From Ruminococcus sp. (lineage in GTDB: Bacteria; Bacillota; Clostridia; Oscillospirales; Ruminococcaceae): a stretch of DNA of 64,000 nt. Position numbers and translations under genes: made by a program. Below, piece after piece: positions 1-64,000 of the stretch (positions are counted from its first letter, which is position 1; each line of letters opens with the position of its first letter). The notes under the pieces were generated by a model that ran no database searches, was not told the origin of the DNA, and saw only the letters and a list, made by a program, of their open reading frames with translations. Where the stretch lies: positions 1 through 64,000 of the forward strand of contig SVNP01000012.1 in assembly GCA_015066805.1 (NCBI GenBank). Direction: 5' to 3'.

Positions 1-159
1 ATCTATGTATGCTTGCTCTGTTTTCAAATAATCATCCTGAGATAGTATTGTATCGCCAAACGTCTTTCCAATATCGCTGAAGCTTGTCCATTCGTCTGCC
101 ATATAAACACCATTGATACGATTGGTTAGATTATACTTTGTAATTCTGTATTCCGTCAC
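1..159 (-). CDS. Hypothetical protein, N-terminal part only (3' end off the window)
   Basis: The reading frame opens at a GTG at 159-157 and stays open for 53 codons to the window edge, so the C-terminus is missing. A clear AGAGGTG ribosome-binding site lies 6-7 bases upstream; the nearby ATG at 163 hits a stop after 10 codons and is rejected. The visible peptide starts MTEYRITKYNLTNR and contains DEWTSFSDIG. I do not recognise a functional family with confidence; it looks like a small conserved hypothetical of Firmicutes. Its base composition matches the AT-rich accessory DNA that follows. Confidence 0.6.
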   Translation of the reverse strand, partial: MTEYRITKYNLTNRINGVYMADEWTSFSDIGKTFGDTILSQDDYLKTEQAYID

Positions 160-205
160 GCATTTCACCTCTTTCGTTATTTTTAGATACATTCAAGTTT
201 GCCGG

Positions 206-360
206 TTAGTTTGCTTTCGATTGTAAATCCTTAGTATGGACGGATATGCGGACATAATCGTCGGCCTTTTCCCTGCTTAAAAGAACAACCGCCTCAACGT
301 GCCACGACACGTCCGAAATGATGTCAAATGGCGGTATTTCGTTGAAATCCGTGCTTGGAA
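206..360 (-). pseudogene. C-terminal remnant of a methyltransferase-like protein
   Basis: The frame reads ...HVEAVVLLSREKADDYVR... and ends at TAA (208-206). There is no start codon or ribosome-binding site upstream and the frame breaks before about 360. The HVEAVVLLSR stretch resembles the C-terminal end of RlmD/RumA-type RNA methyltransferases (the intact one at 4193-5560 ends HVECVVLMSR), followed by a basic tail. I infer a decayed tail of such a gene, possibly carried in with mobile DNA. No function is expected. Confidence 0.4.
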
Positions 361-505
361 AGCAATCGAATGTGGGTTTCTGTGCGTGGGAAGAAGTCTG
401 TTTGCCATTTCAGAGTTCTAATTTGAAAAATATTGAATTTGGTTTTTTTGATTCAATTTCGAATGATGTGATCCATACTCATTAAACCGCACTTTGAGTA
501 ATTCA

Positions 506-939
506 TTATATCGCCGACACAGGATAATACCACACCTCACGATTGTATGGTATCATTTCATCCGTCATGCAAAGACTGATTCCCAGCTGGATTTCCAATT
601 TCAGCTTTTCCAAAACACTGAAGTTCTTATGCTCTTGCAGTCCTCGCCGTTCAGCATCTTCTCATCCACAATCCGCTTCATTTCAAGCAGAATGGACGGC
701 ACACGCTGAAATTCATCGATCAGCAGCGGTGCATCGTAGATTTCAAAAAAGAGTGCAGCGTCATTTTCAGCCAGACGTCTGGCATTCTGGTCATCAAGCG
801 TCACGTATTTTCATTCCGGCTCCATCAGATGATGAAGCATTGTAAATTTGCCAACCTTTCTCTGTCCATAGGCCATGATGACAGGGTATATTTTCAAGTT
901 TTTTATAATTTCTTCTTCGAGAAAGCGTTTGATATACAT
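506..939 (-). pseudogene. Broken DUF4143-type AAA ATPase
   Basis: The start is intact: ATG at 939 with a GGAGGTGTG site, then an N-terminus (MYIKRFLEEE) and a P-loop region GQRKVGKFTM, where the usual GKTT is altered. An in-frame TGA replaces a sense codon just after HHLMEPE. Past it the same frame continues (KYVTLDDQNARRLA, LLIDEFQRVP), which is the Walker B region of archaeal-type/DUF4143 ATPases. After NGEDCKS the protein jumps, out of frame, to a typical C-terminal end (NREVWYYPVSAI, stop at 506), so the middle is deleted. Two clear lesions (nonsense and out-of-frame deletion) plus an altered P-loop make this a dead gene. Confidence 0.8.
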
Positions 940-1034
940 AGCACACCTCCGAGAAATTTTAAGTCTGATTGTATTATACTCGTTTTTTGAAAAAGTCAAG
1001 CAGGAATCCTATTTGACAACTGAAAGCCAATTTT

Positions 1035-1955
1035 TCATGATATGCTTTGTTGTTTCTCGCTAACAGCTAAAATGAAATCTGCCATGGTCATGGCCGAATT
1101 CACCAAAAGTCGAGCATGGTGTTCTTCGATGTTGATTCGCCTTGCTCCCACTCCATGCGAGTCACTTCCTATATTTCTCATTTCAGCGATAGAAGTTAAT
1201 ATTTTTTCAAGACCAGAAAGCAAGGTATTAATGCGTTTATCAATTTCTTTATTTTGATGCATATTATGCAGCTGTTTCACTTGACTATAAAGCTTTTTAA
1301 TATCACCACTTTCTGATGGTGTTTCCCCCTTCTTTTCAATAACATAGCAAAAGACTTCTTCAAGTAGCGTTCTTGATTGTGTAATCGCACTATCATAGTT
1401 TCTATCTGCGACATTTTTCATCGCACGGTTTGAAAGATCGATAATATATTCTCTGGTTATTCTCTCAACTGCTGGGACTTCAACTGATATATTTGTGCCG
1501 ATTTCCCTAATCAGAAATTTCTTTCCAATAAGCACAAGTTCATTACCACCGAAATACAGAATGCTATTTATGTGCTCTATTACTGTTTTCACGATCTGAG
1601 TATGTGCGTACTCAATATGTGCGGGGCTACGTCCCTTTAAAGTGTTCATAAACTGCTCTTTTGAAAAAAGAAACGAAAGCAAATCAGATATCCGGTTATT
1701 TTGAATACAATAATCCATTAACTCATCAAAATACACCCATCTGCTTTGGGCACTGCCATTTCGCAAATATGAAGCGGGTAGACCACATCGTTTTGAAATT
1801 TCACACAGTGTTGGACCACTTAAATATGGCATTTCAATCTTTATCCCACTATCTTTGCCGTCAATTTCCAGTGTCCCAAATTGCTTATCACCATCAAGAA
1901 TGGAAATAATCTCTTTGTCACGCAGTAACTCGAATTTATTGGTCTGCTGTTTCAT
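1035..1955 (-). CDS. Abortive infection family protein (Abi C-terminal domain)
   Basis: This 306-residue protein has a C-terminal region that fits the abortive-infection C-terminal domain (Abi-C). A helical stretch with SRTLLEEVFCYVIEKKG is followed by LEKILTSIAEMRNIGSDSHG and then HARLLVNSAMTMADFIL; the RN(x)4-5HG motif is the family hallmark. The N-terminal ~120 residues are not recognised. I start it at the ATG at 1955, preceded by GAGAGGTG at six bases; a GTG nine bases upstream overlaps that site. Family members are linked to phage exclusion by suicide of infected cells, but this protein's trigger and target are unknown. It lies directly downstream of a restriction endonuclease in an AT-rich defence region. 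Confidence 0.75.
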   Translation of the reverse strand: MKQQTNKFELLRDKEIISILDGDKQFGTLEIDGKDSGIKIEMPYLSGPTLCEISKRCGLPASYLRNGSAQSRWVYFDELMDYCIQNNRISDLLSFLFSKEQFMNTLKGRSPAHIEYAHTQIVKTVIEHINSILYFGGNELVLIGKKFLIREIGTNISVEVPAVERITREYIIDLSNRAMKNVADRNYDSAITQSRTLLEEVFCYVIEKKGETPSESGDIKKLYSQVKQLHNMHQNKEIDKRINTLLSGLEKILTSIAEMRNIGSDSHGVGARRINIEEHHARLLVNSAMTMADFILAVSEKQQSIS

Positions 1956-2003
1956 ATCCGTCACCTCTCTTTTTTAACAAATCGTTTTCCAACAATAGGG
2001 GTA

Positions 2004-3476
2004 TCATAATTTGAGCTTTTTAATATCAAATAATGTGTTTTCTATGTAGTGTTTGTACACTATCTTTGCAGGCAACAAGCGTACTTGAATATCCTGCAAC
2101 CCCAAATTTTTCAACATCGCAAGCGATACGGTACCTTTTTTAATTATCTCCATAGAAGCAGTCGGCATAAGGAAACAGTTCCGCACGGTGCTGATTTGAT
2201 GTGCTTCTACAAAAGGCTGATATGCTAACTGGTACAGATACTGCTTGGTAATGGATTCGATACCTGGCTGACCACGCAGCTTTTTGTTATGCTCCAACTG
2301 GATGTTATAGTATTTGGCATCAAATATGATAAACTGATAGTCCCCATTGGCATTAACAATGGAAATGAGGTCTGGGATGAGCGTAGCCTCGGCCTGCTTC
2401 ACAAACGGTTCACCATTCGGTGCAGTTCCTGCCCACTGTGGTTTATCAATTAAATCAATGAGTTTTTTATGCCGCATATCACAGTATTGCTCGGCTAACG
2501 ATACGGGCAGTCGTAGTCCGCCGATTGGCTTCTGCAACTGGTTGTCCATTACTTCCGCACAGACCTTTTCCCATACCAGATTGAAGCTGTTCGTTCCGAA
2601 CATACTGAAGCAGTCCAGATCGTCCAGCGTGCTGCTGTTGGCTATGTAGGCATACAGCGTTTTCAGCAGAAGCTGTTTGCGGGTACTAAACTGGACATTG
2701 AGTTCTTTGACAATACGTTCCAGAACATACTCCTTGTCGCCAAAGTCCTCGATATGTTCGTCAGAAATATCGGCACCCATAATATCGAACAGATCCAACA
2801 GATCGGCATCTCTCAATTCCTCCGTGCAACGAGTAAGGATACACTCATGTAGGCGCTTGAAGAAATCAAAATCGTCATTCACACGCTTCATGGTCAGCAA
2901 TTCTGGGTAATATGGCCGATTGTTGCTTAAGAGAGTGAAAGTTTCGTTGATGGTCTTATCCCAAAGAATGTCACCGGACCCGTTGGATTCGATGATGTCC
3001 TGTGTGTTGGTATAGGCACCATACTCGAAATAATCTTGGAGGAGGAACAGCATAACTGCCAGCATATTGAATGCACTACTGTCACTCGTATCGTTGTACA
3101 TACGAATGATCTGTTCCTTGGAATTGTACTTTTCCAGAACTTTCAGTACTTGTTTCAGTTCTGCTTTGGGGGTCGTGGCATCAAGCAGATATTTCGGATA
3201 GCATTTCAGCACACGCCCCTCAATTGTAATAACACCCACAAAAGTGAACACATACAGATATTCGTTTTCGCCGACCTCAACATCAGCGATTTCGATGTCC
3301 TCATCCAACAGGTCGGTGAGATCCTTCTGTGTGTCATTTGCTTTTACAGCCTTCAGAACACCATATTCTTTTAGACGCTTCAAAATGCGGACAGTCTTTT
3401 CCTCGGAACAATGAAACTCTTTAACCAGGTCTTCCTGGGTATAACGCTTTTGTTCTCGTAAAAATACCGAAATCAT
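2004..3476 (-). CDS. LlaJI family type II/IV-like restriction endonuclease subunit
   Basis: This 490-residue protein matches the overall layout of the LlaJI restriction endonuclease family (PF09563). An N-terminal winged-helix-like segment (YTQEDLVKEFHCSEEKTVRILKR) precedes a long helical middle. The C-terminal nuclease core has a PD-(D/E)xK-like pattern: LIPDLI (about residue 381) and FIIFDAKYY (about residue 400), with D and D-x-K acidic/lysine positions. In characterised LlaJI systems this subunit works with an McrB-like NTPase and two methyltransferases. Here the ATG overlaps the stop of a truncated McrB-like fragment (ATGA), which keeps the operon signature, but no intact NTPase or methyltransferase is in the window. 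The nuclease is probably orphaned and inactive as a restriction system. Confidence 0.8.
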   Translation of the reverse strand: MISVFLREQKRYTQEDLVKEFHCSEEKTVRILKRLKEYGVLKAVKANDTQKDLTDLLDEDIEIADVEVGENEYLYVFTFVGVITIEGRVLKCYPKYLLDATTPKAELKQVLKVLEKYNSKEQIIRMYNDTSDSSAFNMLAVMLFLLQDYFEYGAYTNTQDIIESNGSGDILWDKTINETFTLLSNNRPYYPELLTMKRVNDDFDFFKRLHECILTRCTEELRDADLLDLFDIMGADISDEHIEDFGDKEYVLERIVKELNVQFSTRKQLLLKTLYAYIANSSTLDDLDCFSMFGTNSFNLVWEKVCAEVMDNQLQKPIGGLRLPVSLAEQYCDMRHKKLIDLIDKPQWAGTAPNGEPFVKQAEATLIPDLISIVNANGDYQFIIFDAKYYNIQLEHNKKLRGQPGIESITKQYLYQLAYQPFVEAHQISTVRNCFLMPTASMEIIKKGTVSLAMLKNLGLQDIQVRLLPAKIVYKHYIENTLFDIKKLKL

Positions 3477-3817
3477 TCTCCATCATCCTCTGGAACATTA
3501 TCAATAAACTGACTGCTGATTCTTTCGCAGAAAATGTAAACACCCTTGGTGTCAAATTCTCTGCAAATCTTAGAATACTGGTTCTTTGCCTTCTCATCGC
3601 AGCCGCCGAACAGCGTAATACGCTTCTGTTTTGCGGCATCGTCGAACAGGTACATAATAACCTTGTTCTTAAAGATTCGAGTGAAGACAGCCGAATCAAA
3701 CATTTCGCCTTCCGGCAAATTCTTCTTAGAAATGAAGTACGGGCCCATCAGCTTATCCTCGTTCACCTTATAAGTACCTATTGATTGTTTTACATCTATC
3801 TTCCTCGCACACCTCAT
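3473..3817 (-). pseudogene. C-terminal fragment of an McrB-like AAA ATPase (LlaJI motor partner)
   Basis: From about 3775 to the stop at 3473 the frame encodes the end of an McrB/LlaJI-type NTPase: VNEDKLMGPYFIS, then FKNKVIMYLFDDAAKQKR, then YSKICREFDTKGVYIF. These are the last ~100 residues of proteins normally 600 or more residues long. The Walker motifs are gone. The codons upstream (MRCARKIDVKQSIG) have no homology and come from a fusion to the HNH fragment, so the open frame is an accident of a deletion. Its stop overlaps the start of the LlaJI endonuclease gene, the normal gene order of the system. Confidence 0.75.
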
Positions 3818-3935
3818 TGTTGCTTAAAACGAACCCATTTTCATAAGTCCCCATCATGCGTGGAACAACATGTTCTCTATTAAATTGAGATTCATCTTTT
3901 TCTTTTTTACAATAAATGCATATATGTTTTCTCAT
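3768..3935 (-). pseudogene. N-terminal fragment of an HNH-type endonuclease
   Basis: The ATG at 3935 has a good site (GGAGTGAGT). The peptide MRKHICIYCKKEKDES then FNREHVVPRMMGTYENG is the start of an HNH-fold nuclease: a CxxC zinc pair followed by xREHVxP, the usual first His of the motif. After NNEVCEE the sequence stops resembling the family and terminates within 12 codons, where the McrB-like tail begins in another frame. I read this as the other side of one deletion that removed the rest of the HNH gene and most of the ATPase gene. Confidence 0.6.
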
Positions 3936-4163
3936 ACTCACTCCATCGTCAATTAAGAACAAATTAAATCCTAGTAACGCAGTAGTTCTCTTTTTTATCA
4001 AATCAATTTTCCCGACATCCAAACCCCACACTCTCACACGCCCGTTATCCAATCCCCACACAAATATGCGTGTGCGTGTATTTGTTGTCATCGTTCATTT
4101 TCTCGTGATTTCTTCTCACGCACACCCAAAATGCCTGTACCAAGGAAGAAATCAAGAGGTTGA
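3936..4163. other. AT-rich non-coding stretch with GT/CA-rich tract
   Basis: No supported gene. A short CA/GT-rich segment lies at about 4025-4090 (minus-strand reading gives repeated GTGTGGGG-like words). A minus-strand frame runs through it into the HNH fragment, but the ribosome-binding site and homology start only at 3935. This marks the boundary between the accessory region and the rlmD end of the core region. Confidence 0.4.
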
Positions 4164-4198
4164 ATTTTGAAAAAGTGCGTAAAACTGGGCTTTTACGC
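4164..4198 (-). terminator. Rho-independent terminator overlapping the rlmD stop codon
   Basis: An 8-bp perfect stem (4177-4184 with 4191-4198) and 6-base loop are followed on the minus strand by a short T-rich run (CTTTTTC). The stem contains the last codons and TAA of rlmD, so the gene ends inside its own terminator. Confidence 0.75.
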
Positions 4199-5560
4199 CT
4201 TATCCCTCGACATCAATACCACACACTCAACGTGCCCTGTCCGAGGGAAAAGATCCACAGGGCGGAAAGCTTCCACACGGTAGCCGTGCTGTGAGAGATA
4301 CTTTGCATCTCTTGCAGCAGTCGCCGGATTGCATGACACCATCACAATGGTATCGGGAGCCATGGCAATACAGGCATCCAGTGTCGGCTCATCACAGCCC
4401 TTGCGCGGCGGGTCAAGGGTAATAATATGGGGTCTTAGGTTCTCTCCGGCAAGCTGTTTCGCGATCTCACCTGCATCACCGGCAAAAAAGCGGGCATTTT
4501 CCGCCCCGATGGCCCTAGCATTTTCCTTGGCATTCTCCACAGCCTGCGGCACTACCTCCACTCCAATGAGCTTGTCCACCGCATCTGCCATGGTCAGACC
4601 GATGACACCGGTACCGCAATACAGATCCAGCAGCAAATGATGCTTCTGCGGCTGTGCCAAACGACGTACCTCTGCAAATAAACGCTGTGCCTGCGGTGTA
4701 TTCACCTGATAAAAGCTATGGGGATTCAACTGCACGGGGATCCCGCAGAACACATCCTCAATATAGGGTTTCCCACACAGGCAGATGGTTTCGCTGCCAA
4801 GGATCACATTGGTTTTCCGGGGATTCACGTTCATCATCACCGATGTGATATGAGGAAATTCCTCCGCCAGCAGTACAGCAATGGATTCCAGCTCCTTGCG
4901 GACAGGCTTTGCCACTACAAAGCAGACCATCATCTCGTGGGAATGATGTCCCTGCCGCAGATACAAATGCCGCAGGATCCCTTTGCCGCTTGTCTCATCA
5001 TAAGGAGCGATATGTGCCAGCAAGGCGGCACAGCGATCAATCACCGGCTGAAAAGACGGCGGCTGTAATAAGCAGCCGTGCTGATACACCAGTCGATGGG
5101 AACGAGGCGCATAAAATCCGAAGGCAATACCGCTTCCTTCAGGGGATTTTCCGCAGGGAAGCTGTGCCTTATTGCGGTAACCGTTGGTCTGCTCTGCTCC
5201 CAGAATGGGCAGCACCTGCGGATGCAGACCACCGATGCGTGCAAAAGCATCGGTTACAAACTGCTGCTTGATCCTGCACTCGGCGGCATAGGTAATATGG
5301 CGGAACAAGCATCCGCCGCATTGCCGGTACACCGGACAATCCGGCTCTGTGCGGTCCGGAGAAGGGGTGTGCACAGTCACGGGAATGCCATAAGCAAAGT
5401 GCTTGCACACCTTCACGATTTTCACATCCAGAACATCCCCCACGGCAGTACGGGGCACAAACACAGCCATGCCCTCATATCTGCCCACACCATTGCCTTC
5501 GGCAGTCATGCCGTCAATAGTCAGGGAGACGATTCTGTTTTTTTCCAAAGGCTGCTGCAT
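4193..5560 (-). CDS. rlmD: 23S rRNA (uracil-C5)-methyltransferase
   Basis: This 455-residue protein is a class I SAM-dependent RNA methyltransferase of the RlmD/RumA (TrmA) family, making 5-methyluridine in 23S rRNA. An N-terminal TRAM domain is followed by a 4Fe-4S ligand set (CPVYRQCGGC) and the SAM-binding motif LDLYCGTGVIGL. DPPRKGC follows, then the catalytic nucleophile in VSCNPATAARD, and the protein ends HVECVVLMSRDKA. I start it at the ATG at 5560: the preceding gene's tail supplies AGGAG six bases upstream, and only two bases separate the genes, so they are co-transcribed. Whether it modifies U1939, U747 or both cannot be told from sequence. Confidence 0.93.
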   Translation of the reverse strand: MQQPLEKNRIVSLTIDGMTAEGNGVGRYEGMAVFVPRTAVGDVLDVKIVKVCKHFAYGIPVTVHTPSPDRTEPDCPVYRQCGGCLFRHITYAAECRIKQQFVTDAFARIGGLHPQVLPILGAEQTNGYRNKAQLPCGKSPEGSGIAFGFYAPRSHRLVYQHGCLLQPPSFQPVIDRCAALLAHIAPYDETSGKGILRHLYLRQGHHSHEMMVCFVVAKPVRKELESIAVLLAEEFPHITSVMMNVNPRKTNVILGSETICLCGKPYIEDVFCGIPVQLNPHSFYQVNTPQAQRLFAEVRRLAQPQKHHLLLDLYCGTGVIGLTMADAVDKLIGVEVVPQAVENAKENARAIGAENARFFAGDAGEIAKQLAGENLRPHIITLDPPRKGCDEPTLDACIAMAPDTIVMVSCNPATAARDAKYLSQHGYRVEAFRPVDLFPRTGHVECVVLMSRDKA

Positions 5561-5562
5561 GC

Positions 5563-5931
5563 TTACTCCTGACGGGAAGGCATTGCAGCACCGCAATCGG
5601 AGCAATAAGCACCTGCATTGCGATGATATTTGCCGCATTTTTCGCAGGTAACGCCGCCTCCCCGATGCAAAGTACGGCACAGAGCAGTATAAGCATTCCG
5701 CAGCTCACGGATCTCATCCATCAGCTTTGCCATTTCCTCGGAACGGTCATTTTCACCCTCGGCGGTAAGAAAATGTGCCTTTCCCAGCTCCAGATATTTC
5801 TCATTGAGCCGATTCCGCAGCCGCAGCCGCTCCACCTGACCCTTAGAGGTTTCCAGAGCCTCACCTGTTTTTTGTGCAGCCTGATCCACAACACCGCACA
5901 GCTCTTCCAAAGCTTGATCCAATACAGACAT
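5563..5931 (-). CDS. Small coiled-coil / zinc-ribbon protein, function unknown
   Basis: This 122-residue protein has a charged helical N-terminal two-thirds (likely coiled coil, residues ~1-85). The C-terminal zinc ribbon has ligands CEKCGKYHRNAGAYCSDCG, a CxxC...CxxC pair. No enzymatic motif is visible. The GTGAGG site before ATG 5931 supports the start. It sits two bases upstream of rlmD, so the pair is an operon. The ribbon suggests protein or nucleic-acid binding, which is inference only. Confidence 0.8.
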   Translation of the reverse strand: MSVLDQALEELCGVVDQAAQKTGEALETSKGQVERLRLRNRLNEKYLELGKAHFLTAEGENDRSEEMAKLMDEIRELRNAYTALCRTLHRGGGVTCEKCGKYHRNAGAYCSDCGAAMPSRQE

Positions 5932-5970
5932 GATAATTCCTCACTTTCTCAAAATCAAAGGGATTCGGTA

Positions 5971-5999
5971 ACAGGATATGCAGCAGCGGCATATCCTGT
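5971..5999. terminator. Perfect 11-bp hairpin, weak terminator or transcript processing site
   Basis: ACAGGATATGC at 5971-5981 pairs perfectly with 5989-5999 around a 7-base loop. The minus-strand sequence after it (TTACCG) lacks a U-run, so intrinsic termination is uncertain. It lies between a better terminator and the zinc-ribbon gene. Confidence 0.4.
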
Positions 6000-6002
6000 G
6001 CA

Positions 6003-6050
6003 AAAGAGAACAGGGCACCGCCCGAACGTCACAGCATCGGGAGCGCCCTG
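6003..6050 (-). terminator. Rho-independent terminator of the 6057-6494 gene
   Basis: CAGGGC..CCGCCCGA (6011-6025) pairs with TCGGGAGCGCCCTG (6037-6050). On the minus strand it is followed by TTCTCTTTT. It lies directly after the stop of the small membrane protein gene. Confidence 0.65.
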
Positions 6051-6056
6051 TACGAT

Positions 6057-6494
6057 TTACTGCTCGTATTTCCAAGGGGAACCCTTACGGTTCGTCTTGT
6101 TATCGGAGGTAGTAGTCTTGGTCATCATGACCATGAACAGTGCAGCATTGTACACCGTCATCACACCGCAGATCAGCGCCACGATCCAGAACTCTGCACC
6201 CAATGCGATGAGAACGATATATGCAGCCAGAGAGGCCACCGTCAGAATCGCATGGATCAGCGTAACAAGCTGCCAGTTTTTATAGGCCTGCTCGTGCTTT
6301 TTCAGATGCTGACCCACATAGGTCATGGTCAGCTTGGCAAAAAAGCTCTGTTCATCTCTGATTTTTGCAGCGGTCTTTTTGCTTTTGCTGCCCAGAAAAA
6401 TTCCGTAGATCAGGTCACGGAGAATGGCGTAATTGATGAGGAAAAAGATCATCACCAGAATAGCCAGCAGTACGGAACGGGTGTCGATAGTCAT
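6057..6494 (-). CDS. Small integral membrane protein, function unknown
   Basis: This 145-residue protein has one N-terminal membrane segment (about residues 7-28), a charged cytoplasm-like loop (KSKKTAAKIRDEQ), and two further hydrophobic helices (about 80-100 and 104-124). The tail is polar and basic. No family motif is recognised. AGGAGGTTTTCGTT before ATG 6494 supports the start, and a terminator follows the stop, so it is probably expressed alone. Confidence 0.75.
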   Translation of the reverse strand: MTIDTRSVLLAILVMIFFLINYAILRDLIYGIFLGSKSKKTAAKIRDEQSFFAKLTMTYVGQHLKKHEQAYKNWQLVTLIHAILTVASLAAYIVLIALGAEFWIVALICGVMTVYNAALFMVMMTKTTTSDNKTNRKGSPWKYEQ

Positions 6495-6575
6495 AACGAA
6501 AACCTCCTAAAATTTAAACGTAGTGTAATGTGATATGCCAATATGCCACAGTATTTCTCATACTGTGAAAAACGA

Positions 6576-7976
6576 TCATCGGCGCAGCAGCTTTTTGGCC
6601 GTATCCATCAGGGAACGGAAGTTGACCGCAGCCAGCAGCAGGAACGCTCCCGCCTGGAAGGGAATGAGCCATGCAGGCTCGTTGACGGCCACCGCACACA
6701 TGGCAAACAGCAGGCCAAGATTCACGGCAAACCGCAGATGAGATACCGCAAAGGGAATATACCGTCTGGCATCAAACAAGCGGATGACGTAGCAGACAAA
6801 ATAGCTGATAAAGGTAGCCGCAATGGCACCATGCACCCCGTATTTGGGAATCAGCAGCGCATTGAACAGCAGATTCAGTGCCGCCGCCACCAGACTGGTG
6901 TAAAAGCTGTTGGCGGTATGCTTGGAAACCGTGTAAATGCTGGACAAAAACTGGTTCAGACACATCAGCAGCACCGCAACGATGAGCATAGGGGTAAACA
7001 GATATGCCGTTCCGTAGGATGCATCCAGGTCGGTGTTGTTGATAAGCGAGGAAAAGGGCTTGACCAACGCAATGAGGAAGCCCGCCGCCAGCACCAGCAA
7101 TGACTGATAGGCATTGTACACCTGCGAATAAAACTTGGCTCGTCCCTCGGAATCATTTTCCGCAATGGCACTCATATTCCACGCCTGATAAAATATGGTG
7201 GAGACCATGGAGATCAGGTTGGGCACCTTGGCAGCCGCACCGTACACGCCGGCGGCGGCGGCATCCACCATATGGCGGATAAAGATACGATCGGAGAAGC
7301 CGGTAACGATCCACAGCAGCGCCGTAGGGATCAGCGGCAGAGAAAAACGGGTCATGACCTGCAGCAGCTCCCGGTCCACAAAACGGAACGAGAAATATCT
7401 GCTGTGTCCTGCAATGAGCCAGACCAACGTGCCGGAGCAGAGATCAGACAGCATGACCGCCAGCATAAAGCCGGTCACGCCCCACTGCAGATGCCCCACA
7501 AACAGCAGGTTGAACAAAAACAACATCAGCGTACAGAAAATGCCGTCGGCGGCATACAGCCGCACCAGACCTCTGGCACGGGCAAACTGAGTGGAAAGCT
7601 GACGAAATGCCGAGATACAGATATATCCCACCAGCAGCGGCACATGGTCCCGTACATCGGGGTAAAGCAGCAGCAAGGGGGAAAGCAGTAAAAACGCCAG
7701 GATGCCGAACAGCTCCACGGCGATGGCATTGGAAAACACCGACCGTTTCTCGTAATTGCGATCCAGTCCGTACCGGATCACGGCATCCGTAATGGAAAAT
7801 GTTACCACCGGTATCAGGAAATTGGCGGTGATCTCAAGAGCCTCCTTGGTGTAGTACATGGAGGAATCCATATTCCCCGTGTACAGGTAATTCAGGAAAA
7901 AGGATAGGATCTTGGAACCAAAGCTGCCAATGGCAAATACGATGGTATTGACCGCAAGGGTCCTGTATTTATTCAT
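6576..7976 (-). CDS. Polysaccharide/lipid-linked oligosaccharide flippase (Wzx/MATE-like)
   Basis: This 466-residue, highly hydrophobic protein has about 12-14 predicted membrane helices. Its start (NTIVFAIGSFGSKILSFFL) is typical of the polysaccharide biosynthesis/oligosaccharide flippase family (MOP superfamily). Family members move undecaprenyl-linked sugar repeats across the cytoplasmic membrane. An arginine-rich loop (FARARGLVRLYAADGIF) and a paired C-terminal half (FTPMLIVAVLLMCLNQFLSSIY) fit. No glycosyltransferases are adjacent, so the substrate is unknown. It is divergent from adhE, with its own sigma-A type promoter at 8020-8048. Confidence 0.85.
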   Translation of the reverse strand: MNKYRTLAVNTIVFAIGSFGSKILSFFLNYLYTGNMDSSMYYTKEALEITANFLIPVVTFSITDAVIRYGLDRNYEKRSVFSNAIAVELFGILAFLLLSPLLLLYPDVRDHVPLLVGYICISAFRQLSTQFARARGLVRLYAADGIFCTLMLFLFNLLFVGHLQWGVTGFMLAVMLSDLCSGTLVWLIAGHSRYFSFRFVDRELLQVMTRFSLPLIPTALLWIVTGFSDRIFIRHMVDAAAAGVYGAAAKVPNLISMVSTIFYQAWNMSAIAENDSEGRAKFYSQVYNAYQSLLVLAAGFLIALVKPFSSLINNTDLDASYGTAYLFTPMLIVAVLLMCLNQFLSSIYTVSKHTANSFYTSLVAAALNLLFNALLIPKYGVHGAIAATFISYFVCYVIRLFDARRYIPFAVSHLRFAVNLGLLFAMCAVAVNEPAWLIPFQAGAFLLLAAVNFRSLMDTAKKLLRR

Positions 7977-8019
7977 GAATCAAAATTCCTTCGGAGCAAA
8001 ATCAAGTGCAATCCCATAT

Positions 8020-8048
8020 ATTATACCAGTTTTTTTCGATTTCGTCAA
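8020..8048 (-). promoter_or_regulatory. Sigma-A-like promoter of the flippase gene
   Basis: -35 TTGACG (8043-8048) and -10 TATAAT (8020-8025) are separated by 17 bases on the minus strand, about 45 bases upstream of the start codon. Confidence 0.8.
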
Positions 8049-8105
8049 CCACCGCACCAAAAATTTTGTCCAATGGTTCCAAAGGTGGAAAAATTCGGTG
8101 GGTCG

Positions 8106-8134
8106 TTGACTTTTCAGCGGTTTTATGCTATACT
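8106..8134 (+). promoter_or_regulatory. Sigma-A-like promoter of adhE
   Basis: -35 TTGACT (8106-8111) and -10 TATACT (8129-8134) are separated by 17 bases; it reads into adhE. Confidence 0.82.
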
Positions 8135-8137
8135 ATG

Positions 8138-8154
8138 TGCAATGAAGGATTGCA
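8138..8154. promoter_or_regulatory. Dyad TGCAAT-N5-ATTGCA at the adhE transcription start
   Basis: An inverted repeat (8138-8143 with 8149-8154) lies 3 bases after the -10 box and would cover the transcription start. That is where a repressor operator would sit. It does not match the Rex consensus I know (TTGTTAA-N4-TTAACAA), so the binder is unknown. Confidence 0.4.
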
Positions 8155-8178
8155 TATTTATGATTGGAGGTTTTTCTT

Positions 8179-10797
8179 ATGCAAGATCCGAAATACCCTG
8201 TTGTTGACAGCGTAGATGCACTGCTGGAATGCTTTGCCCGCGTGCGGAAAGCCCAGCAGAAATTCGCAACCTATACCCAGGAGCAGGTAGATGCCATCTT
8301 CCGTGCCGCAGCCATGGCAGCCAATCAGGCCCGTATCCCTCTTGCCAAAATGGCAGTGGAGGAAACCGGCATGGGCATCGTGGAAGACAAGGTCATCAAG
8401 AATCACTATGCATCCGAGTATATCTATAACGCTTATAAAAACACCCCTACCTGCGGTGTCATCGAATCCGATCCCGCCTTTGGCATTCAGCGCATTGCAG
8501 AGCCCATCGGCGTCATCGCTGCGGTCATCCCCACCACCAACCCTACCTCCACCGCTATCTTCAAAACACTGATCACTCTGAAAACCCGTAACGGCATCAT
8601 CATCAGCCCCCACCCCCGTGCAAAGGCCTCTACCATTGCCGCAGCAAAGCTGGTGTATGAAGCCGCTGTAAAGGCCGGCGCACCCGAAGGTCTCATGGGC
8701 TGGATCGACATTCCCTCTCTGGAGCTGACCAATACCGTCATGAAGGAAGCCGACCTGATCCTTGCCACCGGCGGCCCCGGCATGGTGAAATCCGCCTATT
8801 CCAGCGGCAAGCCTGCCCTGGGCGTAGGTGCCGGCAATACGCCTGCCATTATTGACGAAAGTGCGGATATCGTGCTTGCCGTTAATTCCGTGATCCACTC
8901 CAAAACCTTTGATAACGGCATGATCTGCGCCTCCGAGCAGTCTGTGCTGGTCATGGATGCCATCTACGACAAGGTAAAAGCCGAGTTTGCCGCAAGAGGC
9001 TGCTATTTCCTCAATGCGGAGGAAACGGAAAAGGTCAGAAAGACCATTCTCATCAACGGCTCTCTCAACGCAAAGATCGTGGGGCAGTCTGCCTGCCGCA
9101 TCGCACAGCTTGCGGATGTGACCGTGCCTGCCTCCACCAAGATTCTCATCGGTGAGGTGGAAAGCGTTTCCCTCTCCGAAGAATTCGCCCATGAGAAGCT
9201 CTCGCCCGTGCTTGCCATGTACCGTGTCAAGAGCTTTGATGAGGCTCTGGATAAGGCAGAACGCCTTGTCATGGACGGCGGCTACGGACATACCGCCTCT
9301 ATTTACCTGAATCCCGTAACCGCAAGAGAAAAACTGGATGTGTTCGCTGCCCGTATGAAGGCCTGCCGCATCGTGGTCAATACCCCTTCCTCCCACGGCG
9401 GTATCGGCGATCTGTACAACTTCCGTCTGGCACCCTCTCTGACCTTGGGCTGCGGTTCCTGGGGCGGCAATTCCGTCTCCGAAAACGTGGGTGTCAAGCA
9501 TCTGCTGAACATTAAAACCGTTGCGGAAAGGAGAGAGAATATGCTGTGGTTCCGTGCCCCCGAAAAGGTCTACATGAAAAAAGGCTGCCTGCCTGTAGCT
9601 CTGGATGAGCTTGGCTCTGTGCTGGGCAAAAAGCGCGTGTTCATCGTAACCGACAGCTTCCTCTTCAACAACGGCTATACCAAGCCCGTAACCGACAAGC
9701 TGGATGCCATGGGCATCGTGCACACCACCTTCTTTGAGGTCGAGCCGGATCCCACTCTTGCCTCCGCAAGGGCAGGTGCAGCCGCCATGACAGTCTTCCA
9801 ACCCGACTGCATCATCGCCATCGGCGGCGGCTCCGCCATGGATGCCGCAAAGATCATGTGGGTGCTGTATGAGCATCCCGATGCAGACTTTATGGACATG
9901 GCCATGCGCTTCATCGACATCCGCAAGCGTGTATACGGCTTCCCCAAAATGGGCGAAAAGGCTTACTTTATTGCAGTTCCCACCTCTGCCGGTACCGGCT
10001 CCGAGGTTACTCCCTTCGCAGTCATCACCGATGAAACCAGCGGTGTGAAGTATCCTCTGGCAGATTACGAGCTGATGCCCGATATGGCCATCGTGGATGC
10101 CGACCTGATGATGAATGCACCCAAGAGCCTGACTTCCGCATCGGGTATTGATGTGGTCACTCATGCACTGGAGGCCTATGCTTCTATGCTGGCAACGGAT
10201 TATACCGACGGTCTGGCTCTGCGTTCCATGCAGATGGTGTTCGGCTATCTGCCCCGTGCCTACGATAACGGCCCCAACGATCCCGTCGCCCGTGAAAAAA
10301 TGGCAAATGCCGCCACCATGGCAGGTATGGCCTTTGCAAATGCCTTTTTGGGTGTGTGCCATTCCATGGCGCATAAGCTGGGTGCCTTCCACCATCTGCC
10401 CCATGGCATTGCCAATGCGCTGATGCTGGAACAGGTGCTGCGCTTCAATGCCACTGAAACACCCGTGAAGATGGGTACCTTCTCCCAGTACGATCACCCC
10501 CATACACTGGCAAGATATGCCGAGGTTGCCGATGCATTGGGTCTGAAGGGCAATACCGATACCGAAAAGCTGGAAGCTCTCATTACCGCACTGGAGGAGC
10601 TGAAGGCCGCTGTAGGCATCAAGGAGAGTATTCAGGCATATGGCATCGATGAAGCAGACTTCCTTGCACGGCTCGACGATATGACTGAGCAGGCGTTTGA
10701 TGACCAGTGCACAGGCGCCAACCCCCGCTATCCGCTGATGTCCGAAATCAAGCAGATGTACCTGAATGCTTACTACGGCAAGCATGACGCAGTATAA
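8179..10797 (+). CDS. adhE: Bifunctional acetaldehyde-CoA/alcohol dehydrogenase
   Basis: This 872-residue fusion enzyme reduces acetyl-CoA to acetaldehyde and then ethanol, re-oxidising NADH in fermentation. The N-terminal aldehyde dehydrogenase half has the catalytic cysteine in NGMICASEQS and an NAD-binding GVGAGNTPA region. After a linker, the C-terminal iron-dependent alcohol dehydrogenase half has GGGSAMDAAK and metal-binding histidines in HSMAHKLGAFHHLPHG. Length and domain order are typical of AdhE. The ATG at 8179 follows GGAGG at eight bases; a TTG five codons upstream overlaps the binding site and is rejected. The next gene starts 20 bases later and may be co-transcribed. Confidence 0.97.
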   Translation: MQDPKYPVVDSVDALLECFARVRKAQQKFATYTQEQVDAIFRAAAMAANQARIPLAKMAVEETGMGIVEDKVIKNHYASEYIYNAYKNTPTCGVIESDPAFGIQRIAEPIGVIAAVIPTTNPTSTAIFKTLITLKTRNGIIISPHPRAKASTIAAAKLVYEAAVKAGAPEGLMGWIDIPSLELTNTVMKEADLILATGGPGMVKSAYSSGKPALGVGAGNTPAIIDESADIVLAVNSVIHSKTFDNGMICASEQSVLVMDAIYDKVKAEFAARGCYFLNAEETEKVRKTILINGSLNAKIVGQSACRIAQLADVTVPASTKILIGEVESVSLSEEFAHEKLSPVLAMYRVKSFDEALDKAERLVMDGGYGHTASIYLNPVTAREKLDVFAARMKACRIVVNTPSSHGGIGDLYNFRLAPSLTLGCGSWGGNSVSENVGVKHLLNIKTVAERRENMLWFRAPEKVYMKKGCLPVALDELGSVLGKKRVFIVTDSFLFNNGYTKPVTDKLDAMGIVHTTFFEVEPDPTLASARAGAAAMTVFQPDCIIAIGGGSAMDAAKIMWVLYEHPDADFMDMAMRFIDIRKRVYGFPKMGEKAYFIAVPTSAGTGSEVTPFAVITDETSGVKYPLADYELMPDMAIVDADLMMNAPKSLTSASGIDVVTHALEAYASMLATDYTDGLALRSMQMVFGYLPRAYDNGPNDPVAREKMANAATMAGMAFANAFLGVCHSMAHKLGAFHHLPHGIANALMLEQVLRFNATETPVKMGTFSQYDHPHTLARYAEVADALGLKGNTDTEKLEALITALEELKAAVGIKESIQAYGIDEADFLARLDDMTEQAFDDQCTGANPRYPLMSEIKQMYLNAYYGKHDAV

Positions 10798-10817
10798 ATT
10801 CAAAGGAGGCGTTTCTC

Positions 10818-11573
10818 ATGGCAATGCAATATGATGCTGTACTGGCACAGCGCAGCCAGAAGACCATCTACCGTGACGGTGATACCGTTCTGAAGATTTT
10901 TGAGCCTTCCTATTCCAAGGCCAATGTGCTGAATGAAGCACTGAATCAGGCCAGAGTGGAAGAAACCGGTCTGCACATCCCCCGCTTGCTGGAGGTGCTG
11001 ATGATCGACGGCAAATGGGCGATCCGCGCCGAATTCATTGAGGGCAGAACCCTGCAGCAGATGATGGAGGAACAGCCCCAAAACATGGAGGAGTATCTGG
11101 AGCAGTTTGTAGCTTTGCAGATGGAAGTGCATACCAAGGAATCCCCCCTGCTGAATAAGCTGAAAGATAAAATGAACCGCAAAATCAGCGAGAGTGCCTT
11201 TGATGCCACCACCCGCTACGAGCTGCATACCCGTCTGGAATCCATGCCCAAGCACAAAAAGGTGTGTCACGGCGATTTCAACCCCTCCAACATCATTGTT
11301 ACCCCCGAAGGCGTTCCCTATATTCTGGACTGGTCTCACGCCACCCAGGGCAATGCTTCGGCGGATGTGGCAAGGACCTACCTGCTGTTCTGTCTGGCAG
11401 GCGCACAGGAAACCGCTGACCGCTACCTGAATCTGTTCTGCAAAAAAACCGATACCGCCAAGCAGTATATCCAGTCCTGGATGCCTATTGTGGCTGCTTC
11501 CCAGTCGGTCAAGGGCAATGCGGACGAGCGTGCCATGCTCAAGCGTTGGGTCAATGTGGTAGATTACGAATAA
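10818..11573 (+). CDS. APH-type phosphotransferase family protein
   Basis: This 251-residue protein has the protein-kinase-like fold of the aminoglycoside phosphotransferase family. The catalytic loop is CHGDFNPSNIIV (HGDxxxxN) and the metal-binding segment is ILDWSHA. An N-terminal lobe contains DGDTVLKIF with the expected lysine. The C-terminus is helical. Such proteins phosphorylate small molecules (antibiotics, choline, thiamine, sugars) and most in gut Firmicutes have no proven substrate; I would not call resistance. AAAGGAGG precedes the ATG. It is 20 bases after adhE, and a hairpin follows it. Confidence 0.85.
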   Translation: MAMQYDAVLAQRSQKTIYRDGDTVLKIFEPSYSKANVLNEALNQARVEETGLHIPRLLEVLMIDGKWAIRAEFIEGRTLQQMMEEQPQNMEEYLEQFVALQMEVHTKESPLLNKLKDKMNRKISESAFDATTRYELHTRLESMPKHKKVCHGDFNPSNIIVTPEGVPYILDWSHATQGNASADVARTYLLFCLAGAQETADRYLNLFCKKTDTAKQYIQSWMPIVAASQSVKGNADERAMLKRWVNVVDYE

Positions 11574-11592
11574 CCCCCCCGGCAACAACCAA

Positions 11593-11623
11593 TATGCCGT
11601 CCCGATGCGTCATCGGGACGGCA
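11593..11623 (+). terminator. Strong hairpin after the phosphotransferase gene
   Basis: A perfect 14-bp stem (11593-11606 with 11610-11623) with a 3-base loop. No U-run follows (ACCCATAAC), so it may be a weak terminator or an mRNA-stabilising structure. Confidence 0.5.
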
Positions 11624-11670
11624 TACCCATAACCCCAAAGAATCAACAGAGAAACAAGGAGCTGTCTTTT

Positions 11671-14436
11671 ATGGCTGCAATTCTGGATTGGAATGTATAT
11701 CTGCAAGCTGCTGCGGATGCCGTTGCAGAAGGCGTTGTGCTGCTGAAAAACCGAGATCAGGCACTTCCCTTGCCCAAAGAAGAACCTGTGGCAGTATTCG
11801 GCAGAATACAACTGCACTATTACAAAAGCGGTACCGGCTCCGGCGGTATGGTCAATGCCCCCGTGATAACCGGCATTTTGGATGGCCTGCGGGAACAGTG
11901 CATTGCCGTGGATGAAACCCTGCTGGAGATCTACCGGCAGTGGGATGCTGCCCACCCCTATGATCTGGGCACCGGCTGGGGTGCCGAGCCCTGGTCACAG
12001 CAGGAAATGCCCCTGACCGATGAAATCGCTGCGGCTAGTGCGGAAAATCACAGCCGGGCAGTGGTCGTCATCGGCCGTACTGCGGGTGAAGAACAGGATC
12101 ACCGTATGGAGGCAGGCTCCTATCTGCTGGCCGATGAAGAGATCCGGATGCTGCAGATCGTCCGCAAGCACTTCAAAACCATGATCGTGCTGCTGAATGT
12201 GGGCGGCATCATTGATATGAAAGAGATCGAAGCTGTCGATCCGGATGCCATTGTGTACGTCTGGCAGGGCGGTATGACCGGCGGCAGCGGTACAGCCGCC
12301 GTCTTAAGCGGCGAGGTCAGTCCCTCCGGCAAGCTGCCGGATACCATTGCTTATGAGATCACCGATTATCCCTCGCACCCCTATTTCGGTGACAGAGAAC
12401 GGAATTTCCACAGCGAGGATATCTACATCGGCTACCGTTATTTCGAAACCTTTGCCAAGGAAAAGGTGCGCTATCCCTTCGGCTTCGGCCTTTCCTACAC
12501 CGAGTTTTCCATTTCTGCCGCAGCAGTTGCGGCGGAAGATGATGTTGTGACCATTACGGCAGCCGTAAAGAATATCGGTGCCTGCTGCGGCAAGGAAGTC
12601 GTGCAGCTATATGCGGAAGCCCCTCAGGGCAAGCTGGGCAAGCCCGCCAGAGTGCTGTGCGGCTTTGCCAAAACCCGCACATTGGCTCCCGGAGAAGAAG
12701 AACTGCTGACCATTGCCGTTAAGCTCCGTGAGCTGGCTTCCTATGATGACAGCGGTGCCACAGGCAACCCCTACTGCTATGTGCTGGAGGAGGGTGCTTA
12801 CCACTTCTATCTGGGCAGCGATGTACGTTCTGCTGCCAAATGCTACACCCATCTGCTGGAGGAAACACAGGTGACCTCCCGCTGCGTGCAGTGTATGGCA
12901 CCTGTACTGCCCTTTGAACGCATTCGCCCTGTGGCTGCGGAGGATGATGGCTATGTCATCTCCATGGAGCCTGTTCCGCTTTCCGAAGTGGATGAAACAG
13001 AGCGCAGCCGCACCCGCCTGCCCTATGAGATCCCCCATACGGGAGATATGGGCATTACCCTGCAGGATGTGAAAAACGGCACCGCCACACTGCGTGCATT
13101 TATCGCCCAGCTTTCCGATGAGGAGCTTTCTTCTCTGGTGCGGGGCGAAGGCATGGGCAGCCCCCGTGTGACAGCCGGTACCGCCTCCGCCTTTGGCGGC
13201 GTGGCAAAAGGTCTGGTGCATTATGGGATCCCAGCGGTATGCTGCTCCGACGGCCCTTCCGGTATGCGCCTGGATTGCGGCACACCTGCCTGCAGTCTGC
13301 CCAATGGTACCTTGCTGGCCGCTACCTTCAACCGTGAGCTGCTGACCCGGCTGTTTACTCTGACCGGTCTGGAAATGCGTGCCAATCATGTGGATTGTCT
13401 GCTGGGTCCCGGCATGAACCTGCACCGTCACCCCTTAAACGGCCGCAATTTCGAGTATTTCTCCGAAGACCCCTATCTCACCGGCATGATGGCTGCTGCA
13501 CAACTGGAAGGTCTGCACAGCGTTGGCGTCAGCGGCACCCTGAAGCACTTCTGCGGCAATGAGCAGGAAACCAACCGACATTTTCTGGATGCGGTGATCT
13601 CCGAGCGTGCATTGCGTGAAATGTATCTGAAAGGCTTTGAACTGGCTGTGAAATACGGCAAGGCAAAGAGCATCATGACCACCTACGGCTCTGTCAACGG
13701 TCTTTGGACTGCCGGCACACTGGATCTGACTACCCTGATCCTGCGGGAAGAATGGGGCTTTTCCGGTATTGTGATGACCGATTGGTGGGCAAATATCAAC
13801 CGCCGCAACGAAGCACCCCGCAGAGATCTGACCTCTGTGATGGTTGCCGCCCAGAACGATCTGTACATGGTATGCTCCGATACGGAAACCCCCGACGGCG
13901 ATATCATGCAGGCTTTGGAGGCTAAGACCCTGACCCGCGGCGAGCTGCAGCGTTGTGCATCCAATATCTGCGAGTTTATTCTGCACACCCCTGCCATGCA
14001 GCGGCTTTGCGGCACTGCAGAAAATGTAGAGATCCTGAACCGTCCCACCGAAGGGCAGCCGCAGGAAGGCGATGTGGTATTCTATCCGCTGGAGGGAGCA
14101 CTGACCATTCCCCTGGATGCGGTTGCTGCCGAGCGTGGTACTGCCTTCAGCTTTGCACTGGATGTGGCGACACCCGGCTACTATCATATCACGGTAACGG
14201 CTTCTTCCACGGCCGGCCCGCTGGCACAGATGCCTGTTACCCTGTTCAGCATGGGAACCGCCCACACTACCTTTACCTGGAACGGTACCGAGGGCAAGCC
14301 GGTTTCTTTCAGTACCGATATCCCCATGTTCTCCCGTTTTACCACCATGCGTCTGTATTTCGCACAAAGCGGCCTGCAAATGCACGAGATCTCCTTTACC
14401 CTGACCCAGGGCGGCATCAACATTGCCGCATTATAA
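11671..14436 (+). CDS. GH3 beta-glucosidase with permuted domain order
   Basis: This 921-residue protein hydrolyses beta-linked gluco-oligosaccharides (family 3). The usual order is reversed. The (alpha/beta)6 GH3 C-terminal domain comes first (AEGVVLLKN at residues ~19-27, then VAVFGR), followed by a fibronectin-III-like domain (VVQLYAEAP). The catalytic (alpha/beta)8 domain is last, from about residue 480: SDGPSGMRLD, KHFCGNEQETNRH, and the nucleophile Asp704 in VMTDWW. A C-terminal beta-sandwich tail (about 780-921) follows. No signal peptide is present, so it acts in the cytoplasm on imported cello-oligosaccharides. Permuted GH3 enzymes are known from Ruminococcus albus and Butyrivibrio. 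ATG 11671 follows AAGGAGC at nine bases. Confidence 0.92.
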   Translation: MAAILDWNVYLQAAADAVAEGVVLLKNRDQALPLPKEEPVAVFGRIQLHYYKSGTGSGGMVNAPVITGILDGLREQCIAVDETLLEIYRQWDAAHPYDLGTGWGAEPWSQQEMPLTDEIAAASAENHSRAVVVIGRTAGEEQDHRMEAGSYLLADEEIRMLQIVRKHFKTMIVLLNVGGIIDMKEIEAVDPDAIVYVWQGGMTGGSGTAAVLSGEVSPSGKLPDTIAYEITDYPSHPYFGDRERNFHSEDIYIGYRYFETFAKEKVRYPFGFGLSYTEFSISAAAVAAEDDVVTITAAVKNIGACCGKEVVQLYAEAPQGKLGKPARVLCGFAKTRTLAPGEEELLTIAVKLRELASYDDSGATGNPYCYVLEEGAYHFYLGSDVRSAAKCYTHLLEETQVTSRCVQCMAPVLPFERIRPVAAEDDGYVISMEPVPLSEVDETERSRTRLPYEIPHTGDMGITLQDVKNGTATLRAFIAQLSDEELSSLVRGEGMGSPRVTAGTASAFGGVAKGLVHYGIPAVCCSDGPSGMRLDCGTPACSLPNGTLLAATFNRELLTRLFTLTGLEMRANHVDCLLGPGMNLHRHPLNGRNFEYFSEDPYLTGMMAAAQLEGLHSVGVSGTLKHFCGNEQETNRHFLDAVISERALREMYLKGFELAVKYGKAKSIMTTYGSVNGLWTAGTLDLTTLILREEWGFSGIVMTDWWANINRRNEAPRRDLTSVMVAAQNDLYMVCSDTETPDGDIMQALEAKTLTRGELQRCASNICEFILHTPAMQRLCGTAENVEILNRPTEGQPQEGDVVFYPLEGALTIPLDAVAAERGTAFSFALDVATPGYYHITVTASSTAGPLAQMPVTLFSMGTAHTTFTWNGTEGKPVSFSTDIPMFSRFTTMRLYFAQSGLQMHEISFTLTQGGINIAAL

Positions 14437-14446
14437 TGATCTGCGT

Positions 14447-14486
14447 AAAACATCCCGAAGGTCATCTGCCCTCGGGATGTTTTGTA
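14447..14486 (+). terminator. Rho-independent terminator after GH3
   Basis: AAAACATCCCGA(AG) at 14447-14460 pairs with CTCGGGATGTTTT at 14471-14483, then TATT. It closes the GH3 transcript before the recJ promoter. Confidence 0.75.
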
Positions 14487-14584
14487 TTGTCCGGAGCAGC
14501 CGCTTTTTCGCTCAAAGCTGCGGATATACACCCACACAAAAACGGTTTTCCCCGATAAAATACGGAAAAAGCCCCTGTTTCCCC

Positions 14585-14613
14585 TTGCAATTTGCCCGAA
14601 AAAATGGTATACT
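14585..14613 (+). promoter_or_regulatory. Sigma-A-like promoter of recJ
   Basis: -35 TTGCAA (14585-14590) and -10 TATACT (14608-14613) with a 17-base spacer, about 40 bases before the recJ start. Confidence 0.75.
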
Positions 14614-14655
14614 GAAAAGAATGGAAATTTACAGCAGGAGGTGGATAATCGGATC

Positions 14656-16692
14656 ATGCAAAAACAATGGAAGCTGGGTCAGCCCGATACACAAGCAGCA
14701 GCGCAGCTCAGCGAAGCACTGGGCATTACACAGATCTGTGCCGAGGTGCTGCTTTCCCGTGGGATCTCATCCCCGCAGACAGCCAAAGCCTTTCTGGAGG
14801 CACCGCCTCTTTCCGATCCGTTTCTGCTGATGGATATGGAAAAGGCTGTGCAGCGGATTCTGCAGGCCATTGAACAGGGTGAGGCCATTTGTGTGTACGG
14901 TGATTACGACTGCGACGGTGTAACGGCTACCGTAATGCTGGTGGATTGGCTTACCTATGCCGGTGCGGATGTGCGATGGTATATCCCCACACGCAAGGAG
15001 GGCTATGGCATCCGCTGCGAACAAATTGATCTGTTGAAAGAACAAGGCACCTCCCTGATCATTACGGTGGATAACGGTATTTCCGCCATAGAAGAAGCAA
15101 CCTATATCCGTGAAAAGGGCATGGAGCTTATCGTGACCGACCACCACCGTCCCGGAGATGTTCTGCCCGATGCAGTGGCTGTGGTGGATCCCCACCGTGC
15201 CGATTGTCCTTCTCCCTTTAAGCCCCTGTGCGGTGCCGGCGTGGTTCTGAAGCTCATAGCGGCACTGGAGGGCGGCGATTATGATTCCGCCATTGAACAA
15301 TTCGGTGATCTGGCAGCACTGGCAACCGTTGCCGATGTGGTGGAGCTCAGCGGCGAAAACCGCTATCTGGTCAAGCGCGGCTTAGAGCTGCTGCGTAATA
15401 CCGAACGAATGGGGCTGCTCTCCCTGATGGCGGTCTGCGCCATTGATATCCACAAGCCCATTACCTCCACCATGGCAGCATTTCAGCTTGCACCCCGTAT
15501 CAATGCCGCAGGCAGATTTGCTTCTGCCTCCATTGCCGCAAGATTGCTGCTGACCGATGATCCCGAAGAAGCGACCCTGCTGGCGGCGCAGATCCAGACC
15601 CTGAACGATGACCGCCGTGCCACGGAAAAGGTGATTCTGGATCAGATTTTGGACGAGATCCGTGAAAAACCCGAACTGCTCCGCCGCAGAGTCCTCATTT
15701 TTGTAGGCGAAGACTGGCATCATGGCGTGGTAGGTATTGTTGCCGCCCGTCTGATGGAACGCTTCGGCAAGCCCTGCTTTTTGCTTTCCCGTGAGGATGG
15801 TGAGGGCTACCGTGGTTCCGCCCGCAGCTTTGGCAGCTTTTCCGTATTTGAGTGCCTGCACGCCTGTGCACCCCATCTGGTGCGCTATGGCGGCCACCCG
15901 GGCGCAGGCGGCTTTACCGTGGCAGAAGATGCCCTCTCAGATTTTTCTGAGGCCGTGGAAGCCTACGCAGCGGCCCATCACGGCACCATGCCGGCTATGA
16001 CTGTCCATGCGGAGCGTGCCATCTCCGCCAATGACCTGAACCCCCGCAACATTGATGGTCTGCGGGTGCTGGAGCCCTACGGTGCAGGCAATGTACAGCC
16101 CGTGTTCGCGCTGCTGCAGGTATTGGTACAGGAACGCATTCCCATTGGCGGCGGCAAGTACATCAAGCTGAAAGGTGTGCAGGGACAGATCCCCGTAGAG
16201 CTGCTGATTTTCCGCTGTACCGCCGAAGAATCCGGCATCCGCACCGGTATGCTGTATGATTTTCTGGTCACACCGGAGGTCAAACAGTTCCAGGGCCGTG
16301 CCCAGTTGGGTGTCCGTGCGGAGGAATGGCGGGTCTCCGGTCTGCAGCAGGCACAGATGATCGCAGCGGAGCAGGCCTATGATGCCTACTGCCGCAAGGA
16401 AGCTCTGCCCGAGGCCTACTATGCAAAAATGTGTCCCGACCGCAATGCGCTGGTGGCATTTTATCAGGCAGCGGAACGTACACCACAGCCCATGGAGCTG
16501 CTCTGCCGCAGACTGAAGGATGCGGATATGAACTACTGCCGTGCCCGTCTGTGCGCTGATATCCTCAGTGAGCTGGGGCTGATCGCCCATGATGTGGTCA
16601 ATGATACCATCCGCCTGCTGCCCGTACAGCAAAAGCGGGATCTTTCCGAATCCCTCATTTTACAGAATATCCAAGCAATGACCGTGAAATAA
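14656..16692 (+). CDS. recJ: Single-stranded-DNA exonuclease RecJ
   Basis: This 678-residue DHH-family 5'-3' single-strand exonuclease acts in recombination and mismatch repair. Motif I is YGDYDCDGVTAT, followed by TVDNGIS and the DHH signature VTDHHRPGD. The DHHA1 motif is GGHPGAGGF (about residue 418), with an OB-fold after it and a long C-terminal extension. The start is ATG 14656; AGGAGG lies 13-14 bases upstream, rather far, so an in-frame GTG at 14641 is possible but overlaps the binding site. It is first in a plus-strand run with rel, a metallo-hydrolase and hemZ. Confidence 0.93.
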   Translation: MQKQWKLGQPDTQAAAQLSEALGITQICAEVLLSRGISSPQTAKAFLEAPPLSDPFLLMDMEKAVQRILQAIEQGEAICVYGDYDCDGVTATVMLVDWLTYAGADVRWYIPTRKEGYGIRCEQIDLLKEQGTSLIITVDNGISAIEEATYIREKGMELIVTDHHRPGDVLPDAVAVVDPHRADCPSPFKPLCGAGVVLKLIAALEGGDYDSAIEQFGDLAALATVADVVELSGENRYLVKRGLELLRNTERMGLLSLMAVCAIDIHKPITSTMAAFQLAPRINAAGRFASASIAARLLLTDDPEEATLLAAQIQTLNDDRRATEKVILDQILDEIREKPELLRRRVLIFVGEDWHHGVVGIVAARLMERFGKPCFLLSREDGEGYRGSARSFGSFSVFECLHACAPHLVRYGGHPGAGGFTVAEDALSDFSEAVEAYAAAHHGTMPAMTVHAERAISANDLNPRNIDGLRVLEPYGAGNVQPVFALLQVLVQERIPIGGGKYIKLKGVQGQIPVELLIFRCTAEESGIRTGMLYDFLVTPEVKQFQGRAQLGVRAEEWRVSGLQQAQMIAAEQAYDAYCRKEALPEAYYAKMCPDRNALVAFYQAAERTPQPMELLCRRLKDADMNYCRARLCADILSELGLIAHDVVNDTIRLLPVQQKRDLSESLILQNIQAMTVK

Positions 16693-16733
16693 ATCATATA
16701 CTGCAAGCCAGCAGCCGAAAGGAGTGTGCCGTA

Positions 16734-18959
16734 TTGCTCAACTTTGATGACCATAGCTGTACCATTGATGCCATGATCTCCAAAATTTTGATGGAGGACA
16801 AACAATATGACATCAGCAAGCTCATTACTGCCTACGAATTTGCAAAAAAATGTCACGAGGGACAAACCCGTTCTTCCGGCGAGCCCTATATTCAGCACCC
16901 GGTTGCGGTAGCCTATGCCCTGCTGGAGCTTGGCATGGATACCGATACACTCTGCGCCGCATTTCTCCATGATGTGGTAGAGGACACCGCCGTCACACTG
17001 GATGATGTCCGCAAACGCTTCGGACAGGATGTTGCTTTGCTGGTGGATGGCGTGACCAAGCTGGAAAAGATCCCTACCTTCAGCAAGGAACAGCAGGTTG
17101 CGGAAAATGTTATGAAGATCCTGCTGGCCATGTCTCAGGATATCCGTGTCATGATCATCAAGCTGTGCGACCGCCTGCATAATATGCGTACCCTGCAGTA
17201 CCGTCCGCCCCATAAGCAGAAGCGCACTGCACTGGAAACCATGAACATCTATGCCCCCATTGCCCACCGTCTGGGCATTACCCCCGTGCAGGAGGAACTG
17301 GAGGATCTGGCGTTCTACTATCTGGATCACTACGCCTATGCAGAGATCGAACAGATGCTGAATACAAAAAAAGAAGAACGTGAAGCCTTCATCGCCACTA
17401 TCAAGGAACGGATCTCCACACGCTTTAAGGCAGAGGACTTCATCACCCCGCCACAGATCGAAGGCAGAGTGAAAAGCGTTTACGGCATCTACAAAAAGCT
17501 GTATATGGGCGGCAAGAACTTTGAAGAGATCTACGATAAATATGCGGTGCGTGTCATCGTCACCACCGTTGCCGAGTGTTATAACGTGCTGGGTCTGATC
17601 CATGATATGTTCCACCCCATCCCCAACCGCTTCAAGGATTACATCGCAAACCCCAAGCAGAATATGTATCAATCTCTGCACACCACCGTGCTGGGCAGAG
17701 AAAAGATCCCCTTTGAGGTACAGATCCGCACCTGGGAAATGCACGCCAACGCCGAATACGGCATTGCCGCCCACTGGAAGTACAAGGAGGGCATTCAGGG
17801 CAGAGACCGCATGGAACAGCGGCTGGCATGGATCCGACAGGTCATTGAGACCCAGCAGAACAGCGATGATCCCGAAGAACTGGTCAACACCATCAAAAAC
17901 GATATTGCCCCTGATGAGATCGTGGTTATGACCCCCAAGGGCGATTCCGTCAGCCTGCCCACCGGTGCCACAGTGATTGATTTTGCCTACCATATCCACA
18001 CCGAAATCGGTCACCGTACCGTGGGTGCCAAAATCAACGAAAAACTGGTACCCCTTTCCACGGTGCTGCATACCGGTAATATCTGTGAGATCGTTACCAG
18101 CAAGGATGAGGGCAAAGGCCCCAACCGCAACTGGCTGGAAATCGTAAAAACCAATGAGGCACGCTCCAAGATCCGTTCCTGGTTCAAGCGGGAACGACGG
18201 GATGAAAACATCGTCACAGGCAAATCCATGCTGGAAAGCGAGTGCCGCCGCAATCGCATTCCTCTCAGTGCAGAGCAGTGCTATGAACTGCTGGCAGATG
18301 ATATCCGGCAGCGGAACCATTGTACTACTTTTGAAGATCTTTGTGCTGCCATCGGCTATGGCGGCATTACCCTGGCAAAGCTCATGCCCCACATCCGGGA
18401 GCTGTACCAGAAGCACTACGGCAAGCAGCCCCCGGCCCCGGAGGAAAACCCCGATACCCTGCTGGCCGAGCAGATGAACCGCAGCATCCATCACGATGGG
18501 ATCGTGCTGGATGAGATCGAAAGCTGTGCCGTCAAATTCGCACAGTGCTGCAGCCCTATGCCCGGCGATGATGTAGTGGGCTTTATCACCAGAGGACACG
18601 GCCTTTCCGTACATACCAAAACCTGTAAGAACTATACCTCTGCCGTAAAACGGGGGCTGCCCGATGAACTGCAGCGCTGGGTAGAGGTCAAGTGGTCAGG
18701 CAAGCATCAGCCCAAGGACCGACAGGCCGCCATTGAAGTACTGGCAACCTCCCGCGTGGGTATTGTATATGATATCTGCGGTGTGCTGCATGATGCCCGT
18801 GTGCCCATTATCCATTCAGCCTCCCGTACCCTGAAAAACGGCAATACGGTGTTTGAAGCCACCATTACCGTTTCCACCGCAGAACAACTGCAATCGCTGC
18901 TGATGAAGCTGCGCCATGTGCGGGATGTCATCTCTGCCGACCGTGCCATCTACGGATGA
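16734..18959 (+). CDS. rel: Bifunctional (p)ppGpp synthetase/hydrolase
   Basis: This 741-residue Rel/SpoT homologue makes and degrades the alarmone (p)ppGpp. An HD hydrolase domain carries H79-D80 in LHDVVEDT. The synthetase domain has EGRVKSVYGIYKKL, YDKYAVRVI and the NMYQSLHTT motif. A TGS domain (VMTPKGDSVSLPTGATVIDFAYHI), a zinc-finger-like segment (VKFAQCCSPMPGDD) and a C-terminal ACT domain follow. Both catalytic sites look intact, as expected of the single long Rel of Firmicutes. The start is a TTG at 16734 after AAAGGAG; no better ATG lies nearby. It follows recJ by 41 bases. Confidence 0.94.
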   Translation: MLNFDDHSCTIDAMISKILMEDKQYDISKLITAYEFAKKCHEGQTRSSGEPYIQHPVAVAYALLELGMDTDTLCAAFLHDVVEDTAVTLDDVRKRFGQDVALLVDGVTKLEKIPTFSKEQQVAENVMKILLAMSQDIRVMIIKLCDRLHNMRTLQYRPPHKQKRTALETMNIYAPIAHRLGITPVQEELEDLAFYYLDHYAYAEIEQMLNTKKEEREAFIATIKERISTRFKAEDFITPPQIEGRVKSVYGIYKKLYMGGKNFEEIYDKYAVRVIVTTVAECYNVLGLIHDMFHPIPNRFKDYIANPKQNMYQSLHTTVLGREKIPFEVQIRTWEMHANAEYGIAAHWKYKEGIQGRDRMEQRLAWIRQVIETQQNSDDPEELVNTIKNDIAPDEIVVMTPKGDSVSLPTGATVIDFAYHIHTEIGHRTVGAKINEKLVPLSTVLHTGNICEIVTSKDEGKGPNRNWLEIVKTNEARSKIRSWFKRERRDENIVTGKSMLESECRRNRIPLSAEQCYELLADDIRQRNHCTTFEDLCAAIGYGGITLAKLMPHIRELYQKHYGKQPPAPEENPDTLLAEQMNRSIHHDGIVLDEIESCAVKFAQCCSPMPGDDVVGFITRGHGLSVHTKTCKNYTSAVKRGLPDELQRWVEVKWSGKHQPKDRQAAIEVLATSRVGIVYDICGVLHDARVPIIHSASRTLKNGNTVFEATITVSTAEQLQSLLMKLRHVRDVISADRAIYG

Positions 18960-18972
18960 AAGGAGCTTTTTT

Positions 18973-19620
18973 GTGAGTGTTGAAGTATTGACTCTGCCCT
19001 TGGGCGAGCTGGAAGCAAACTGCCACATCGTATACGATGACCAGAACAATGCTGTAGTCATAGATCCCGGTGCCGAAGCGGACAGACTGCTTGCCGTATT
19101 GAAAGAAAAGGGCTGGAAGGTACACGCCATTCTGCTGACCCACGCCCATTTTGACCACTTTGGTGCCGCTTCTGCGGTTATGGATGAACTGCAGATCCCC
19201 ATTTATCTGCATTTACAGGATGAACCCCTGCTGCACTCCATTCAGCTTAGCCTTGCAGACTATCTGGGCAGAGTAGTGGAATATCAGAACATTATTGTAT
19301 GCAACACCGTGCAGGAAGGCGATGTATTGCAGTTCAGCGATGCACTGCGCTTTACCGTTCTGCATACACCGGGACATTCTCCCGGCAGCGTGTGCTATAT
19401 GCTGGGCGATAAGCTCTTTACCGGTGATACCCTGTTCCGTGATGCCGTCGGCAGAGTGGATTTCCACGGCGGAAACCTGAAGGCAATGCGTGCCTCTCTT
19501 CACCGTCTGGGTGAAATGGAAGGTGACTACACCATTTACTGCGGTCATTATGCCAATACCACCCTTGCCCGCGAAAAGGCTTACAGTCCCTATCTGAAGC
19601 CTGCTGCACCGAGAAAATGA
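18973..19620 (+). CDS. MBL-fold metallo-hydrolase (glyoxalase II-like)
   Basis: This 215-residue protein has the full metallo-beta-lactamase motif THAHFDH (HxHxDH). Further ligands are HTPGHSPGS, FTGDTLF and CGHYANT, placing it among YcbL/glyoxalase II-like hydrolases. The substrate is unknown, and a thiolester is only a guess. The start is a GTG at 18973 after AGGAGC, 13 bases after rel. The last bases (ATGA) overlap the hemZ start, so rel, this gene and hemZ are translationally coupled. This gene order is common in Clostridia. Confidence 0.88.
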   Translation: MSVEVLTLPLGELEANCHIVYDDQNNAVVIDPGAEADRLLAVLKEKGWKVHAILLTHAHFDHFGAASAVMDELQIPIYLHLQDEPLLHSIQLSLADYLGRVVEYQNIIVCNTVQEGDVLQFSDALRFTVLHTPGHSPGSVCYMLGDKLFTGDTLFRDAVGRVDFHGGNLKAMRASLHRLGEMEGDYTIYCGHYANTTLAREKAYSPYLKPAAPRK

Positions 19621-21086
19621 CCATCCATACCTACGGGCATACCCGTACCTATGAAATGGAGGCACTGCTGAAGCTATTCGTACCGGCGCAGAAATTTGCT
19701 TTTTCCACCGCAGAGGCACTGCCCGAAGGCGATTATATCTCTGCGGTGATCACCGAAAACGAGGACGGCACCATGCATCTGGTGTGCCGTACCTGTATGA
19801 ACGGAAAAACCATGCTCAGTGAAGCCGACCGTCCTGCCGCAGAAGGCAATCTGCTGGATAAGGAACTGAGTATTCTGCTGTACCCCCAGCTTTGCGCCGT
19901 AACAGGGCTGCGTCCTGCATGGGGTATGCTGACAGGCATCCGCCCTGTCAATCTGCTGCGCCGCCATAGCGAACGTCTGGGCTGTATTGCAGAGGCAAAA
20001 GCACACTTCCGGGATGTATGGCAGGTCACAGAAGAAAAAATCGCATTGGCCGAACAGATCCTTACGGTGCAGCAGCCTGTTTTTTCGGAAACGCCTCACA
20101 GGGCCGTGGGCATCTATGTTTCCATTCCCTTTTGCCCCACCCGATGCCGCTATTGCTCCTTTGTCAGCAACTCGGTGGCACAAATGCGCCGCCTGCTGCC
20201 CCAATATATGGATGCACTGGAACAGGAGATCCAAATTGTAGGCAGCCTGCTGAAGGACACAGGTCTTACCGTGGATACGGTCTACATCGGCGGTGGTACC
20301 CCCACGGTGCTGGAGCCTGCCGATCTTACCCGATTGCTTTCGGCATTGCAGCAGCATATTATCACGCCCAGCCCCATCCCTCTGCGGGAATATACCGTAG
20401 AAGCCGGGAGACCCGATACTATCACAAGAGAAAAGCTTGCCGTACTGCGGCAGTTTGATGTCACACGCATCTCCGTAAACCCCCAGAGCTTCCGTGATGA
20501 GGTGCTGCAGGCCGCAGGCAGACCCCATTCCGCACAGGATGCGGTGGAGGCCTATCTGCTGGCAAAGGAAATGGGCTTCGGCAACATCAACATGGATTTT
20601 ATTGCCGGTCTGCCCTGCGATACCTTTGAAGGCTTCCGTGAAAGTATAGACAAAGCCGTTGCACTGGATCCCGAAAGCATTACGGTGCATTGCCTCTCCC
20701 TGAAAAAAGCGGCGGACTTCTATCAAAGCCTGCCTATGCCCAATGCAGCGGCTGTGGAGCAGATGGTGGAATACGCACAAAGCACCCTGTGCAGCGAGGG
20801 ATACCGCCCCTACTATCTCTACCGCCAGAAGAATATGGCCGCCAATCTGGAGAATGTCGGCTATGCCAAGCAAGGCTTTGAAAGCCCCTATAACATCCTG
20901 ATGATGGACGATTCCCAGACCATTCTGGGCATTGGTTCGGGTGCCTCCACAAAGCTCATCGGCGGGCAAAGAGGCATTGAACGGCTGACCGAATGCAAAT
21001 ACCCCTATGAATATCTGGAGCGCTTTGAGGCTCTGATGGAGCAGAAAAAACAACTGGTGCGGATGCTGGCGGAAATCAAGGCATGA
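19617..21086 (+). CDS. hemZ: Radical-SAM coproporphyrinogen dehydrogenase-like protein HemZ
   Basis: This 489-residue protein is a radical SAM enzyme. The cluster motif is CPTRCRYCSF (CxxxCxxC, about residue 173), followed by VDTVYIGGGTPT and the HemN-like GLPCDTFEGF. An N-terminal ~160-residue domain (LTGIRPVNLLRR) and the distance to the core match the HemZ group rather than HemN proper. Members are annotated as oxygen-independent coproporphyrinogen III dehydrogenases, but in organisms lacking haem synthesis the true reaction is uncertain, and no other haem gene is in the window. It starts inside the previous gene's stop (ATGA). Confidence 0.88.
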   Translation: MTIHTYGHTRTYEMEALLKLFVPAQKFAFSTAEALPEGDYISAVITENEDGTMHLVCRTCMNGKTMLSEADRPAAEGNLLDKELSILLYPQLCAVTGLRPAWGMLTGIRPVNLLRRHSERLGCIAEAKAHFRDVWQVTEEKIALAEQILTVQQPVFSETPHRAVGIYVSIPFCPTRCRYCSFVSNSVAQMRRLLPQYMDALEQEIQIVGSLLKDTGLTVDTVYIGGGTPTVLEPADLTRLLSALQQHIITPSPIPLREYTVEAGRPDTITREKLAVLRQFDVTRISVNPQSFRDEVLQAAGRPHSAQDAVEAYLLAKEMGFGNINMDFIAGLPCDTFEGFRESIDKAVALDPESITVHCLSLKKAADFYQSLPMPNAAAVEQMVEYAQSTLCSEGYRPYYLYRQKNMAANLENVGYAKQGFESPYNILMMDDSQTILGIGSGASTKLIGGQRGIERLTECKYPYEYLERFEALMEQKKQLVRMLAEIKA

Positions 21087-21170
21087 CCGTTGGCGTAAGT
21101 GGAAAAATCAACGGCAAAACCCGCACGGATTTATGCGAATAGCCAATTTTCAAAAAAATGCGGAAATCGC

Positions 21171-21200
21171 TTGCAATAGGCAGGCGGTTTGTGCTATAAT
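21171..21200 (+). promoter_or_regulatory. Sigma-A-like promoter of carB
   Basis: -35 TTGCAA (21171-21176) and -10 TATAAT (21195-21200), spacer 18 bases, ending 28 bases before the carB ATG. No PyrR-type leader or attenuator fits in that short leader. Confidence 0.78.
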
Positions 21201-21228
21201 ATATGTTTAGAAGTGAGGTGTTTGCGCT

Positions 21229-24200
21229 ATGCCAAAAAGAAATGATATTCACAAGATCATGATTATCGGTTCCGGTCCCATCATCATCGGACAGGCGTGC
21301 GAATTCGACTATTCCGGTACCCAGGCTTGTAAAGCACTGCGGAAACTGGGGTATGAGATCGTACTCGTGAACTCGAACCCCGCAACCATTATGACAGACC
21401 CCGATGTGGCGGATGTCACCTATATCGAGCCGCTGAACTGCGAGCGTCTGACCGAGATCATCAAGCAGGAGCGCCCCGATGCCCTGCTGCCTAACCTGGG
21501 CGGTCAGTCGGGTCTGAACCTTTGCTCCGAGCTGGAGCAGGCAGGCGTACTGAAAGAGTACGGCGTGGAAGTCATCGGCGTGCAGGTGGATGCCATCGAG
21601 CGCGGCGAGGACCGTATCGAATTTAAGAAGACCATGGAAGCCATCGGCGTGGAAATGGCGAAGAGCCAGGTTGCTTATACCGTTGAGGAAGCCTTGGAGA
21701 TCGCTGATGAGCTGGGTTACCCTGTGGTGCTGCGTCCCGCATATACCATGGGCGGTGCCGGCGGCGGCATGGTTTATAACGTGGAAGAGCTGAAGGTCGT
21801 CTGTGCAAGAGGTCTGCAGGCAAGCCTTGTGGGTCAGGTGCTGGTGGAAGAATGCATCACCGGCTGGGAAGAGCTGGAGCTGGAGGTTGTTCGTGACGCA
21901 AAGAACAACATGATCACCGTCTGCTTCATCGAGAACATCGACCCCTTGGGCGTGCATACCGGTGACTCCTTCTGCTCTGCACCTATGCTGACCATCTCCG
22001 AGGATCTGCAGAAGCGTCTGCAGGATCAGGCATACCGCATCGTGCAGTCCATCGAGGTCATCGGCGGCTGTAACTGCCAGTTTGCCCACGATCCCGTCAG
22101 CGACCGTATCGTTGTAATCGAGATCAACCCCCGTACCTCCCGTTCCTCTGCACTGGCATCCAAGGCAACCGGTTTCCCCATTGCACTGGTTTCCGCCATG
22201 CTGGCAGCCGGCCTGACTCTGGATGAGATCGAGTGCGGTAAGTACGGTACATTGGATAAATATGTCCCCGGCGGCGACTATGTGGTCATCAAGTTTGCCC
22301 GTTGGGCCTTTGAGAAGTTCAAGGGCGCAGAGGATAAGCTGGGTACCCAGATGCGTGCCGTGGGCGAGGTCATGAGCATCGGCAAGACCTATAAGGAAGC
22401 CTTCCAGAAGGCCATCAGAAGTCTTGAGAACGGCCGCTACGGTCTGGGCTTTGCCGCACAGTACAACAGCATGACCAAAGATGAGCTGCTGGCACAGCTT
22501 GTGTACCCCACCAGCAACAGACAGTTCATTATGTATGAGGCTCTGCGTAAGGGCGCAACTGTGGATGAGCTTTATAAGCTGACCAAGATCAAGCACTGGT
22601 TCCTGGAGCAGATGCTGGAGCTGGTGCAGGAGGAAGAGGATCTGCTGCGCTTTAAGGGCAGAGTACCCAACGCTTCCACACTGCGTCAGGCTAAGCTGGA
22701 CGGTTTCTCCGACCGCTACCTGAGCAAGATCCTGGCAGTGCCCGAGCAGGATATCCGCGAGGCACGCTATGCCGCAGGCATCCGTGAGGCCTGGGAGGGC
22801 GTTCACGTCAGCGGCACTAAGGATGCTGCCTACTACTACTCCTCTTACCATATTGCAGATGACAAGAGCCCCTGCAACACCGAGCGTCCCAAGATCATGA
22901 TCCTGGGCGGCGGTCCCAACCGTATCGGTCAGGGTATTGAGTTCGACTACTGCTGCGTACACGCTTCCCTGGCACTGAAGGAAATGGGCTTTGAAACCAT
23001 TATCGTCAACTGCAACCCCGAAACCGTTTCCACCGACTACGATACCTCCGATAAGCTCTACTTTGAGCCCCTGACCCTGGAGGATGTTCTTTCTATCTAC
23101 GAGAAGGAAAAGCCCGTGGGCGTTATTGCACAGTTTGGCGGACAGACACCTCTGAATCTGGCTGCTGACCTGAAGAAGAACGGCGTTACTATTCTGGGCA
23201 CCTCTCCCGAAACCATTGACCTGGCCGAGGATCGTGACCACTTCCGTGCCATGATGGATAAGCTGGGCATCCCCATGCCCGAATCCGGCATGGCCGTTAC
23301 CGTGGATGACGCTCTGGAGATCGCAAACCGCATCGGTTACCCCGTTATGGTGCGTCCCTCCTATGTGTTGGGCGGCAGAGGTATGGAGATCGTGCACAGC
23401 GATGAGATGATGCGTGTGTACATGGCTGCTGCCGTGGGCGTTACCCCCGACAGACCTATCCTCATCGACCGTTTCTTGGGTCACGCTACCGAGTGTGAGG
23501 CAGATGCCATCTCTGACGGCACCAACTGCTTTGTTCCCGCCGTTATGGAGCATATCGAGCTGGCAGGCGTACACTCCGGTGACTCCGCCTGTGTGCTGCC
23601 CTCTTTGAATCTTACTGAGGAGCAGGTTGCCACCATTAAGGATTATACCCGCAAGATCGCTGTGGAAATGGGCGTTTGCGGTCTGATGAATATGCAGTAC
23701 GCCATCGAGGATAACACCGTTTATGTGCTGGAGGCCAACCCCCGTGCATCCCGTACCGTACCGCTGGTTTCCAAGGTGTGCGCCATCAATATGGTGCGTA
23801 TCGCTACCGAGATCATGACCTCCGGTCTGACCGGCAAGCCCTCTCCCGTATCTGCACTGCGCGACCGCAAGATCCCCCACTACGGCGTGAAGGAAGCGGT
23901 ATTCCCCTTCAATATGTTCCAGGAAGTTGACCCCGTGCTGGGACCCGAAATGCGTTCCACCGGTGAGGTTCTGGGCCTTTCCGCCGAGTTCGGCGAGGCA
24001 TACTATAAAGCACAGGAAGCCACCCAGACCCGTCTGCCCGTAGGCGGCACCGTGCTGCTTTCTGTCTGCGACAGAGATAAGGGCGAGCTGGTGGATATCG
24101 CAAGAAAATTCCACGAGCTGGGCTTCAAGATCGTTGCAACCGGCAATACCTACGCCATGATCAGCGAAAATGGCATCCCCGCCGAGAAGATCAACAAACT

Positions 24201-24456
24201 GTATGAGGGCAGACCCAACATCACCGATGCCATGACCAACGGTAAGCTGGATCTGATCATTAACACCCCTGCCGGCATGAACAGCATTCACGATGACAGC
24301 TATATCCGTAAGGCTGCTATCAAGTATCGCATTCCCTATATCACTACCATGGCCGCCGCCATGGCCAGCGCAGAGGGCATCCGTGCCATCCGTTCCCAGT
24401 CCGCATCGCTGAGCGTGAAGTCCTTGCAGGCCTTCCACAGCGAAATTACCGATTAA
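21229..24456 (+). CDS. carB: Carbamoyl-phosphate synthase large subunit
   Basis: This 1075-residue ATP-grasp enzyme makes carbamoyl phosphate from bicarbonate, ammonia (from the small subunit) and two ATP, for arginine and pyrimidines. The two homologous synthetase halves are both complete. Each starts IIGSGPIIIGQACEFDYSG or ILGGGPNRIGQGIEFDYCC and carries ATP-grasp signatures (EINPRTSRSSALASKATG; EANPRASRTVPLVSK). A C-terminal MGS-like allosteric domain follows (from about residue 940). Length is normal. The small-subunit gene carA is not beside it or in the window. The ATG follows GTGAGGTG. Confidence 0.97.
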   Translation: MPKRNDIHKIMIIGSGPIIIGQACEFDYSGTQACKALRKLGYEIVLVNSNPATIMTDPDVADVTYIEPLNCERLTEIIKQERPDALLPNLGGQSGLNLCSELEQAGVLKEYGVEVIGVQVDAIERGEDRIEFKKTMEAIGVEMAKSQVAYTVEEALEIADELGYPVVLRPAYTMGGAGGGMVYNVEELKVVCARGLQASLVGQVLVEECITGWEELELEVVRDAKNNMITVCFIENIDPLGVHTGDSFCSAPMLTISEDLQKRLQDQAYRIVQSIEVIGGCNCQFAHDPVSDRIVVIEINPRTSRSSALASKATGFPIALVSAMLAAGLTLDEIECGKYGTLDKYVPGGDYVVIKFARWAFEKFKGAEDKLGTQMRAVGEVMSIGKTYKEAFQKAIRSLENGRYGLGFAAQYNSMTKDELLAQLVYPTSNRQFIMYEALRKGATVDELYKLTKIKHWFLEQMLELVQEEEDLLRFKGRVPNASTLRQAKLDGFSDRYLSKILAVPEQDIREARYAAGIREAWEGVHVSGTKDAAYYYSSYHIADDKSPCNTERPKIMILGGGPNRIGQGIEFDYCCVHASLALKEMGFETIIVNCNPETVSTDYDTSDKLYFEPLTLEDVLSIYEKEKPVGVIAQFGGQTPLNLAADLKKNGVTILGTSPETIDLAEDRDHFRAMMDKLGIPMPESGMAVTVDDALEIANRIGYPVMVRPSYVLGGRGMEIVHSDEMMRVYMAAAVGVTPDRPILIDRFLGHATECEADAISDGTNCFVPAVMEHIELAGVHSGDSACVLPSLNLTEEQVATIKDYTRKIAVEMGVCGLMNMQYAIEDNTVYVLEANPRASRTVPLVSKVCAINMVRIATEIMTSGLTGKPSPVSALRDRKIPHYGVKEAVFPFNMFQEVDPVLGPEMRSTGEVLGLSAEFGEAYYKAQEATQTRLPVGGTVLLSVCDRDKGELVDIARKFHELGFKIVATGNTYAMISENGIPAEKINKLYEGRPNITDAMTNGKLDLIINTPAGMNSIHDDSYIRKAAIKYRIPYITTMAAAMASAEGIRAIRSQSASLSVKSLQAFHSEITD

Positions 24457-24492
24457 ACTCACATATCATAAGCGAAACGGAGGATATTTCCC

Positions 24493-24990
24493 ATGGCCCA
24501 CGAGCATATGGAGCAAATGTCGCAGGCGCATTACGAAGCGCTGCAAAAAGAACTGGCTTATCTGGTTGGTACCCGCCGCCAGGAGATCGCCGATCAGCTG
24601 GCAGAAGCCAGAAGCTACGGTGACTTGTCCGAAAACGCCGAGTACGATGAGGCTCGAAACGAACAGGCACGTCTGGAAACCGAAATTGCCGAGCTGGAAT
24701 ACACCCTTGCCCACGCACAGATCATTCAGAATGTCTCCGTGGACGAAGTGGGCAACGGCTCCATTGTTACCCTGAAGCGTGATGCTTTCGGTGATGTGCC
24801 TGAGAAGATCGAGCGTCTGAAGATCGTCAGCCGTTCCGAATCCGATTATACCGTGGGCAAGATCTCCGATGAATCGCCCATCGGTAAGGCCGCAATGAAA
24901 AAGCGTGTCGGTGACCGCTTTATGGTAGAGGCTCCCGCAGGTATGCTGACCTTTACCGTTCTGGAAATTTCCGAGGGCGAGATCGACTGA
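24493..24990 (+). CDS. greA: Transcription elongation factor GreA
   Basis: This 165-residue protein rescues backtracked RNA polymerase by stimulating transcript cleavage. The N-terminal coiled coil carries the acidic tip ARSYGDLSENAEYDEAR with the D and E residues needed in the secondary channel. The C-terminal FKBP-like domain ends SPIGKAAMKKRVGD then an EI-rich end. An eight-residue N-terminal extension precedes the usual start. ACGGAGGA precedes the ATG. It lies between carB (36 bases) and lysS (36 bases); greA-lysS is a common Firmicute pair. Confidence 0.96.
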   Translation: MAHEHMEQMSQAHYEALQKELAYLVGTRRQEIADQLAEARSYGDLSENAEYDEARNEQARLETEIAELEYTLAHAQIIQNVSVDEVGNGSIVTLKRDAFGDVPEKIERLKIVSRSESDYTVGKISDESPIGKAAMKKRVGDRFMVEAPAGMLTFTVLEISEGEID

Positions 24991-25026
24991 TCTCCCCCTC
25001 TGTCGTGAAAGGAGATACCACCGGTT

Positions 25027-26652
25027 ATGGAACAGCCGTTGCAGAATCAGAATGAACAACAGGCCGGCGATCCTTCCGAATTTCGCAGAATCCGCCTGGA
25101 AAAGCTCTGCGAAATGCAGCAGGAGGGTCGTGATCCCTTCCGGATCACCCGCTTTGATGTAACCGCAAGCACTGCCGAATCCCGCGCACGCTTTGAGGAA
25201 GCCGAAGCCGCACTGAATGCACAGTTCGGTGAGGACAACGACAGCGAGGAGAAAAAAGCCGCAGCAGAGGCACTCTCTCAGCAGATGGTCGTCACTCTTG
25301 CCGGCCGTATCATGAGCTGGCGTAAAATGGGTAAGGCAAACTTTATTGATCTGCGTGACCGTGAAGGCAGAATGCAGGTCTATGTCCGTATGAACGATAT
25401 CGGTGAGGAAAACTTTGCCAACTTCCGCAAGTGGGATATCGGCGATATCATCGGTGTAACAGGCAATCTGTTTCGCACCCGCACCGGTGAGCTTTCCGTA
25501 CATGCCACCGAAGTCACCCTGCTTTCCAAATCCTTAAAGCCCCTGCCGGAGAAGTTCCACGGCCTTACCGACCGTGATGCCCGCTACCGTCAGCGCTATG
25601 TTGACCTGATCATGAATCAGGAGGCGCGCGATACCTTCATCAAGCGCAGCAAGATCCTCTCCACCATCCGCAGCTTCTTGGATGCACAGGGATTTTTGGA
25701 GGTGGAGACCCCTATGCTGGTCTCCAATGCAGGCGGTGCAGCCGCAAGACCTTTTGAAACCCACTACAATGCCCTCAACGAGGACGTAAAGCTGCGTATC
25801 TCTCTGGAGCTGTACCTGAAGCGTCTGATCGTCGGCGGTCTGGAAAAGGTGTACGAAATCGGTCGTGTGTTCCGTAACGAGGGCGTGGATACCCGCCACA
25901 ACCCCGAGTTCACTTTGATGGAGCTGTATCAGGCCTATACCGATTATCACGGTATGATGGATCTCACCGAGAATATGTTCCGCCATGTGGCACAGACCGT
26001 TTGCGGTACTACTCTGGTGCCCTACGGCGATGAGATGATCGATCTGGGCAAGCCCTTTGCCCGCATCACCATGATTGATGCCGTGAAGCAGTATGCAGGC
26101 GTAGATTTCAACGAGATTCCCGATACCGCTGCTGCCAAAAAGCTGGCCGATGAAAGAGGCATCCACTACGAGGATCGCCATGAAAAGGGCGATATCCTTA
26201 ACCTGTTCTTTGAGGAGTATGTAGAGGAGCATCTGGTACAGCCTACCTTTGTTATGGATCACCCCGTAGAGATCTCTCCCCTGACCAAGCGCAAGCCCGA
26301 TATGCCCGATTATGTGGAGCGTTTTGAGCTGTTCATCACCGGTCGTGAGATGTGTAATGCATACTCCGAGCTCAATGATCCCATTGACCAGCGCAAGCGT
26401 TTTGAGGCACAGGAGGCTCTCATTCAGCAGGGTGATGAGGAAGCAAACCACATTGATGAGGACTTTATGAATGCGTTGGAGATCGGTATGCCCCCCACGG
26501 GCGGTATCGGCTACGGCATTGACCGTCTGGTCATGCTGCTGACCAACAGCCAGTCCATCCGTGATGTGCTGCTGTTCCCCACCATGAAATCTTTGCCTGC
26601 CGCAGGCGCTCAGAATGCACAGGCAGATGCCGAGAAATCTGAAGAAGCATAA
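25027..26652 (+). CDS. lysS: Class II lysyl-tRNA synthetase
   Basis: This 541-residue enzyme charges tRNA-Lys. An N-terminal OB-fold anticodon-binding domain (VTLAGRIMSWRKMGKANFIDLRD) precedes the class II core. Motif 1 is FLEVETPML, motif 2 is VFRNEGVDTRHNPEFT, and motif 3 is GGIGYGIDRLVMLL. A short insert in the OB domain (NDSEEKKAAAEALS) and an acidic tail are seen. There is no T-box leader in the 36 bases between greA and this gene; GAAAGGAG precedes the ATG. A terminator follows at once. Confidence 0.97.
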   Translation: MEQPLQNQNEQQAGDPSEFRRIRLEKLCEMQQEGRDPFRITRFDVTASTAESRARFEEAEAALNAQFGEDNDSEEKKAAAEALSQQMVVTLAGRIMSWRKMGKANFIDLRDREGRMQVYVRMNDIGEENFANFRKWDIGDIIGVTGNLFRTRTGELSVHATEVTLLSKSLKPLPEKFHGLTDRDARYRQRYVDLIMNQEARDTFIKRSKILSTIRSFLDAQGFLEVETPMLVSNAGGAAARPFETHYNALNEDVKLRISLELYLKRLIVGGLEKVYEIGRVFRNEGVDTRHNPEFTLMELYQAYTDYHGMMDLTENMFRHVAQTVCGTTLVPYGDEMIDLGKPFARITMIDAVKQYAGVDFNEIPDTAAAKKLADERGIHYEDRHEKGDILNLFFEEYVEEHLVQPTFVMDHPVEISPLTKRKPDMPDYVERFELFITGREMCNAYSELNDPIDQRKRFEAQEALIQQGDEEANHIDEDFMNALEIGMPPTGGIGYGIDRLVMLLTNSQSIRDVLLFPTMKSLPAAGAQNAQADAEKSEEA

Positions 26653-26653
26653 C

Positions 26654-26692
26654 AAAAAAACCGCATTGAACGACACTCAATGCGGTTTTTTT
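26654..26692 (+). terminator. Rho-independent terminator after lysS
   Basis: CCGCATTGA (26661-26669) pairs with TCAATGCGG (26677-26685), flanked by seven A and seven T. It can work on both strands and ends the greA-lysS transcript. Confidence 0.9.
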
Positions 26693-26712
26693 AATCACAA
26701 CAGGGGGATAAA

Positions 26713-27510
26713 ATGACACAGGATGAAATGAATATTCTTGTTCCGCAGAAACTACATCAAATTGAAGAACAATTTGGTGTTAAGGTGCTTCTTGCCGTGG
26801 AATCCGGCAGTAGAGCATGGGGCTTTGCTTCGCCCGACAGTGACTTTGATGTAAGGTTCATTTACAAACGGGCCATGAACCAATACTTGAAGTTGAACGC
26901 TTCTCGGGATGTGATCGAGATACCCGTGGATGATACATGGGATGTATGCGGGTGGGATTTGGACAAGACATTAAGGCTGCTGCACAAGTCTAACCCTACT
27001 CTGTTTGAATGGCTGCAATCTCCCATATGTTATTGCAAAACAGAGTTTGCAGAGAGAATTTCCCCTCTCATGCAGGAATGCTTTTCAGTCAAACATATGC
27101 TTTACCATTATCTGAACACCGCCCGTCACACCATAAAGGATCACTTGCAAGGGGAAATGGTACGACCCAAAAAGTATTTTTACGCACTCAGACCTGTCTT
27201 GGCCTGTTTTTGGGTGCTGCAGCATCAGACAGCGCCGCCTGTTCTGTTTGATTCGTTAGTTGCTGCCACATTGCCGGATACCATTCAGTCTCCTTTGAAT
27301 TATTTATTGGATATCAAAATGCACGCACCGGAAAAAACATGGATTTCTCCCGTAGCCGAAATGGATGTCTTTTTATCAGAAAGCATCACCTATCTGGAAG
27401 CAGTTATGAAAGATCAACCAAAGGATGAAATCAGAAGCTGGGATGCGGTCAATCGCTTTTTTCTCTCTGAAATTTCCGGTGTATACGAAAGCAGCCATAC
27501 CATCCCCTGA
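26713..27510 (+). CDS. RlaP-type nucleotidyltransferase domain protein
   Basis: This 265-residue protein begins with a polymerase-beta-fold nucleotidyltransferase: ESGSRAWGFASPDSDFDVRF gives the GS..(x)..DSDxD metal-binding motif. The rest (DLDKTLRLLHKSNPTLFEWLQSP; LEGEM-like RPKKYFYALRP) fits the YcgL/RlaP family (PF10127), once proposed to act with an RNA ligase in RNA repair. No ligase or kinase is next to it, so the partner and substrate are unknown. Codon use is more AT-rich than in lysS, suggesting later acquisition. It is flanked by terminators on both sides; AGGGGG precedes the ATG. Confidence 0.85.
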   Translation: MTQDEMNILVPQKLHQIEEQFGVKVLLAVESGSRAWGFASPDSDFDVRFIYKRAMNQYLKLNASRDVIEIPVDDTWDVCGWDLDKTLRLLHKSNPTLFEWLQSPICYCKTEFAERISPLMQECFSVKHMLYHYLNTARHTIKDHLQGEMVRPKKYFYALRPVLACFWVLQHQTAPPVLFDSLVAATLPDTIQSPLNYLLDIKMHAPEKTWISPVAEMDVFLSESITYLEAVMKDQPKDEIRSWDAVNRFFLSEISGVYESSHTIP

Positions 27511-27514
27511 TATG

Positions 27515-27555
27515 AAAACAGCCGCCTTTCCTGATAAGGAAAAGCGGCTGTTTTT
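27515..27555. terminator. Bidirectional terminator between convergent genes
   Basis: AAAACAGCCGC (27515-27525) pairs with GCGGCTGTTTT (27544-27554), with a further inner stem. It ends the nucleotidyltransferase transcript on the plus strand and the long spoVM cluster on the minus strand. Confidence 0.88.
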
Positions 27556-27557
27556 GT

Positions 27558-27650
27558 TTATTCCGTGGCTTCTTCTTCCTTTTTGATGTGAAACATCAGG
27601 CGGAAAATTCCTGCCAGCAGCTTGGGGCTGCGTACAACTACGATCTTCAT
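27558..27650 (-). CDS. spoVM: Stage V sporulation protein SpoVM (30 residues)
   Basis: This tiny gene reads MKIVVVRSPKLLAGIFRLMF plus a charged tail (HIKKEEEATE). Against Bacillus subtilis SpoVM (26 residues) it aligns without gaps: MK at 1-2, PK at 9-10, GI at 14-15, R17, M19. Pro9 and the amphipathic-helix pattern are kept. SpoVM inserts into the convex forespore membrane and anchors coat assembly. AAGGAGGG lies seven bases before the ATG, and a terminator follows the stop. It sits just after thiN, as in B. subtilis. The tail is about four residues longer than the Bacillus one. Confidence 0.88.
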   Translation of the reverse strand: MKIVVVRSPKLLAGIFRLMFHIKKEEEATE

Positions 27651-27703
27651 TGGGTTGCCCTCCTTTGCGTGATAGTACATCATATGCAAAAGAGCAAAAA
27701 CTG

Positions 27704-28324
27704 TTACAAACGGGACTGCACCACCATCAGCAGACCCTTTTTACAGGAAAGCACCGCAGTATCCGCCATAATGGCATTGCTGACTCCCAACGGATGATAT
27801 ATGGTCAGAAAGGCGTTTTCCAAAGGATATTTTACCCCTTGAATGGTCACACCCTCGCAGATCTCCGATATGGCAAATACCGAGAGGGAAAAGCCTTCTT
27901 TGTACGGAAAGACTGCGGGTTCTCCCTCCGCCACCAGCGTAATGATATCCGAGGCACCTACCAGCGTGCCCTTTGCCCCATGCCGATGCAAAAACAGCAA
28001 TGTCTGCACATTGGCATAGCTATGATCCCATCTGCCGCCAAAGGCACCGCAGATGACAAAGCGGCGGTACCCCTGCTCGAGACCGTGGCGTACGGCCAGC
28101 ATGGTATCTGTGTCGTCCTTTTCCACGGGCGCTTGAATATAGGGCATTTGGGGCAGCCTCCCCAAAGAATCGAAATCCCCCAGCACCAAAGCAGGCTCTA
28201 TACCCAGACGTTCCGCAAGCCGCAGTCCGCTGTCAGCGCAAAGGATATAAGCATCCTTTGGCACAGGCTCACAGGGCAAAGCCTCTTCAGGGCCGCCTGC
28301 CAAAATCCAGCAGATGTCTTTCAT
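27704..28324 (-). CDS. thiN: Thiamine pyrophosphokinase
   Basis: This ~206-residue enzyme transfers pyrophosphate from ATP to thiamine. Visible motifs are ILAGGPE near the N-terminus, CADSGLR, LGDFDSLG and DDTDTMLAVRHGL, all in the family's order. GAFGGRWDHSYANVQ follows, then a C-terminal beta-sandwich with LENAFLTIYHPLGVSN. I choose the ATG at 28324, whose first base overlaps the rsgA stop (ATGA coupling); an in-frame ATG at 28339 is an alternative. In B. subtilis rpe lies between rsgA and thiN; here it is absent. Confidence 0.93.
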   Translation of the reverse strand: MKDICWILAGGPEEALPCEPVPKDAYILCADSGLRLAERLGIEPALVLGDFDSLGRLPQMPYIQAPVEKDDTDTMLAVRHGLEQGYRRFVICGAFGGRWDHSYANVQTLLFLHRHGAKGTLVGASDIITLVAEGEPAVFPYKEGFSLSVFAISEICEGVTIQGVKYPLENAFLTIYHPLGVSNAIMADTAVLSCKKGLLMVVQSRL

Positions 28325-29187
28325 TTCTTCTGTTCCCATGATTTCTGCTTCATGGCCTCCTCCAGCATAATAACGTAGCTTTCGTAGCGGCTTTCGGGAA
28401 TCTCTCCTGCCGCAACCGCCTTACGGATGGCACAATCCGGCTCATGGAGATGACGGCAATCTCCGTAACGGCAAGGCTCCTCCACTTCCCGCAGCTCCGG
28501 GAAGCAGTCAGCCAGCTCGTTGGGTGGGATCACCGCATAGCTCTCTGTTTCAAAGGTGGAAAAACCGGGCGTGTCAGCGATCTTTCCGCCGTTTTCCAGC
28601 GTATATAGTTCCACATGGCGTGTGGTATGCTTGCCACGACCCAGTTTTTTGCTGATCTCTCCTGTTTCTAACTGCAAGCGGCTGTCAATGGCATTCAGCA
28701 GGGTGGATTTTCCTACGCCGGAATTGCCCGTAAAGGCACTGATGCACCCCTGCATCTCCCGGGCAATGGCTTGCACACAGGCGGGATCCTGATAATCCAC
28801 GCCATACACCCGATAGCCTGCCTTGCGATAAGTTTCCATAAACAAAGCCGCATCTGCCAGATCCAGTTTGGTAAATACCAGCATCGGTTCGATCTGTTTA
28901 TACTCGCACACCGCTAAAAAACGATCCAGCAGCAGTACATTGGGGGCAGGCTCACAGGAAGCGACCACAAAAAACAGCTTGTCCAGATTAGCCAGCGGCG
29001 GACGGATCAGTACATTGCGACGTGGCAGGATCTTTGTGATGCAGTCGTTTTCCACCATAACACGATCGCCGGTACAGGGGGAAAGCCCATGCTTACGGAA
29101 AATGCCTCTTGCCTTACAAGTGATAATACCATCGGGGGACTCTACAGTGTAGAGTCCCCCAACAGCTTTCAGAATCAATCCTGTCAT
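28321..29187 (-). CDS. rsgA: Ribosome small-subunit-dependent GTPase A
   Basis: This 288-residue circularly permuted GTPase helps mature the 30S subunit. An N-terminal OB-fold is followed by G motifs in permuted order: FTKLDL (G4), then GNSGVGKSTLLNA (G1), then DTPGF (G3). The C-terminal zinc domain has CRYGDCRHLHEPDC. I start it at ATG 29187, which directly follows the prkC stop (TAATATG). The ribosome-binding site would lie in the prkC end (AAGGTTAAT), rather weak, suggesting translational coupling. Confidence 0.95.
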   Translation of the reverse strand: MTGLILKAVGGLYTVESPDGIITCKARGIFRKHGLSPCTGDRVMVENDCITKILPRRNVLIRPPLANLDKLFFVVASCEPAPNVLLLDRFLAVCEYKQIEPMLVFTKLDLADAALFMETYRKAGYRVYGVDYQDPACVQAIAREMQGCISAFTGNSGVGKSTLLNAIDSRLQLETGEISKKLGRGKHTTRHVELYTLENGGKIADTPGFSTFETESYAVIPPNELADCFPELREVEEPCRYGDCRHLHEPDCAIRKAVAAGEIPESRYESYVIMLEEAMKQKSWEQKK

Positions 29188-29188
29188 A

Positions 29189-31399
29189 TTAACCTTCCGT
29201 ACCTTCGCCGCCCTCAGCAGGATCGGGAACAGTGGTGGTGGTAGTGGTAGTTGTTGTGGTGGTGTCTGCCTCACCGGTGGTGGTTGTTGTAGTGGTGGTG
29301 GTGGTCTCCGTAGTGGTAGTGGTGGTTTCCACCTTCAGACCGCCTACGGCAGCAAATGCGGCTTCAATATCCGCCTCGATGACGGTGACGGTGTTGTTGT
29401 CGAAGTCCACCTTATAGGTACCGATGGTGGTATTCAGCATATTGGTATCATTCACCAGACGCACGAAGAAATCAACCACGCCTGTACCGGATACGGAAAC
29501 CTTGGTGGTGCCGGTAGCGTAATCCACATTGAAGCTGGGACCGGTGGTGTGCACCACACCTCCCTCATAGAAGATGATGTGGAAGGTACCGATGGCATCC
29601 TCGGGAATCACAAAGGAAACCTGAACTTCCTGCTCAGCAGGGATGCCGTTACTTACGGTAACGGTAATGGTAGTGCCTTCTACCACAGGCTCTGTGGGGT
29701 TAATGCTCTGGGAAACGATTTCACCCTTGGGTGCATTGGAGTTGCCCTCAATGCGTACCAGCTCCAGTTTGCAGGCGGCAGCGGTATCCAGAGCCGTTTC
29801 ATAGGTCATGCCGATAAAGTTGGGAACCGGTACGGTATCCTTATTTTTACCCTTGCTGACGTAAACCACAACATAATCGCCGGGCTCCATTTCGGTAAAT
29901 GCAGGGGGATCCGTAGAAACGATCTTGCCGGCCTCAATGTTGTCATCAAAGGTATAGCGTTCATCCACCGAAAGTCCCAGATTCACGATCTGCTGAGAAG
30001 TAGTAACGAAGTCCCAGCCCACATAATCGGGCAAAGTCACCTTGCGGGAGCCTTTGCTGACCTTAACCTTTACGCTTTCACCCTTGTTTACGGGATCATC
30101 TACGGGAATGCTCTGGTAGAAGATCTTATCCTTGCCCAGCTCGGAGTATTCGTAGCTTTCCACCTGAATCTGAAGCAGATGGCCGTACTGCTGCTTGGCT
30201 TCCTCGTAATCCATGCCTACCAGAGAAGGCATCTTGTAGGATTCGGAGATGGGATCATCCTGATTATTCATAAAGTCGATGATAAACTTGACGCCAAGGA
30301 TCACAGCAATAACGATCACCACGCAGGTCACGGCAGTGATGATGGGTACAAACAGAGAAGGTCTGTCCTCCTCCTCGTACTCATCGTCATCCTCGTCCTC
30401 ATCCTCATCGTAGTCATCTTCTTCGGCATAGCCATCATCTTCGGCATCAGCAGGCTCGGTCACCACGGCACCTGCAAATCGGTTCTTCTCATTTTCAGCA
30501 TCCTCAGCGGGGGCGGCAGCCTCCTCCTCGGGTGTAACATAACCAAAGACCACAGCGGTATTCTCCTTAAAGGTTTCCAGATCATCCATCATATCTCTCG
30601 CAGACTGATACCGATCGGCGGGGTCCTTCTGCATTGCCTTCAGAATGATCTCCTCCAGACCAAAAGCAAGCTCCGGCTGAATGCTGCGGGGACGCTTAGG
30701 GTCTGCCTGCATATGCATCACTGCCACGCTGACGGGGTTTTCGTGATCAAAAGGCTTTTTGCCGGTCAGCATCTCGTAGAGCATAACGCCCACGGAATAC
30801 AGATCACTTTTGGCATCGGTAGCGGCACCTCTTGCCTGCTCGGGGCTGATATAGTGTACGGTGCCGATGGCCTTATCGGTACCGGTTTTGCCTTCTTCAC
30901 GGGCAAACTTGGCAATACCGAAATCCATGACCTTGATGGTGCCGTCACGGAGCATCATGATATTCTGGGGCTTAATGTCCCGATGCACAATGCCCTTGCT
31001 GTGTGCGTGCTGCAATGCCCGCAGGATCTGGGTAACAAAATGCACGGCATCTCTCCAGTCCAGTACACCGCTTTGCTCGATATATTCATTCAGAGTAATG
31101 CCGTCGATGTACTCCATAACGATGAACTGAATGCGATCCGAGAAGCCAACATCGTAGATCTTTACGATGTTGGGATGGCTCAGCAATGCGGTTGCCTTGG
31201 ACTCATTCCGGAAGCGGCGCAGGAACTCCTCGTTCTCGGCAAATTCCTTCTTCAGGATCTTCACCGCCACCGGCTTGCCGTCCACCACATCGTTGGCACG
31301 GTAAACATCTGCCATACCGCCCTCGCCGATGCGTTCTACGATCTCGTAGCGGCCTTCCAGCTTCTTTCCGATGTTCTTGTCGTTGCGATCTTTTTCCAT
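29189..31399 (-). CDS. prkC: PASTA-domain Ser/Thr kinase PrkC/Stk1 with Thr-rich tail
   Basis: This 736-residue membrane kinase senses muropeptide/lipid II. The cytoplasmic kinase domain (about 17-280) has GEGGMADVY, VAVKILK, HRDIKPQN and DFG. A strongly acidic linker (about 325-348) and a single membrane helix (about 352-374) follow. Then come three PASTA repeats, beginning near MPSLVGMDYEEA, TLPDYVGWDF and PVPNFIGMTYETA. A further beta-rich domain (about 590-690) precedes a tail made almost only of threonine, in two runs broken by GEAD and ending in an acidic stretch. It is paired with prpC upstream, as usual. GGAGGTTTATA precedes the ATG. Confidence 0.95.
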   Translation of the reverse strand: MEKDRNDKNIGKKLEGRYEIVERIGEGGMADVYRANDVVDGKPVAVKILKKEFAENEEFLRRFRNESKATALLSHPNIVKIYDVGFSDRIQFIVMEYIDGITLNEYIEQSGVLDWRDAVHFVTQILRALQHAHSKGIVHRDIKPQNIMMLRDGTIKVMDFGIAKFAREEGKTGTDKAIGTVHYISPEQARGAATDAKSDLYSVGVMLYEMLTGKKPFDHENPVSVAVMHMQADPKRPRSIQPELAFGLEEIILKAMQKDPADRYQSARDMMDDLETFKENTAVVFGYVTPEEEAAAPAEDAENEKNRFAGAVVTEPADAEDDGYAEEDDYDEDEDEDDDEYEEEDRPSLFVPIITAVTCVVIVIAVILGVKFIIDFMNNQDDPISESYKMPSLVGMDYEEAKQQYGHLLQIQVESYEYSELGKDKIFYQSIPVDDPVNKGESVKVKVSKGSRKVTLPDYVGWDFVTTSQQIVNLGLSVDERYTFDDNIEAGKIVSTDPPAFTEMEPGDYVVVYVSKGKNKDTVPVPNFIGMTYETALDTAAACKLELVRIEGNSNAPKGEIVSQSINPTEPVVEGTTITVTVSNGIPAEQEVQVSFVIPEDAIGTFHIIFYEGGVVHTTGPSFNVDYATGTTKVSVSGTGVVDFFVRLVNDTNMLNTTIGTYKVDFDNNTVTVIEADIEAAFAAVGGLKVETTTTTTETTTTTTTTTTGEADTTTTTTTTTTTVPDPAEGGEGTEG

Positions 31400-31490
31400 T
31401 ATAAACCTCCGAGCCGGCCGAAGCCGACCAATCTCAATATGGCTGGTTGCTTATCTATGGTCAACCGAAAAACTCGGTCTGACTGCAAAA

Positions 31491-32219
31491 TCAAGGGGCA
31501 ATGAGTATCACAGAGATGTTATCTCTGCCGCCCTGTTCATTGGCTGCATCCAGCAGATGCTTTGCCGCATCCGCAGGGGGAGCTGCCATTGCCAGTCGGC
31601 CCATCAGGGCATCCTCCAGCATACCATACAGTCCATCGGAGCAAAGCAGCAGCCGATGTCCTTCTTCCAAGGTGCAGGCAAAGCAATCTGCCAGCACATG
31701 AGGCATTACGCCCACAGCACGGGTCAGTTCGTTGCGTCTGGGGTGCGTAGCACGCTCCTCCGCTTCGATATCTCCCCGTTCATACAGATACTGTGCCGCG
31801 GTATGATCCACCGTGATCTGGGTGGTCTCACCCTCTCCACAGATCACATAAGCACGGGAGTCTCCGATATTGATGACCCTGCACTGATGACCGCGCAGCA
31901 CCGCCGCCACCAGCGTAGTACCCATCCGCATCCGCAGATCTGCCGCAACCGCAGCAGTATATACCGCCTGATTGGCATCACCTGCGGCAGCATACATCAG
32001 CTCGCTCAGCGCATCATCGTTCATATCCTCACGATAGTCCTGTGTCATACGCTTGGTAAAGGCCGCAGCAGCGATCACGCTGGCTTCCTTTCCGCCCTGC
32101 ATACCGCCCATGCCGTCACAAACCACGGCAAGCAGGCCATCGGGCAGCGCACGGGTTGCAATGGTATCCTGATTCTCCTCCCGCACACGACCGATCTCAC
32201 AATACTGTCCCAATTCCAT
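31491..32219 (-). CDS. prpC: PP2C-type Ser/Thr protein phosphatase PrpC/Stp
   Basis: This 242-residue phosphatase reverses PrkC phosphorylation. The family's metal-binding motifs are in order: VCDGMGGMQGG, NIGDSRAYV, LLCSDGLYGM and RDNISVILI. Length is that of stand-alone bacterial PP2C enzymes. GAGGTGAG precedes ATG 32219. It lies 11 bases downstream of rlmN and 91 bases upstream of prkC. The 91-base gap holds no clear promoter. Confidence 0.95.
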   Translation of the reverse strand: MELGQYCEIGRVREENQDTIATRALPDGLLAVVCDGMGGMQGGKEASVIAAAAFTKRMTQDYREDMNDDALSELMYAAAGDANQAVYTAAVAADLRMRMGTTLVAAVLRGHQCRVINIGDSRAYVICGEGETTQITVDHTAAQYLYERGDIEAEERATHPRRNELTRAVGVMPHVLADCFACTLEEGHRLLLCSDGLYGMLEDALMGRLAMAAPPADAAKHLLDAANEQGGRDNISVILIAP

Positions 32220-32230
32220 ATCGACTCACC

Positions 32231-33304
32231 TCACTCTCTGCTTTCATGGGAGTCATCCTCCATGGCGTTGCGGCGCAGTTGACCGCAGGCCGCCTTAATA
32301 TCATCCCCAAGGGTGCGGCGCAAGGTTGCATTCACGCCGACCTCGGATAAATACTGCATAAATTGTTTTGCGCTGCCTGCCTGAAAGCCGTTTTCTCCCA
32401 CGGGATTTACGGGGATCAGATTCACATGGGGGCGCATTCCCGGGAACACAGGCTTCAGGCAATCTGCCAGACGCTGTGCATCTCTGCGGGAATCATTCTC
32501 TCCACGGATCAGCGCATATTCAAAGCTGAGTCTTCTGCCGGTCTTGCGGAAATATCTTCCGCAGGCGGCAAGCAGCTCTTCCAAGGGGTACTTCCGGTTC
32601 ACAGGCATCAGCGCACTGCGGGAAGCATTATCGGGGGCGTGCAGCGAAACCGACAGTGTCAGCGGCAGATTTTCTTCTGCCAGCCGGTCGATCATAGGCA
32701 CCAGCCCGCAAGTAGAAAGGGTCACATGGCGCAGGCTCATAGCTCTGCCCTCCTTGCAGGAAAGCAGCCGCAAAAAGCGCAGCACCTGGTCGTAGTTATC
32801 CAACGGCTCTCCAATGCCCATCAGCACAATGCTTGTTACCGCTTGATCGGCAGGGAACTCCGCATCCATCAGGTCGATCTGCCCCAGCATTTCCGCCGCA
32901 GTCAGATTCCGCACCAGCCCCAGCGGTGCCGAGGCACAGAACTTGCATCCCATGCGGCAGCCCACCTGTGTGGAGATACAAGCAGTCACGCCATGGCGAT
33001 ACACCATGCGGACAGCCTCCACGCAGTTGCCGTCCGAAAGCCTACACAGATATTTTACCGTATCATCTATGGCAGATGCAAGCCTTTGGGCAATATTTGG
33101 TCGGTTTATATAAAACTGCTGCTGCAGATCTGCCCGAAACTGTTTAGAAAGATCGGTCATTTGGTCGAAATCTGCCACTTTTTGCCGATGCATCCATCGG
33201 AATAGCTGTGCCGCACGGAACTTCGGCACACCCAAGGGCTGCAAAGCGTCGGTCAGCTCATGGGGCAGCAAGCCCAATAACTCGATTTTTTCTGTTTGCT
33301 GCAT
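32231..33304 (-). CDS. rlmN: Dual-specificity 23S rRNA/tRNA adenine-C2 methyltransferase
   Basis: This 357-residue radical SAM enzyme methylates A2503 of 23S rRNA (and A37 of some tRNAs). The cluster motif is CRMGCKFCAS (CxxxCxxC), preceded by ACISTQVG. The C-terminal acceptor cysteine is in DIKAACGQL, and a substrate-binding stretch HVNLIPVNPV is present. Start at ATG 33304, with AAGGAGC nine bases upstream; an in-frame TTG at 33325 lacks a site. It follows rsmB closely, as in B. subtilis. Confidence 0.95.
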   Translation of the reverse strand: MQQTEKIELLGLLPHELTDALQPLGVPKFRAAQLFRWMHRQKVADFDQMTDLSKQFRADLQQQFYINRPNIAQRLASAIDDTVKYLCRLSDGNCVEAVRMVYRHGVTACISTQVGCRMGCKFCASAPLGLVRNLTAAEMLGQIDLMDAEFPADQAVTSIVLMGIGEPLDNYDQVLRFLRLLSCKEGRAMSLRHVTLSTCGLVPMIDRLAEENLPLTLSVSLHAPDNASRSALMPVNRKYPLEELLAACGRYFRKTGRRLSFEYALIRGENDSRRDAQRLADCLKPVFPGMRPHVNLIPVNPVGENGFQAGSAKQFMQYLSEVGVNATLRRTLGDDIKAACGQLRRNAMEDDSHESRE

Positions 33305-33325
33305 ACCCAACGCTCCTTTTTCCAA

Positions 33326-34645
33326 TCATTGGCTGCGGCGCATTTTTGCTAAGAAGAATCCATCCGAGCCAAGCATCTGCGGAAACAAAGTAGTCATCTC
33401 CGCAGCAAAATCCGCATTCCACGGGGCAGATTCCCAAGGCAGCTCCAAAGAAAATTCAGGGTGTACTGCAAGGAAATCCTTCACAACGGCATTATTTTCC
33501 GCCTTGGAAAGCGTGCAGGTGGAATACACCAACACACCGCCGGGCTTTACCGAAGCAGCACTAGCCTCCAGGATCTTTCTCTGGATGGCAGGCAGTCCTG
33601 CTACATCCTCTGCCGATTTATAGCGTACCTCGGGCTTGCGGCGCATCACGCCGTAGCCGGAGCAAGGCACATCACACAATACACGATCTGCCATGGGACG
33701 ATCTGCTGCGGGCCTTGCGGCATCGCCTGTGGCAGCAGCCACATTTTGCAGCCCCAGCCGCCGCGCGCCGCTGCGAATGAGCTTCACACGATTCTCATGG
33801 AGATCATAGGCATACACACAGCCCGTGCCTTCCATCATCTGTGCAATGGTGAAGGTTTTTCCGCCGGGGGCGGCACAAACATCCAGCACCGTTTCATGAG
33901 GCTTGGCATCCAAAGCCATACAGCATAACTGCGATGCCAGATCCTGCACATGGAACATACCCTTGCCAAAGGCTTCGGTATCGGTCAGGGCACCGCTTCG
34001 GCTCAGCCGAAAAGCACCGGGGATCTGCGGCACAGCCGCAGGAGAAAACTCGGTCAGCGCAGCAGCAAGTGCAGCATCATCGCAGACCAAGGGGTTCTTT
34101 CTGATGTAAACGGGAGGCTCACCGCCTGCGTCCTCCAGAAAAGGCAGCACTCGTTCTTCGCCGTATTCGTCCATCAATTGGGCGATGAGATCACGAGGCA
34201 CCGAATACTGTACCGCATAAGCAGCAAGCTGCTCCTTGGGCAGAGGCACGGCTTTGTCGCTTCGCAAGAAGCTGCGCAGCACGGCATTGACCATTCCTGC
34301 GGCACTTTTTACGCCCATGGATTTGGTAACCTCTGTCCACAGATTCACTGCCGCCGAGGGCGGTGTTGCCAGATACAGCAGCTCATACACACCGCAGCGC
34401 AGTACACAGCGCACTGCGGGATCCAGTTTTTCCGGAGCACGACTCACATGAGCAGCCACACAGGCATCCACGGTCAGCAGCCGTTCCAATGTTCCCTGAA
34501 AGACAGAGGTGCAAAGTGCCCGTTCCTGCACAGTCAGGGATGTATTCTTATATGCCGCCTGCAATGCCAGATTGCTGTAGCTGCCGGAGCGCAATGTCCG
34601 CAGCAGCGTTTTGGCACACAGCAGGCGAGGCTGCAGTCCATTCAT
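33326..34645 (-). CDS. rsmB: 16S rRNA (cytosine967-C5)-methyltransferase
   Basis: This 439-residue protein has an N-terminal NusB-like RNA-binding domain (about 1-140, SNLALQAAYKN...). The NOL1/NOP2/Sun methyltransferase domain follows: SAM loop DVCAAPGGKTF, PCSGYGVMRRKPEVR and the catalytic cysteine in YSTCTLS. Domain order and length are typical of RsmB/Sun. Its ATG overlaps the stop of the zinc-peptidase gene (ATGA). Confidence 0.95.
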   Translation of the reverse strand: MNGLQPRLLCAKTLLRTLRSGSYSNLALQAAYKNTSLTVQERALCTSVFQGTLERLLTVDACVAAHVSRAPEKLDPAVRCVLRCGVYELLYLATPPSAAVNLWTEVTKSMGVKSAAGMVNAVLRSFLRSDKAVPLPKEQLAAYAVQYSVPRDLIAQLMDEYGEERVLPFLEDAGGEPPVYIRKNPLVCDDAALAAALTEFSPAAVPQIPGAFRLSRSGALTDTEAFGKGMFHVQDLASQLCCMALDAKPHETVLDVCAAPGGKTFTIAQMMEGTGCVYAYDLHENRVKLIRSGARRLGLQNVAAATGDAARPAADRPMADRVLCDVPCSGYGVMRRKPEVRYKSAEDVAGLPAIQRKILEASAASVKPGGVLVYSTCTLSKAENNAVVKDFLAVHPEFSLELPWESAPWNADFAAEMTTLFPQMLGSDGFFLAKMRRSQ

Positions 34646-35304
34646 CTTCGTTCTCCTCGCATCAGGAGCAGGCGCAGCAATTGCAGCAAGGATACCGCTA
34701 CTGCCGCTACATAGGTCATAGCTGCCGCAAACAGAACCTTACGGGCAACCCGCAGCTCGTCCGCCTCAAACAGCATGGATCGCTCCATATTTTCCATGGC
34801 ACGGCTGCTGGCGTTAAATTCCACAGGCAGCGTGACCAACTGGAAAAACACCACCGCACAAAACAGGATGATTCCAAGATCCAGCAGGCGGGTCCAACCC
34901 CAGAGAAATCCCAGCAGCACCATAAGATAAGACGCACCGGAGGCAAAATTGGTCACGCCCACAATGGCACTACGCAGACGCACGGGGGCATAATCCTGTG
35001 CATATTGCACCGCATGGCCCGCCTCGTGCATGGCAACACCGATGGCTGCAATGCCACTGCTGTGATAAACCGATTCCGACAGGCGGATCACATTGGCGGA
35101 AGGATCGTAGTGGTCGGTCAGATGACCGCGGCAGGGCTCAATGCGGACATTGGTCACACCATTGGCCTCCAGCAGATGTGCCGCAGCTTCCGCACCGGTC
35201 ATTCGGCAGTTTGCATCCACATTTTTATACTTCGCAAAAGTGGTCTGCACCCCAACGGATGCCGCTACGGAGATCAGCACAGAGATCAACATGAGAAAAA
35301 TCAA
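34642..35304 (-). CDS. Membrane zinc metallopeptidase, YugP family
   Basis: This ~220-residue protein has an N-terminal membrane helix (LISVLISVAASVG), a zinc motif VAMHEAGHAVQ (HExxH) and two to three C-terminal hydrophobic helices. This is the YugP/Zn_peptidase_2 family (PF04298), whose substrates are unknown. I choose a TTG at 35304 because AAAGGAGC lies six to seven bases upstream and the length then fits the family; a longer frame back to 35361 has no site. In B. subtilis yugP lies elsewhere, so its place between fmt and rsmB differs from that order. Confidence 0.85.
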   Translation of the reverse strand: MIFLMLISVLISVAASVGVQTTFAKYKNVDANCRMTGAEAAAHLLEANGVTNVRIEPCRGHLTDHYDPSANVIRLSESVYHSSGIAAIGVAMHEAGHAVQYAQDYAPVRLRSAIVGVTNFASGASYLMVLLGFLWGWTRLLDLGIILFCAVVFFQLVTLPVEFNASSRAMENMERSMLFEADELRVARKVLFAAAMTYVAAVAVSLLQLLRLLLMRGERR

Positions 35305-35404
35305 AGAGATGCTCCTTTCAAAGGCGGGACATGGCTTGGTTTCTTTCTGCATTATATGCAAAAGCGAAAGCCTTCATCCCGATTTTCTCTCTGAAACGGC
35401 AGGA

Positions 35405-36349
35405 TCATTCTGCCATTTGGAAGAAATCACCTTTTTTCAGGCCAAAGCCCCGCAGCAGATCTGCCACAGCCATGGCTCGGCCGCCTTCCATCTGCACCAC
35501 CAGCGGAGTCACACACATTCCGTCGCCGCATACAAAGCGCATGGTTTTTTCATCCACGATCTCGCCGGGTGCTGCATCGGAGCGTTCATTGCTCAGCACA
35601 GAGGCGTGCAGCTTAATGCGTTTGCCGCCCAGCATAGCGTAGCCGGAAAGGGCACGGATGGTTCTGTCCACGGTCTGTGCCGGCAGAGTAAAGTCCAGCC
35701 GGCTCATTTCCTTGGTGATTTTCTCGGCAGTACAGGCCAGTGCATCATCCTGCACCTCGGGGGTCAGAGTCCCCTCCTCCAGGCAGCGCAGGGTTTCCTG
35801 CAATACCTGTGCGGACATTTCCGCCAGACGGTCATGAAGGGTATCGGCGGTTTCATCGGGAGCAATGGGCGTTTCCAGCTTATACAGCATATCGCCTGTA
35901 TCCAACCCCACCGCCATCTGCATGGCAGTCACGCCGGTTGCGGCATCGCCTGCCAGAATGGAACGCTGAATGGGTGCGGCACCTCTCCAGCGGGGCAGCA
36001 GAGATGCGTGCAGATTGATACAACCATATCGGGGCAGATCTAAGATCTCTTTTGGCAGGATCTGCCCATAGGCAGCCACCACAATGAGATCGGGGGAAAG
36101 CTTTTGCAGCACGGAAAAAGCCTCCTCGGCATCCGCTCCCCGACGCAGGGAAAGGGGCTGGTAAACCTCCAGACCCAGAGCCACGGCCTCGGCCTTTACA
36201 GGAGAAGGCTGCAGCTTATGCCCCCGTCCTCTGGGGCGGTCGGGCTGGGTAAACACGCCCAGGATGCGATGTCCCGCATCGTGCAGCATACGCAGCGCAG
36301 GCACAGCAAAATGGGGCGTACCCATATATACGATGGAAAGGGGATTCAT
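35405..36349 (-). CDS. fmt: Methionyl-tRNA formyltransferase
   Basis: This 314-residue enzyme formylates initiator Met-tRNA using 10-formyl-THF. The N-terminal Rossmann domain carries NLHASLLPRWRGAAP with the catalytic Asn/His, and GLDTGDML with the Asp. The C-terminal OB-like domain (about 205-314) binds tRNA. AAAGGAGC precedes the ATG. It is next to def, as is usual. Confidence 0.96.
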   Translation of the reverse strand: MNPLSIVYMGTPHFAVPALRMLHDAGHRILGVFTQPDRPRGRGHKLQPSPVKAEAVALGLEVYQPLSLRRGADAEEAFSVLQKLSPDLIVVAAYGQILPKEILDLPRYGCINLHASLLPRWRGAAPIQRSILAGDAATGVTAMQMAVGLDTGDMLYKLETPIAPDETADTLHDRLAEMSAQVLQETLRCLEEGTLTPEVQDDALACTAEKITKEMSRLDFTLPAQTVDRTIRALSGYAMLGGKRIKLHASVLSNERSDAAPGEIVDEKTMRFVCGDGMCVTPLVVQMEGGRAMAVADLLRGFGLKKGDFFQMAE

Positions 36350-36382
36350 ACCGACAGCTCCTTTCTCAGGCAGGCAGAGTCT

Positions 36383-36844
36383 TCATTCTTTTTCAAAGGT
36401 CACGAACTCATCCACCAGACGGGTGAACAACTGACCCTCCAGATGATCGTACTCATGGCAGGCACAGCGTGCCTCCAGGTTACTGAGCTTGATCTCATAC
36501 TGCTCACCCTTGCAGTTATAGGCACGCAGGGTGCAGTGCTTGGGGCGAGTAACATATCCCCAGCGGTTGGGTACGGAGAGGCAGCCTTCCACCTCTCTCT
36601 GTTTGCCGGAGGTCTTTACGATCTCGGGGTTAATGGCCTCGATCATGCGGTCGCCCAGATCAATAATGAACACACGCTTCAGCACGCCTACCTGGGGAGC
36701 CGCCAGACCAACACCGTTGGCCTTTTTCAGCGTTTCCTTCATATCTGCCACAAGCTGCTCCAGACGGGCATCAAACTGTTCTACCGGGCGGCAGCGTTTT
36801 GCCAGCACCGGGTCGCCGTCTTTTACAATATTCCGAATTGCCAT
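36383..36844 (-). CDS. def: Peptide deformylase
   Basis: This 153-residue metalloenzyme removes the formyl group from new proteins. All three motifs are present: GVGLAAPQVG, EGCLSVP (Cys ligand) and HEYDHLEG (HExxH-type ligands). GGGAGGAAC precedes the ATG. It pairs with fmt immediately downstream. Confidence 0.96.
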   Translation of the reverse strand: MAIRNIVKDGDPVLAKRCRPVEQFDARLEQLVADMKETLKKANGVGLAAPQVGVLKRVFIIDLGDRMIEAINPEIVKTSGKQREVEGCLSVPNRWGYVTRPKHCTLRAYNCKGEQYEIKLSNLEARCACHEYDHLEGQLFTRLVDEFVTFEKE

Positions 36845-36859
36845 GTATCATGTTCCTCC

Positions 36860-37792
36860 CTATTCAAAGCCCTGACCCCAACGGCGCAGCATTGTTTCCT
36901 CAAAGGTATAGGCATCCGCCCGAAAAGGAAAGGCGATCGCATCCGCATAATACCAGGGGTCGGTATCTGTATTGCATAAAATATGAAAGCTCTGGGCGGG
37001 CATATACCCCTGCCCCAGTAAAAAGCATCGTTTGCCCTCCGCATTCACGGCTTCATCCACGATCAGTACCACATGACCGGGGGAACCGCCCTTACAGAAA
37101 AAATCACCCACACCGGCCTCTGTAAGGGAAACAGGGGCGGATTCTTCTGTCAGCGAGAGGGTACCTGCATAACGCATCACCGTCATCAGGTAGGATTGAA
37201 ACTGTTCATAGGACTCATCCGGCAGCGTCATGGGCAGCCAGGTGACAAAATCGCCCAGCACCAATGCACGCTTGCCCTTCTGCCAGCTCGGATAATCCAG
37301 CAGAAAGCCGCTTGTGGTATGAAAAGCGATCTCATCCTTGCGGTTTTGCTGCCAATAATATTCGCTGTACAGCCTTATGATGCTGTCGGCACACTGCTGC
37401 AGATCGGCAGTGCCGGTATCCATGGTATACACAGCCCCGTAACCGATAGACGAACGGGTCGTGCCATTATGATAATATATGGGGCTGCCCGAAGGATATA
37501 CGGGCTGTTGCCGCAGAAACGCTGTAAAGCTGTCATCCGCAGCGGGGGTTCGGGTGTAGCCCTCCGGCGGAAGAATACGGGTTTCCTGCGTCATTCCGTT
37601 GGGGTCGATGAGCGTGTGCGATTCCAAAGATTTCAGTGTCAGCTCGTCGATCTCCACAGTCACTTGTCGATGATGCCATGTGGGACAGGCGCGACGATAC
37701 ATCATCACGCAGCCTGCCGCCAGCAGCACCCCCAGTACACACCCACACAGAATCCACTGTCGTCGGGTCGGTTTTGCGGGAAATAATTTCAT
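36860..37792 (-). CDS. DUF4846 family secreted/anchored protein
   Basis: This 310-residue protein has an N-terminal membrane anchor (ILCGCVLGVLLAAGCVMMY, about 13-31). A large extracytoplasmic domain follows, fitting DUF4846 (PF16138): GYTRTPAADDSFTAFLRQQPV, QQCADSIIRLYSEYY and GSPGHVVLIVD. The GSPGHxxxxxD segment looks like a Cys/His hydrolase-type active-site edge, but a catalytic role is unproven. GGAGAATATC precedes ATG 37792. It sits between priA and def, where B. subtilis has no gene. Confidence 0.8.
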   Translation of the reverse strand: MKLFPAKPTRRQWILCGCVLGVLLAAGCVMMYRRACPTWHHRQVTVEIDELTLKSLESHTLIDPNGMTQETRILPPEGYTRTPAADDSFTAFLRQQPVYPSGSPIYYHNGTTRSSIGYGAVYTMDTGTADLQQCADSIIRLYSEYYWQQNRKDEIAFHTTSGFLLDYPSWQKGKRALVLGDFVTWLPMTLPDESYEQFQSYLMTVMRYAGTLSLTEESAPVSLTEAGVGDFFCKGGSPGHVVLIVDEAVNAEGKRCFLLGQGYMPAQSFHILCNTDTDPWYYADAIAFPFRADAYTFEETMLRRWGQGFE

Positions 37793-37808
37793 GATATTCT
37801 CCTGTAAT

Positions 37809-40292
37809 TCATACACCGCAGTCACCGTTCATATCGGCAAACATCTGCACAGATGCGAACTGTTTGTCTGCAAGGGCTTCTGCCATCACTCTACGGATAA
37901 ACTTACGCATATCTACGGTATTTTTGCATTTCAGCAGCACACGGTAGCGATATTTTCCGTTGAGCCTGCCATAGCTTGCGGGAACAGGCCCAAGCACACG
38001 CAGCGGCAGCCGAAGCTGCTCTCTGGCGGCGACCTGACCCAATATCTTTACAAACAGCTTTGCTGCTGCAGCCACATGATTTTCCCACAGGCCGGAAAAA
38101 CCGATGACACACAGGTCACATACCGGCGGGAACATCAAAGTACGGCGCATGGCCAGCTCTTCTGTGTAGAAGGTGTCATAATCCTGCTGTGCCGCAAGCT
38201 GCAGCACATAGTGATCCGGCATATGGGTCTGCAAAATGGCTCTGCCGGGAGATTCTCCCCTGCCGCCTCTGCCCACCACCTGCGTGATCAGAGAGAAAGT
38301 ACGCTCATAACTGCGGAAATCACCTGCGTACAAAGCTTTATCAATGGAAACAACACCCACCAGCGTTACATTGGGGAAATCCAGCCCCTTACCGATCATC
38401 TGGGTACCTGCCAGAATATCGTATTCTCCTGCGGCAAATGCCCGAAATCCTGCCTCATAGGCATCACGGGTCATGGTGGTATCGGCATCCATCCGCAGAA
38501 TACGGGCCTGTGGCAGAAGAAGCTGCAGCTCCTCCTCCAGCCTTTGGGTGCCAAAGCCAAGCTGCCGCAAACGGTCATGACCGCAGGCAGGGCAAGCACT
38601 GACAGGGGGCTGCACATGACCGCAATAATGGCACAGCAGACTGCCGTTTGCCTTGTGGAAAGTCATGGGCACGGAGCAATTGGGGCAGTATACAGGCTCA
38701 TTGCATTTGGCACATTGCAGCATGGTATGATATCCGCGGCGGTTCAGCAGCAAAATACTCTGCTCACCCTTTTGCAGATTCTCACGCAAAGCATCGGCCA
38801 ATGCCAGCGAGAACGGCCCGCCGTTGCCGGCTGCACGTTCTTCGTTCATATCCACCACCGTAACCTGCGGCAGCGGTGCCTGATTATATCGCTTGGTCAT
38901 TTTCAGCAGATGATACACCCCTCGCTCCGCCAGATAGCGGCTTTCCAGAGAAGGTGTTGCGGAAGCCAGCACCAACGCCGCACCGTGACGGCGGCAGCGT
39001 TCCTTGGCCACATCTGCCGCATGATAGCGGGGAGATTGGTCCGCTTTATAGGAATGCTCCCCTTCTTCATCCAGAATGATCACGCCGATATCGGGCAGGG
39101 GGGCAAACACAGCACTTCTTGTGCCGATGACCACACGGATCTCTCCGCTGCGGATCAGTTTATCGGTATCCAGCCGCTGTCCCAGCGAAAGTCCGCTGTG
39201 AATCAACGCCACCAGATTGCCGAATCTTGCCTGAAAATACTGCACTACCTGTGGGGTCAGTGCGATCTCGGGCAGCAGCAGCAACGCCTGTCTGCCCTGC
39301 TTCAGCGCAAGATGGATCAGTTGTTCAAATACAGCGGTTTTACCGCTGCCCGTTACGCCGTACAGCAGATATGCCGCTGCGGTACGGGAGATCACAGAAG
39401 CAGCCACGGCATCGTAGGCTGCCTGCTGCTGCTCGGAAAGCACGGTATTTTCGGGAGATACGGTCACTACGGCATCTCTCGGCACGCGCAGGTGGGGGAT
39501 CTCCACTCTGACGGCGATCCCATGCTTCACCAGATTCATCACCACGCCTTCACTGACACCTGCCAGATAGGCGCATTCTTTTGGGGTAAGGGTTTTATGC
39601 TCCCGCAGAATCTCCACTGCCAGCCGTTGTTTTTCCGTGGGACGGAAATCCGTTTCATTGGCCAGAAAGGCATCGGAGAGCCGCACCATGCGGCGATTGC
39701 TGTCATTGACGGCACGTTTTCCCTCGGCAGCACTGACCAGACAGCCCTTTTCCGTCAGGGCTTCCAGCACAGCGGTTTTTTCCGCCGAACCATCGGGGCG
39801 CAGCAGTGCATCCCGTTCCTTTTCGGAGACGGACTGCCGCACCATCCGCAGAAGATTCTCCTCCTGCTCGGTCAGCACGACATTTTTAGGCGGCGGCACG
39901 GGGAGATACCGTTCCTCCAGCCGCATCTGCATACCACCGGGCAAAACGGCACGCACCGCATCATAGCGGGTGCAAAAGGTATGCTCATAGAGCCATTCCA
40001 CCAAGGCCAGCAGTTCATCTGTCAGAACGGGCTCGGTATCCAGCACAGCAGTTACCGGCTTATACACCATCGGCCGTCCGTCGGCGGTCTGTTCTTCCTG
40101 CAGCGGAGTCACCGCCAGCACCATAGCCATTCTGCGGCGGTTGCCCTTGCCAAAGGGCACTGCCACCCGCATACCGGGGCGGATCTGCCCCTGCAGCGCA
40201 GCCGGTACCGTGTAGGTATACAGACGGTCATATCCGGGGGCGGCGGCATTTAGCGCCACCTGTACAGCCATTGGCTCTGTCAAGCGGGACAC
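37809..40292 (-). CDS. priA: Primosomal replication-restart helicase PriA
   Basis: This ~827-residue superfamily 2 helicase reloads the replisome at collapsed forks. An N-terminal 3'-DNA-binding domain (YDRLYTYTVP, GMRVAVPFG) and a winged helix precede the helicase core. Walker A is GVTGSGKTAVF; the DEAH-like box is DEEGEHSYK, as is usual for PriA. Zinc cysteines are in CAKCNEPVYCPNCS and CHYCG. I choose a GTG at 40292, six bases after AGAGGAGG; an internal ATG at 40271 also fits. The B. subtilis gene coaBC, normally upstream, is missing here. Confidence 0.94.
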   Translation of the reverse strand: MSRLTEPMAVQVALNAAAPGYDRLYTYTVPAALQGQIRPGMRVAVPFGKGNRRRMAMVLAVTPLQEEQTADGRPMVYKPVTAVLDTEPVLTDELLALVEWLYEHTFCTRYDAVRAVLPGGMQMRLEERYLPVPPPKNVVLTEQEENLLRMVRQSVSEKERDALLRPDGSAEKTAVLEALTEKGCLVSAAEGKRAVNDSNRRMVRLSDAFLANETDFRPTEKQRLAVEILREHKTLTPKECAYLAGVSEGVVMNLVKHGIAVRVEIPHLRVPRDAVVTVSPENTVLSEQQQAAYDAVAASVISRTAAAYLLYGVTGSGKTAVFEQLIHLALKQGRQALLLLPEIALTPQVVQYFQARFGNLVALIHSGLSLGQRLDTDKLIRSGEIRVVIGTRSAVFAPLPDIGVIILDEEGEHSYKADQSPRYHAADVAKERCRRHGAALVLASATPSLESRYLAERGVYHLLKMTKRYNQAPLPQVTVVDMNEERAAGNGGPFSLALADALRENLQKGEQSILLLNRRGYHTMLQCAKCNEPVYCPNCSVPMTFHKANGSLLCHYCGHVQPPVSACPACGHDRLRQLGFGTQRLEEELQLLLPQARILRMDADTTMTRDAYEAGFRAFAAGEYDILAGTQMIGKGLDFPNVTLVGVVSIDKALYAGDFRSYERTFSLITQVVGRGGRGESPGRAILQTHMPDHYVLQLAAQQDYDTFYTEELAMRRTLMFPPVCDLCVIGFSGLWENHVAAAAKLFVKILGQVAAREQLRLPLRVLGPVPASYGRLNGKYRYRVLLKCKNTVDMRKFIRRVMAEALADKQFASVQMFADMNGDCGV

Positions 40293-40333
40293 ACCCATCC
40301 TCCTCTCCGGCAAGCCTTGGTGCAGCAGGATCA

Positions 40334-40540
40334 TTACTCGGCCTGCTCAGCCTGCTCCACGATCTTATACTTACCTGCCGCAAACTCCTCCACGGCAGTC
40401 TTTACGGGCTTCTCCTCCAGACGCTGCTTGTTCTCGTACAGCGTATCGGCGATCTCTCTTGCGCGCTTGGCAACGCCCAGCACGAAAGCATAATAGTTGT
40501 CATTCTTGGAAATGATCTGATTCATAGACGGTCTTAACAT
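40334..40540 (-). CDS. rpoZ: RNA polymerase omega subunit
   Basis: This 68-residue protein has MNQIISKNDNYYAFVLGVAKRAREI, the conserved N-terminal helices of omega that clamp the beta' C-terminus. The start at ATG 40540 overlaps the gmk stop (ATGTTAA). It assists RNA polymerase assembly and, in some bacteria, ppGpp sensing. Its position after gmk matches B. subtilis yloH. Confidence 0.93.
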   Translation of the reverse strand: MLRPSMNQIISKNDNYYAFVLGVAKRAREIADTLYENKQRLEEKPVKTAVEEFAAGKYKIVEQAEQAE

Positions 40541-41142
40541 GATTTTGTAAACGCTCCTATTCTTTCTTTTGAATACTTTGTGCGGTTTGCCTCGGCCTGC
40601 ACGATGGCACAGAAATCGTCCACCGCATCCTCCAGCTTATCATTCCACACAATATATTGATAACGCTCCGCAAAAGGGATCTCTTCAATGGCTCTTGCAA
40701 TGCGCTGTTCAATGACTTCCTGTGTCTCAGTGCCGCGCTTTTCCAGACGGCGGCGCAGCTCTGCAAGGGTGGGCGGCAAGGTGAAAATCGTCACCGCATC
40801 GGGATGCTCCTCCATGATCTTCAGAGCACCCTGCACCTCGATCTCCAGCACGGCATGCTTGCCTTGTGAACGGATGGACTCCACGCTTTCCTTCAGGGTG
40901 CCGTAGTAATTGTTGCAGTACTGTGCGTACTCCAGCATTTCATTGCCGACAATACGCTTTTCAAAATCCTCACGGGTGAAGAAATGGTAATGCACACCGT
41001 CGATCTCGCCCTCACGGGGATCACGGGTGGTTGCGGACACGGAAACCTCACAGGCGGTGCGTTTTACCACCTCTTTGAGCATGGTACCCTTACCGCAGCC
41101 CGAAGGCCCCGAAAGAATAATCAGCATTCCGCGTTCAGTCAT
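40534..41142 (-). CDS. gmk: Guanylate kinase
   Basis: This 202-residue enzyme converts GMP to GDP. The P-loop is [11 protein letters not shown] (about residue 11), the GMP-binding stretch is [18 protein letters not shown], and the lid region [10 protein letters not shown] is present. Its start overlaps the remA end by eight bases. Confidence 0.96.
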
Positions 41143-41401
41143 CTTCCTGTTCCTCCTCTGTACCGCCGTTACCGGAAAGTCTTGCGCCGATGGTTTCCGG
41201 CTGAATCGCCGAAAGGATCACATGGTCGCTGTCCATCACGATGACGGCACGGGTTCTTCTGCCGTAGGTGGCATCAATAAGTCTGCCGCGATCTCTGGCA
41301 TCCTGAATGATTCGCTTGATGGGTGCCGATTCGGGGCTGACAATGGTCACCAGACGGGACGATGAGATCATATTGCCAAAGCCGATGTTGATAAGTCGCA
41401 T
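41135..41401 (-). CDS. remA: RemA-like DNA-binding regulator (DUF370)
   Basis: This 88-residue protein is a member of the RemA/DUF370 family. It begins [18 protein letters not shown] and contains [30 protein letters not shown], with the arginine-rich loop that contacts DNA in RemA octamers, and an acidic tail. In B. subtilis RemA activates matrix genes; the targets here are unknown. It is located between yicC and gmk, exactly as in Bacillus. Confidence 0.93.
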
Positions 41402-41431
41402 GATAGTAACATCCTTTCCGTCCGCAGGGGA

Positions 41432-42328
41432 TCACTCAATATTCTGGATCTGCTCACGGATCTTTTCGATCTCGGATTTCATATCCACCACAAGGCGGGT
41501 AATGGTCAGTTCCTGCGCTTTGGAACCGATGGTGTTGACCTCACGGTTCATCTCCTGCACCAAAAAGTCCAGCTTACGGCCCACGGGGGCATCCTCTGCC
41601 AGCAGAGAACGGAACTGGGCAATGTGGCTGTGCAGACGCACGGTTTCCTCATCAATGGCGGTTTTTTCCGCAAAAATGGCTGCCTCGGTCAACACACGCT
41701 GCTGGTCGATGTTGGTATCCTTCAGCAGGTCGGTAAGCTTGGCAAACAGCCGCTCCCGATAGCTTTCCGCAACACTTGGGGCAATGGATTCCACCTGACC
41801 CAGCATATTCTCCAGACCATCCAGCTTTGCCAGCAGATCTGCTGCCAGACGCTCGCCCTCGCAGCGGCGCATGGAGAGAAAATGCTCCAGAGCTTCCTCT
41901 GCTACCTGTGCCACCTGCGCCCAGATAGCATCCTCGTCATCCTGGGCTTTGGTGACGGTAAACACATCGGGCAGCCGCAGCAGGGCAGAAAGACGAACAT
42001 CATCCTCCAGCCAATGTCTGCCGTTTTCACCCATTTCCTCATTCAGCGAGCGCAGCGCATTCACATAGCCCTCGGCCACGGAACGGTTGACAACGATCTG
42101 TGCGTCCTTTCCGTCGGGGCGGGTAATGGTCACGCTGACTTCCACCTTACCTCTGGCCACCTTGCCGTTAAGGAAGGTCTTCAGCTTTTCCTCCAGATAC
42201 ATGCATGCTCTGGGTAAACGGGCAGAAAACTCATAATATCTGTGGTTGACAGCACGGATCTCCACCAAAACATCTCTGCCATCGGTCATGGATTGTGCTC
42301 TGCCATAGCCTGTCATACTCTTGGGCAT
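41432..42328 (-). CDS. yicC: YicC/YloC family endoribonuclease
   Basis: This 298-residue protein starts MPKSMTGYGRA and contains EIRAVNHRYYEFSARLPR. A coiled middle follows, and it ends QEMNREVNTIGSKAQ...VVDMKSEIEKIREQIQNIE, the YicC_N and DUF1732 signatures. E. coli YicC is an RNase; the target here is unknown. AGGAGGTTTCTC precedes ATG 42328. It is the first gene of the 16-gene cluster with a promoter just upstream. Confidence 0.93.
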   Translation of the reverse strand: MPKSMTGYGRAQSMTDGRDVLVEIRAVNHRYYEFSARLPRACMYLEEKLKTFLNGKVARGKVEVSVTITRPDGKDAQIVVNRSVAEGYVNALRSLNEEMGENGRHWLEDDVRLSALLRLPDVFTVTKAQDDEDAIWAQVAQVAEEALEHFLSMRRCEGERLAADLLAKLDGLENMLGQVESIAPSVAESYRERLFAKLTDLLKDTNIDQQRVLTEAAIFAEKTAIDEETVRLHSHIAQFRSLLAEDAPVGRKLDFLVQEMNREVNTIGSKAQELTITRLVVDMKSEIEKIREQIQNIE

Positions 42329-42399
42329 GAGAAACCTCCTGTTGCAGTTCATATGAGATCGGCGCATACTACGCCGAGTATACATTGATTCATCTAAAT

Positions 42400-42428
42400 A
42401 GTATATCATATTTTCATGTGAAAATCAA
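42400..42428 (-). promoter_or_regulatory. Sigma-A-like promoter of the yicC-spoVM cluster
   Basis: -35 TTGATT (42423-42428) and -10 TATACT (42400-42405), 17-base spacer, on the minus strand, about 70 bases before the yicC ATG. It is the only clear promoter I see in front of the 15-kb colinear cluster. Confidence 0.8.
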
Positions 42429-42474
42429 GGGGGAAAAGGCTACAATTCGGTTACAATTTCCCCTTGCAAACGCA

Positions 42475-42512
42475 AAAAACGGATGCGGAACAAGGCTTCC
42501 GCATCCGTTTTT
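42475..42512. terminator. Terminator after the RyR-domain gene
   Basis: A perfect 16-bp stem (42475-42490 with 42497-42512) with a 6-base loop and T-run on both strands. It ends the minus-strand transcript from 44312 and insulates the yicC promoter. Confidence 0.92.
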
Positions 42513-42527
42513 GATACACAGGGTAGA

Positions 42528-44312
42528 TTACTTCAGGCCCACACGGCTGTCTTTGTGTTTATCCTTTTCGGAGAGCTCATCAAAGACCACCAGATTGTGG
42601 TGCATTTTTGCCAGATCATTCCGGCTGCTTTGGTGAGGAGAACCGCTGTACACATACCCCTCGGCACGCATATAGGCATTCCAGCGGCGATGCTCCAGCA
42701 TCTCAAACCGACGCAGCGCTTCGCCTTCCAATTGCTCCTCCGGCAGCTCCGCCCCGGGGATCCCGCAATGAATGCGGGCGTGCATATGCAGAGCAGCAGC
42801 CACAGAGGAACGATAATTGTACTCATAGTTCCAGAATTCTTCTGCCTTACCCCATTTCAGATGCCGCTGCAGGGCTTCCTGCTCCAATGCGGAGTCGATG
42901 ATCACCGCTTCCGTATAGGAGGACTCCATATCACCCACAAATTCGATATCGTAGGGCTGCCCGCGGTAATTGGTAATACCCGTCAGAGCCTCCTTGCGGC
43001 GGCTGTTGTACAAGATCGCCTGAATAATGGGATGCACACCGATGCGCTCAAACAGCATCCGCAGGCGCACGGCAGTACGGGTATTCAGGTCATCATCGCC
43101 CAGAGAAACCAGCACATAGTTCGCACGGCGGATCTCGGATATTTTCTCTGCAAAGGCAGCGGTATTCACATCACAGCCGCTATGCACCGTAATGTGATAC
43201 TGCGCTTCGCCTTCGATCATTACGCCGTTATAGGCAGGCGAAAGCAGCTCAGGGGCATCCGCAGTGATTTTTTCCTCCGCCAGCCGATCCTTTTCAAAGG
43301 CATGGATATGCACCCGATAGCCATCCATCTGACCGTACCATGCCAAGGCCTTCAGCATTTCGGTACCGTGATGTCCCATACCCACGATCACGCCATGGAT
43401 CTCCTTCACACCATCCTCAGCCGGCATGGCATTGTCAAACAGGCGGTGGCCATCCTGATACAGCACACGGTTGATCATGGAGCGCACCTCATTGATGCGG
43501 CGCAGGCGCACCTTGCCCTTCTCCACAGCAGTCAGCAGTAGCTCACTTTCGGCGGAAAGAGAAGATACATAGAGGTTGGTATTGGGGCGTTCCCTGCAAA
43601 TTTCGATGAGCTGCAGGGCCATATCCAGATTTTTATCTTCGTCCTCGCCCATGGCGAACAGCCACAGACCTTTCTTTTCGGAATGCCCCAGACGGGCAAT
43701 GGAAGCAATATCCCCACGGAACAAGATTGCGCCAAGGTTGTTGGCTTTCCGCATCAGTTCTTCGGAGGACTCCTTTTCCGTCGCTTCCGCAAATGCAAAG
43801 GCTGCCTTGGGGTGATTGCGCTTCAAATCGGCCGCAAGGATCATGGATTTGTCGGTCAGCTCGGAAAAGACGTACATTTCCCGTCCGTTTGCCAGTGCAT
43901 ACTGGATCCTTGCAGAGAGATTGCGGAACAGCGAAAGTACAAATCCGAAGGTGAACATGGGGGCAAGCACCACAAGCACAGCCGCCCAGAGGAGGTAGCC
44001 CGTTGCCAGCTCTGCCGAGCAGCGTTCGATCCCCGATGCCAGCTCACCGAACTCCACACCCATGGCAAAGGCCTTCATGGCGTGCAGAGCTGCAAGCAGC
44101 ACCGCTTTGGCGGTTTCCGCAAAGGTTCCGGATTCCGCACCGGACATTAACGGGAAAAACCCAACAGCCGCAGAGATCAGAATGCTGACCACGCCCACCC
44201 GAAAAACAGGTGCGTGGATCCCTCGGCTTTTATTGGCTTCAATGGCAATGGCGATAATGGGCGGCACTATGGCCATCCAGATGGAAATCGCCAGACAAAC
44301 AGTCCAAAGCAT
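42528..44312 (-). CDS. Membrane protein with NAD-binding-like domains and C-terminal RyR domain
   Basis: This 594-residue protein has three N-terminal membrane helices (about 2-22, 38-55 and 100-125). Two Rossmann-like regions follow. One spans about 140-260 and starts GREMYVFSELTDKSMILA, with a binding-site-like ALQLIEICRERPNT. The second spans about 320-460 and starts EIHGVIVGMGHHGTEMLKAL, an RCK/TrkA-N-like GxGxxG. The C-terminal ~90 residues (MLEHRRWNAYMRAEGYVYS, then KMHHNLVVFDELSEKDKHKD) match the RyR domain, a fold shared with ryanodine receptors and found in bacterial nucleotide-linked conflict proteins. Start at ATG 44312 after GGAGGATG. I infer a ligand-gated membrane sensor or channel; function is unproven. 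Confidence 0.75.
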   Translation of the reverse strand: MLWTVCLAISIWMAIVPPIIAIAIEANKSRGIHAPVFRVGVVSILISAAVGFFPLMSGAESGTFAETAKAVLLAALHAMKAFAMGVEFGELASGIERCSAELATGYLLWAAVLVVLAPMFTFGFVLSLFRNLSARIQYALANGREMYVFSELTDKSMILAADLKRNHPKAAFAFAEATEKESSEELMRKANNLGAILFRGDIASIARLGHSEKKGLWLFAMGEDEDKNLDMALQLIEICRERPNTNLYVSSLSAESELLLTAVEKGKVRLRRINEVRSMINRVLYQDGHRLFDNAMPAEDGVKEIHGVIVGMGHHGTEMLKALAWYGQMDGYRVHIHAFEKDRLAEEKITADAPELLSPAYNGVMIEGEAQYHITVHSGCDVNTAAFAEKISEIRRANYVLVSLGDDDLNTRTAVRLRMLFERIGVHPIIQAILYNSRRKEALTGITNYRGQPYDIEFVGDMESSYTEAVIIDSALEQEALQRHLKWGKAEEFWNYEYNYRSSVAAALHMHARIHCGIPGAELPEEQLEGEALRRFEMLEHRRWNAYMRAEGYVYSGSPHQSSRNDLAKMHHNLVVFDELSEKDKHKDSRVGLK

Positions 44313-44356
44313 GATACATCCTCCATGGCATATTGTCATACTATTTCTGATATCTC

Positions 44357-44386
44357 ATTATACACCCGCACAACGGCTTTTGTCAA
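44357..44386 (-). promoter_or_regulatory. Consensus sigma-A promoter of the RyR-domain gene
   Basis: -35 TTGACA (44381-44386) and -10 TATAAT (44357-44362), 18-base spacer, minus strand. Both boxes are perfect consensus, unusual in this window. Confidence 0.87.
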
Positions 44387-44401
44387 GGATAGTGCAGGCA
44401 C

Positions 44402-44430
44402 TTGCAATCCACTTTGGGCTGTGTTATAAT
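44402..44430 (+). promoter_or_regulatory. Sigma-A-like promoter of the metallo-hydrolase gene
   Basis: -35 TTGCAA (44402-44407) and -10 TATAAT (44425-44430), 17-base spacer; back-to-back with the RyR promoter. Confidence 0.8.
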
Positions 44431-44468
44431 CTATAATCAGAGGATCAACCGAAAGGAGCAACCATCTT

Positions 44469-45263
44469 ATGAAGCTGACTGTATTAACGGAAAACACCAC
44501 CGGCAGCCCTCATCTCATTGCTGAGCATGGCCTGAGTCTGTATCTGGAAACAAAGGATCTGCGGCTGCTGTTTGATACCGGACAGACCGATGCGCTGATC
44601 GCCAATGCTGCCTTTCTGGGCGTGGATCTCGGCGCCGTGGATCTGGCTGTGCTTTCCCATGGGCATTATGATCACGGCGGTGGAATTGCCGCTTTTTTAC
44701 AGCACAATGCCAAGGCGAAGGTCTACCACAGCCGCCACGCCTTTGGAGAACACTACAACGCCGTCAACCGCTACATCGGGCTGAACCCTGCCTTGCAGCA
44801 AGAAAACAGGCTGGTCCCCGTGGGGGATTCCTTTGCGCTCTGCCCGCACATGACGCTTTTTTCCTGCAATGACGCAGCATTTCCTGAACCCGTGGAGCCC
44901 TTTGGTTTGCAGATCATGAGGCAGGGCAGGCTGCAGCCCGATGATTTTCTGCACGAACAATATCTGCTGATTGAGGAAAAGGGGCAGCGTATTCTCATCA
45001 GCGGATGTTCCCACAAGGGCGTGTGTAATCTGGCGGCATATTTTCGCCCCGATGTTCTCATTGGCGGGCTGCATCTTTCCAAGCTGGATCCCCAAGCGGC
45101 AGAAGATGCTGCACGGCTGGATGCCATTGCGGCAAAGCTGCTCCGCCTGCCCACCCGATACTATACCTGCCACTGTACGGGAGAAGCCCAGTACGCATAT
45201 CTCCGTGAAAAAATGGGGCAGCGGCTTTCCTATCTCCGCACGGGAGATACCTTGGAGCTGTAA
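44469..45263 (+). CDS. MBL-fold metallo-hydrolase, DHPMR-synthase-like
   Basis: This 264-residue protein has a metallo-beta-lactamase core with SHGHYDHGGG (HxHxDH). The segment ISGCSHKGVCN and the late CHCTG motif are typical of the group named after 7,8-dihydropterin-6-methyl-aminobenzene-phosphate synthase. In bacteria the substrate is unknown. AAAGGAGC precedes the ATG, and a terminator follows, so it is monocistronic. Confidence 0.87.
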   Translation: MKLTVLTENTTGSPHLIAEHGLSLYLETKDLRLLFDTGQTDALIANAAFLGVDLGAVDLAVLSHGHYDHGGGIAAFLQHNAKAKVYHSRHAFGEHYNAVNRYIGLNPALQQENRLVPVGDSFALCPHMTLFSCNDAAFPEPVEPFGLQIMRQGRLQPDDFLHEQYLLIEEKGQRILISGCSHKGVCNLAAYFRPDVLIGGLHLSKLDPQAAEDAARLDAIAAKLLRLPTRYYTCHCTGEAQYAYLREKMGQRLSYLRTGDTLEL

Positions 45264-45278
45264 CAGCAATATGCAACA

Positions 45279-45306
45279 AAAAGCGGGCGAATCATCGCCC
45301 GCTTTT
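45279..45306. terminator. Bidirectional terminator between convergent genes
   Basis: AAAAGCGGGCGA (45279-45290) pairs with TCGCCCGCTTTT (45295-45306), 4-base loop. It ends both the metallo-hydrolase (plus) and the GH9 gene (minus). Confidence 0.88.
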
Positions 45307-45323
45307 ATTGTTTGCTCTTGGAT

Positions 45324-47672
45324 TTACGCCAGCATCCACTGCTTCATGATAGAAAGATCCACAGTATTGATCTGATCATCCTCATTGAGGTCGCCTACGG
45401 CCCAGTTGTTGATTTCCCCACCGCAAACGATCCACTTCTGCAGCATGACCACATCGTTCATCAGGAAGTGACCATCAGCATCTACATCACCGCGCACAAG
45501 CGGTATATCAGTCTGCACCTCACCCTGGGTCAGTGCCAGCAGGTAGGTCAGAGGAGAATTCCAGTAAATGGTGATCTCGTTGGTGGAGTAGCTCTCGGCA
45601 TGATCCACATAGCACTTTGCGGCAGGCGTATTTGCCAGATATGCCTCTGCTGCGCTGTCCTCCAGGTTAGAGTTTACGCCGCCTACCAGCATGCCGCCCA
45701 TTGCCTTGCCCACTGCCATGGAAGGTCTGTGGTGAGGATTCTGAGGAGAAACGGTACCGTAGCCTGTGACATAGCACACACCGTTGGGGTTCTTACCCAG
45801 CAGGTAGTTCTGATTCTCCAGTGCAGCCTTCATGTACTTTTCATCCTCGGTAGCACGATACATAATGCCCAGAATCACGCCTGCATTGGCAATGGTCATG
45901 TTGCTGCCCCAGTTAAATCTGGCGATCGACACACCATAGGGGCTGTTGTTGGATACATTCACAAAGATATCTGCCTGGGTCTTTACGGCATTCAGAGCCT
46001 TGGTATACAGGGAGCTGCTCTTGTCGATGCCATCCATAGTCAGCAGAGCAATATTGCCATAATCTCCGACCGTGGACCAATCCAGACCGTTACGGGGACC
46101 GTTGCTTTCCGCATAGGAAGCATAGGTACTGTCGCCGGTTGCACGATACATCTGTGCGGCTGCCCAGTAACGCTCATCCTTATCGGTAGTATCGTTGTAG
46201 ACACCGGTCACAATGTCGGAAGGATTCACAAAGATCAGATTCTGATTCTGGGAAAGGAAATCCCATGCCTTCTTGGCAGCATCCAGGCACTTCTGTGCAA
46301 AGGCATCGTCAATATCCTTGTAGAACTCATATGCCATTGCCATAGACGCACAGAAATCTGCGGTTGCAGTGGTGGAAACAGGAGTCACAATGAGCTGACC
46401 GGTTTCGTTCTGGGGCATAATGTAGCCGGGGAAGGTAGCGCAGCTCACCTTGTGGTACACACCGCCGGAAGAAGCCTGCATCTTCAGCATCCATTCCAGC
46501 TCAAAGCGCACCTCATCCAGCACATCGGGAATGCCGTTGCCGCTTTCGGGAATGCCGATATTGTCGCTGAACATGGTGGGATCGGCCTCATAGGCATACA
46601 GCAGATCCGCAACAGCCTTGGCAGCAGGCACGATATATCTGCCGTAGTCGCCTGCATCATGCCAGCCGCCGGTCACATCAATGGTTTCATTGGTGCCGTA
46701 GACAGTAGCTCGTGCAGTATGGCAGGCAGGGTGACCGAAAGAAGCATCCTGTACCTGGCAGCCGCAGCGCTGGAGATACAGCATCTTTACAGTATCATCC
46801 ATCAGGGCATCGTATACATTCTCACCAATGGTAAAGGGGTAAGAAGCATCCAGATTGCCGCAGGTGATGGTATAGGTACCGGGCTCGGTCACAGAGGAGA
46901 AATCGCCCAGATAGTCCACTTCATCGGCAGAGCTGTTCTGGGTCTGGCCATAAAGCTGGCCGGTGTACACCACAGCACCGCTTGCATTGACCACGGAGAA
47001 CTGTGTTTCATTGGTCACATCGCGGAACACTGCGATCTTCTGTGCTTCGGGGGTATAGCCCACCTGGTTGGTCATAATGGAAGGCTCATAGGGGCCGAAG
47101 TCCTCATAATGCACATTGCTGTCATCTACCAGCTCCAGCACTACATTGTCCAGATAAATGGTGTGTGCTCCAAGATTTTCGCCCTCCTGCAATCCACAGT
47201 TGAACACCATTTTGGACATGATGTCGGTTTCCTTGGTCATGGTGAAGGTGTAGTCCACCTTCTGGGGGGAGGAGGTCAGGTTCAGACCCTTCCAGGTATA
47301 AGCCTGATAGGTGCCGCCGTTCTGCTGGATCATCCCCTCCACATAACGATCCACGTTGGCAGAGATCTCGTAGCTCAGGTGGTACACACCATTCTGGTAC
47401 AAAGGAATGATGTCGTAGTACACCTGCACGGCGTAGTTTTTGGTGCCCACCGATGTAATATTCAGCGCCAGACGGCCGTTGTCTGCGGAGATGCTGCAGC
47501 TTCCGCCGCTTTCCTTGTAGGTACCCCAGCCGGATACGCCGCTGTCAAAGGTGGAGTTCTTGATAATGTTGGTTGCCGCACTGCCTGTGAGCGCTGCGGA
47601 CATCATCCCCATTGATGCCAGCACACAGGCGGTCAAAGCTGCAACACTCTTTTGCAAAACTTTGCCTCTCAT
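45324..47672 (-). CDS. Dockerin-bearing GH9 cellulase (CBM4-like/Ig-like/GH9/dockerin)
   Basis: This 782-residue secreted cellulase begins with a signal peptide (MRGKVLQKSVAALTACVLAS..., cut near AAT). A CBM4/9-like domain (about 35-190) and an Ig-like CelD N-terminal domain (about 195-280) follow. The GH9 (alpha/alpha)6 barrel has GGWHDAGDYGRY (catalytic Asp), NPHHRPS and the acid in YSTNEITIYWNSPL. The C-terminal type I dockerin has two calcium loops: GDVDADGHFLMNDV and GDLNEDDQINTVDL. The dockerin would bind a cohesin of a cellulosome scaffoldin. GAGAGAGGG precedes the ATG. An AraC-type regulator gene lies directly upstream. Confidence 0.95.
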   Translation of the reverse strand: MRGKVLQKSVAALTACVLASMGMMSAALTGSAATNIIKNSTFDSGVSGWGTYKESGGSCSISADNGRLALNITSVGTKNYAVQVYYDIIPLYQNGVYHLSYEISANVDRYVEGMIQQNGGTYQAYTWKGLNLTSSPQKVDYTFTMTKETDIMSKMVFNCGLQEGENLGAHTIYLDNVVLELVDDSNVHYEDFGPYEPSIMTNQVGYTPEAQKIAVFRDVTNETQFSVVNASGAVVYTGQLYGQTQNSSADEVDYLGDFSSVTEPGTYTITCGNLDASYPFTIGENVYDALMDDTVKMLYLQRCGCQVQDASFGHPACHTARATVYGTNETIDVTGGWHDAGDYGRYIVPAAKAVADLLYAYEADPTMFSDNIGIPESGNGIPDVLDEVRFELEWMLKMQASSGGVYHKVSCATFPGYIMPQNETGQLIVTPVSTTATADFCASMAMAYEFYKDIDDAFAQKCLDAAKKAWDFLSQNQNLIFVNPSDIVTGVYNDTTDKDERYWAAAQMYRATGDSTYASYAESNGPRNGLDWSTVGDYGNIALLTMDGIDKSSSLYTKALNAVKTQADIFVNVSNNSPYGVSIARFNWGSNMTIANAGVILGIMYRATEDEKYMKAALENQNYLLGKNPNGVCYVTGYGTVSPQNPHHRPSMAVGKAMGGMLVGGVNSNLEDSAAEAYLANTPAAKCYVDHAESYSTNEITIYWNSPLTYLLALTQGEVQTDIPLVRGDVDADGHFLMNDVVMLQKWIVCGGEINNWAVGDLNEDDQINTVDLSIMKQWMLA

Positions 47673-47701
47673 AAAATAAACCCTCTCTCATTAAATTTGT
47701 A

Positions 47702-47770
47702 TGTGCACACAGAACGTGCATCTTTAGTTTAGCAAAATTTATGCATCAATGCAATGATGTATTGTGCACA
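47702..47770. promoter_or_regulatory. Paired TGTGCACA palindromes flanking the GH9 promoter
   Basis: Identical 8-bp palindromes lie at 47702-47709 and 47763-47770, 61 bases centre to centre (about six helical turns). The second is extended to ATTGTGCACAAT. They lie about +13 and about -47 from the predicted start. Spacing and symmetry suggest a looping operator pair; the binder is not known. Confidence 0.4.
47726..47754 (-). promoter_or_regulatory. Sigma-A-like promoter of the GH9 gene
   Basis: -35 TTGCAT (47749-47754) and -10 TAAACT (47726-47731), 17-base spacer, minus strand, ending about 54 bases before the ATG. The imperfect boxes fit activator control. Confidence 0.68.
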
Positions 47771-47775
47771 ATCTA

Positions 47776-48582
47776 TCACAATTCGTGCAAAGCATGGGAA
47801 TAGCTGCAGGAAAGCCGATATTCCGAGGGGGTAATGCCAGTTCGCTCCTTGAATTGTCTGGAGAAATGAGCATAGCTGCGGTAGCCGCACTGGGATGCGA
47901 CCTCATGAACAGAGAGGTTGGTTGTGGAAAGCAGCATCTTTGCATACTGGGTGCGGCTTTCGATCAGATCCTGCACAAAGGACACCCCGAACTGCTCCCG
48001 ATACAAATGCTGAAAGGCAGAACGGCTCATACGCACCTCATGGGAGGCATATTCCACAGTACGCTGGATGTACGGCTCGCTATATATTTTGTAACGTATG
48101 GTGGAGAGCATCTCATATCCCGTATCACCGAAGGGTTTTGGCTCGGCGTGCAATTGTTCGTCGATTTTGGAAAACAGCAGTGCCATGTAATGCCCGATGT
48201 TGCTGTGCTTGTTCCGGTTGTTGGAATACTGCTCACCGGCAATGCACTTCAGGCAAAAGCTGAGAAAGTGCAGATTCTCCATGGAGATCGGCGTATCAAA
48301 AGGAATGCCGTGGTGCAAAAATGTCTCCTCCTCGTTGTCCTCAAAGAGGAAATGCACCCAGTCATTGGAAAAGATCTGCCCCCGACAGCAGCGATATTGC
48401 TGGGGCGTGCCTTTGCGGTAAAGCATCACGGAATTGGCAGGCACAAGCACTTCCTTGCCCTGCAGCACAAACAGAGCTTCGGTTTTCAGCAGCAGAAGCA
48501 GATAATCCCCGCTGCCTTCGGGACGATCAATATAAAAATCCGCATCGTGGGTATGATTATAACCCACATTATGAATCACCAT
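47776..48582 (-). CDS. AraC family transcriptional regulator
   Basis: This 268-residue protein has an N-terminal cupin-like sensing domain (about 1-130). The C-terminal double helix-turn-helix typical of AraC/XylS reads RMSRSAFQHLYREQFGVSF..., then LSVHEVASQCGYRSYAHFSRQFKERTGITPSEYR. It lies upstream of and in the same direction as the GH9 cellulase, about 100 bases away, so it is a good candidate to control it in response to a sugar. AAGGAGTCTG precedes the ATG. Confidence 0.92.
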   Translation of the reverse strand: MVIHNVGYNHTHDADFYIDRPEGSGDYLLLLLKTEALFVLQGKEVLVPANSVMLYRKGTPQQYRCCRGQIFSNDWVHFLFEDNEEETFLHHGIPFDTPISMENLHFLSFCLKCIAGEQYSNNRNKHSNIGHYMALLFSKIDEQLHAEPKPFGDTGYEMLSTIRYKIYSEPYIQRTVEYASHEVRMSRSAFQHLYREQFGVSFVQDLIESRTQYAKMLLSTTNLSVHEVASQCGYRSYAHFSRQFKERTGITPSEYRLSCSYSHALHEL

Positions 48583-48599
48583 AACAGACTCCTTCCATC

Positions 48600-48640
48600 A
48601 AAAAGCCACTTCCGATCTGTACATCCGAAGTGGCTTTTTT
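48600..48640. terminator. Terminator between GH25 and AraC genes
   Basis: GCCACTTC (48605-48612) pairs with GAAGTGGC (48627-48634), flanked by A5 and T6. It ends the GH25 transcript on the minus strand. Confidence 0.82.
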
Positions 48641-48642
48641 CA

Positions 48643-49923
48643 TTATTCGTTTGCAGGGGTGCAGTGGTTGAACCCTCCGTTGCAGATAATAGATGCGTAA
48701 TCATAGTAGCAGTAGTTCATATCCACATCGGAATCAATGCCTTCCACATGACCGGTACAGGAATACTGCCACATACCGTAATCACCGTTATAGACGGTAT
48801 CCGGCGCATACTGTGCCACCCACACGCCGTACTTCTGCCGCATTTCCTCTGTATACAGCGTATTCAGGGGAGAAGCAGAGCTGTAAACGGTCACATAACA
48901 GCCTGCCGCCTCCATGGTAGAGCAGAACGCATCAATAATGGCGCAAAAATCCTCAGGAGACATCTCCCACTGCGCCTTCAGCTCCACATCATAGGCAATG
49001 GGAAACTGCAATGCACGGTCACCCAGCACTGCCAGACAGGTCTCAGCCTCAGCCACCGCCTCTTCGGGGGTCAGTGCATAAGAGTACCAATATGCGCCCA
49101 CAGGCAGACCCACTGCCGTTGCGCCTTCATAATTCTGTGCGAAGTAAGGGTCGCTGCGGAAGGAAGGATCACCGGAGCCGGATCCGGCACGGATCATAAC
49201 GAACTCAATGTCCTTTCTGTCTTCCACCACTTCATCCCAGCGAATATCGCCCTGCCACTTGGATACATCAATACCAAAGGAGAAAGGCTTGCGATTGTTC
49301 TTGGTGCCGTTTGCGGCATGGGCGGGAATGGCCACCGAACCCTTTTCCAGCAGCAGAGAGGTCAGTTGTTCGCCCTCTGCGCCGTAAAACATGGGGTCGG
49401 AAACAGTAACGGAATACACAGCATCGGCCGGAACGTTCTCCAGCACTACAAAATCAATGGAGAACAAATTGCCATCCTGTGCCACAGCCTGAGAAGCATC
49501 TGCCATACAGACCAAAGTACCGTGCATACTGCTGGGCAGCACCATGGCACTGACATCCGCAAGGGCTGCATCATAGGTATAGGAGATGGCATCCTCTGCA
49601 TACAGCGGCTCCAGACAGGCGGTATCATAATGCAGCATAAAGCTGCCGGAGGTAAAGCCGGGGTTGTTTTTCAGGCTGATCTGCATGGTCACGGTATCAC
49701 CGGGCATAGCGGAGCAATCGGTAGCATCCAAAATCATGGGATTGGCGGCTTCCACCGTTTCCCGCTTGGCCAGAACCAGGTCAAACACATTGATCACACC
49801 GTCACCGTTCAGATCGGTCAGGGTATCTGCCACAGCAGATACGGGTGCGGCACAGGCCGATATCATCAGCAGGCTGCTGATAGCAGCACCCAGCGTTCTG
49901 GAGAGCATTGTCTTCCTTTTCAT
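48643..49923 (-). CDS. Secreted GH25 lysozyme with half-dockerin and cohesin-like module
   Basis: This 426-residue secreted protein starts with a signal peptide (SSLLMISACAAPVSA). A single dockerin-type calcium loop and helix follow (DLNGDGVINVFDLVLAKR, about 37-54). A cohesin-like domain spans about 62-205: GDTVTMQISLKNNPGFTSGSF, LHYDTACLEPL and LFSIDFVVLENVP. The GH25 lysozyme domain (about 218-426) has FGIDVSKWQGDI and the catalytic pair in AYDVELKAQW. GH25 enzymes cleave the MurNAc-GlcNAc bond of peptidoglycan. A cohesin on a lysozyme would let it carry or be bound by dockerin proteins. AGAGGTATCATT precedes ATG 49923. Module boundaries are read by eye. Confidence 0.85.
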   Translation of the reverse strand: MKRKTMLSRTLGAAISSLLMISACAAPVSAVADTLTDLNGDGVINVFDLVLAKRETVEAANPMILDATDCSAMPGDTVTMQISLKNNPGFTSGSFMLHYDTACLEPLYAEDAISYTYDAALADVSAMVLPSSMHGTLVCMADASQAVAQDGNLFSIDFVVLENVPADAVYSVTVSDPMFYGAEGEQLTSLLLEKGSVAIPAHAANGTKNNRKPFSFGIDVSKWQGDIRWDEVVEDRKDIEFVMIRAGSGSGDPSFRSDPYFAQNYEGATAVGLPVGAYWYSYALTPEEAVAEAETCLAVLGDRALQFPIAYDVELKAQWEMSPEDFCAIIDAFCSTMEAAGCYVTVYSSASPLNTLYTEEMRQKYGVWVAQYAPDTVYNGDYGMWQYSCTGHVEGIDSDVDMNYCYYDYASIICNGGFNHCTPANE

Positions 49924-50052
49924 AATGATACCTCTTTCATTTATCTCAACCCATGTTTTTCTTCCTTTTTCTATATGGAATCCGATTTGTTTTGAGTTAT
50001 TTTGTGTTTCATACGCCAACCGACAATTCCCCCTATCGGAGAGCGTGTTCCC

Positions 50053-50081
50053 ATTATAACACAAACCACATCCATTGGCAA
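50053..50081 (-). promoter_or_regulatory. Sigma-A-like promoter of the GH25 gene
   Basis: -35 TTGCCA (50076-50081) and -10 TATAAT (50053-50058), 17-base spacer, minus strand. The leader before ATG 49923 is about 120 bases with no recognised riboswitch. Confidence 0.78.
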
Positions 50082-50170
50082 GCGTTTTTTGAACACTTTG
50101 TCGGTATATACAAACCAAGTAGAAAACTATTATGCACATCGACGAAACTTCTGTTTTCCTAAAAAAATCC

Positions 50171-50199
50171 TTGACTTTTCCTGTCAGATGTAGTATAAT
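50171..50199 (+). promoter_or_regulatory. Sigma-A-like promoter of tRNA-Thr
   Basis: -35 TTGACT (50171-50176) and -10 TATAAT (50194-50199), 17-base spacer, ending 31 bases before the tRNA. Confidence 0.85.
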
Positions 50200-50230
50200 T
50201 ATAAAGCAGTCAGCGAGATCTGCAAGCGAT

Positions 50231-50303
50231 GCTGTTTTAGCTCAGTTGGTAGAGCACATCCTTGGTAAGGATGAGGTCGCCGGTTCAAATCCGGCAAACA
50301 GCT
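50231..50303 (+). tRNA. tRNA-Thr (anticodon GGT)
   Basis: The cloverleaf is complete. The acceptor GCTGTTT pairs with AAACAGC (50296-50302), the D stem GCTC with GAGC, the anticodon stem CATCC with GGATG around loop TTGGTAA, and the T stem GCCGG with CCGGC around TTCAAAT. The anticodon GGT reads ACC/ACT threonine codons. The 3' CCA is not encoded. Confidence 0.97.
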
Positions 50304-50308
50304 TAGAA

Positions 50309-50340
50309 AAAACCTCTTTGCTTCGGCAAAGAGGTTTTCT
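50309..50340 (+). terminator. Terminator of tRNA-Thr
   Basis: AACCTCTTTGC (50311-50321) with loop TTCG and GCAAAGAGGTT (50326-50336), then TTCTG. Confidence 0.85.
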
Positions 50341-50354
50341 GTTTGTGCTATAAG

Positions 50355-50385
50355 AAAAGCCCCTTCTAAACCAGAAGGGGCTTTT
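50355..50385. terminator. Bidirectional terminator, tRNA-Thr / GTPase-NYN gene
   Basis: AAAAGCCCCTTCT (50355-50367) pairs with AGAAGGGGCTTTT (50373-50385). It lies four bases beyond the stop of the minus-strand GTPase gene and acts as a second stop for the tRNA transcript. Confidence 0.88.
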
Positions 50386-50388
50386 GCT

Positions 50389-52965
50389 TTATGAATGCTT
50401 CTGTTTCTCCATAAATGCACGGATCTCTGCCTCTGCACTTTGCACCTCTGCCAGCAGTTCCCGTGCAGAAAGCCGCTGTGCGCCGTTGCCCAGCACAATG
50501 ATCTGCTCCAACCCGTCAGAGGTAGCCACACGCACCCGATATTCCTTGGCCAGCGTATGAGAAACCTGCTCGATGTAGCTATCGGCAGTTTCCGCCTCCT
50601 TGGTATAAACGACGTGCAACGCACCGTGCTGCTCCACAGTGCGATCCTTACCCTTGACCCGATAGGCATCAAACACAATAATAATATGGCAGTTGCGCCA
50701 GCCTTGATAATTCCCCAGCCGATGGATGAGTTGATTGCGTGCCAGCTCCAGATGATCCTCCGCAAGCTGTTTCAGATCTTCCCATGCAAAAATGATATTG
50801 TAGCCATCTACCAGCAAATATTCGGGGCCTTTGGTCACGATCTTGGCAGGCGTGGTATGCACAGGGCCGGATTCTTCATGGCGGTGCCGCCGCATGGCCT
50901 TACGGGTATCTCGGTTGATCTTGCCGTAGGTGCGCTCGTAAATAGCCATCAATTCATCATCCCCTGCCGCCGCATAGGAAGAAACTTTTGGCATAGGGAG
51001 CAGTTCTTCATCCTCCTCGGTCTGTTTGGCATCGGCAAAGGGCAGGTGCATATGCTCCGGCACCTCATACCACGGCACGGTATAGCCTGCGCCATGAGAA
51101 CAGAATACCGAATCGGGCGAATTGACAAGGTCACTTTCAAAGTGATATCCCATGTGCTCAATGACTTCCTCGGCATTATGGCACGGACGGTAGCCTGCAA
51201 CCGTCAGGGAAAGACTGCCCTGCCCCTTGGTATAGCTCATGACCTCCACTGCATAATCCGCCAGCCTTGCAACAGGGGCACTGCCCGTCAGGACAGCCAT
51301 GCCCTCCTCGGTTTCCGGAGAACCAAAGCTGCCGTGCATCATCTGGATATCATGCATGGCACGACCCAATGCATCCTGAGGCAACGTGAGAACAAAATCA
51401 TAATAAGGTTCCAGCAGCACGCTTTGCGCCGATGCCAGCCCCTGACGGATGGCACGATAGGTCGCCTGACGGAAATCTCCGCCTTCGGTATGCTTCAGGT
51501 GCGCCTTACCTGCAACCAAAGTCAGCTTCATATCGGTAATGGGAGAGCCTGTCAGCACACCAAGATGCTGTTTTTCCTCTATATGCGTCAGGATCAATCG
51601 CTGCCAGTTGCGGCTCAGTACATCCTCGGAGCATCGGCTTTCCCACTGCAGACCACTGCCCGCAGGCAAGGGCGTCATGCGGATATGCACTTCCGCATAA
51701 TGGCGCAGCGGCTCAAAATGCCCCACGCCCTCCACAGGAGCGGCAATGGTTTCCAGATAAGTCACGGTGCCGCTGTCAAAGCTGACAGCATACCCAAAAC
51801 GCTCCCTGATCTGTGCAGACAGCACCTCAAGCTGCACTTTGCCCATTAACTGCACAAAAATTGCCTGCAACTGCTCATTCCACAGCACATTCAGCCGAGG
51901 ATCCTCCTCCTCCAGCATCCGAAAATGCTTCAGACCGTCGGTGGGCAGCATATCTTCCGGCAAAATGGCACGGTAGCGCATGACAGGGCGCAAAAAGCCA
52001 CGGGTATCATCGGTGAGGCAGCCCAAGCCCTGCCCCGCAAAGGCTGCCGAAAGCCCCGTAACGGCACAGATCTCACCTGTGACAGCCTGCTCTGCGGCAC
52101 GATATTTGGCACCCGAATAAAACCGAATGCCGCTGATCTTCTCCTGATAAGTGCGGTGATCGCTGCCCCGATATTCCAGTTCATCTCTGTTTTTCAGCGT
52201 ACCGCTTTGGATTTTCATAAAAGTCAGACGATTGCCCTTGGCATCGGTGGAAATCTTAAACACGCGGGCACCAAAGGCATCCCCTGCGGGAGGCTGCAGT
52301 GTATAACGCTCCAGCAGCTCCAATAGCTGCGTAATGCCTTCTCCTTTGCGTGCCGAGCCAAAGCAGCAGGGGAAGATTTCACGCCCTGCAATAGCCTTTG
52401 CCAGCTCCGGCTCCGTCAGTTCACCGCTGTCCAAATACTGATTCATCAGCCATTCGCTGCAGGTGGCCGCCTGCTCATACAGCATCTCCGAAGATGCCGC
52501 CATATCCACACAATTGGAAGACAGCTTCCCCTGCACCTCCTGCAAAAGTGCCTTTGCGGTATGCCTTGCGGCATCCATTTTATTGATAAACAGTACCACA
52601 GGGATCTCATAACGCTCCAGAAGCTGCCATAGGGTACGGGTATGGCTCTGTACACCTTCGGTGCCGCTGATGAGCAGAACCGCATAATCCAGCACCTGCA
52701 TGGTGCGTTCCGTTTCGGCAGAAAAATCCACATGGCCGGGGGTATCCAGCAGTGTGATATTGACATTGCCCACAGTTATGGTTGCCTGATGAGAAAAAAT
52801 AGTGATTCCCCTGCTGCGCTCCATGGAATCCGTATCCAGCCAGGTATTGCCATGATCCACTCTGCCCTGCTGCCGTATGACTCCGGTCTGATACAGCAAA
52901 GCCTCGGCAAGGGTGGTTTTGCCGGAATCCACATGTGCCATCAATCCCACTGTGATCTGCTTCAT
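50389..52965 (-). CDS. EF-G/TetM-like ribosomal GTPase fused to a Rae1-like NYN endoribonuclease
   Basis: This 858-residue protein has two parts. Residues ~1-640 are a ribosomal-protection-type translation GTPase: G1 HVDSGKTT, switch SRGITI, G3 DTPGHVDF, G4 INKMDA, then domains II-V of the TetM/TetO layout. After a charged linker (~640-690), residues ~690-850 match the NYN nuclease YacP/Rae1. Key stretches are YLLVDGYNIIFAW, IIIVFDAYRVKG, YTKEAETADSYIE, VATSDGLEQ and SARELL, with the conserved acidic residues kept. Rae1 of B. subtilis cleaves mRNA in the ribosomal A site. I infer a ribosome-bound mRNA cutter or rescue factor rather than a plain tetracycline-resistance protein. AGGAGGCAGGC precedes the ATG; it is monocistronic. 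Confidence 0.9.
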   Translation of the reverse strand: MKQITVGLMAHVDSGKTTLAEALLYQTGVIRQQGRVDHGNTWLDTDSMERSRGITIFSHQATITVGNVNITLLDTPGHVDFSAETERTMQVLDYAVLLISGTEGVQSHTRTLWQLLERYEIPVVLFINKMDAARHTAKALLQEVQGKLSSNCVDMAASSEMLYEQAATCSEWLMNQYLDSGELTEPELAKAIAGREIFPCCFGSARKGEGITQLLELLERYTLQPPAGDAFGARVFKISTDAKGNRLTFMKIQSGTLKNRDELEYRGSDHRTYQEKISGIRFYSGAKYRAAEQAVTGEICAVTGLSAAFAGQGLGCLTDDTRGFLRPVMRYRAILPEDMLPTDGLKHFRMLEEEDPRLNVLWNEQLQAIFVQLMGKVQLEVLSAQIRERFGYAVSFDSGTVTYLETIAAPVEGVGHFEPLRHYAEVHIRMTPLPAGSGLQWESRCSEDVLSRNWQRLILTHIEEKQHLGVLTGSPITDMKLTLVAGKAHLKHTEGGDFRQATYRAIRQGLASAQSVLLEPYYDFVLTLPQDALGRAMHDIQMMHGSFGSPETEEGMAVLTGSAPVARLADYAVEVMSYTKGQGSLSLTVAGYRPCHNAEEVIEHMGYHFESDLVNSPDSVFCSHGAGYTVPWYEVPEHMHLPFADAKQTEEDEELLPMPKVSSYAAAGDDELMAIYERTYGKINRDTRKAMRRHRHEESGPVHTTPAKIVTKGPEYLLVDGYNIIFAWEDLKQLAEDHLELARNQLIHRLGNYQGWRNCHIIIVFDAYRVKGKDRTVEQHGALHVVYTKEAETADSYIEQVSHTLAKEYRVRVATSDGLEQIIVLGNGAQRLSARELLAEVQSAEAEIRAFMEKQKHS

Positions 52966-53000
52966 GCCTGCCTCCTATTCTTATTTTTTATATCCTCACC

Positions 53001-53029
53001 ATTATAGCATATTTCTCCGCAGGATGCAA
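53001..53029 (-). promoter_or_regulatory. Sigma-A-like promoter of the GTPase-NYN gene
   Basis: -35 TTGCAT (53024-53029) and -10 TATAAT (53001-53006), 17-base spacer, minus strand. It partly follows the preceding operon's terminator. Confidence 0.78.
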
Positions 53030-53034
53030 ATACA

Positions 53035-53074
53035 AAAAACTCTGCCCTTCTCACAAGAGAAAAGCAGAGTTTTT
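53035..53074 (-). terminator. Terminator of the flavodiiron/rubredoxin/desulfoferrodoxin operon
   Basis: AAAAACTCTGC (53035-53045) pairs with GCAGAGTTTTT (53064-53074) with an inner TTCTC/GAGA stem; T-run on the minus strand. Confidence 0.85.
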
Positions 53075-53105
53075 CCATATTGGAACGGTTGGCAAGCCTT
53101 ACAGC

Positions 53106-53480
53106 TCAGGCCTTCCAGAGGCCGTGCAGATTGCAGTAGGCATAAACGGCTTCCACTGCATCACCTTCGCAAAGAGCAAAGCAGATCTCCGGCTGCTCAC
53201 CGGGATGCAGAGCCTTTCTCTGATTGCCTTGCTTGGTCTGAATGGAGATCCACTCAATAAAATGCTCCTCCAGCATGGGGTGTGCAACCTCGCCTACCTT
53301 GACCTTGACAATGTTGTTTTCCACGGTATAGACGGGAACATGCTTTTCCACGGCGGCATCGGTGGTGCCGGGGATCAGCTCCTTCATCTTCTGGCCGCAG
53401 CACATCACAGGCACACCGCTTTCCTTTACCAAAGCGACGATCTTGCCGCAATGCTCACAAATATAAAACTTCTGCTCCAT
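53106..53480 (-). CDS. dfx: Desulfoferrodoxin (superoxide reductase)
   Basis: This 124-residue two-iron superoxide reductase has an N-terminal desulforedoxin domain with four cysteines (CEHCGK and MCCGQK). The catalytic centre II ligands are EKHVPV, AHPMLEEHFIEW and CNLHGLW (His4-Cys). It reduces superoxide to peroxide without making oxygen, with rubredoxin as electron donor. GGGAGGTGTTAT precedes ATG 53480. It is the last gene of the operon, 18 bases after rubredoxin. Confidence 0.95.
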   Translation of the reverse strand: MEQKFYICEHCGKIVALVKESGVPVMCCGQKMKELIPGTTDAAVEKHVPVYTVENNIVKVKVGEVAHPMLEEHFIEWISIQTKQGNQRKALHPGEQPEICFALCEGDAVEAVYAYCNLHGLWKA

Positions 53481-53498
53481 GATAACACCTCCCTTCAC

Positions 53499-53657
53499 TT
53501 ATTCTTCGCTGAACATATCCTTGCCCACGCCACACAGCGGGCACTCAAAATCCTCGGGCAGATCCTCAAACTTAGTGCCGGGAGCAATGCCCAGCTCGGG
53601 AGCACCCTGCTCCTCGTCATAAGTCCAGCCGCAAGCGTCACAAACAAACTTTTTCAT
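53499..53657 (-). CDS. Rubredoxin
   Basis: This 52-residue electron carrier has the iron-binding pairs CDACG and CPLCG and the usual core ([22 protein letters not shown]). GGAGGATACG lies before two adjacent ATG codons (53660 and 53657); either may be used. It supplies electrons to the superoxide reductase and flavodiiron protein on either side. Confidence 0.95.
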
Positions 53658-53681
53658 CATCGTATCCTCCATAAATAAATA

Positions 53682-55472
53682 TTATTGAATGGGTTCAAAA
53701 TCGGCAGCACCGTGCTTGCACAGCGGACAAATGAAATCCTCCGGCAGGGTATCGCCCTCATGCACATAGCCGCAGATCTTGCAAACAAAACCTTTTTTGC
53801 CCTCAGTTTCGGGCTTGGGCTTCACATGATCCTGATAGTAGGTATAGGTCATGGTTTCATCATTGGAAATGGTGCGTGCTTCCGTCACCTCGCAGATAAA
53901 CATACCGTGAGTATCCAGATCCACATACTGCACCACCTTCAGAGAAAGGAAGGCGTTAATGTGTCTGGGCAGCACCACAAGGCCGTTTCCGGAGCGCAGC
54001 GGTTCGCACTCTGCAAATTTATCGGTATTTCTGCCGCTTTGGAAGCCGAATTTCTCAAAAACAGCAAAGGGAGCATCGGTGGTCAGGCAGTTGATGTTCA
54101 TTTTGCCCGTCTGCTTGATGACATGGTGAGAATAGTTCTCCTTATTAATGGTAACAGCCACACGGTTGGGGGTATTGGTCACCTGGGTCACCGTGTTGAC
54201 GATCAGGCCGTTATCCCGTTTGCCATCGTTGGAGGTGACCACATACAGACCGTAGCCGATGCGGAACAGCGCAGAGGGATCGTTGGTATTGGTGTTATCG
54301 CTGCGTACTGCCAGATATTCCATGGTCAGTTCATCGGCAAGGGCGTTGAGCTGTGCCGTGCTTTCCTCATTCAGTGCCGAAAGGATCCGCACGGTATTTT
54401 CCGCATACTTCAGGTTACGGGATTTTTCCAGCATGCTCTTCATCACCTTGGCCGCCAGCGGTGCCCAGCTTCCGTTTTCAATAAATGCCACGGTACGGTT
54501 GCTGAAGTTGCGCTCTGTCAGGTGGTTGATAAACTCCCGCATAAAGGGGAAGATCTCTGCGTTATAGGTGGTGGTTGCCAGCACCAACTTGCTGTAGCGG
54601 AAGGCATCCTCCACGGCTTCTGCCATGTCGCATCGGGCCAGATCATTGACCACCACTTTGGGACAGCCATTGGCGCGCAGCTTTTCCGCAAGCTGCATAA
54701 CAGCCTTTTTGGTATTGCCATACACGGAAGTATACGCAATGACGATACCGTCTTCTTCCGGCTGATAGCCCGACCAGATGTTGTAAAGATTCAGGTAGTA
54801 GCCCAGGTTTTCTTTCAGCACAGGGCCGTGCAGGGGACAGATGATCTGAATATCCAGACCGGCGGCCTTCTTCAGCAAAGCCTGCACCTGCGCGCCGTAT
54901 TTGCCCACAATACCGATATAGTAGCGTCTGGCTTCGCAGGCCCAGTCTTCATCCACGTCCAGTGCACCAAACTTGCCAAAGCCATCGGCCGAAAACAATA
55001 CCCGATCGGTGCTGTCATAGGTCACAATGACCTCCGGCCAATGCACCATGGGAGCTGCCACAAAGTGCAGGGTATGCTTGCCCAGCTCCAGCACAGAGCC
55101 TTCGCCCACCACTACCTGACGCTCTGCAAAATCCGTGCCGAAGAAGTTCTTCATCATGGCAAATGCCTTGACAGAGGACACGATCTTTGCATCCGGGTAG
55201 GCCTTCACAAACTGCATAATGTTGGCGGAATGATCCGGCTCCATATGCTGCACGATCAGATAATCGGGCTTTCTGCCGCCCAGTGCATTCTGCAGATTGT
55301 CCAGCCATTCATGGGTAAAGGCTGCATCTACGGTATCCATCACGGCAATTTTATCATCCATGATGACATACGAATTATATGCCATACCGTTGGGAACGAT
55401 GTATTGTCCCTCAAACAGATCAATATTATGGTCGTTTACACCGATATAGCGGATATCACTTGTGATATGCAT
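53682..55472 (-). CDS. Multidomain flavodiiron protein (MBL-diiron/flavodoxin/flavin reductase/rubredoxin)
   Basis: This 596-residue enzyme reduces oxygen (or NO) to water in anaerobes. The beta-lactamase-like diiron domain has H76-x-E78-x-D80-H81 (QHMEPDHS), then PMVHWPE, FSADGFG and CPLHGPV, so all iron ligands seem present. A flavodoxin domain (YTSVYGNTKKAV, about 250-400) follows. A flavin-reductase-like domain (about 405-545, VNTVTQVTNTPNRVAVTINK) comes next, then a C-terminal rubredoxin (CKICGYVHEG, CPLCKHG). Carrying its own reductase and rubredoxin domains suggests it takes electrons directly from NAD(P)H. It is first in an operon with free rubredoxin and desulfoferrodoxin. Confidence 0.93.
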   Translation of the reverse strand: MHITSDIRYIGVNDHNIDLFEGQYIVPNGMAYNSYVIMDDKIAVMDTVDAAFTHEWLDNLQNALGGRKPDYLIVQHMEPDHSANIMQFVKAYPDAKIVSSVKAFAMMKNFFGTDFAERQVVVGEGSVLELGKHTLHFVAAPMVHWPEVIVTYDSTDRVLFSADGFGKFGALDVDEDWACEARRYYIGIVGKYGAQVQALLKKAAGLDIQIICPLHGPVLKENLGYYLNLYNIWSGYQPEEDGIVIAYTSVYGNTKKAVMQLAEKLRANGCPKVVVNDLARCDMAEAVEDAFRYSKLVLATTTYNAEIFPFMREFINHLTERNFSNRTVAFIENGSWAPLAAKVMKSMLEKSRNLKYAENTVRILSALNEESTAQLNALADELTMEYLAVRSDNTNTNDPSALFRIGYGLYVVTSNDGKRDNGLIVNTVTQVTNTPNRVAVTINKENYSHHVIKQTGKMNINCLTTDAPFAVFEKFGFQSGRNTDKFAECEPLRSGNGLVVLPRHINAFLSLKVVQYVDLDTHGMFICEVTEARTISNDETMTYTYYQDHVKPKPETEGKKGFVCKICGYVHEGDTLPEDFICPLCKHGAADFEPIQ

Positions 55473-55529
55473 AGCAGTTCCTCCATTGTTGGTGTTATGC
55501 TGTACAGAAACCGCACAGCTCTATCCTTT

Positions 55530-55564
55530 ATTATAGCATATTTGCACGGAAATGTAAAGTGCAA
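55530..55564 (-). promoter_or_regulatory. Promoter of the flavodiiron operon with an overlapping dyad
   Basis: -35 TTTACA (55553-55558) and -10 TATAAT (55530-55535), 17-base spacer. An inverted repeat TTGCAC-N11-GTGCAA (55542-55547 with 55559-55564) brackets the -35 box and may be an operator. Confidence 0.68.
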
Positions 55565-55587
55565 TTCCCAAAACAGTGATTTTTTGT

Positions 55588-56289
55588 TTATCGGTCAAGA
55601 AGTCTGCCGTCCACGGAGATCGTGACCACCTGCCACGGAATGAACTTGCCGCTTGCCTGCAGCGCACGCTTGGCTGCGTTTTCAATGCCGCCGCAGCAGG
55701 GCACTTCCATGCGGACAATGGTCAGGCTTTGGATGTTGTTTTGGCTAAGGATCGCCGTCAGCTTTTCGGTATAGTCCCCTTCATCCAGCTTGGGGCAGCC
55801 GATGAGCGTAACCCGATTGCGAATGAAATCCTCATGGAACCGACTGTAAGCGTAAGCGGTACAATCTGCGGCTATCAGCAGGTTGGCACCCTCAAAATAG
55901 GGGGCATTTACAGGCACCAGTTTGATCTGTACCGGCCATTGCGACAATCGGCTGACAGCCGGTGCAGCAGTTGCAGCAGGTGCACCTTCCCGAAAAATGG
56001 CTTTGGATTCCGTACCGAGGCAGCCGCAGGGCAGCTTTACGGCCTGCTGTTTTTGTGCTTTGGCAGCCAGCACCGCCGCCTCATTGTAAGCAGGAGCCTC
56101 CCGTTCCTCAAAGCGTATGGCACCTGTGGGGCAGGCAGGCAGACAATCTCCCAAGCCATCACAGTAATCCTCCCGCAGGAGCTTTGCTTTGCCTTCCACC
56201 ATCCCGATGGCACCTTCATGGCAGGCAGCCGCACACAAACCGCAGCCATTGCATTTTTCTTCATCTATGGTAACGATCCTGCGAAGCAT
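55588..56289 (-). CDS. Ferredoxin-type 4Fe-4S protein with C-terminal extra domain
   Basis: This 233-residue protein has two 4Fe-4S motifs at the N-terminus (CNGCGLCAAACHEGAI and, less regular, CDGLGDCLPACPTGAI). A hydrophilic linker and a C-terminal domain follow, with IAADCTAYAY, LIGCPKLDEGDY and MEVPCCGGIENAA, where cysteines could bind another cluster. It resembles a group of anaerobe proteins of unknown electron partner. It is divergent from a Crp/Fnr regulator gene, which probably controls it. CGGAGGGATGTCTG precedes the ATG. Confidence 0.88.
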   Translation of the reverse strand: MLRRIVTIDEEKCNGCGLCAAACHEGAIGMVEGKAKLLREDYCDGLGDCLPACPTGAIRFEEREAPAYNEAAVLAAKAQKQQAVKLPCGCLGTESKAIFREGAPAATAAPAVSRLSQWPVQIKLVPVNAPYFEGANLLIAADCTAYAYSRFHEDFIRNRVTLIGCPKLDEGDYTEKLTAILSQNNIQSLTIVRMEVPCCGGIENAAKRALQASGKFIPWQVVTISVDGRLLDR

Positions 56290-56321
56290 CAGACATCCCT
56301 CCGTTATTATTTGGCAAACCC

Positions 56322-56351
56322 TTGACTTCTATGCTTCCATTATAGTATAAT
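56322..56351 (+). promoter_or_regulatory. Sigma-A-like promoter of the Crp/Fnr regulator gene
   Basis: -35 TTGACT (56322-56327) and -10 TATAAT (56346-56351), 18-base spacer. It overlaps the divergent ferredoxin promoter. Confidence 0.8.
56339..56344 (-). promoter_or_regulatory. -10 box of the divergent ferredoxin promoter (no good -35)
   Basis: TATAAT on the minus strand predicts a start near 56332. The -35 position carries no TTGACA-like hexamer, so the promoter likely needs an activator. Confidence 0.55.
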
Positions 56352-56366
56352 ATAGAAGAAAAGTAT

Positions 56367-56380
56367 GTTGAAATTTCAAC
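56367..56380. promoter_or_regulatory. Perfect palindrome GTTGAAATTTCAAC, candidate Crp/Fnr operator
   Basis: This 14-bp palindrome is centred at 56373.5. That is -41.5 from the predicted start of the divergent ferredoxin gene (the class II activator position) and about +9 to +22 of the regulator's own transcript. It resembles TTGA-N4-TCAA Fnr-like half-sites. Confidence 0.6.
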
Positions 56381-56394
56381 AAGAGGAGGAAATC

Positions 56395-57069
56395 ATGCAA
56401 GAATATTTTGAGAAGCTCCGTCAATGTATGCTGTTTGAAGGCGTTGCGGATAACAATTTGCAGGCAATGCTGCGCTGTCTGGGAGCCAGGGTGCAGCATT
56501 GCAAAAAAGGCGAGATCATTATGGCAGAAGGCGAAAAAGCAACACACATCGGTGTGTTGCTTTCAGGCAGTGTTCAGTTGGTACGCATGGATTATTACGG
56601 AAACCGCAGCATTGTGGCAAATATCCGCCCCCCGCAGTTGTTCGGAGAATCCTTTGTATGTGCGGAGGTACAGGCAATGCCTGTCAGCACCATCGCCACA
56701 GAGGACTGCACTATTCTGCAGATCGAAGGCAGACGGGTATTAAGCCCATGCTGCAATGTTTGTGATTTTCACAACCGCACCGTATTCAATCTGATGAAAA
56801 TTGTTGCCACCAAAAATCTGCTGTATCATCAGAAAATCGAGGTGACCTCTAAACGCACCACCCGTGAAAAGCTGATGACCTATCTGCTGCTGCAGGAAAA
56901 GGAACACGGCAGCAGCAGCTTTACCATTCCCTTTGACCGTCAGGAGCTGGCGGATTTTCTGGAGGTGGAACGAAGCGGTCTTTCCACGGAGATCGGCAAG
57001 CTGAAAAAAGAGGGCATCATTGCGTGCGAACGCAGTCGTTTTCGGCTGCTGACAGAAAAATATAGCTGA
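56395..57069 (+). CDS. Crp/Fnr family transcriptional regulator
   Basis: This 224-residue protein has an N-terminal cyclic-nucleotide-binding-type barrel (about 20-130, GEKATHIGVLLSGSVQLVRMD). A dimer helix and a C-terminal winged helix follow (RQELADFLEVERSGLSTEIGKLKKEGII). It lacks the N-terminal cysteine cluster of oxygen-sensing Fnr, though single cysteines are present (C11, C31, C39). The effector is unknown. AGAGGAGGAAATC precedes ATG 56395. Divergence from a ferredoxin gene, next to the oxygen-defence operon, suggests redox or oxygen control. Confidence 0.92.
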   Translation: MQEYFEKLRQCMLFEGVADNNLQAMLRCLGARVQHCKKGEIIMAEGEKATHIGVLLSGSVQLVRMDYYGNRSIVANIRPPQLFGESFVCAEVQAMPVSTIATEDCTILQIEGRRVLSPCCNVCDFHNRTVFNLMKIVATKNLLYHQKIEVTSKRTTREKLMTYLLLQEKEHGSSSFTIPFDRQELADFLEVERSGLSTEIGKLKKEGIIACERSRFRLLTEKYS

Positions 57070-57078
57070 AAGCCCTTT

Positions 57079-58038
57079 TTACCCGATCTGAATCAGGCCG
57101 TTGCGCTCCAGATTATGCAGGAAAAGGAATCGCGCCTCATCACGGCATTCGGGCTTGATGAGGTAGTACATATAGTTTTCCAGCAAAAACAGCCTGCTGG
57201 CGGTACGGCCTTCGATTTTGAAATGGCGGAAGCCCATGGGGAGATATTTTTCGCAAATGGCTTCGGGGCTGATGTGATGCGAACGCTTTTTGCTATCAAA
57301 AATATTATTGCCGTTGGAGGGGCATTTGATGTTCTTCTTTACGGTATCCACAGAATAATCCGACATATTGAAAGGCTCATTGGGGTGCAGACGCATATGC
57401 TCGCTGTAAGCGATCTGCTGCAAGCCTACCAGACGGTATTCCTCGCTGCGGAACGGACATTTCGGCACACAGCAGGAGTTGATCAGCAGCTCACATTTAT
57501 CCTTGTGGGGGAGCTGCTCCAGGATATCAAACTGATTGTTCAGGTCGTAATCCAGCACCACCACATGATAATCCCGTTCCAGCTCCTCACGCAGCACAGC
57601 GGGGTCTGTAATACGCTTACAGGTAGAACTGGTGATCATATAATTGGGGTATTTCTCACGGATGTAGGCCTCCAGTACAGGAGAAGTAACGATGACTTCA
57701 TTCAGGCCGTTATTGGCAAGCCGCAGGATCTTGTTGCAGAATTCATCCTGCAAATGCTCCTCGGTAATCATAGGATTGGTAAAGGTAAAGCGCAGCGGTA
57801 CACCCAGATTGTTGAAGGCCGCCATAATATTCCGCATATTGGCTTCATCACAGGTGTAACCGCCAATGGTACGGCCACCGTTCCACATAGCGGGTGAAAA
57901 AGCATCATAAAATGAGGCGATCTCTACCTCATCCCGAAAGAATTCCCGCATATTGCGATACATATTGAAAAACACAAGGTTGAATTTTGCATTCACGGTA
58001 AATCCGGGCAGATGAAATTTCGCTTTTTTCTGTTCCAT
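57079..58038 (-). CDS. Peptidase U32-like protein, function unknown
   Basis: This 319-residue protein starts LPGFTVNAKFNLVFFNMY and contains GVPLRFTFTNPMITEEHL, LLINSCCVPKCPFRSEEY and MGFRHFKIEGRT. The cysteine pair, the barrel-like spacing and the FKIEGR ending resemble U32 peptidases/hydroxylases (YhbU type). The resemblance is partial and I give no function. It ends ten bases after the convergent Crp/Fnr gene with no clear terminator between. Confidence 0.6.
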   Translation of the reverse strand: MEQKKAKFHLPGFTVNAKFNLVFFNMYRNMREFFRDEVEIASFYDAFSPAMWNGGRTIGGYTCDEANMRNIMAAFNNLGVPLRFTFTNPMITEEHLQDEFCNKILRLANNGLNEVIVTSPVLEAYIREKYPNYMITSSTCKRITDPAVLREELERDYHVVVLDYDLNNQFDILEQLPHKDKCELLINSCCVPKCPFRSEEYRLVGLQQIAYSEHMRLHPNEPFNMSDYSVDTVKKNIKCPSNGNNIFDSKKRSHHISPEAICEKYLPMGFRHFKIEGRTASRLFLLENYMYYLIKPECRDEARFLFLHNLERNGLIQIG

Positions 58039-58082
58039 AATCGTGTTCCTTTCGTATAGAATAGCTCCCGTTTCTGTTTTCT

Positions 58083-58111
58083 ATTCTAGCACAGGGCACC
58101 GCAAAAGTCAA
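58083..58111 (-). promoter_or_regulatory. Sigma-A-like promoter of the U32-like gene
   Basis: -35 TTGACT (58106-58111) and -10 TAGAAT (58083-58088), 17-base spacer, minus strand. Confidence 0.75.
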
Positions 58112-58138
58112 TAGCATATACCTGCGTGATCATAAGGA

Positions 58139-58180
58139 AAAAAGCCCCTAAGCACCGTATACAGAGCTTAGGGGCTTTGT
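58139..58180 (-). terminator. Terminator of the GH43-CE1 gene
   Basis: AAAGCCCCTAAGC (58141-58153) pairs with GCTTAGGGGCTTT (58166-58178); T6 on the minus strand. Confidence 0.86.
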
Positions 58181-58238
58181 TATGGGATCTAAAGGGAGGG
58201 CTTGCCGCATGATTGCACAAGACGTACGGCGTACATCC

Positions 58239-61200
58239 TTACGCCTTGAAGATCACACGGACAAAGTTGTAGATATGGGCATGGATCGAATTATCGCCAT
58301 GATAGCCGCCGTTGACATAATGCCAGATATGAGGCACGCCATTGCTTGTAAAGGAGTTGTGATACCCTTCCGGAGAAGAATATACCACAGTATCATTGCT
58401 GCCGGCCGTCATAAACAGCAGGGAGGGTGCTTCTGCCTCGCTGTTCCATTGGAAGCTTCCCGTAACACCGGGAGCCGCACAGATGGAGCCGACATAACCA
58501 AACAGATCCGCACGCTGCATACCGATGAGAAGAGCTTCTCTGCCGCCCATGGAAAATCCGGTAATGGCAGTGTTTTCTCTGCCTGTTTTTACGCTGTAAG
58601 TCGATTCGATATGAGGCATCAGATCCTTGGTCAGGTCATTGATGAAATTATCATAGGCTGCATTATTGGCATCATCCATGGCATTGCAGCTATCCTGTGT
58701 GGCACTGGAATAGATATACGGGAACACTACGATCATATCCTCGGCTGCGCCCTCCGCAATGGCATTGCCGATGATCTGGCGGGTATACATGGTGCCGTTG
58801 CCTGTCAGGATCATACGGTCCTGGTTTTCCCAGTAGCCGTGCATCACATACAGCACAGGATACTGCTTGCTTTCGGAATAGCCTGCGGGCAGCAGAATGT
58901 TATACGGCTTATTGCGGTTACAGGTGGTGGAATAATATGTGCCCGACTGCACGGTGCCATAGGCTCTGCCCGCTACCTCGTTGTGAGAGGATGCGGGTTC
59001 TGTTTCCACAACGGTTGCTGCGGCAATGGGAGTATATTCCGACATAGGACGCATCCCCTGCCTTTCCGCCACGGGGAACTCCGTGATCTTCATGGTAATA
59101 TAGTCGCAGATCAGTTGTACATCCGTTGCGTCCACAGCACCGCTCTGATCCACATCGGCGGCAAGCTCTGCCACAGAGCTTGCAAATGCACCTTTACGGA
59201 CCCCCTGCTTTGCCGCAGAAAGATCGGCTGCACCGATCATACCGTCACAGTTCACGTCACCAAGGATCAGTTGTACGGCAGCAGGGCCTTCCACAACTGT
59301 ACCCGCCACTGCACCGATGGCTTCATCAATGTAGAAGTTCATGGTGTTATCGGCGGTTTCCACATAAATCTGCATATCGGTCGCATCTGCGGGGATCACA
59401 TAATCGGTATTGGCAAGCTGCACATAGGAATCCTTTACCGCAGTAGCTTCGGCAATGGTGCTGTACTGCGTGGTACCCTCAGCATCCACATATTGCAGCT
59501 TCAGATAGAACAACTGGGTGGGGGCACCATCCACATAACGGGCACACACGCTGAAGCTGTAGGCATTGCCCGGCCGAAAAGCATTGGCACTGATGGGACG
59601 CATGGCACCGTTCCATGCGGCAGTGCGCTCCTGCACCAGCAAGGCTTCCGCCCCCTGATAAGGCACTCTGCCGCTGGTCATCAGGGATGCATCGCCACGT
59701 CCCTGCCAGCTATCCAGATCGCCTTCAAAGGTACTGTGGAAGAAATAACCGTTTGCATCCGGCTCCACCACCGTAGGAAGATTCCAATCGGCGCGGCTGT
59801 AAGAGAAGGAATCAATATCAGCATAGCCTCCGGTGGATTTGGTGGCATAGCTGTAAATACCGCTGCGGTAGCCTGTAAACAGCTTCAGATCATAGACCAT
59901 GCTCAGCTCTTCGCCGATTTTTGTCCAACTATTGCCATCATATGAGTAATAGAAATTAGCTTTATCAATATTATTGGAGCTGCTGCCATCGGAAGTAATG
60001 TTGTTGAACAGGAAATCCACTTTCAGGTAGATCGTATCACCGTTGAGGTTCACCTGCTCCACAATACGGTCGTAGCTGTCGGTTACGGCAGAGCTGCCGG
60101 AATATCCGCCGTTGTTGGACATATAGATTTTTTTGGAGCCGTCATCTGCCACATAAACGCCCACATTGCCGTATTTGAACTGGAATGCGGAAAGTCCTGC
60201 ATAATCGCCCACCTTCATGCCCTTGGTATCCAGCTTGATGACACTGCTGCAGGCGGGGCCTTCGGTACGCTGCGTCAGCGTATTGCGGGCATTCAGCAGA
60301 TGATTGGCAAGGGTCTTGTTGGTCAGCCGCAGATATCCCGCACGCTCTGTCACAGACCATGCCGTGTGATCGGGGTTATGATTCCACTGCCACTCCAGAG
60401 CCAGCTTATTGGCATCATAGGAAAAGTCATCACTGACTGCAAGCTGTGTGCCTGTAAAATCCCCATCTACCGTCAAAGTCACGGGAACTTTGCCGTTTAC
60501 GCCCATCATAGGCCAGTTATCCTGCCAGCTTACAGGCACCAGCACGGGGATTCTGCCCACAGAACCATGATCCTGGAACAGCATACCATACCATTTACCG
60601 TCGGGTGTATCCACAATACCGCCCTGAGCAACACCGCTGCCATAGCTTCCCACACCGGAATTCAGCACAGTTTTGCCCTCATAGGTGCCAAGCAGCTCCT
60701 TGCTGCGATAACAAAGCTCGATTCTGCCGCTGCCGGAAGGCCATGCGATGATAAACACATAGTAATAATCGCCGATCTTCTGGATATGAGCGCCCTCGCC
60801 GCTCAAGCCATCCAAGCCTGTTTTGAACAATGTTTTTTCTGCACCGCCGCTTTTAAAGCCTGTCATTTCGGCGTTCAGCTCTTTGATTTTAATTTCACCG
60901 CCGCCGCCATAGACCAGATAGTTTCTGCCATCGTCATCAAACAGGATAGAGGCATCATGGTACATTCCGTTGATCTCGGAACGGGTCCATGTGCCGTTTT
61001 CAATATCCTTGGTCTGATAAATATACGACTTGCCCGAACCATAGCTGCCAAAGAACACATAGTAGGTACCGTTGTGATACCGCAGGCTGGTGGCCCACTG
61101 ACCATGGGCGTAATCATGCTTGCCATTGGTCAGATTTTGCACATCGCCGTCAGCATAGGTATCATACACATAGTTGCAGATCTCCCAGGAAACCAGATCC

Positions 61201-61439
61201 TTGGATTTCATAATGGGCGCACCGGGGCTGAAATACATGGTGGTGCTGACCATATAATAGGTATCCCCCACACGGATCACATCCACATCGGGCACATCCG
61301 CCCAGATAATGGGATTGGATACCACCGAAGCAGCCACTGCCTTGGGCAGATTCTGCTGCATCTCTGCCATTGGTACGGATACCACCGTCAGCAAAGCCGA
61401 CATGGCACATGCAACATATTTCAAAATTCTGTTTCTCAT
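58239..61439 (-). CDS. Dockerin hemicellulase: GH43 / CBM22 / dockerin / CE1 feruloyl esterase
   Basis: This 1066-residue secreted enzyme has a signal peptide. The GH43 beta-propeller (about 40-330) has WADVPDVDVIRVGDTYYM and YHDASILFDDDGRNYLVYGG. A beta-sandwich of the GH43 C-terminal type (about 340-560) follows, then a CBM22-like xylan-binding domain (about 575-715). A type I dockerin comes next (GDVNCDGMIGAADLS and ADVDQSGAVDATDV). The C-terminal CE1 esterase (about 800-1066) has the nucleophile in TGFSMGGRE and a late GGYHGDNSIHAH histidine region. It would strip arabinose/xylose and ferulate from arabinoxylan while docked on a cellulosome. ATG 61439 follows AAGGGGATT. Confidence 0.93.
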   Translation of the reverse strand: MRNRILKYVACAMSALLTVVSVPMAEMQQNLPKAVAASVVSNPIIWADVPDVDVIRVGDTYYMVSTTMYFSPGAPIMKSKDLVSWEICNYVYDTYADGDVQNLTNGKHDYAHGQWATSLRYHNGTYYVFFGSYGSGKSYIYQTKDIENGTWTRSEINGMYHDASILFDDDGRNYLVYGGGGEIKIKELNAEMTGFKSGGAEKTLFKTGLDGLSGEGAHIQKIGDYYYVFIIAWPSGSGRIELCYRSKELLGTYEGKTVLNSGVGSYGSGVAQGGIVDTPDGKWYGMLFQDHGSVGRIPVLVPVSWQDNWPMMGVNGKVPVTLTVDGDFTGTQLAVSDDFSYDANKLALEWQWNHNPDHTAWSVTERAGYLRLTNKTLANHLLNARNTLTQRTEGPACSSVIKLDTKGMKVGDYAGLSAFQFKYGNVGVYVADDGSKKIYMSNNGGYSGSSAVTDSYDRIVEQVNLNGDTIYLKVDFLFNNITSDGSSSNNIDKANFYYSYDGNSWTKIGEELSMVYDLKLFTGYRSGIYSYATKSTGGYADIDSFSYSRADWNLPTVVEPDANGYFFHSTFEGDLDSWQGRGDASLMTSGRVPYQGAEALLVQERTAAWNGAMRPISANAFRPGNAYSFSVCARYVDGAPTQLFYLKLQYVDAEGTTQYSTIAEATAVKDSYVQLANTDYVIPADATDMQIYVETADNTMNFYIDEAIGAVAGTVVEGPAAVQLILGDVNCDGMIGAADLSAAKQGVRKGAFASSVAELAADVDQSGAVDATDVQLICDYITMKITEFPVAERQGMRPMSEYTPIAAATVVETEPASSHNEVAGRAYGTVQSGTYYSTTCNRNKPYNILLPAGYSESKQYPVLYVMHGYWENQDRMILTGNGTMYTRQIIGNAIAEGAAEDMIVVFPYIYSSATQDSCNAMDDANNAAYDNFINDLTKDLMPHIESTYSVKTGRENTAITGFSMGGREALLIGMQRADLFGYVGSICAAPGVTGSFQWNSEAEAPSLLFMTAGSNDTVVYSSPEGYHNSFTSNGVPHIWHYVNGGYHGDNSIHAHIYNFVRVIFKA

Positions 61440-61716
61440 ACGCAAATCCCCTTGTTTCTTTTATGATCTGTACGGCTGATCGGTTGTTCGTCGGATGGAT
61501 GTTTTTTTGGGCTTCGTCCGTATCACAAACCGATTTCGCCTTTTATATTATAACGGATATACGACTGAATTGCAATTCAAAAATGCGCTGTATTCTTTGC
61601 ACTTTTATGCTCCGCTCAAGTGGAGAGCTTAGGTTTTTGGATCATATTGCCATAACGAGACCTGAGTTATTGCCGCCCCGCAAGAAAGTCCATTCCCAAG
61701 CAACCTCATGTGCAAG
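61440..61716. other. Intergenic region upstream of GH43-CE1
   Basis: Besides the promoter and palindrome, no coding sequence is supported. The leader from the predicted start to the ATG is about 100 bases. From about 61590 the base composition shifts toward the right-hand accessory region. Confidence 0.5.
61547..61578 (-). promoter_or_regulatory. Promoter of GH43-CE1 with palindrome over the -35 box
   Basis: -35 TTGCAA (61570-61575) and -10 TATAAT (61547-61552), 17-base spacer. The -35 lies inside a perfect palindrome TGAATTGCAATTCA (61566-61579), a candidate operator. Confidence 0.7.
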
Positions 61717-61766
61717 AAAACACCATCGAACTCCAAGAGAATACGTCTTGGATTCAATGGTGTTTT
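61717..61766 (-). terminator. Rho-independent terminator of the 61776 remnant
   Basis: AAAACACCAT (61717-61726) pairs with ATGGTGTTTT (61757-61766), and inner CTCCAAG with CTTGGAT. The minus-strand T-run follows. Confidence 0.7.
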
Positions 61767-61775
61767 CAATGATTC

Positions 61776-61940
61776 TTATTCAATCAAGGTAACACTTTGG
61801 GTATGAAACTCAACTTCGGTAAAATTCAGGTCATTGGGTACTGCTACCACCATCAGATCATAGCTTGTCATGCCTCTGCCATATACTGCATATAATTTGC
61901 CACGCTCTCCGTACGTTTTTTCAATCCGTTTCCACGAAAG
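61776..61940 (-). pseudogene. C-terminal gene remnant, unrecognised
   Basis: The frame ending TQSVTLIE and a stop at 61776 looks coding: KRIEKTYGERGKLYAVYGRGMT, then VVAVPNDLNFTEVEF. It is followed by a good terminator. Upstream of about 61940 the frame runs into a terminator hairpin and has no start or ribosome-binding site, so the front of the gene is missing. I recognise no family. Confidence 0.4.
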
Positions 61941-61971
61941 CAAAAACCTCTGATGGATTTCATCAGAGGTT
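61941..61971 (-). terminator. Hairpin with T-run, minus strand
   Basis: AACCTCTGATG (61945-61955) pairs with CATCAGAGGTT (61961-61971), 5-base loop, then TTTTTG on the minus strand. No intact gene precedes it closely. Confidence 0.72.
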
Positions 61972-62032
61972 ACGACACTTATATGTATCAAGGGCACACT
62001 GCAACAGTTGCCTGTCCGCTTTTGATTCCCAT

Positions 62033-62065
62033 AAAAAATCTCCGATGCGCTATGCATCGGAGATT
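62033..62065 (-). terminator. Hairpin with T-run, minus strand
   Basis: AATCTCCGATGC (62037-62048) pairs with GCATCGGAGATT (62054-62065), then TTTTTTA on the minus strand. It follows a short open stretch ending NLVKPPLFGAIYFGQE and a stop at 62071. Confidence 0.75.
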
Positions 62066-62299
62066 AGATGTCACTCTTGCCCGAAATAGATGGCACCAAA
62101 AAGCGGCGGTTTTACGAGGTTTTTCAAGTGTTCCATTGCTTGGAGAGCTTTTTTGCTTAACGGTAAAGACTTCCGTACCCCCGACCTCAGTTGGTATGAA
62201 GTTCTTTTCTTGCAATCGCACTGAACCCCTTACTTTCCTCAGCAAGGCATTCAATATACAGATTGTCCACCTAATCTGGAGGTATATCAAATTGTCATA
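62066..62299. other. Non-coding or degraded stretch downstream of the JAB gene
   Basis: Short minus-strand open stretches occur in several frames (one ends GFSAIARKELHTN, one ends FGAIYFGQE), each without a start signal. I read them as frameshifted remnants of one or two older genes rather than a working gene. Confidence 0.4.
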
Positions 62300-62779
62300 T
62301 CAAATCGCTTCATAGAACGGAATAATTGTTTCATTTGCGACGACTATAACAGTTTGCAACCAATGTTCTCTATTTCCGCCAATGATTATAAGAATGGGCT
62401 CGGGGCAATTGAGTTTCTTGTTTTGCGAGAGTGAAATCATCTGTTTAATATCCGAACTACTTGGTGTAGGCATTGAATTAGGATGATAATGCCACTCTCC
62501 CAAGTAATAATAGTTATCTTTCCATAGTGTATCCAGTCTTTTTTGTAATCCCTTAATGCCTCTCTTAAAAAATGCTTTTTTCTTAACAGAATCAGCAGGA
62601 GAATTAGAGATTTCTGAAATATGTGCAGTTAATCCATCATCTGAGTACTTACCTATTATAATACCCCCTGTTTCATATGGATTTGATTCATCACATAAAT
62701 AATGTAAAATGTTGAGTTGTGCAATTGGCAGCTCAATCTTTAGATTGGCATCAGAATTAATTAAAGTCAATTCAATCAC
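62300..62779 (-). CDS. JAB/MPN-domain metalloprotease (deubiquitinase-like)
   Basis: This 159-residue protein has the complete JAMM zinc signature: Glu36 in YETGGIIIG, then H97-x-H99 in GEWHYHP, S107 and D110 in PTPSSSD (HxH-x7-S-x2-D). Stand-alone bacterial JAB proteases process or remove ubiquitin-like modifiers. The gene starts with a GTG at 62779 that overlaps the last eight bases of the upstream E1-like gene, so the two are co-translated. In known systems (CBASS Cap3, BilC) the partner is likewise an E1/E2 enzyme. Base composition is AT-rich, unlike the core. Confidence 0.9.
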   Translation of the reverse strand: MIELTLINSDANLKIELPIAQLNILHYLCDESNPYETGGIIIGKYSDDGLTAHISEISNSPADSVKKKAFFKRGIKGLQKRLDTLWKDNYYYLGEWHYHPNSMPTPSSSDIKQMISLSQNKKLNCPEPILIIIGGNREHWLQTVIVVANETIIPFYEAI

Positions 62780-64000
62780 TCTCGCATTTATTAATTAAAG
62801 AATAACCTTCGTAATAATCATCCTCTTGCTGTTCGTATGTCAAAGATATTTGTTTTGATTCCCCCATGCTAATGAATTTTTCAATATTTTTCACAGCAAT
62901 GGATGCTGCCATCCAAATATCATCACTCCGAGCAGGGAACGTAGGATGCCAACAACCGATTCCGTCTCTAGGCAATTTATCTTCATCAACTTCTTTCAAA
63001 TCCATCATAATATACTGTGAAATAAACCGATAGAATTCATCAAAACTATAAACTCTATTGTTCTGCATATTGATGTACAGCCTTTTGGCACCAAAGCCCA
63101 CAGAAACAGATATAAAACAATGAGGGCTTTCAAATTCAACGCTTCTAAACGTCTCCAAAACTCTATCTTCACCAGTGCAATCTATAATTACATCATAGTG
63201 GTCTATTTCTATGCTTGCATGTAGTCCCTCACCATCGATAATCAACGATACAGTATTATTGATTGGTTTTATCTCAGCATGAGGATTGATAACATTCAGA
63301 TGTGAGCATAGGGAATTGCATTTGTTACGCCCAATGGACTTAAGACTGAGCGTATGTCTTGATAGATTCCCAACTTTAAATACATCGCTATCTGCTATTG
63401 ATAGATTATATATTCCAGATCTAACAAGTATTTCAGCAATAGAAGCCCCAATACAGCCAGCACCTATCAAAAGGATTCTTTTTCCTAGCATTATTCGTGG
63501 CATTTTTCCTCTTTGAGAGATATCGTCTTGGCTCCAATTCTCAGAAAAAATCCAATTTATCGGAAGATCTGCTTTTAAAACTTCAGTAATATCTCTGTGC
63601 CAGTATCCTGTGATATTATTTCTGAAACCTTTTGGGCATTGACGGCCATGTGAAAGTGTAGGAAGAAGAAAGGCTTTCCAGTAAATAATCTCATTCTCTT
63701 GAAACCAATATTTCGGTATTGGAAATCCCAAAAGGAATAAGCGAGGCATTCCATCACGCAAATATTTGGAACTCTCCTTAAGTAGCATTTTTATATCATA
63801 GCCCTGGGATTCACAAACTTCGAGTAATTCTGCCCATGTTTCGGGAACTTGCCAATCATGTAGCACAGGAACACTCTTTAATAAAACCCATGGCGATTTT
63901 ACTATCTTCATGGAATTCTGTTCTTCTAAAGCAGTTCCCCAATGAGAGTAATGAACAGGCTTATTATCAAACGAATAAAAAGTTTTAGGATAATAGATCG
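62772..64000 (-). CDS. ThiF/E1-like ubiquitin-activating enzyme, N-terminus off the window
   Basis: The frame is open from the window edge: 29 codons precede the first ATG (63911), which lacks a good ribosome-binding site, so the gene very likely starts outside. In the visible 408 residues, the first ~150 have an E2-like or linker character (LFLLGFPIPKYWFQENEIIYWKAFLLP). The adenylation domain follows: LLIGAGCIGASIAEIL (GxGxxG), ADSDVF, NLSRHTLSLKSIGRNK and DCTGEDRVLE. A candidate catalytic cysteine is in DGIGCWHPTFPAR near the end. I infer activation of a ubiquitin-like modifier or a C-terminal glycine substrate. The JAB gene overlaps its end. Confidence 0.85.
   Translation of the reverse strand, partial: IYYPKTFYSFDNKPVHYSHWGTALEEQNSMKIVKSPWVLLKSVPVLHDWQVPETWAELLEVCESQGYDIKMLLKESSKYLRDGMPRLFLLGFPIPKYWFQENEIIYWKAFLLPTLSHGRQCPKGFRNNITGYWHRDITEVLKADLPINWIFSENWSQDDISQRGKMPRIMLGKRILLIGAGCIGASIAEILVRSGIYNLSIADSDVFKVGNLSRHTLSLKSIGRNKCNSLCSHLNVINPHAEIKPINNTVSLIIDGEGLHASIEIDHYDVIIDCTGEDRVLETFRSVEFESPHCFISVSVGFGAKRLYINMQNNRVYSFDEFYRFISQYIMMDLKEVDEDKLPRDGIGCWHPTFPARSDDIWMAASIAVKNIEKFISMGESKQISLTYEQQEDDYYEGYSLINKCESD

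Follow-up and report, generated by a model that had tools for sequence, protein, structure and literature searches.

Among described type II CBASS systems, that of Enterobacter cloacae (the cyclic AMP-AMP-GMP synthase CdnD, Cap2, Cap3 and Cap4) has the same protein set as the two complete operons reported below, and it is presumably the source of PDB entries 7to3 and 7ljl, with which we compare them. A further comparison is provided by the type II CBASS of Bacillus cereus WPySW2, which, as presented in the accessible part of PMC11153139, combines a cyclase with a C-terminal alanine, a Cap2 with E2 and E1 cysteines, a Cap3 and a Nuc-SAVED effector. The likeness is one of description, and the gene order differs, being cyclase, Cap2, Cap3, effector in B. 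cereus. According to the same part of that paper, type II cyclases typically end in alanine or glycine and this last residue is joined to lysine on cellular targets, immunity of the B. cereus system is lost when either Cap2 cysteine or the last cyclase residue is mutated, and conjugation is proposed to keep the cyclase inactive until infection (PMC11153139). Cap4 is characterized in the accessible part of PMC8793285 as a SAVED sensor combined with a promiscuous DNA endonuclease. The accessible part of PMC13356809 speaks of CBASS in rumen microbes; the accessible part of PMC11834463 does not name CBASS.

The cap2–cap3 pair at the contig end

The stretch of DNA analysed here (the window) comprises the first 64,000 nucleotides of a contig of 64280 bases (SVNP01000012.1), which belongs to a Ruminococcus sp. 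genome of 39 contigs and 79.59% completeness (GCA_015066805.1). Two genes on the minus strand at the far end of this contig form, with a probability that we place at about 95%, the 3' half of a type II CBASS operon which is cut inside cap2 by the contig end and in which the gene order is effector (SAVED plus endonuclease, Cap4-like), CD-NTase (cyclic AMP-AMP-GMP synthase-like), cap2, cap3. Cap2 from its E2 cysteine onwards and Cap3 are seen directly in the contig. The features of the locus are as follows.

62037..62065, minus strand: terminator-like hairpin with T tail, downstream of cap3 (pattern match only)
62300..62779, minus strand: cap3, JAB/JAMM isopeptidase, GTG start, 159 aa (Pfam, PADLOC, JAMM residues)
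62772..64000, continuing to 64280, minus strand: cap2 (E1–E2 fusion), 3' part (PADLOC, PDB 7to3, alignment with relative L015, described below)
62952..62954, minus strand: E1 catalytic cysteine codon (C443 of the visible part, motif GIGCWHP; alignment)
64278–64280 of the contig, minus strand: E2 catalytic cysteine codon, the final codon before the contig end

The original prediction, made from the window alone, had described an intact JAMM motif, a ThiF/E1 domain in a frame that leaves the window, an eight-base overlap of the two genes and an AT-rich gene pair next to a GC-rich core, and all four observations hold. The Cap3 residues E36, H97, H99, S107 and D110 are in place and the motif is intact. 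The ThiF domain in Cap2 matches PF00899 with E 2.6e-19 and 69.8 bits against a cut-off of 28.1 (Pfam), and the frame that contains it is open from 62772 through 280 bases past the window to the contig end at 64280. A start at 63911, which the original prediction had named, together with unrelated metabolic neighbours, as something that would refute it, is unneeded because the frame is open to the contig end. The overlap occupies positions 62772–62779, and the GC content of the last two kilobases is 0.377 and 0.366, compared with mostly 0.50–0.57 from 4 to 61 kb.

The visible part of Cap2 matches the PADLOC E1–E2 profile PDLC00848 over profile positions 119–603 of 607 (E 3.1e-168, 558.8 bits), a score which far exceeds those of the best Pfam and NCBIfam models, and it matches the Cap2 chain of PDB entry 7to3 (7to3_A) from position 125 to 576 with E 9.3e-64. 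Cap3 matches Prok-JAB (Pfam PF14464, E 5.5e-11, 42.8 bits, cut-off 25) and the PADLOC JAB profile PDLC00890 (E 4.2e-52). The cut-off of the NCBIfam Cap3 equivalog, 200 bits, is reached neither by the JAB protein of the window (58.3 bits) nor by that of L015 (57.1 bits).

In a blastn comparison covering the last 14 kb of the contig, similarity to L015 spans positions 62069–64280. Its boundary at 62069 adjoins the terminator-like hairpin (62065–62037, minus strand), a pattern of which there are four sites in the surrounding kilobase against 0.7 expected from shuffles. Taken with its low GC content, the CBASS cassette looks like a unit acquired apart from its surroundings.

Complete operons in two Ruminococcus relatives

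A search of genome contigs for Cap2 relatives returned two loci, L015 and L016, each in a MAG titled Ruminococcus sp., the latter from a sheep omasum sample. Their Cap2 proteins are 93% (over 502 of 502 residues) and 77% identical to the visible Cap2, respectively. Each locus consists of four co-directional genes in the order SAVED/endonuclease effector, cyclase, Cap2, Cap3, with an effector of 467 aa, a cyclase of 352 or 350 aa and a Cap2 of 609 aa. The original prediction had pointed to the region beyond base 64000 as the place to look for partner genes, and had held that metabolic genes there would speak against a cassette of this kind. The contig itself ends 280 bases past that base, and the genes upstream of cap2 in both relatives are the cyclase and the effector.

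The effectors contain a SAVED domain (PF18145; E 4.5e-33 in L015 and 5.4e-33 in L016) and match the PADLOC 'Endonuclease' profile PDLC00735 over almost their full length (E 1.3e-150 and 3.3e-149, respectively). Compared with PDB entries, the L015 effector matches Cap4 best (7yib and 7yia, E 1.5e-26), and only over its SAVED half, the half in which it is like E. cloacae Cap4; the nuclease half (residues 1–216) has no phmmer match to solved Cap4. The cyclases contain a SMODS domain in both loci (Pfam PF18144) and match PADLOC profile PDLC00822 over their whole length, with E 1.6e-151 for L015 and 3.1e-149 for L016. The L015 cyclase has as its best PDB match the cyclic AMP-AMP-GMP synthase (7ljl, E 6.4e-96; 7to3_C, E 6.7e-96), and it falls under the cut-off of the NCBIfam CBASS cyclase models, the best score being 63.2 of 200. 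Both cyclases end in GRFA, as does that of the E. cloacae system; across the five cyclases compared this ending is found in four and GRFG in one.

The complete Cap2 proteins of L015 and L016 cover positions 3–600 and 2–593, respectively, of the 607 positions of the PADLOC E1–E2 profile, and align with the 7to3 Cap2 from residue 34 or 35 onwards (E 1.3e-70 and 5.8e-70). Neither has a match among the Pfam E2 models. The JAB proteins of both loci match PADLOC JAB profile PDLC00890.

These operons bear directly on whether the pair at the contig end could instead be a ubiquitin-like conjugation cassette outside CBASS that acts on another substrate, such as Bil, 6A-MBL or some other E1/E2/JAB operon. 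No cyclase is visible in the source genome, and the NCBIfam 6A-MBL model cap2_3 (NF058523) matches both proteins of the pair, at 106.2 and 86.1 bits. These scores are far under the cut-off of 320 curated for this equivalog, whereas the PADLOC E1–E2 score is 558.8 bits, and a cyclase and a SAVED effector lie directly upstream in both relatives. We therefore regard a non-CBASS cassette as very improbable; the Bil operon in particular was set aside because the cyclase is present in both L015 and L016. The type II CBASS Cap2/Cap3 pair had been among the options of the original prediction, which had proposed an E1/JAB cassette and suspected a different subtype. The CBASS option is the part that stands, and the different subtype does not.

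In our view, the CBASS pair is an ordinary member of a known system, of the cyclic AMP-AMP-GMP synthase/Cap2/Cap3/Cap4 type. With it, a well-studied form of antiphage signalling gains a further example, one that is related to loci in Ruminococcus MAGs, and no new mechanism. It is conceivable, but in our estimation unlikely, that type II CBASS of the cyclic AMP-AMP-GMP synthase type has a branch, found so far in Ruminococcus MAGs, which includes the pair and in which the effector combines SAVED with a nuclease domain without a phmmer match to solved Cap4 and possibly has another DNA or nucleotide specificity. The novelty of such an effector would be limited, because PADLOC already models an endonuclease effector of that kind.

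We note two features of the sequence around these operons. A frame upstream of the L015 operon (2702–3736 of that locus) resembles, by eye, an IS3-type transposase. Judged by eye, the genes behind the L016 operon (8693–13990) resemble phage structural genes, and for this reason the L016 copy may sit in or beside a prophage.

Catalytic cysteines of Cap2 and comparison with plasmid loci

A search of plasmids for Cap2 gave 126 records with a match, three of which were compared further. In the Enterobacter plasmid a SAVED gene is followed by an unnamed gene (47% identical to the L015 cyclase) and by Cap2, after which comes a stretch without listed genes; the visible Cap2 is 30% identical to this Cap2 over 479 positions, and the L015 effector shares 27% identity with its counterpart. 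The Nostoc plasmid has the order SAVED gene, unnamed gene at the place of the cyclase (53% identical to the L015 cyclase), Cap2, JAB. The Priestia megaterium plasmid (NZ_CP071471.1) carries a nucleotidyltransferase, a ThiF family protein and a Mov34/MPN/PAD-1 protein, the last two encoded by genes that overlap by 8 bases, and its cyclase and the L015 cyclase share 63% identity. In contrast to the other loci, no SAVED gene is listed alongside, and an alpha/beta hydrolase gene lies upstream on the opposite strand.

The Cap2 alignment has six rows (the window contig, L015, L016 and the Enterobacter, Priestia and Nostoc plasmids), and both the E1 cysteine and the E2 cysteine are present in all six. 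The cysteine of the GIGCWHP motif aligns with position 548 of the 7to3 Cap2, where the 7to3 chain reads A; at the same position the Enterobacter plasmid Cap2 reads cysteine. We take the 7to3 chain to carry mutated catalytic cysteines. Residue 1 of the visible Cap2 corresponds to residue 108 of the L015 protein, a cysteine which aligns with position 109 of 7to3, so that the E2 and E1 cysteines align with the E. cloacae protein at 109 and 548, respectively.

The visible cap2 amounts to 502 codons, compared with 609 in the two relatives, and the start of the L015 gene lies 107 codons upstream of the point matching the contig end at 64280. Just the cysteine codon at 64278–64280 and the downstream part of the E2 domain are thus present in the contig, and the lack of a standard E2 domain in the window is explained by an E2 core encoded past the last base of the contig. 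It had been noted at the outset that the N-terminal region is unlike a standard E2 domain. This is borne out in so far as the relatives likewise lack a Pfam E2 match, but what had looked odd is an assembly break, with sequence missing, and not a new subtype. We rejected a different Cap2 subtype on the grounds that the contig stops short of the E2 core and that L015 and L016, which are complete, match Cap2 across the E2 part.

Models of the ThiF/MoeB type match the Rossmann part of Cap2, and we considered whether the pair might consist of a metabolic adenylyltransferase of this type and a JAMM protease acting in sulfur-carrier processing. All of the equivalogs listed are partial matches under their cut-offs, for example 59.4 of 159 (NF006395) and 53.2 of 376.55 (TIGR02355), whereas the match to Cap2 is near full-length. 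When the visible Cap2 was used as the query, 90 of 100 genomes, the source genome included, gave a match at E <= 0.001, which leaves 89 of the 99 other genomes with matches to the Rossmann part. Among the matches listed, all but the contig's own fall within query residues 246–398 at 23–39% identity, and because they are confined in this way we do not regard them as Cap2. Phage records gave two matches to the same query, both of which fall in moeB-annotated genes and extend over 20% of it. The cysteine in GIGCWHP is common to the other five Cap2 rows, and the four larger neighbouring proteins of the window that were scanned are of other kinds. A ThiF/MoeB-type identity is accordingly extremely unlikely, and the pair is best read as Cap2 and Cap3 of a CBASS operon.

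Probable cyclase and effector of the source genome, and other genes of the window

We infer the cyclase and effector of the source genome from L015 and L016. Over its final 100 bases the contig has the same sequence as L015 cap2 (100% identity), and when L015 DNA comprising the effector, the cyclase and the start of cap2 was compared with the source genome, the only match was at the contig end, over these 100 shared bases. The L015 cyclase protein found no match in the source genome; as a control, it was found in both of the relatives' genomes. Among 30 genomes of the genus, including the source genome, it was found in none, a result which concerns close matches only. A SAVED family search of the source genome was uninformative, since the control genomes likewise gave 0 of 14. 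An assembly gap would be the simplest account of the missing genes because the genome is 79.6% complete and the contig ends inside cap2; the genes may also be absent or replaced.

The absence of cyclase and effector from the available contigs would also fit an operon that is truncated in the genome itself, a decayed remnant, and not by assembly. The break, however, coincides with the contig end and forms no junction with other sequence, the cap2 and cap3 frames are both open, the terminal 100 bases do not differ from the complete gene of L015, and the genome is 79.6% complete. There is in our judgement only a slender chance of such decay, and we retain the interpretation of an operon interrupted by the end of the contig.

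By homology with the described systems, the E1 domain of Cap2 would use ATP to activate the C-terminus of the cyclase, which would be passed by way of both catalytic cysteines, that of E1 and that of E2, and attached to lysine on a cellular target. Such conjugation might ready the cyclase for phage-triggered activation or could instead restrain it (compare the proposal in the accessible part of PMC11153139), and Cap3 would cleave the cyclase–target conjugate. The active cyclase would make a cyclic oligonucleotide that switches on the SAVED nuclease, which would then cut DNA and stop the phage. We infer all of these biochemical steps for the present locus, cyclase conjugation and phage protection included.

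Three further regions of the window, all on the minus strand, may be mentioned. At 58239–61445 lies a gene for a protein of 1068 aa with GH43, a GH43 C-terminal domain, CBM4/9, a type I dockerin and an esterase domain, which looks like a cellulosome-type xylan-degrading enzyme. The protein of 596 aa encoded at 53682–55472 contains an ODP/beta-lactamase-fold domain, flavodoxin, flavin reductase and a rubredoxin-like domain, and resembles a flavodiiron protein that carries additional modules. At the other end of the contig, the region 1038–3817 is also AT-rich and holds defence-like genes. One of them encodes a restriction endonuclease of the LlaJI type (PF09563, E 9e-53) and another an AbiJ-like protein (PADLOC, E 6.9e-80), while a fragment of 114 residues corresponds to positions 750–855 of a restriction enzyme profile of 857 positions.
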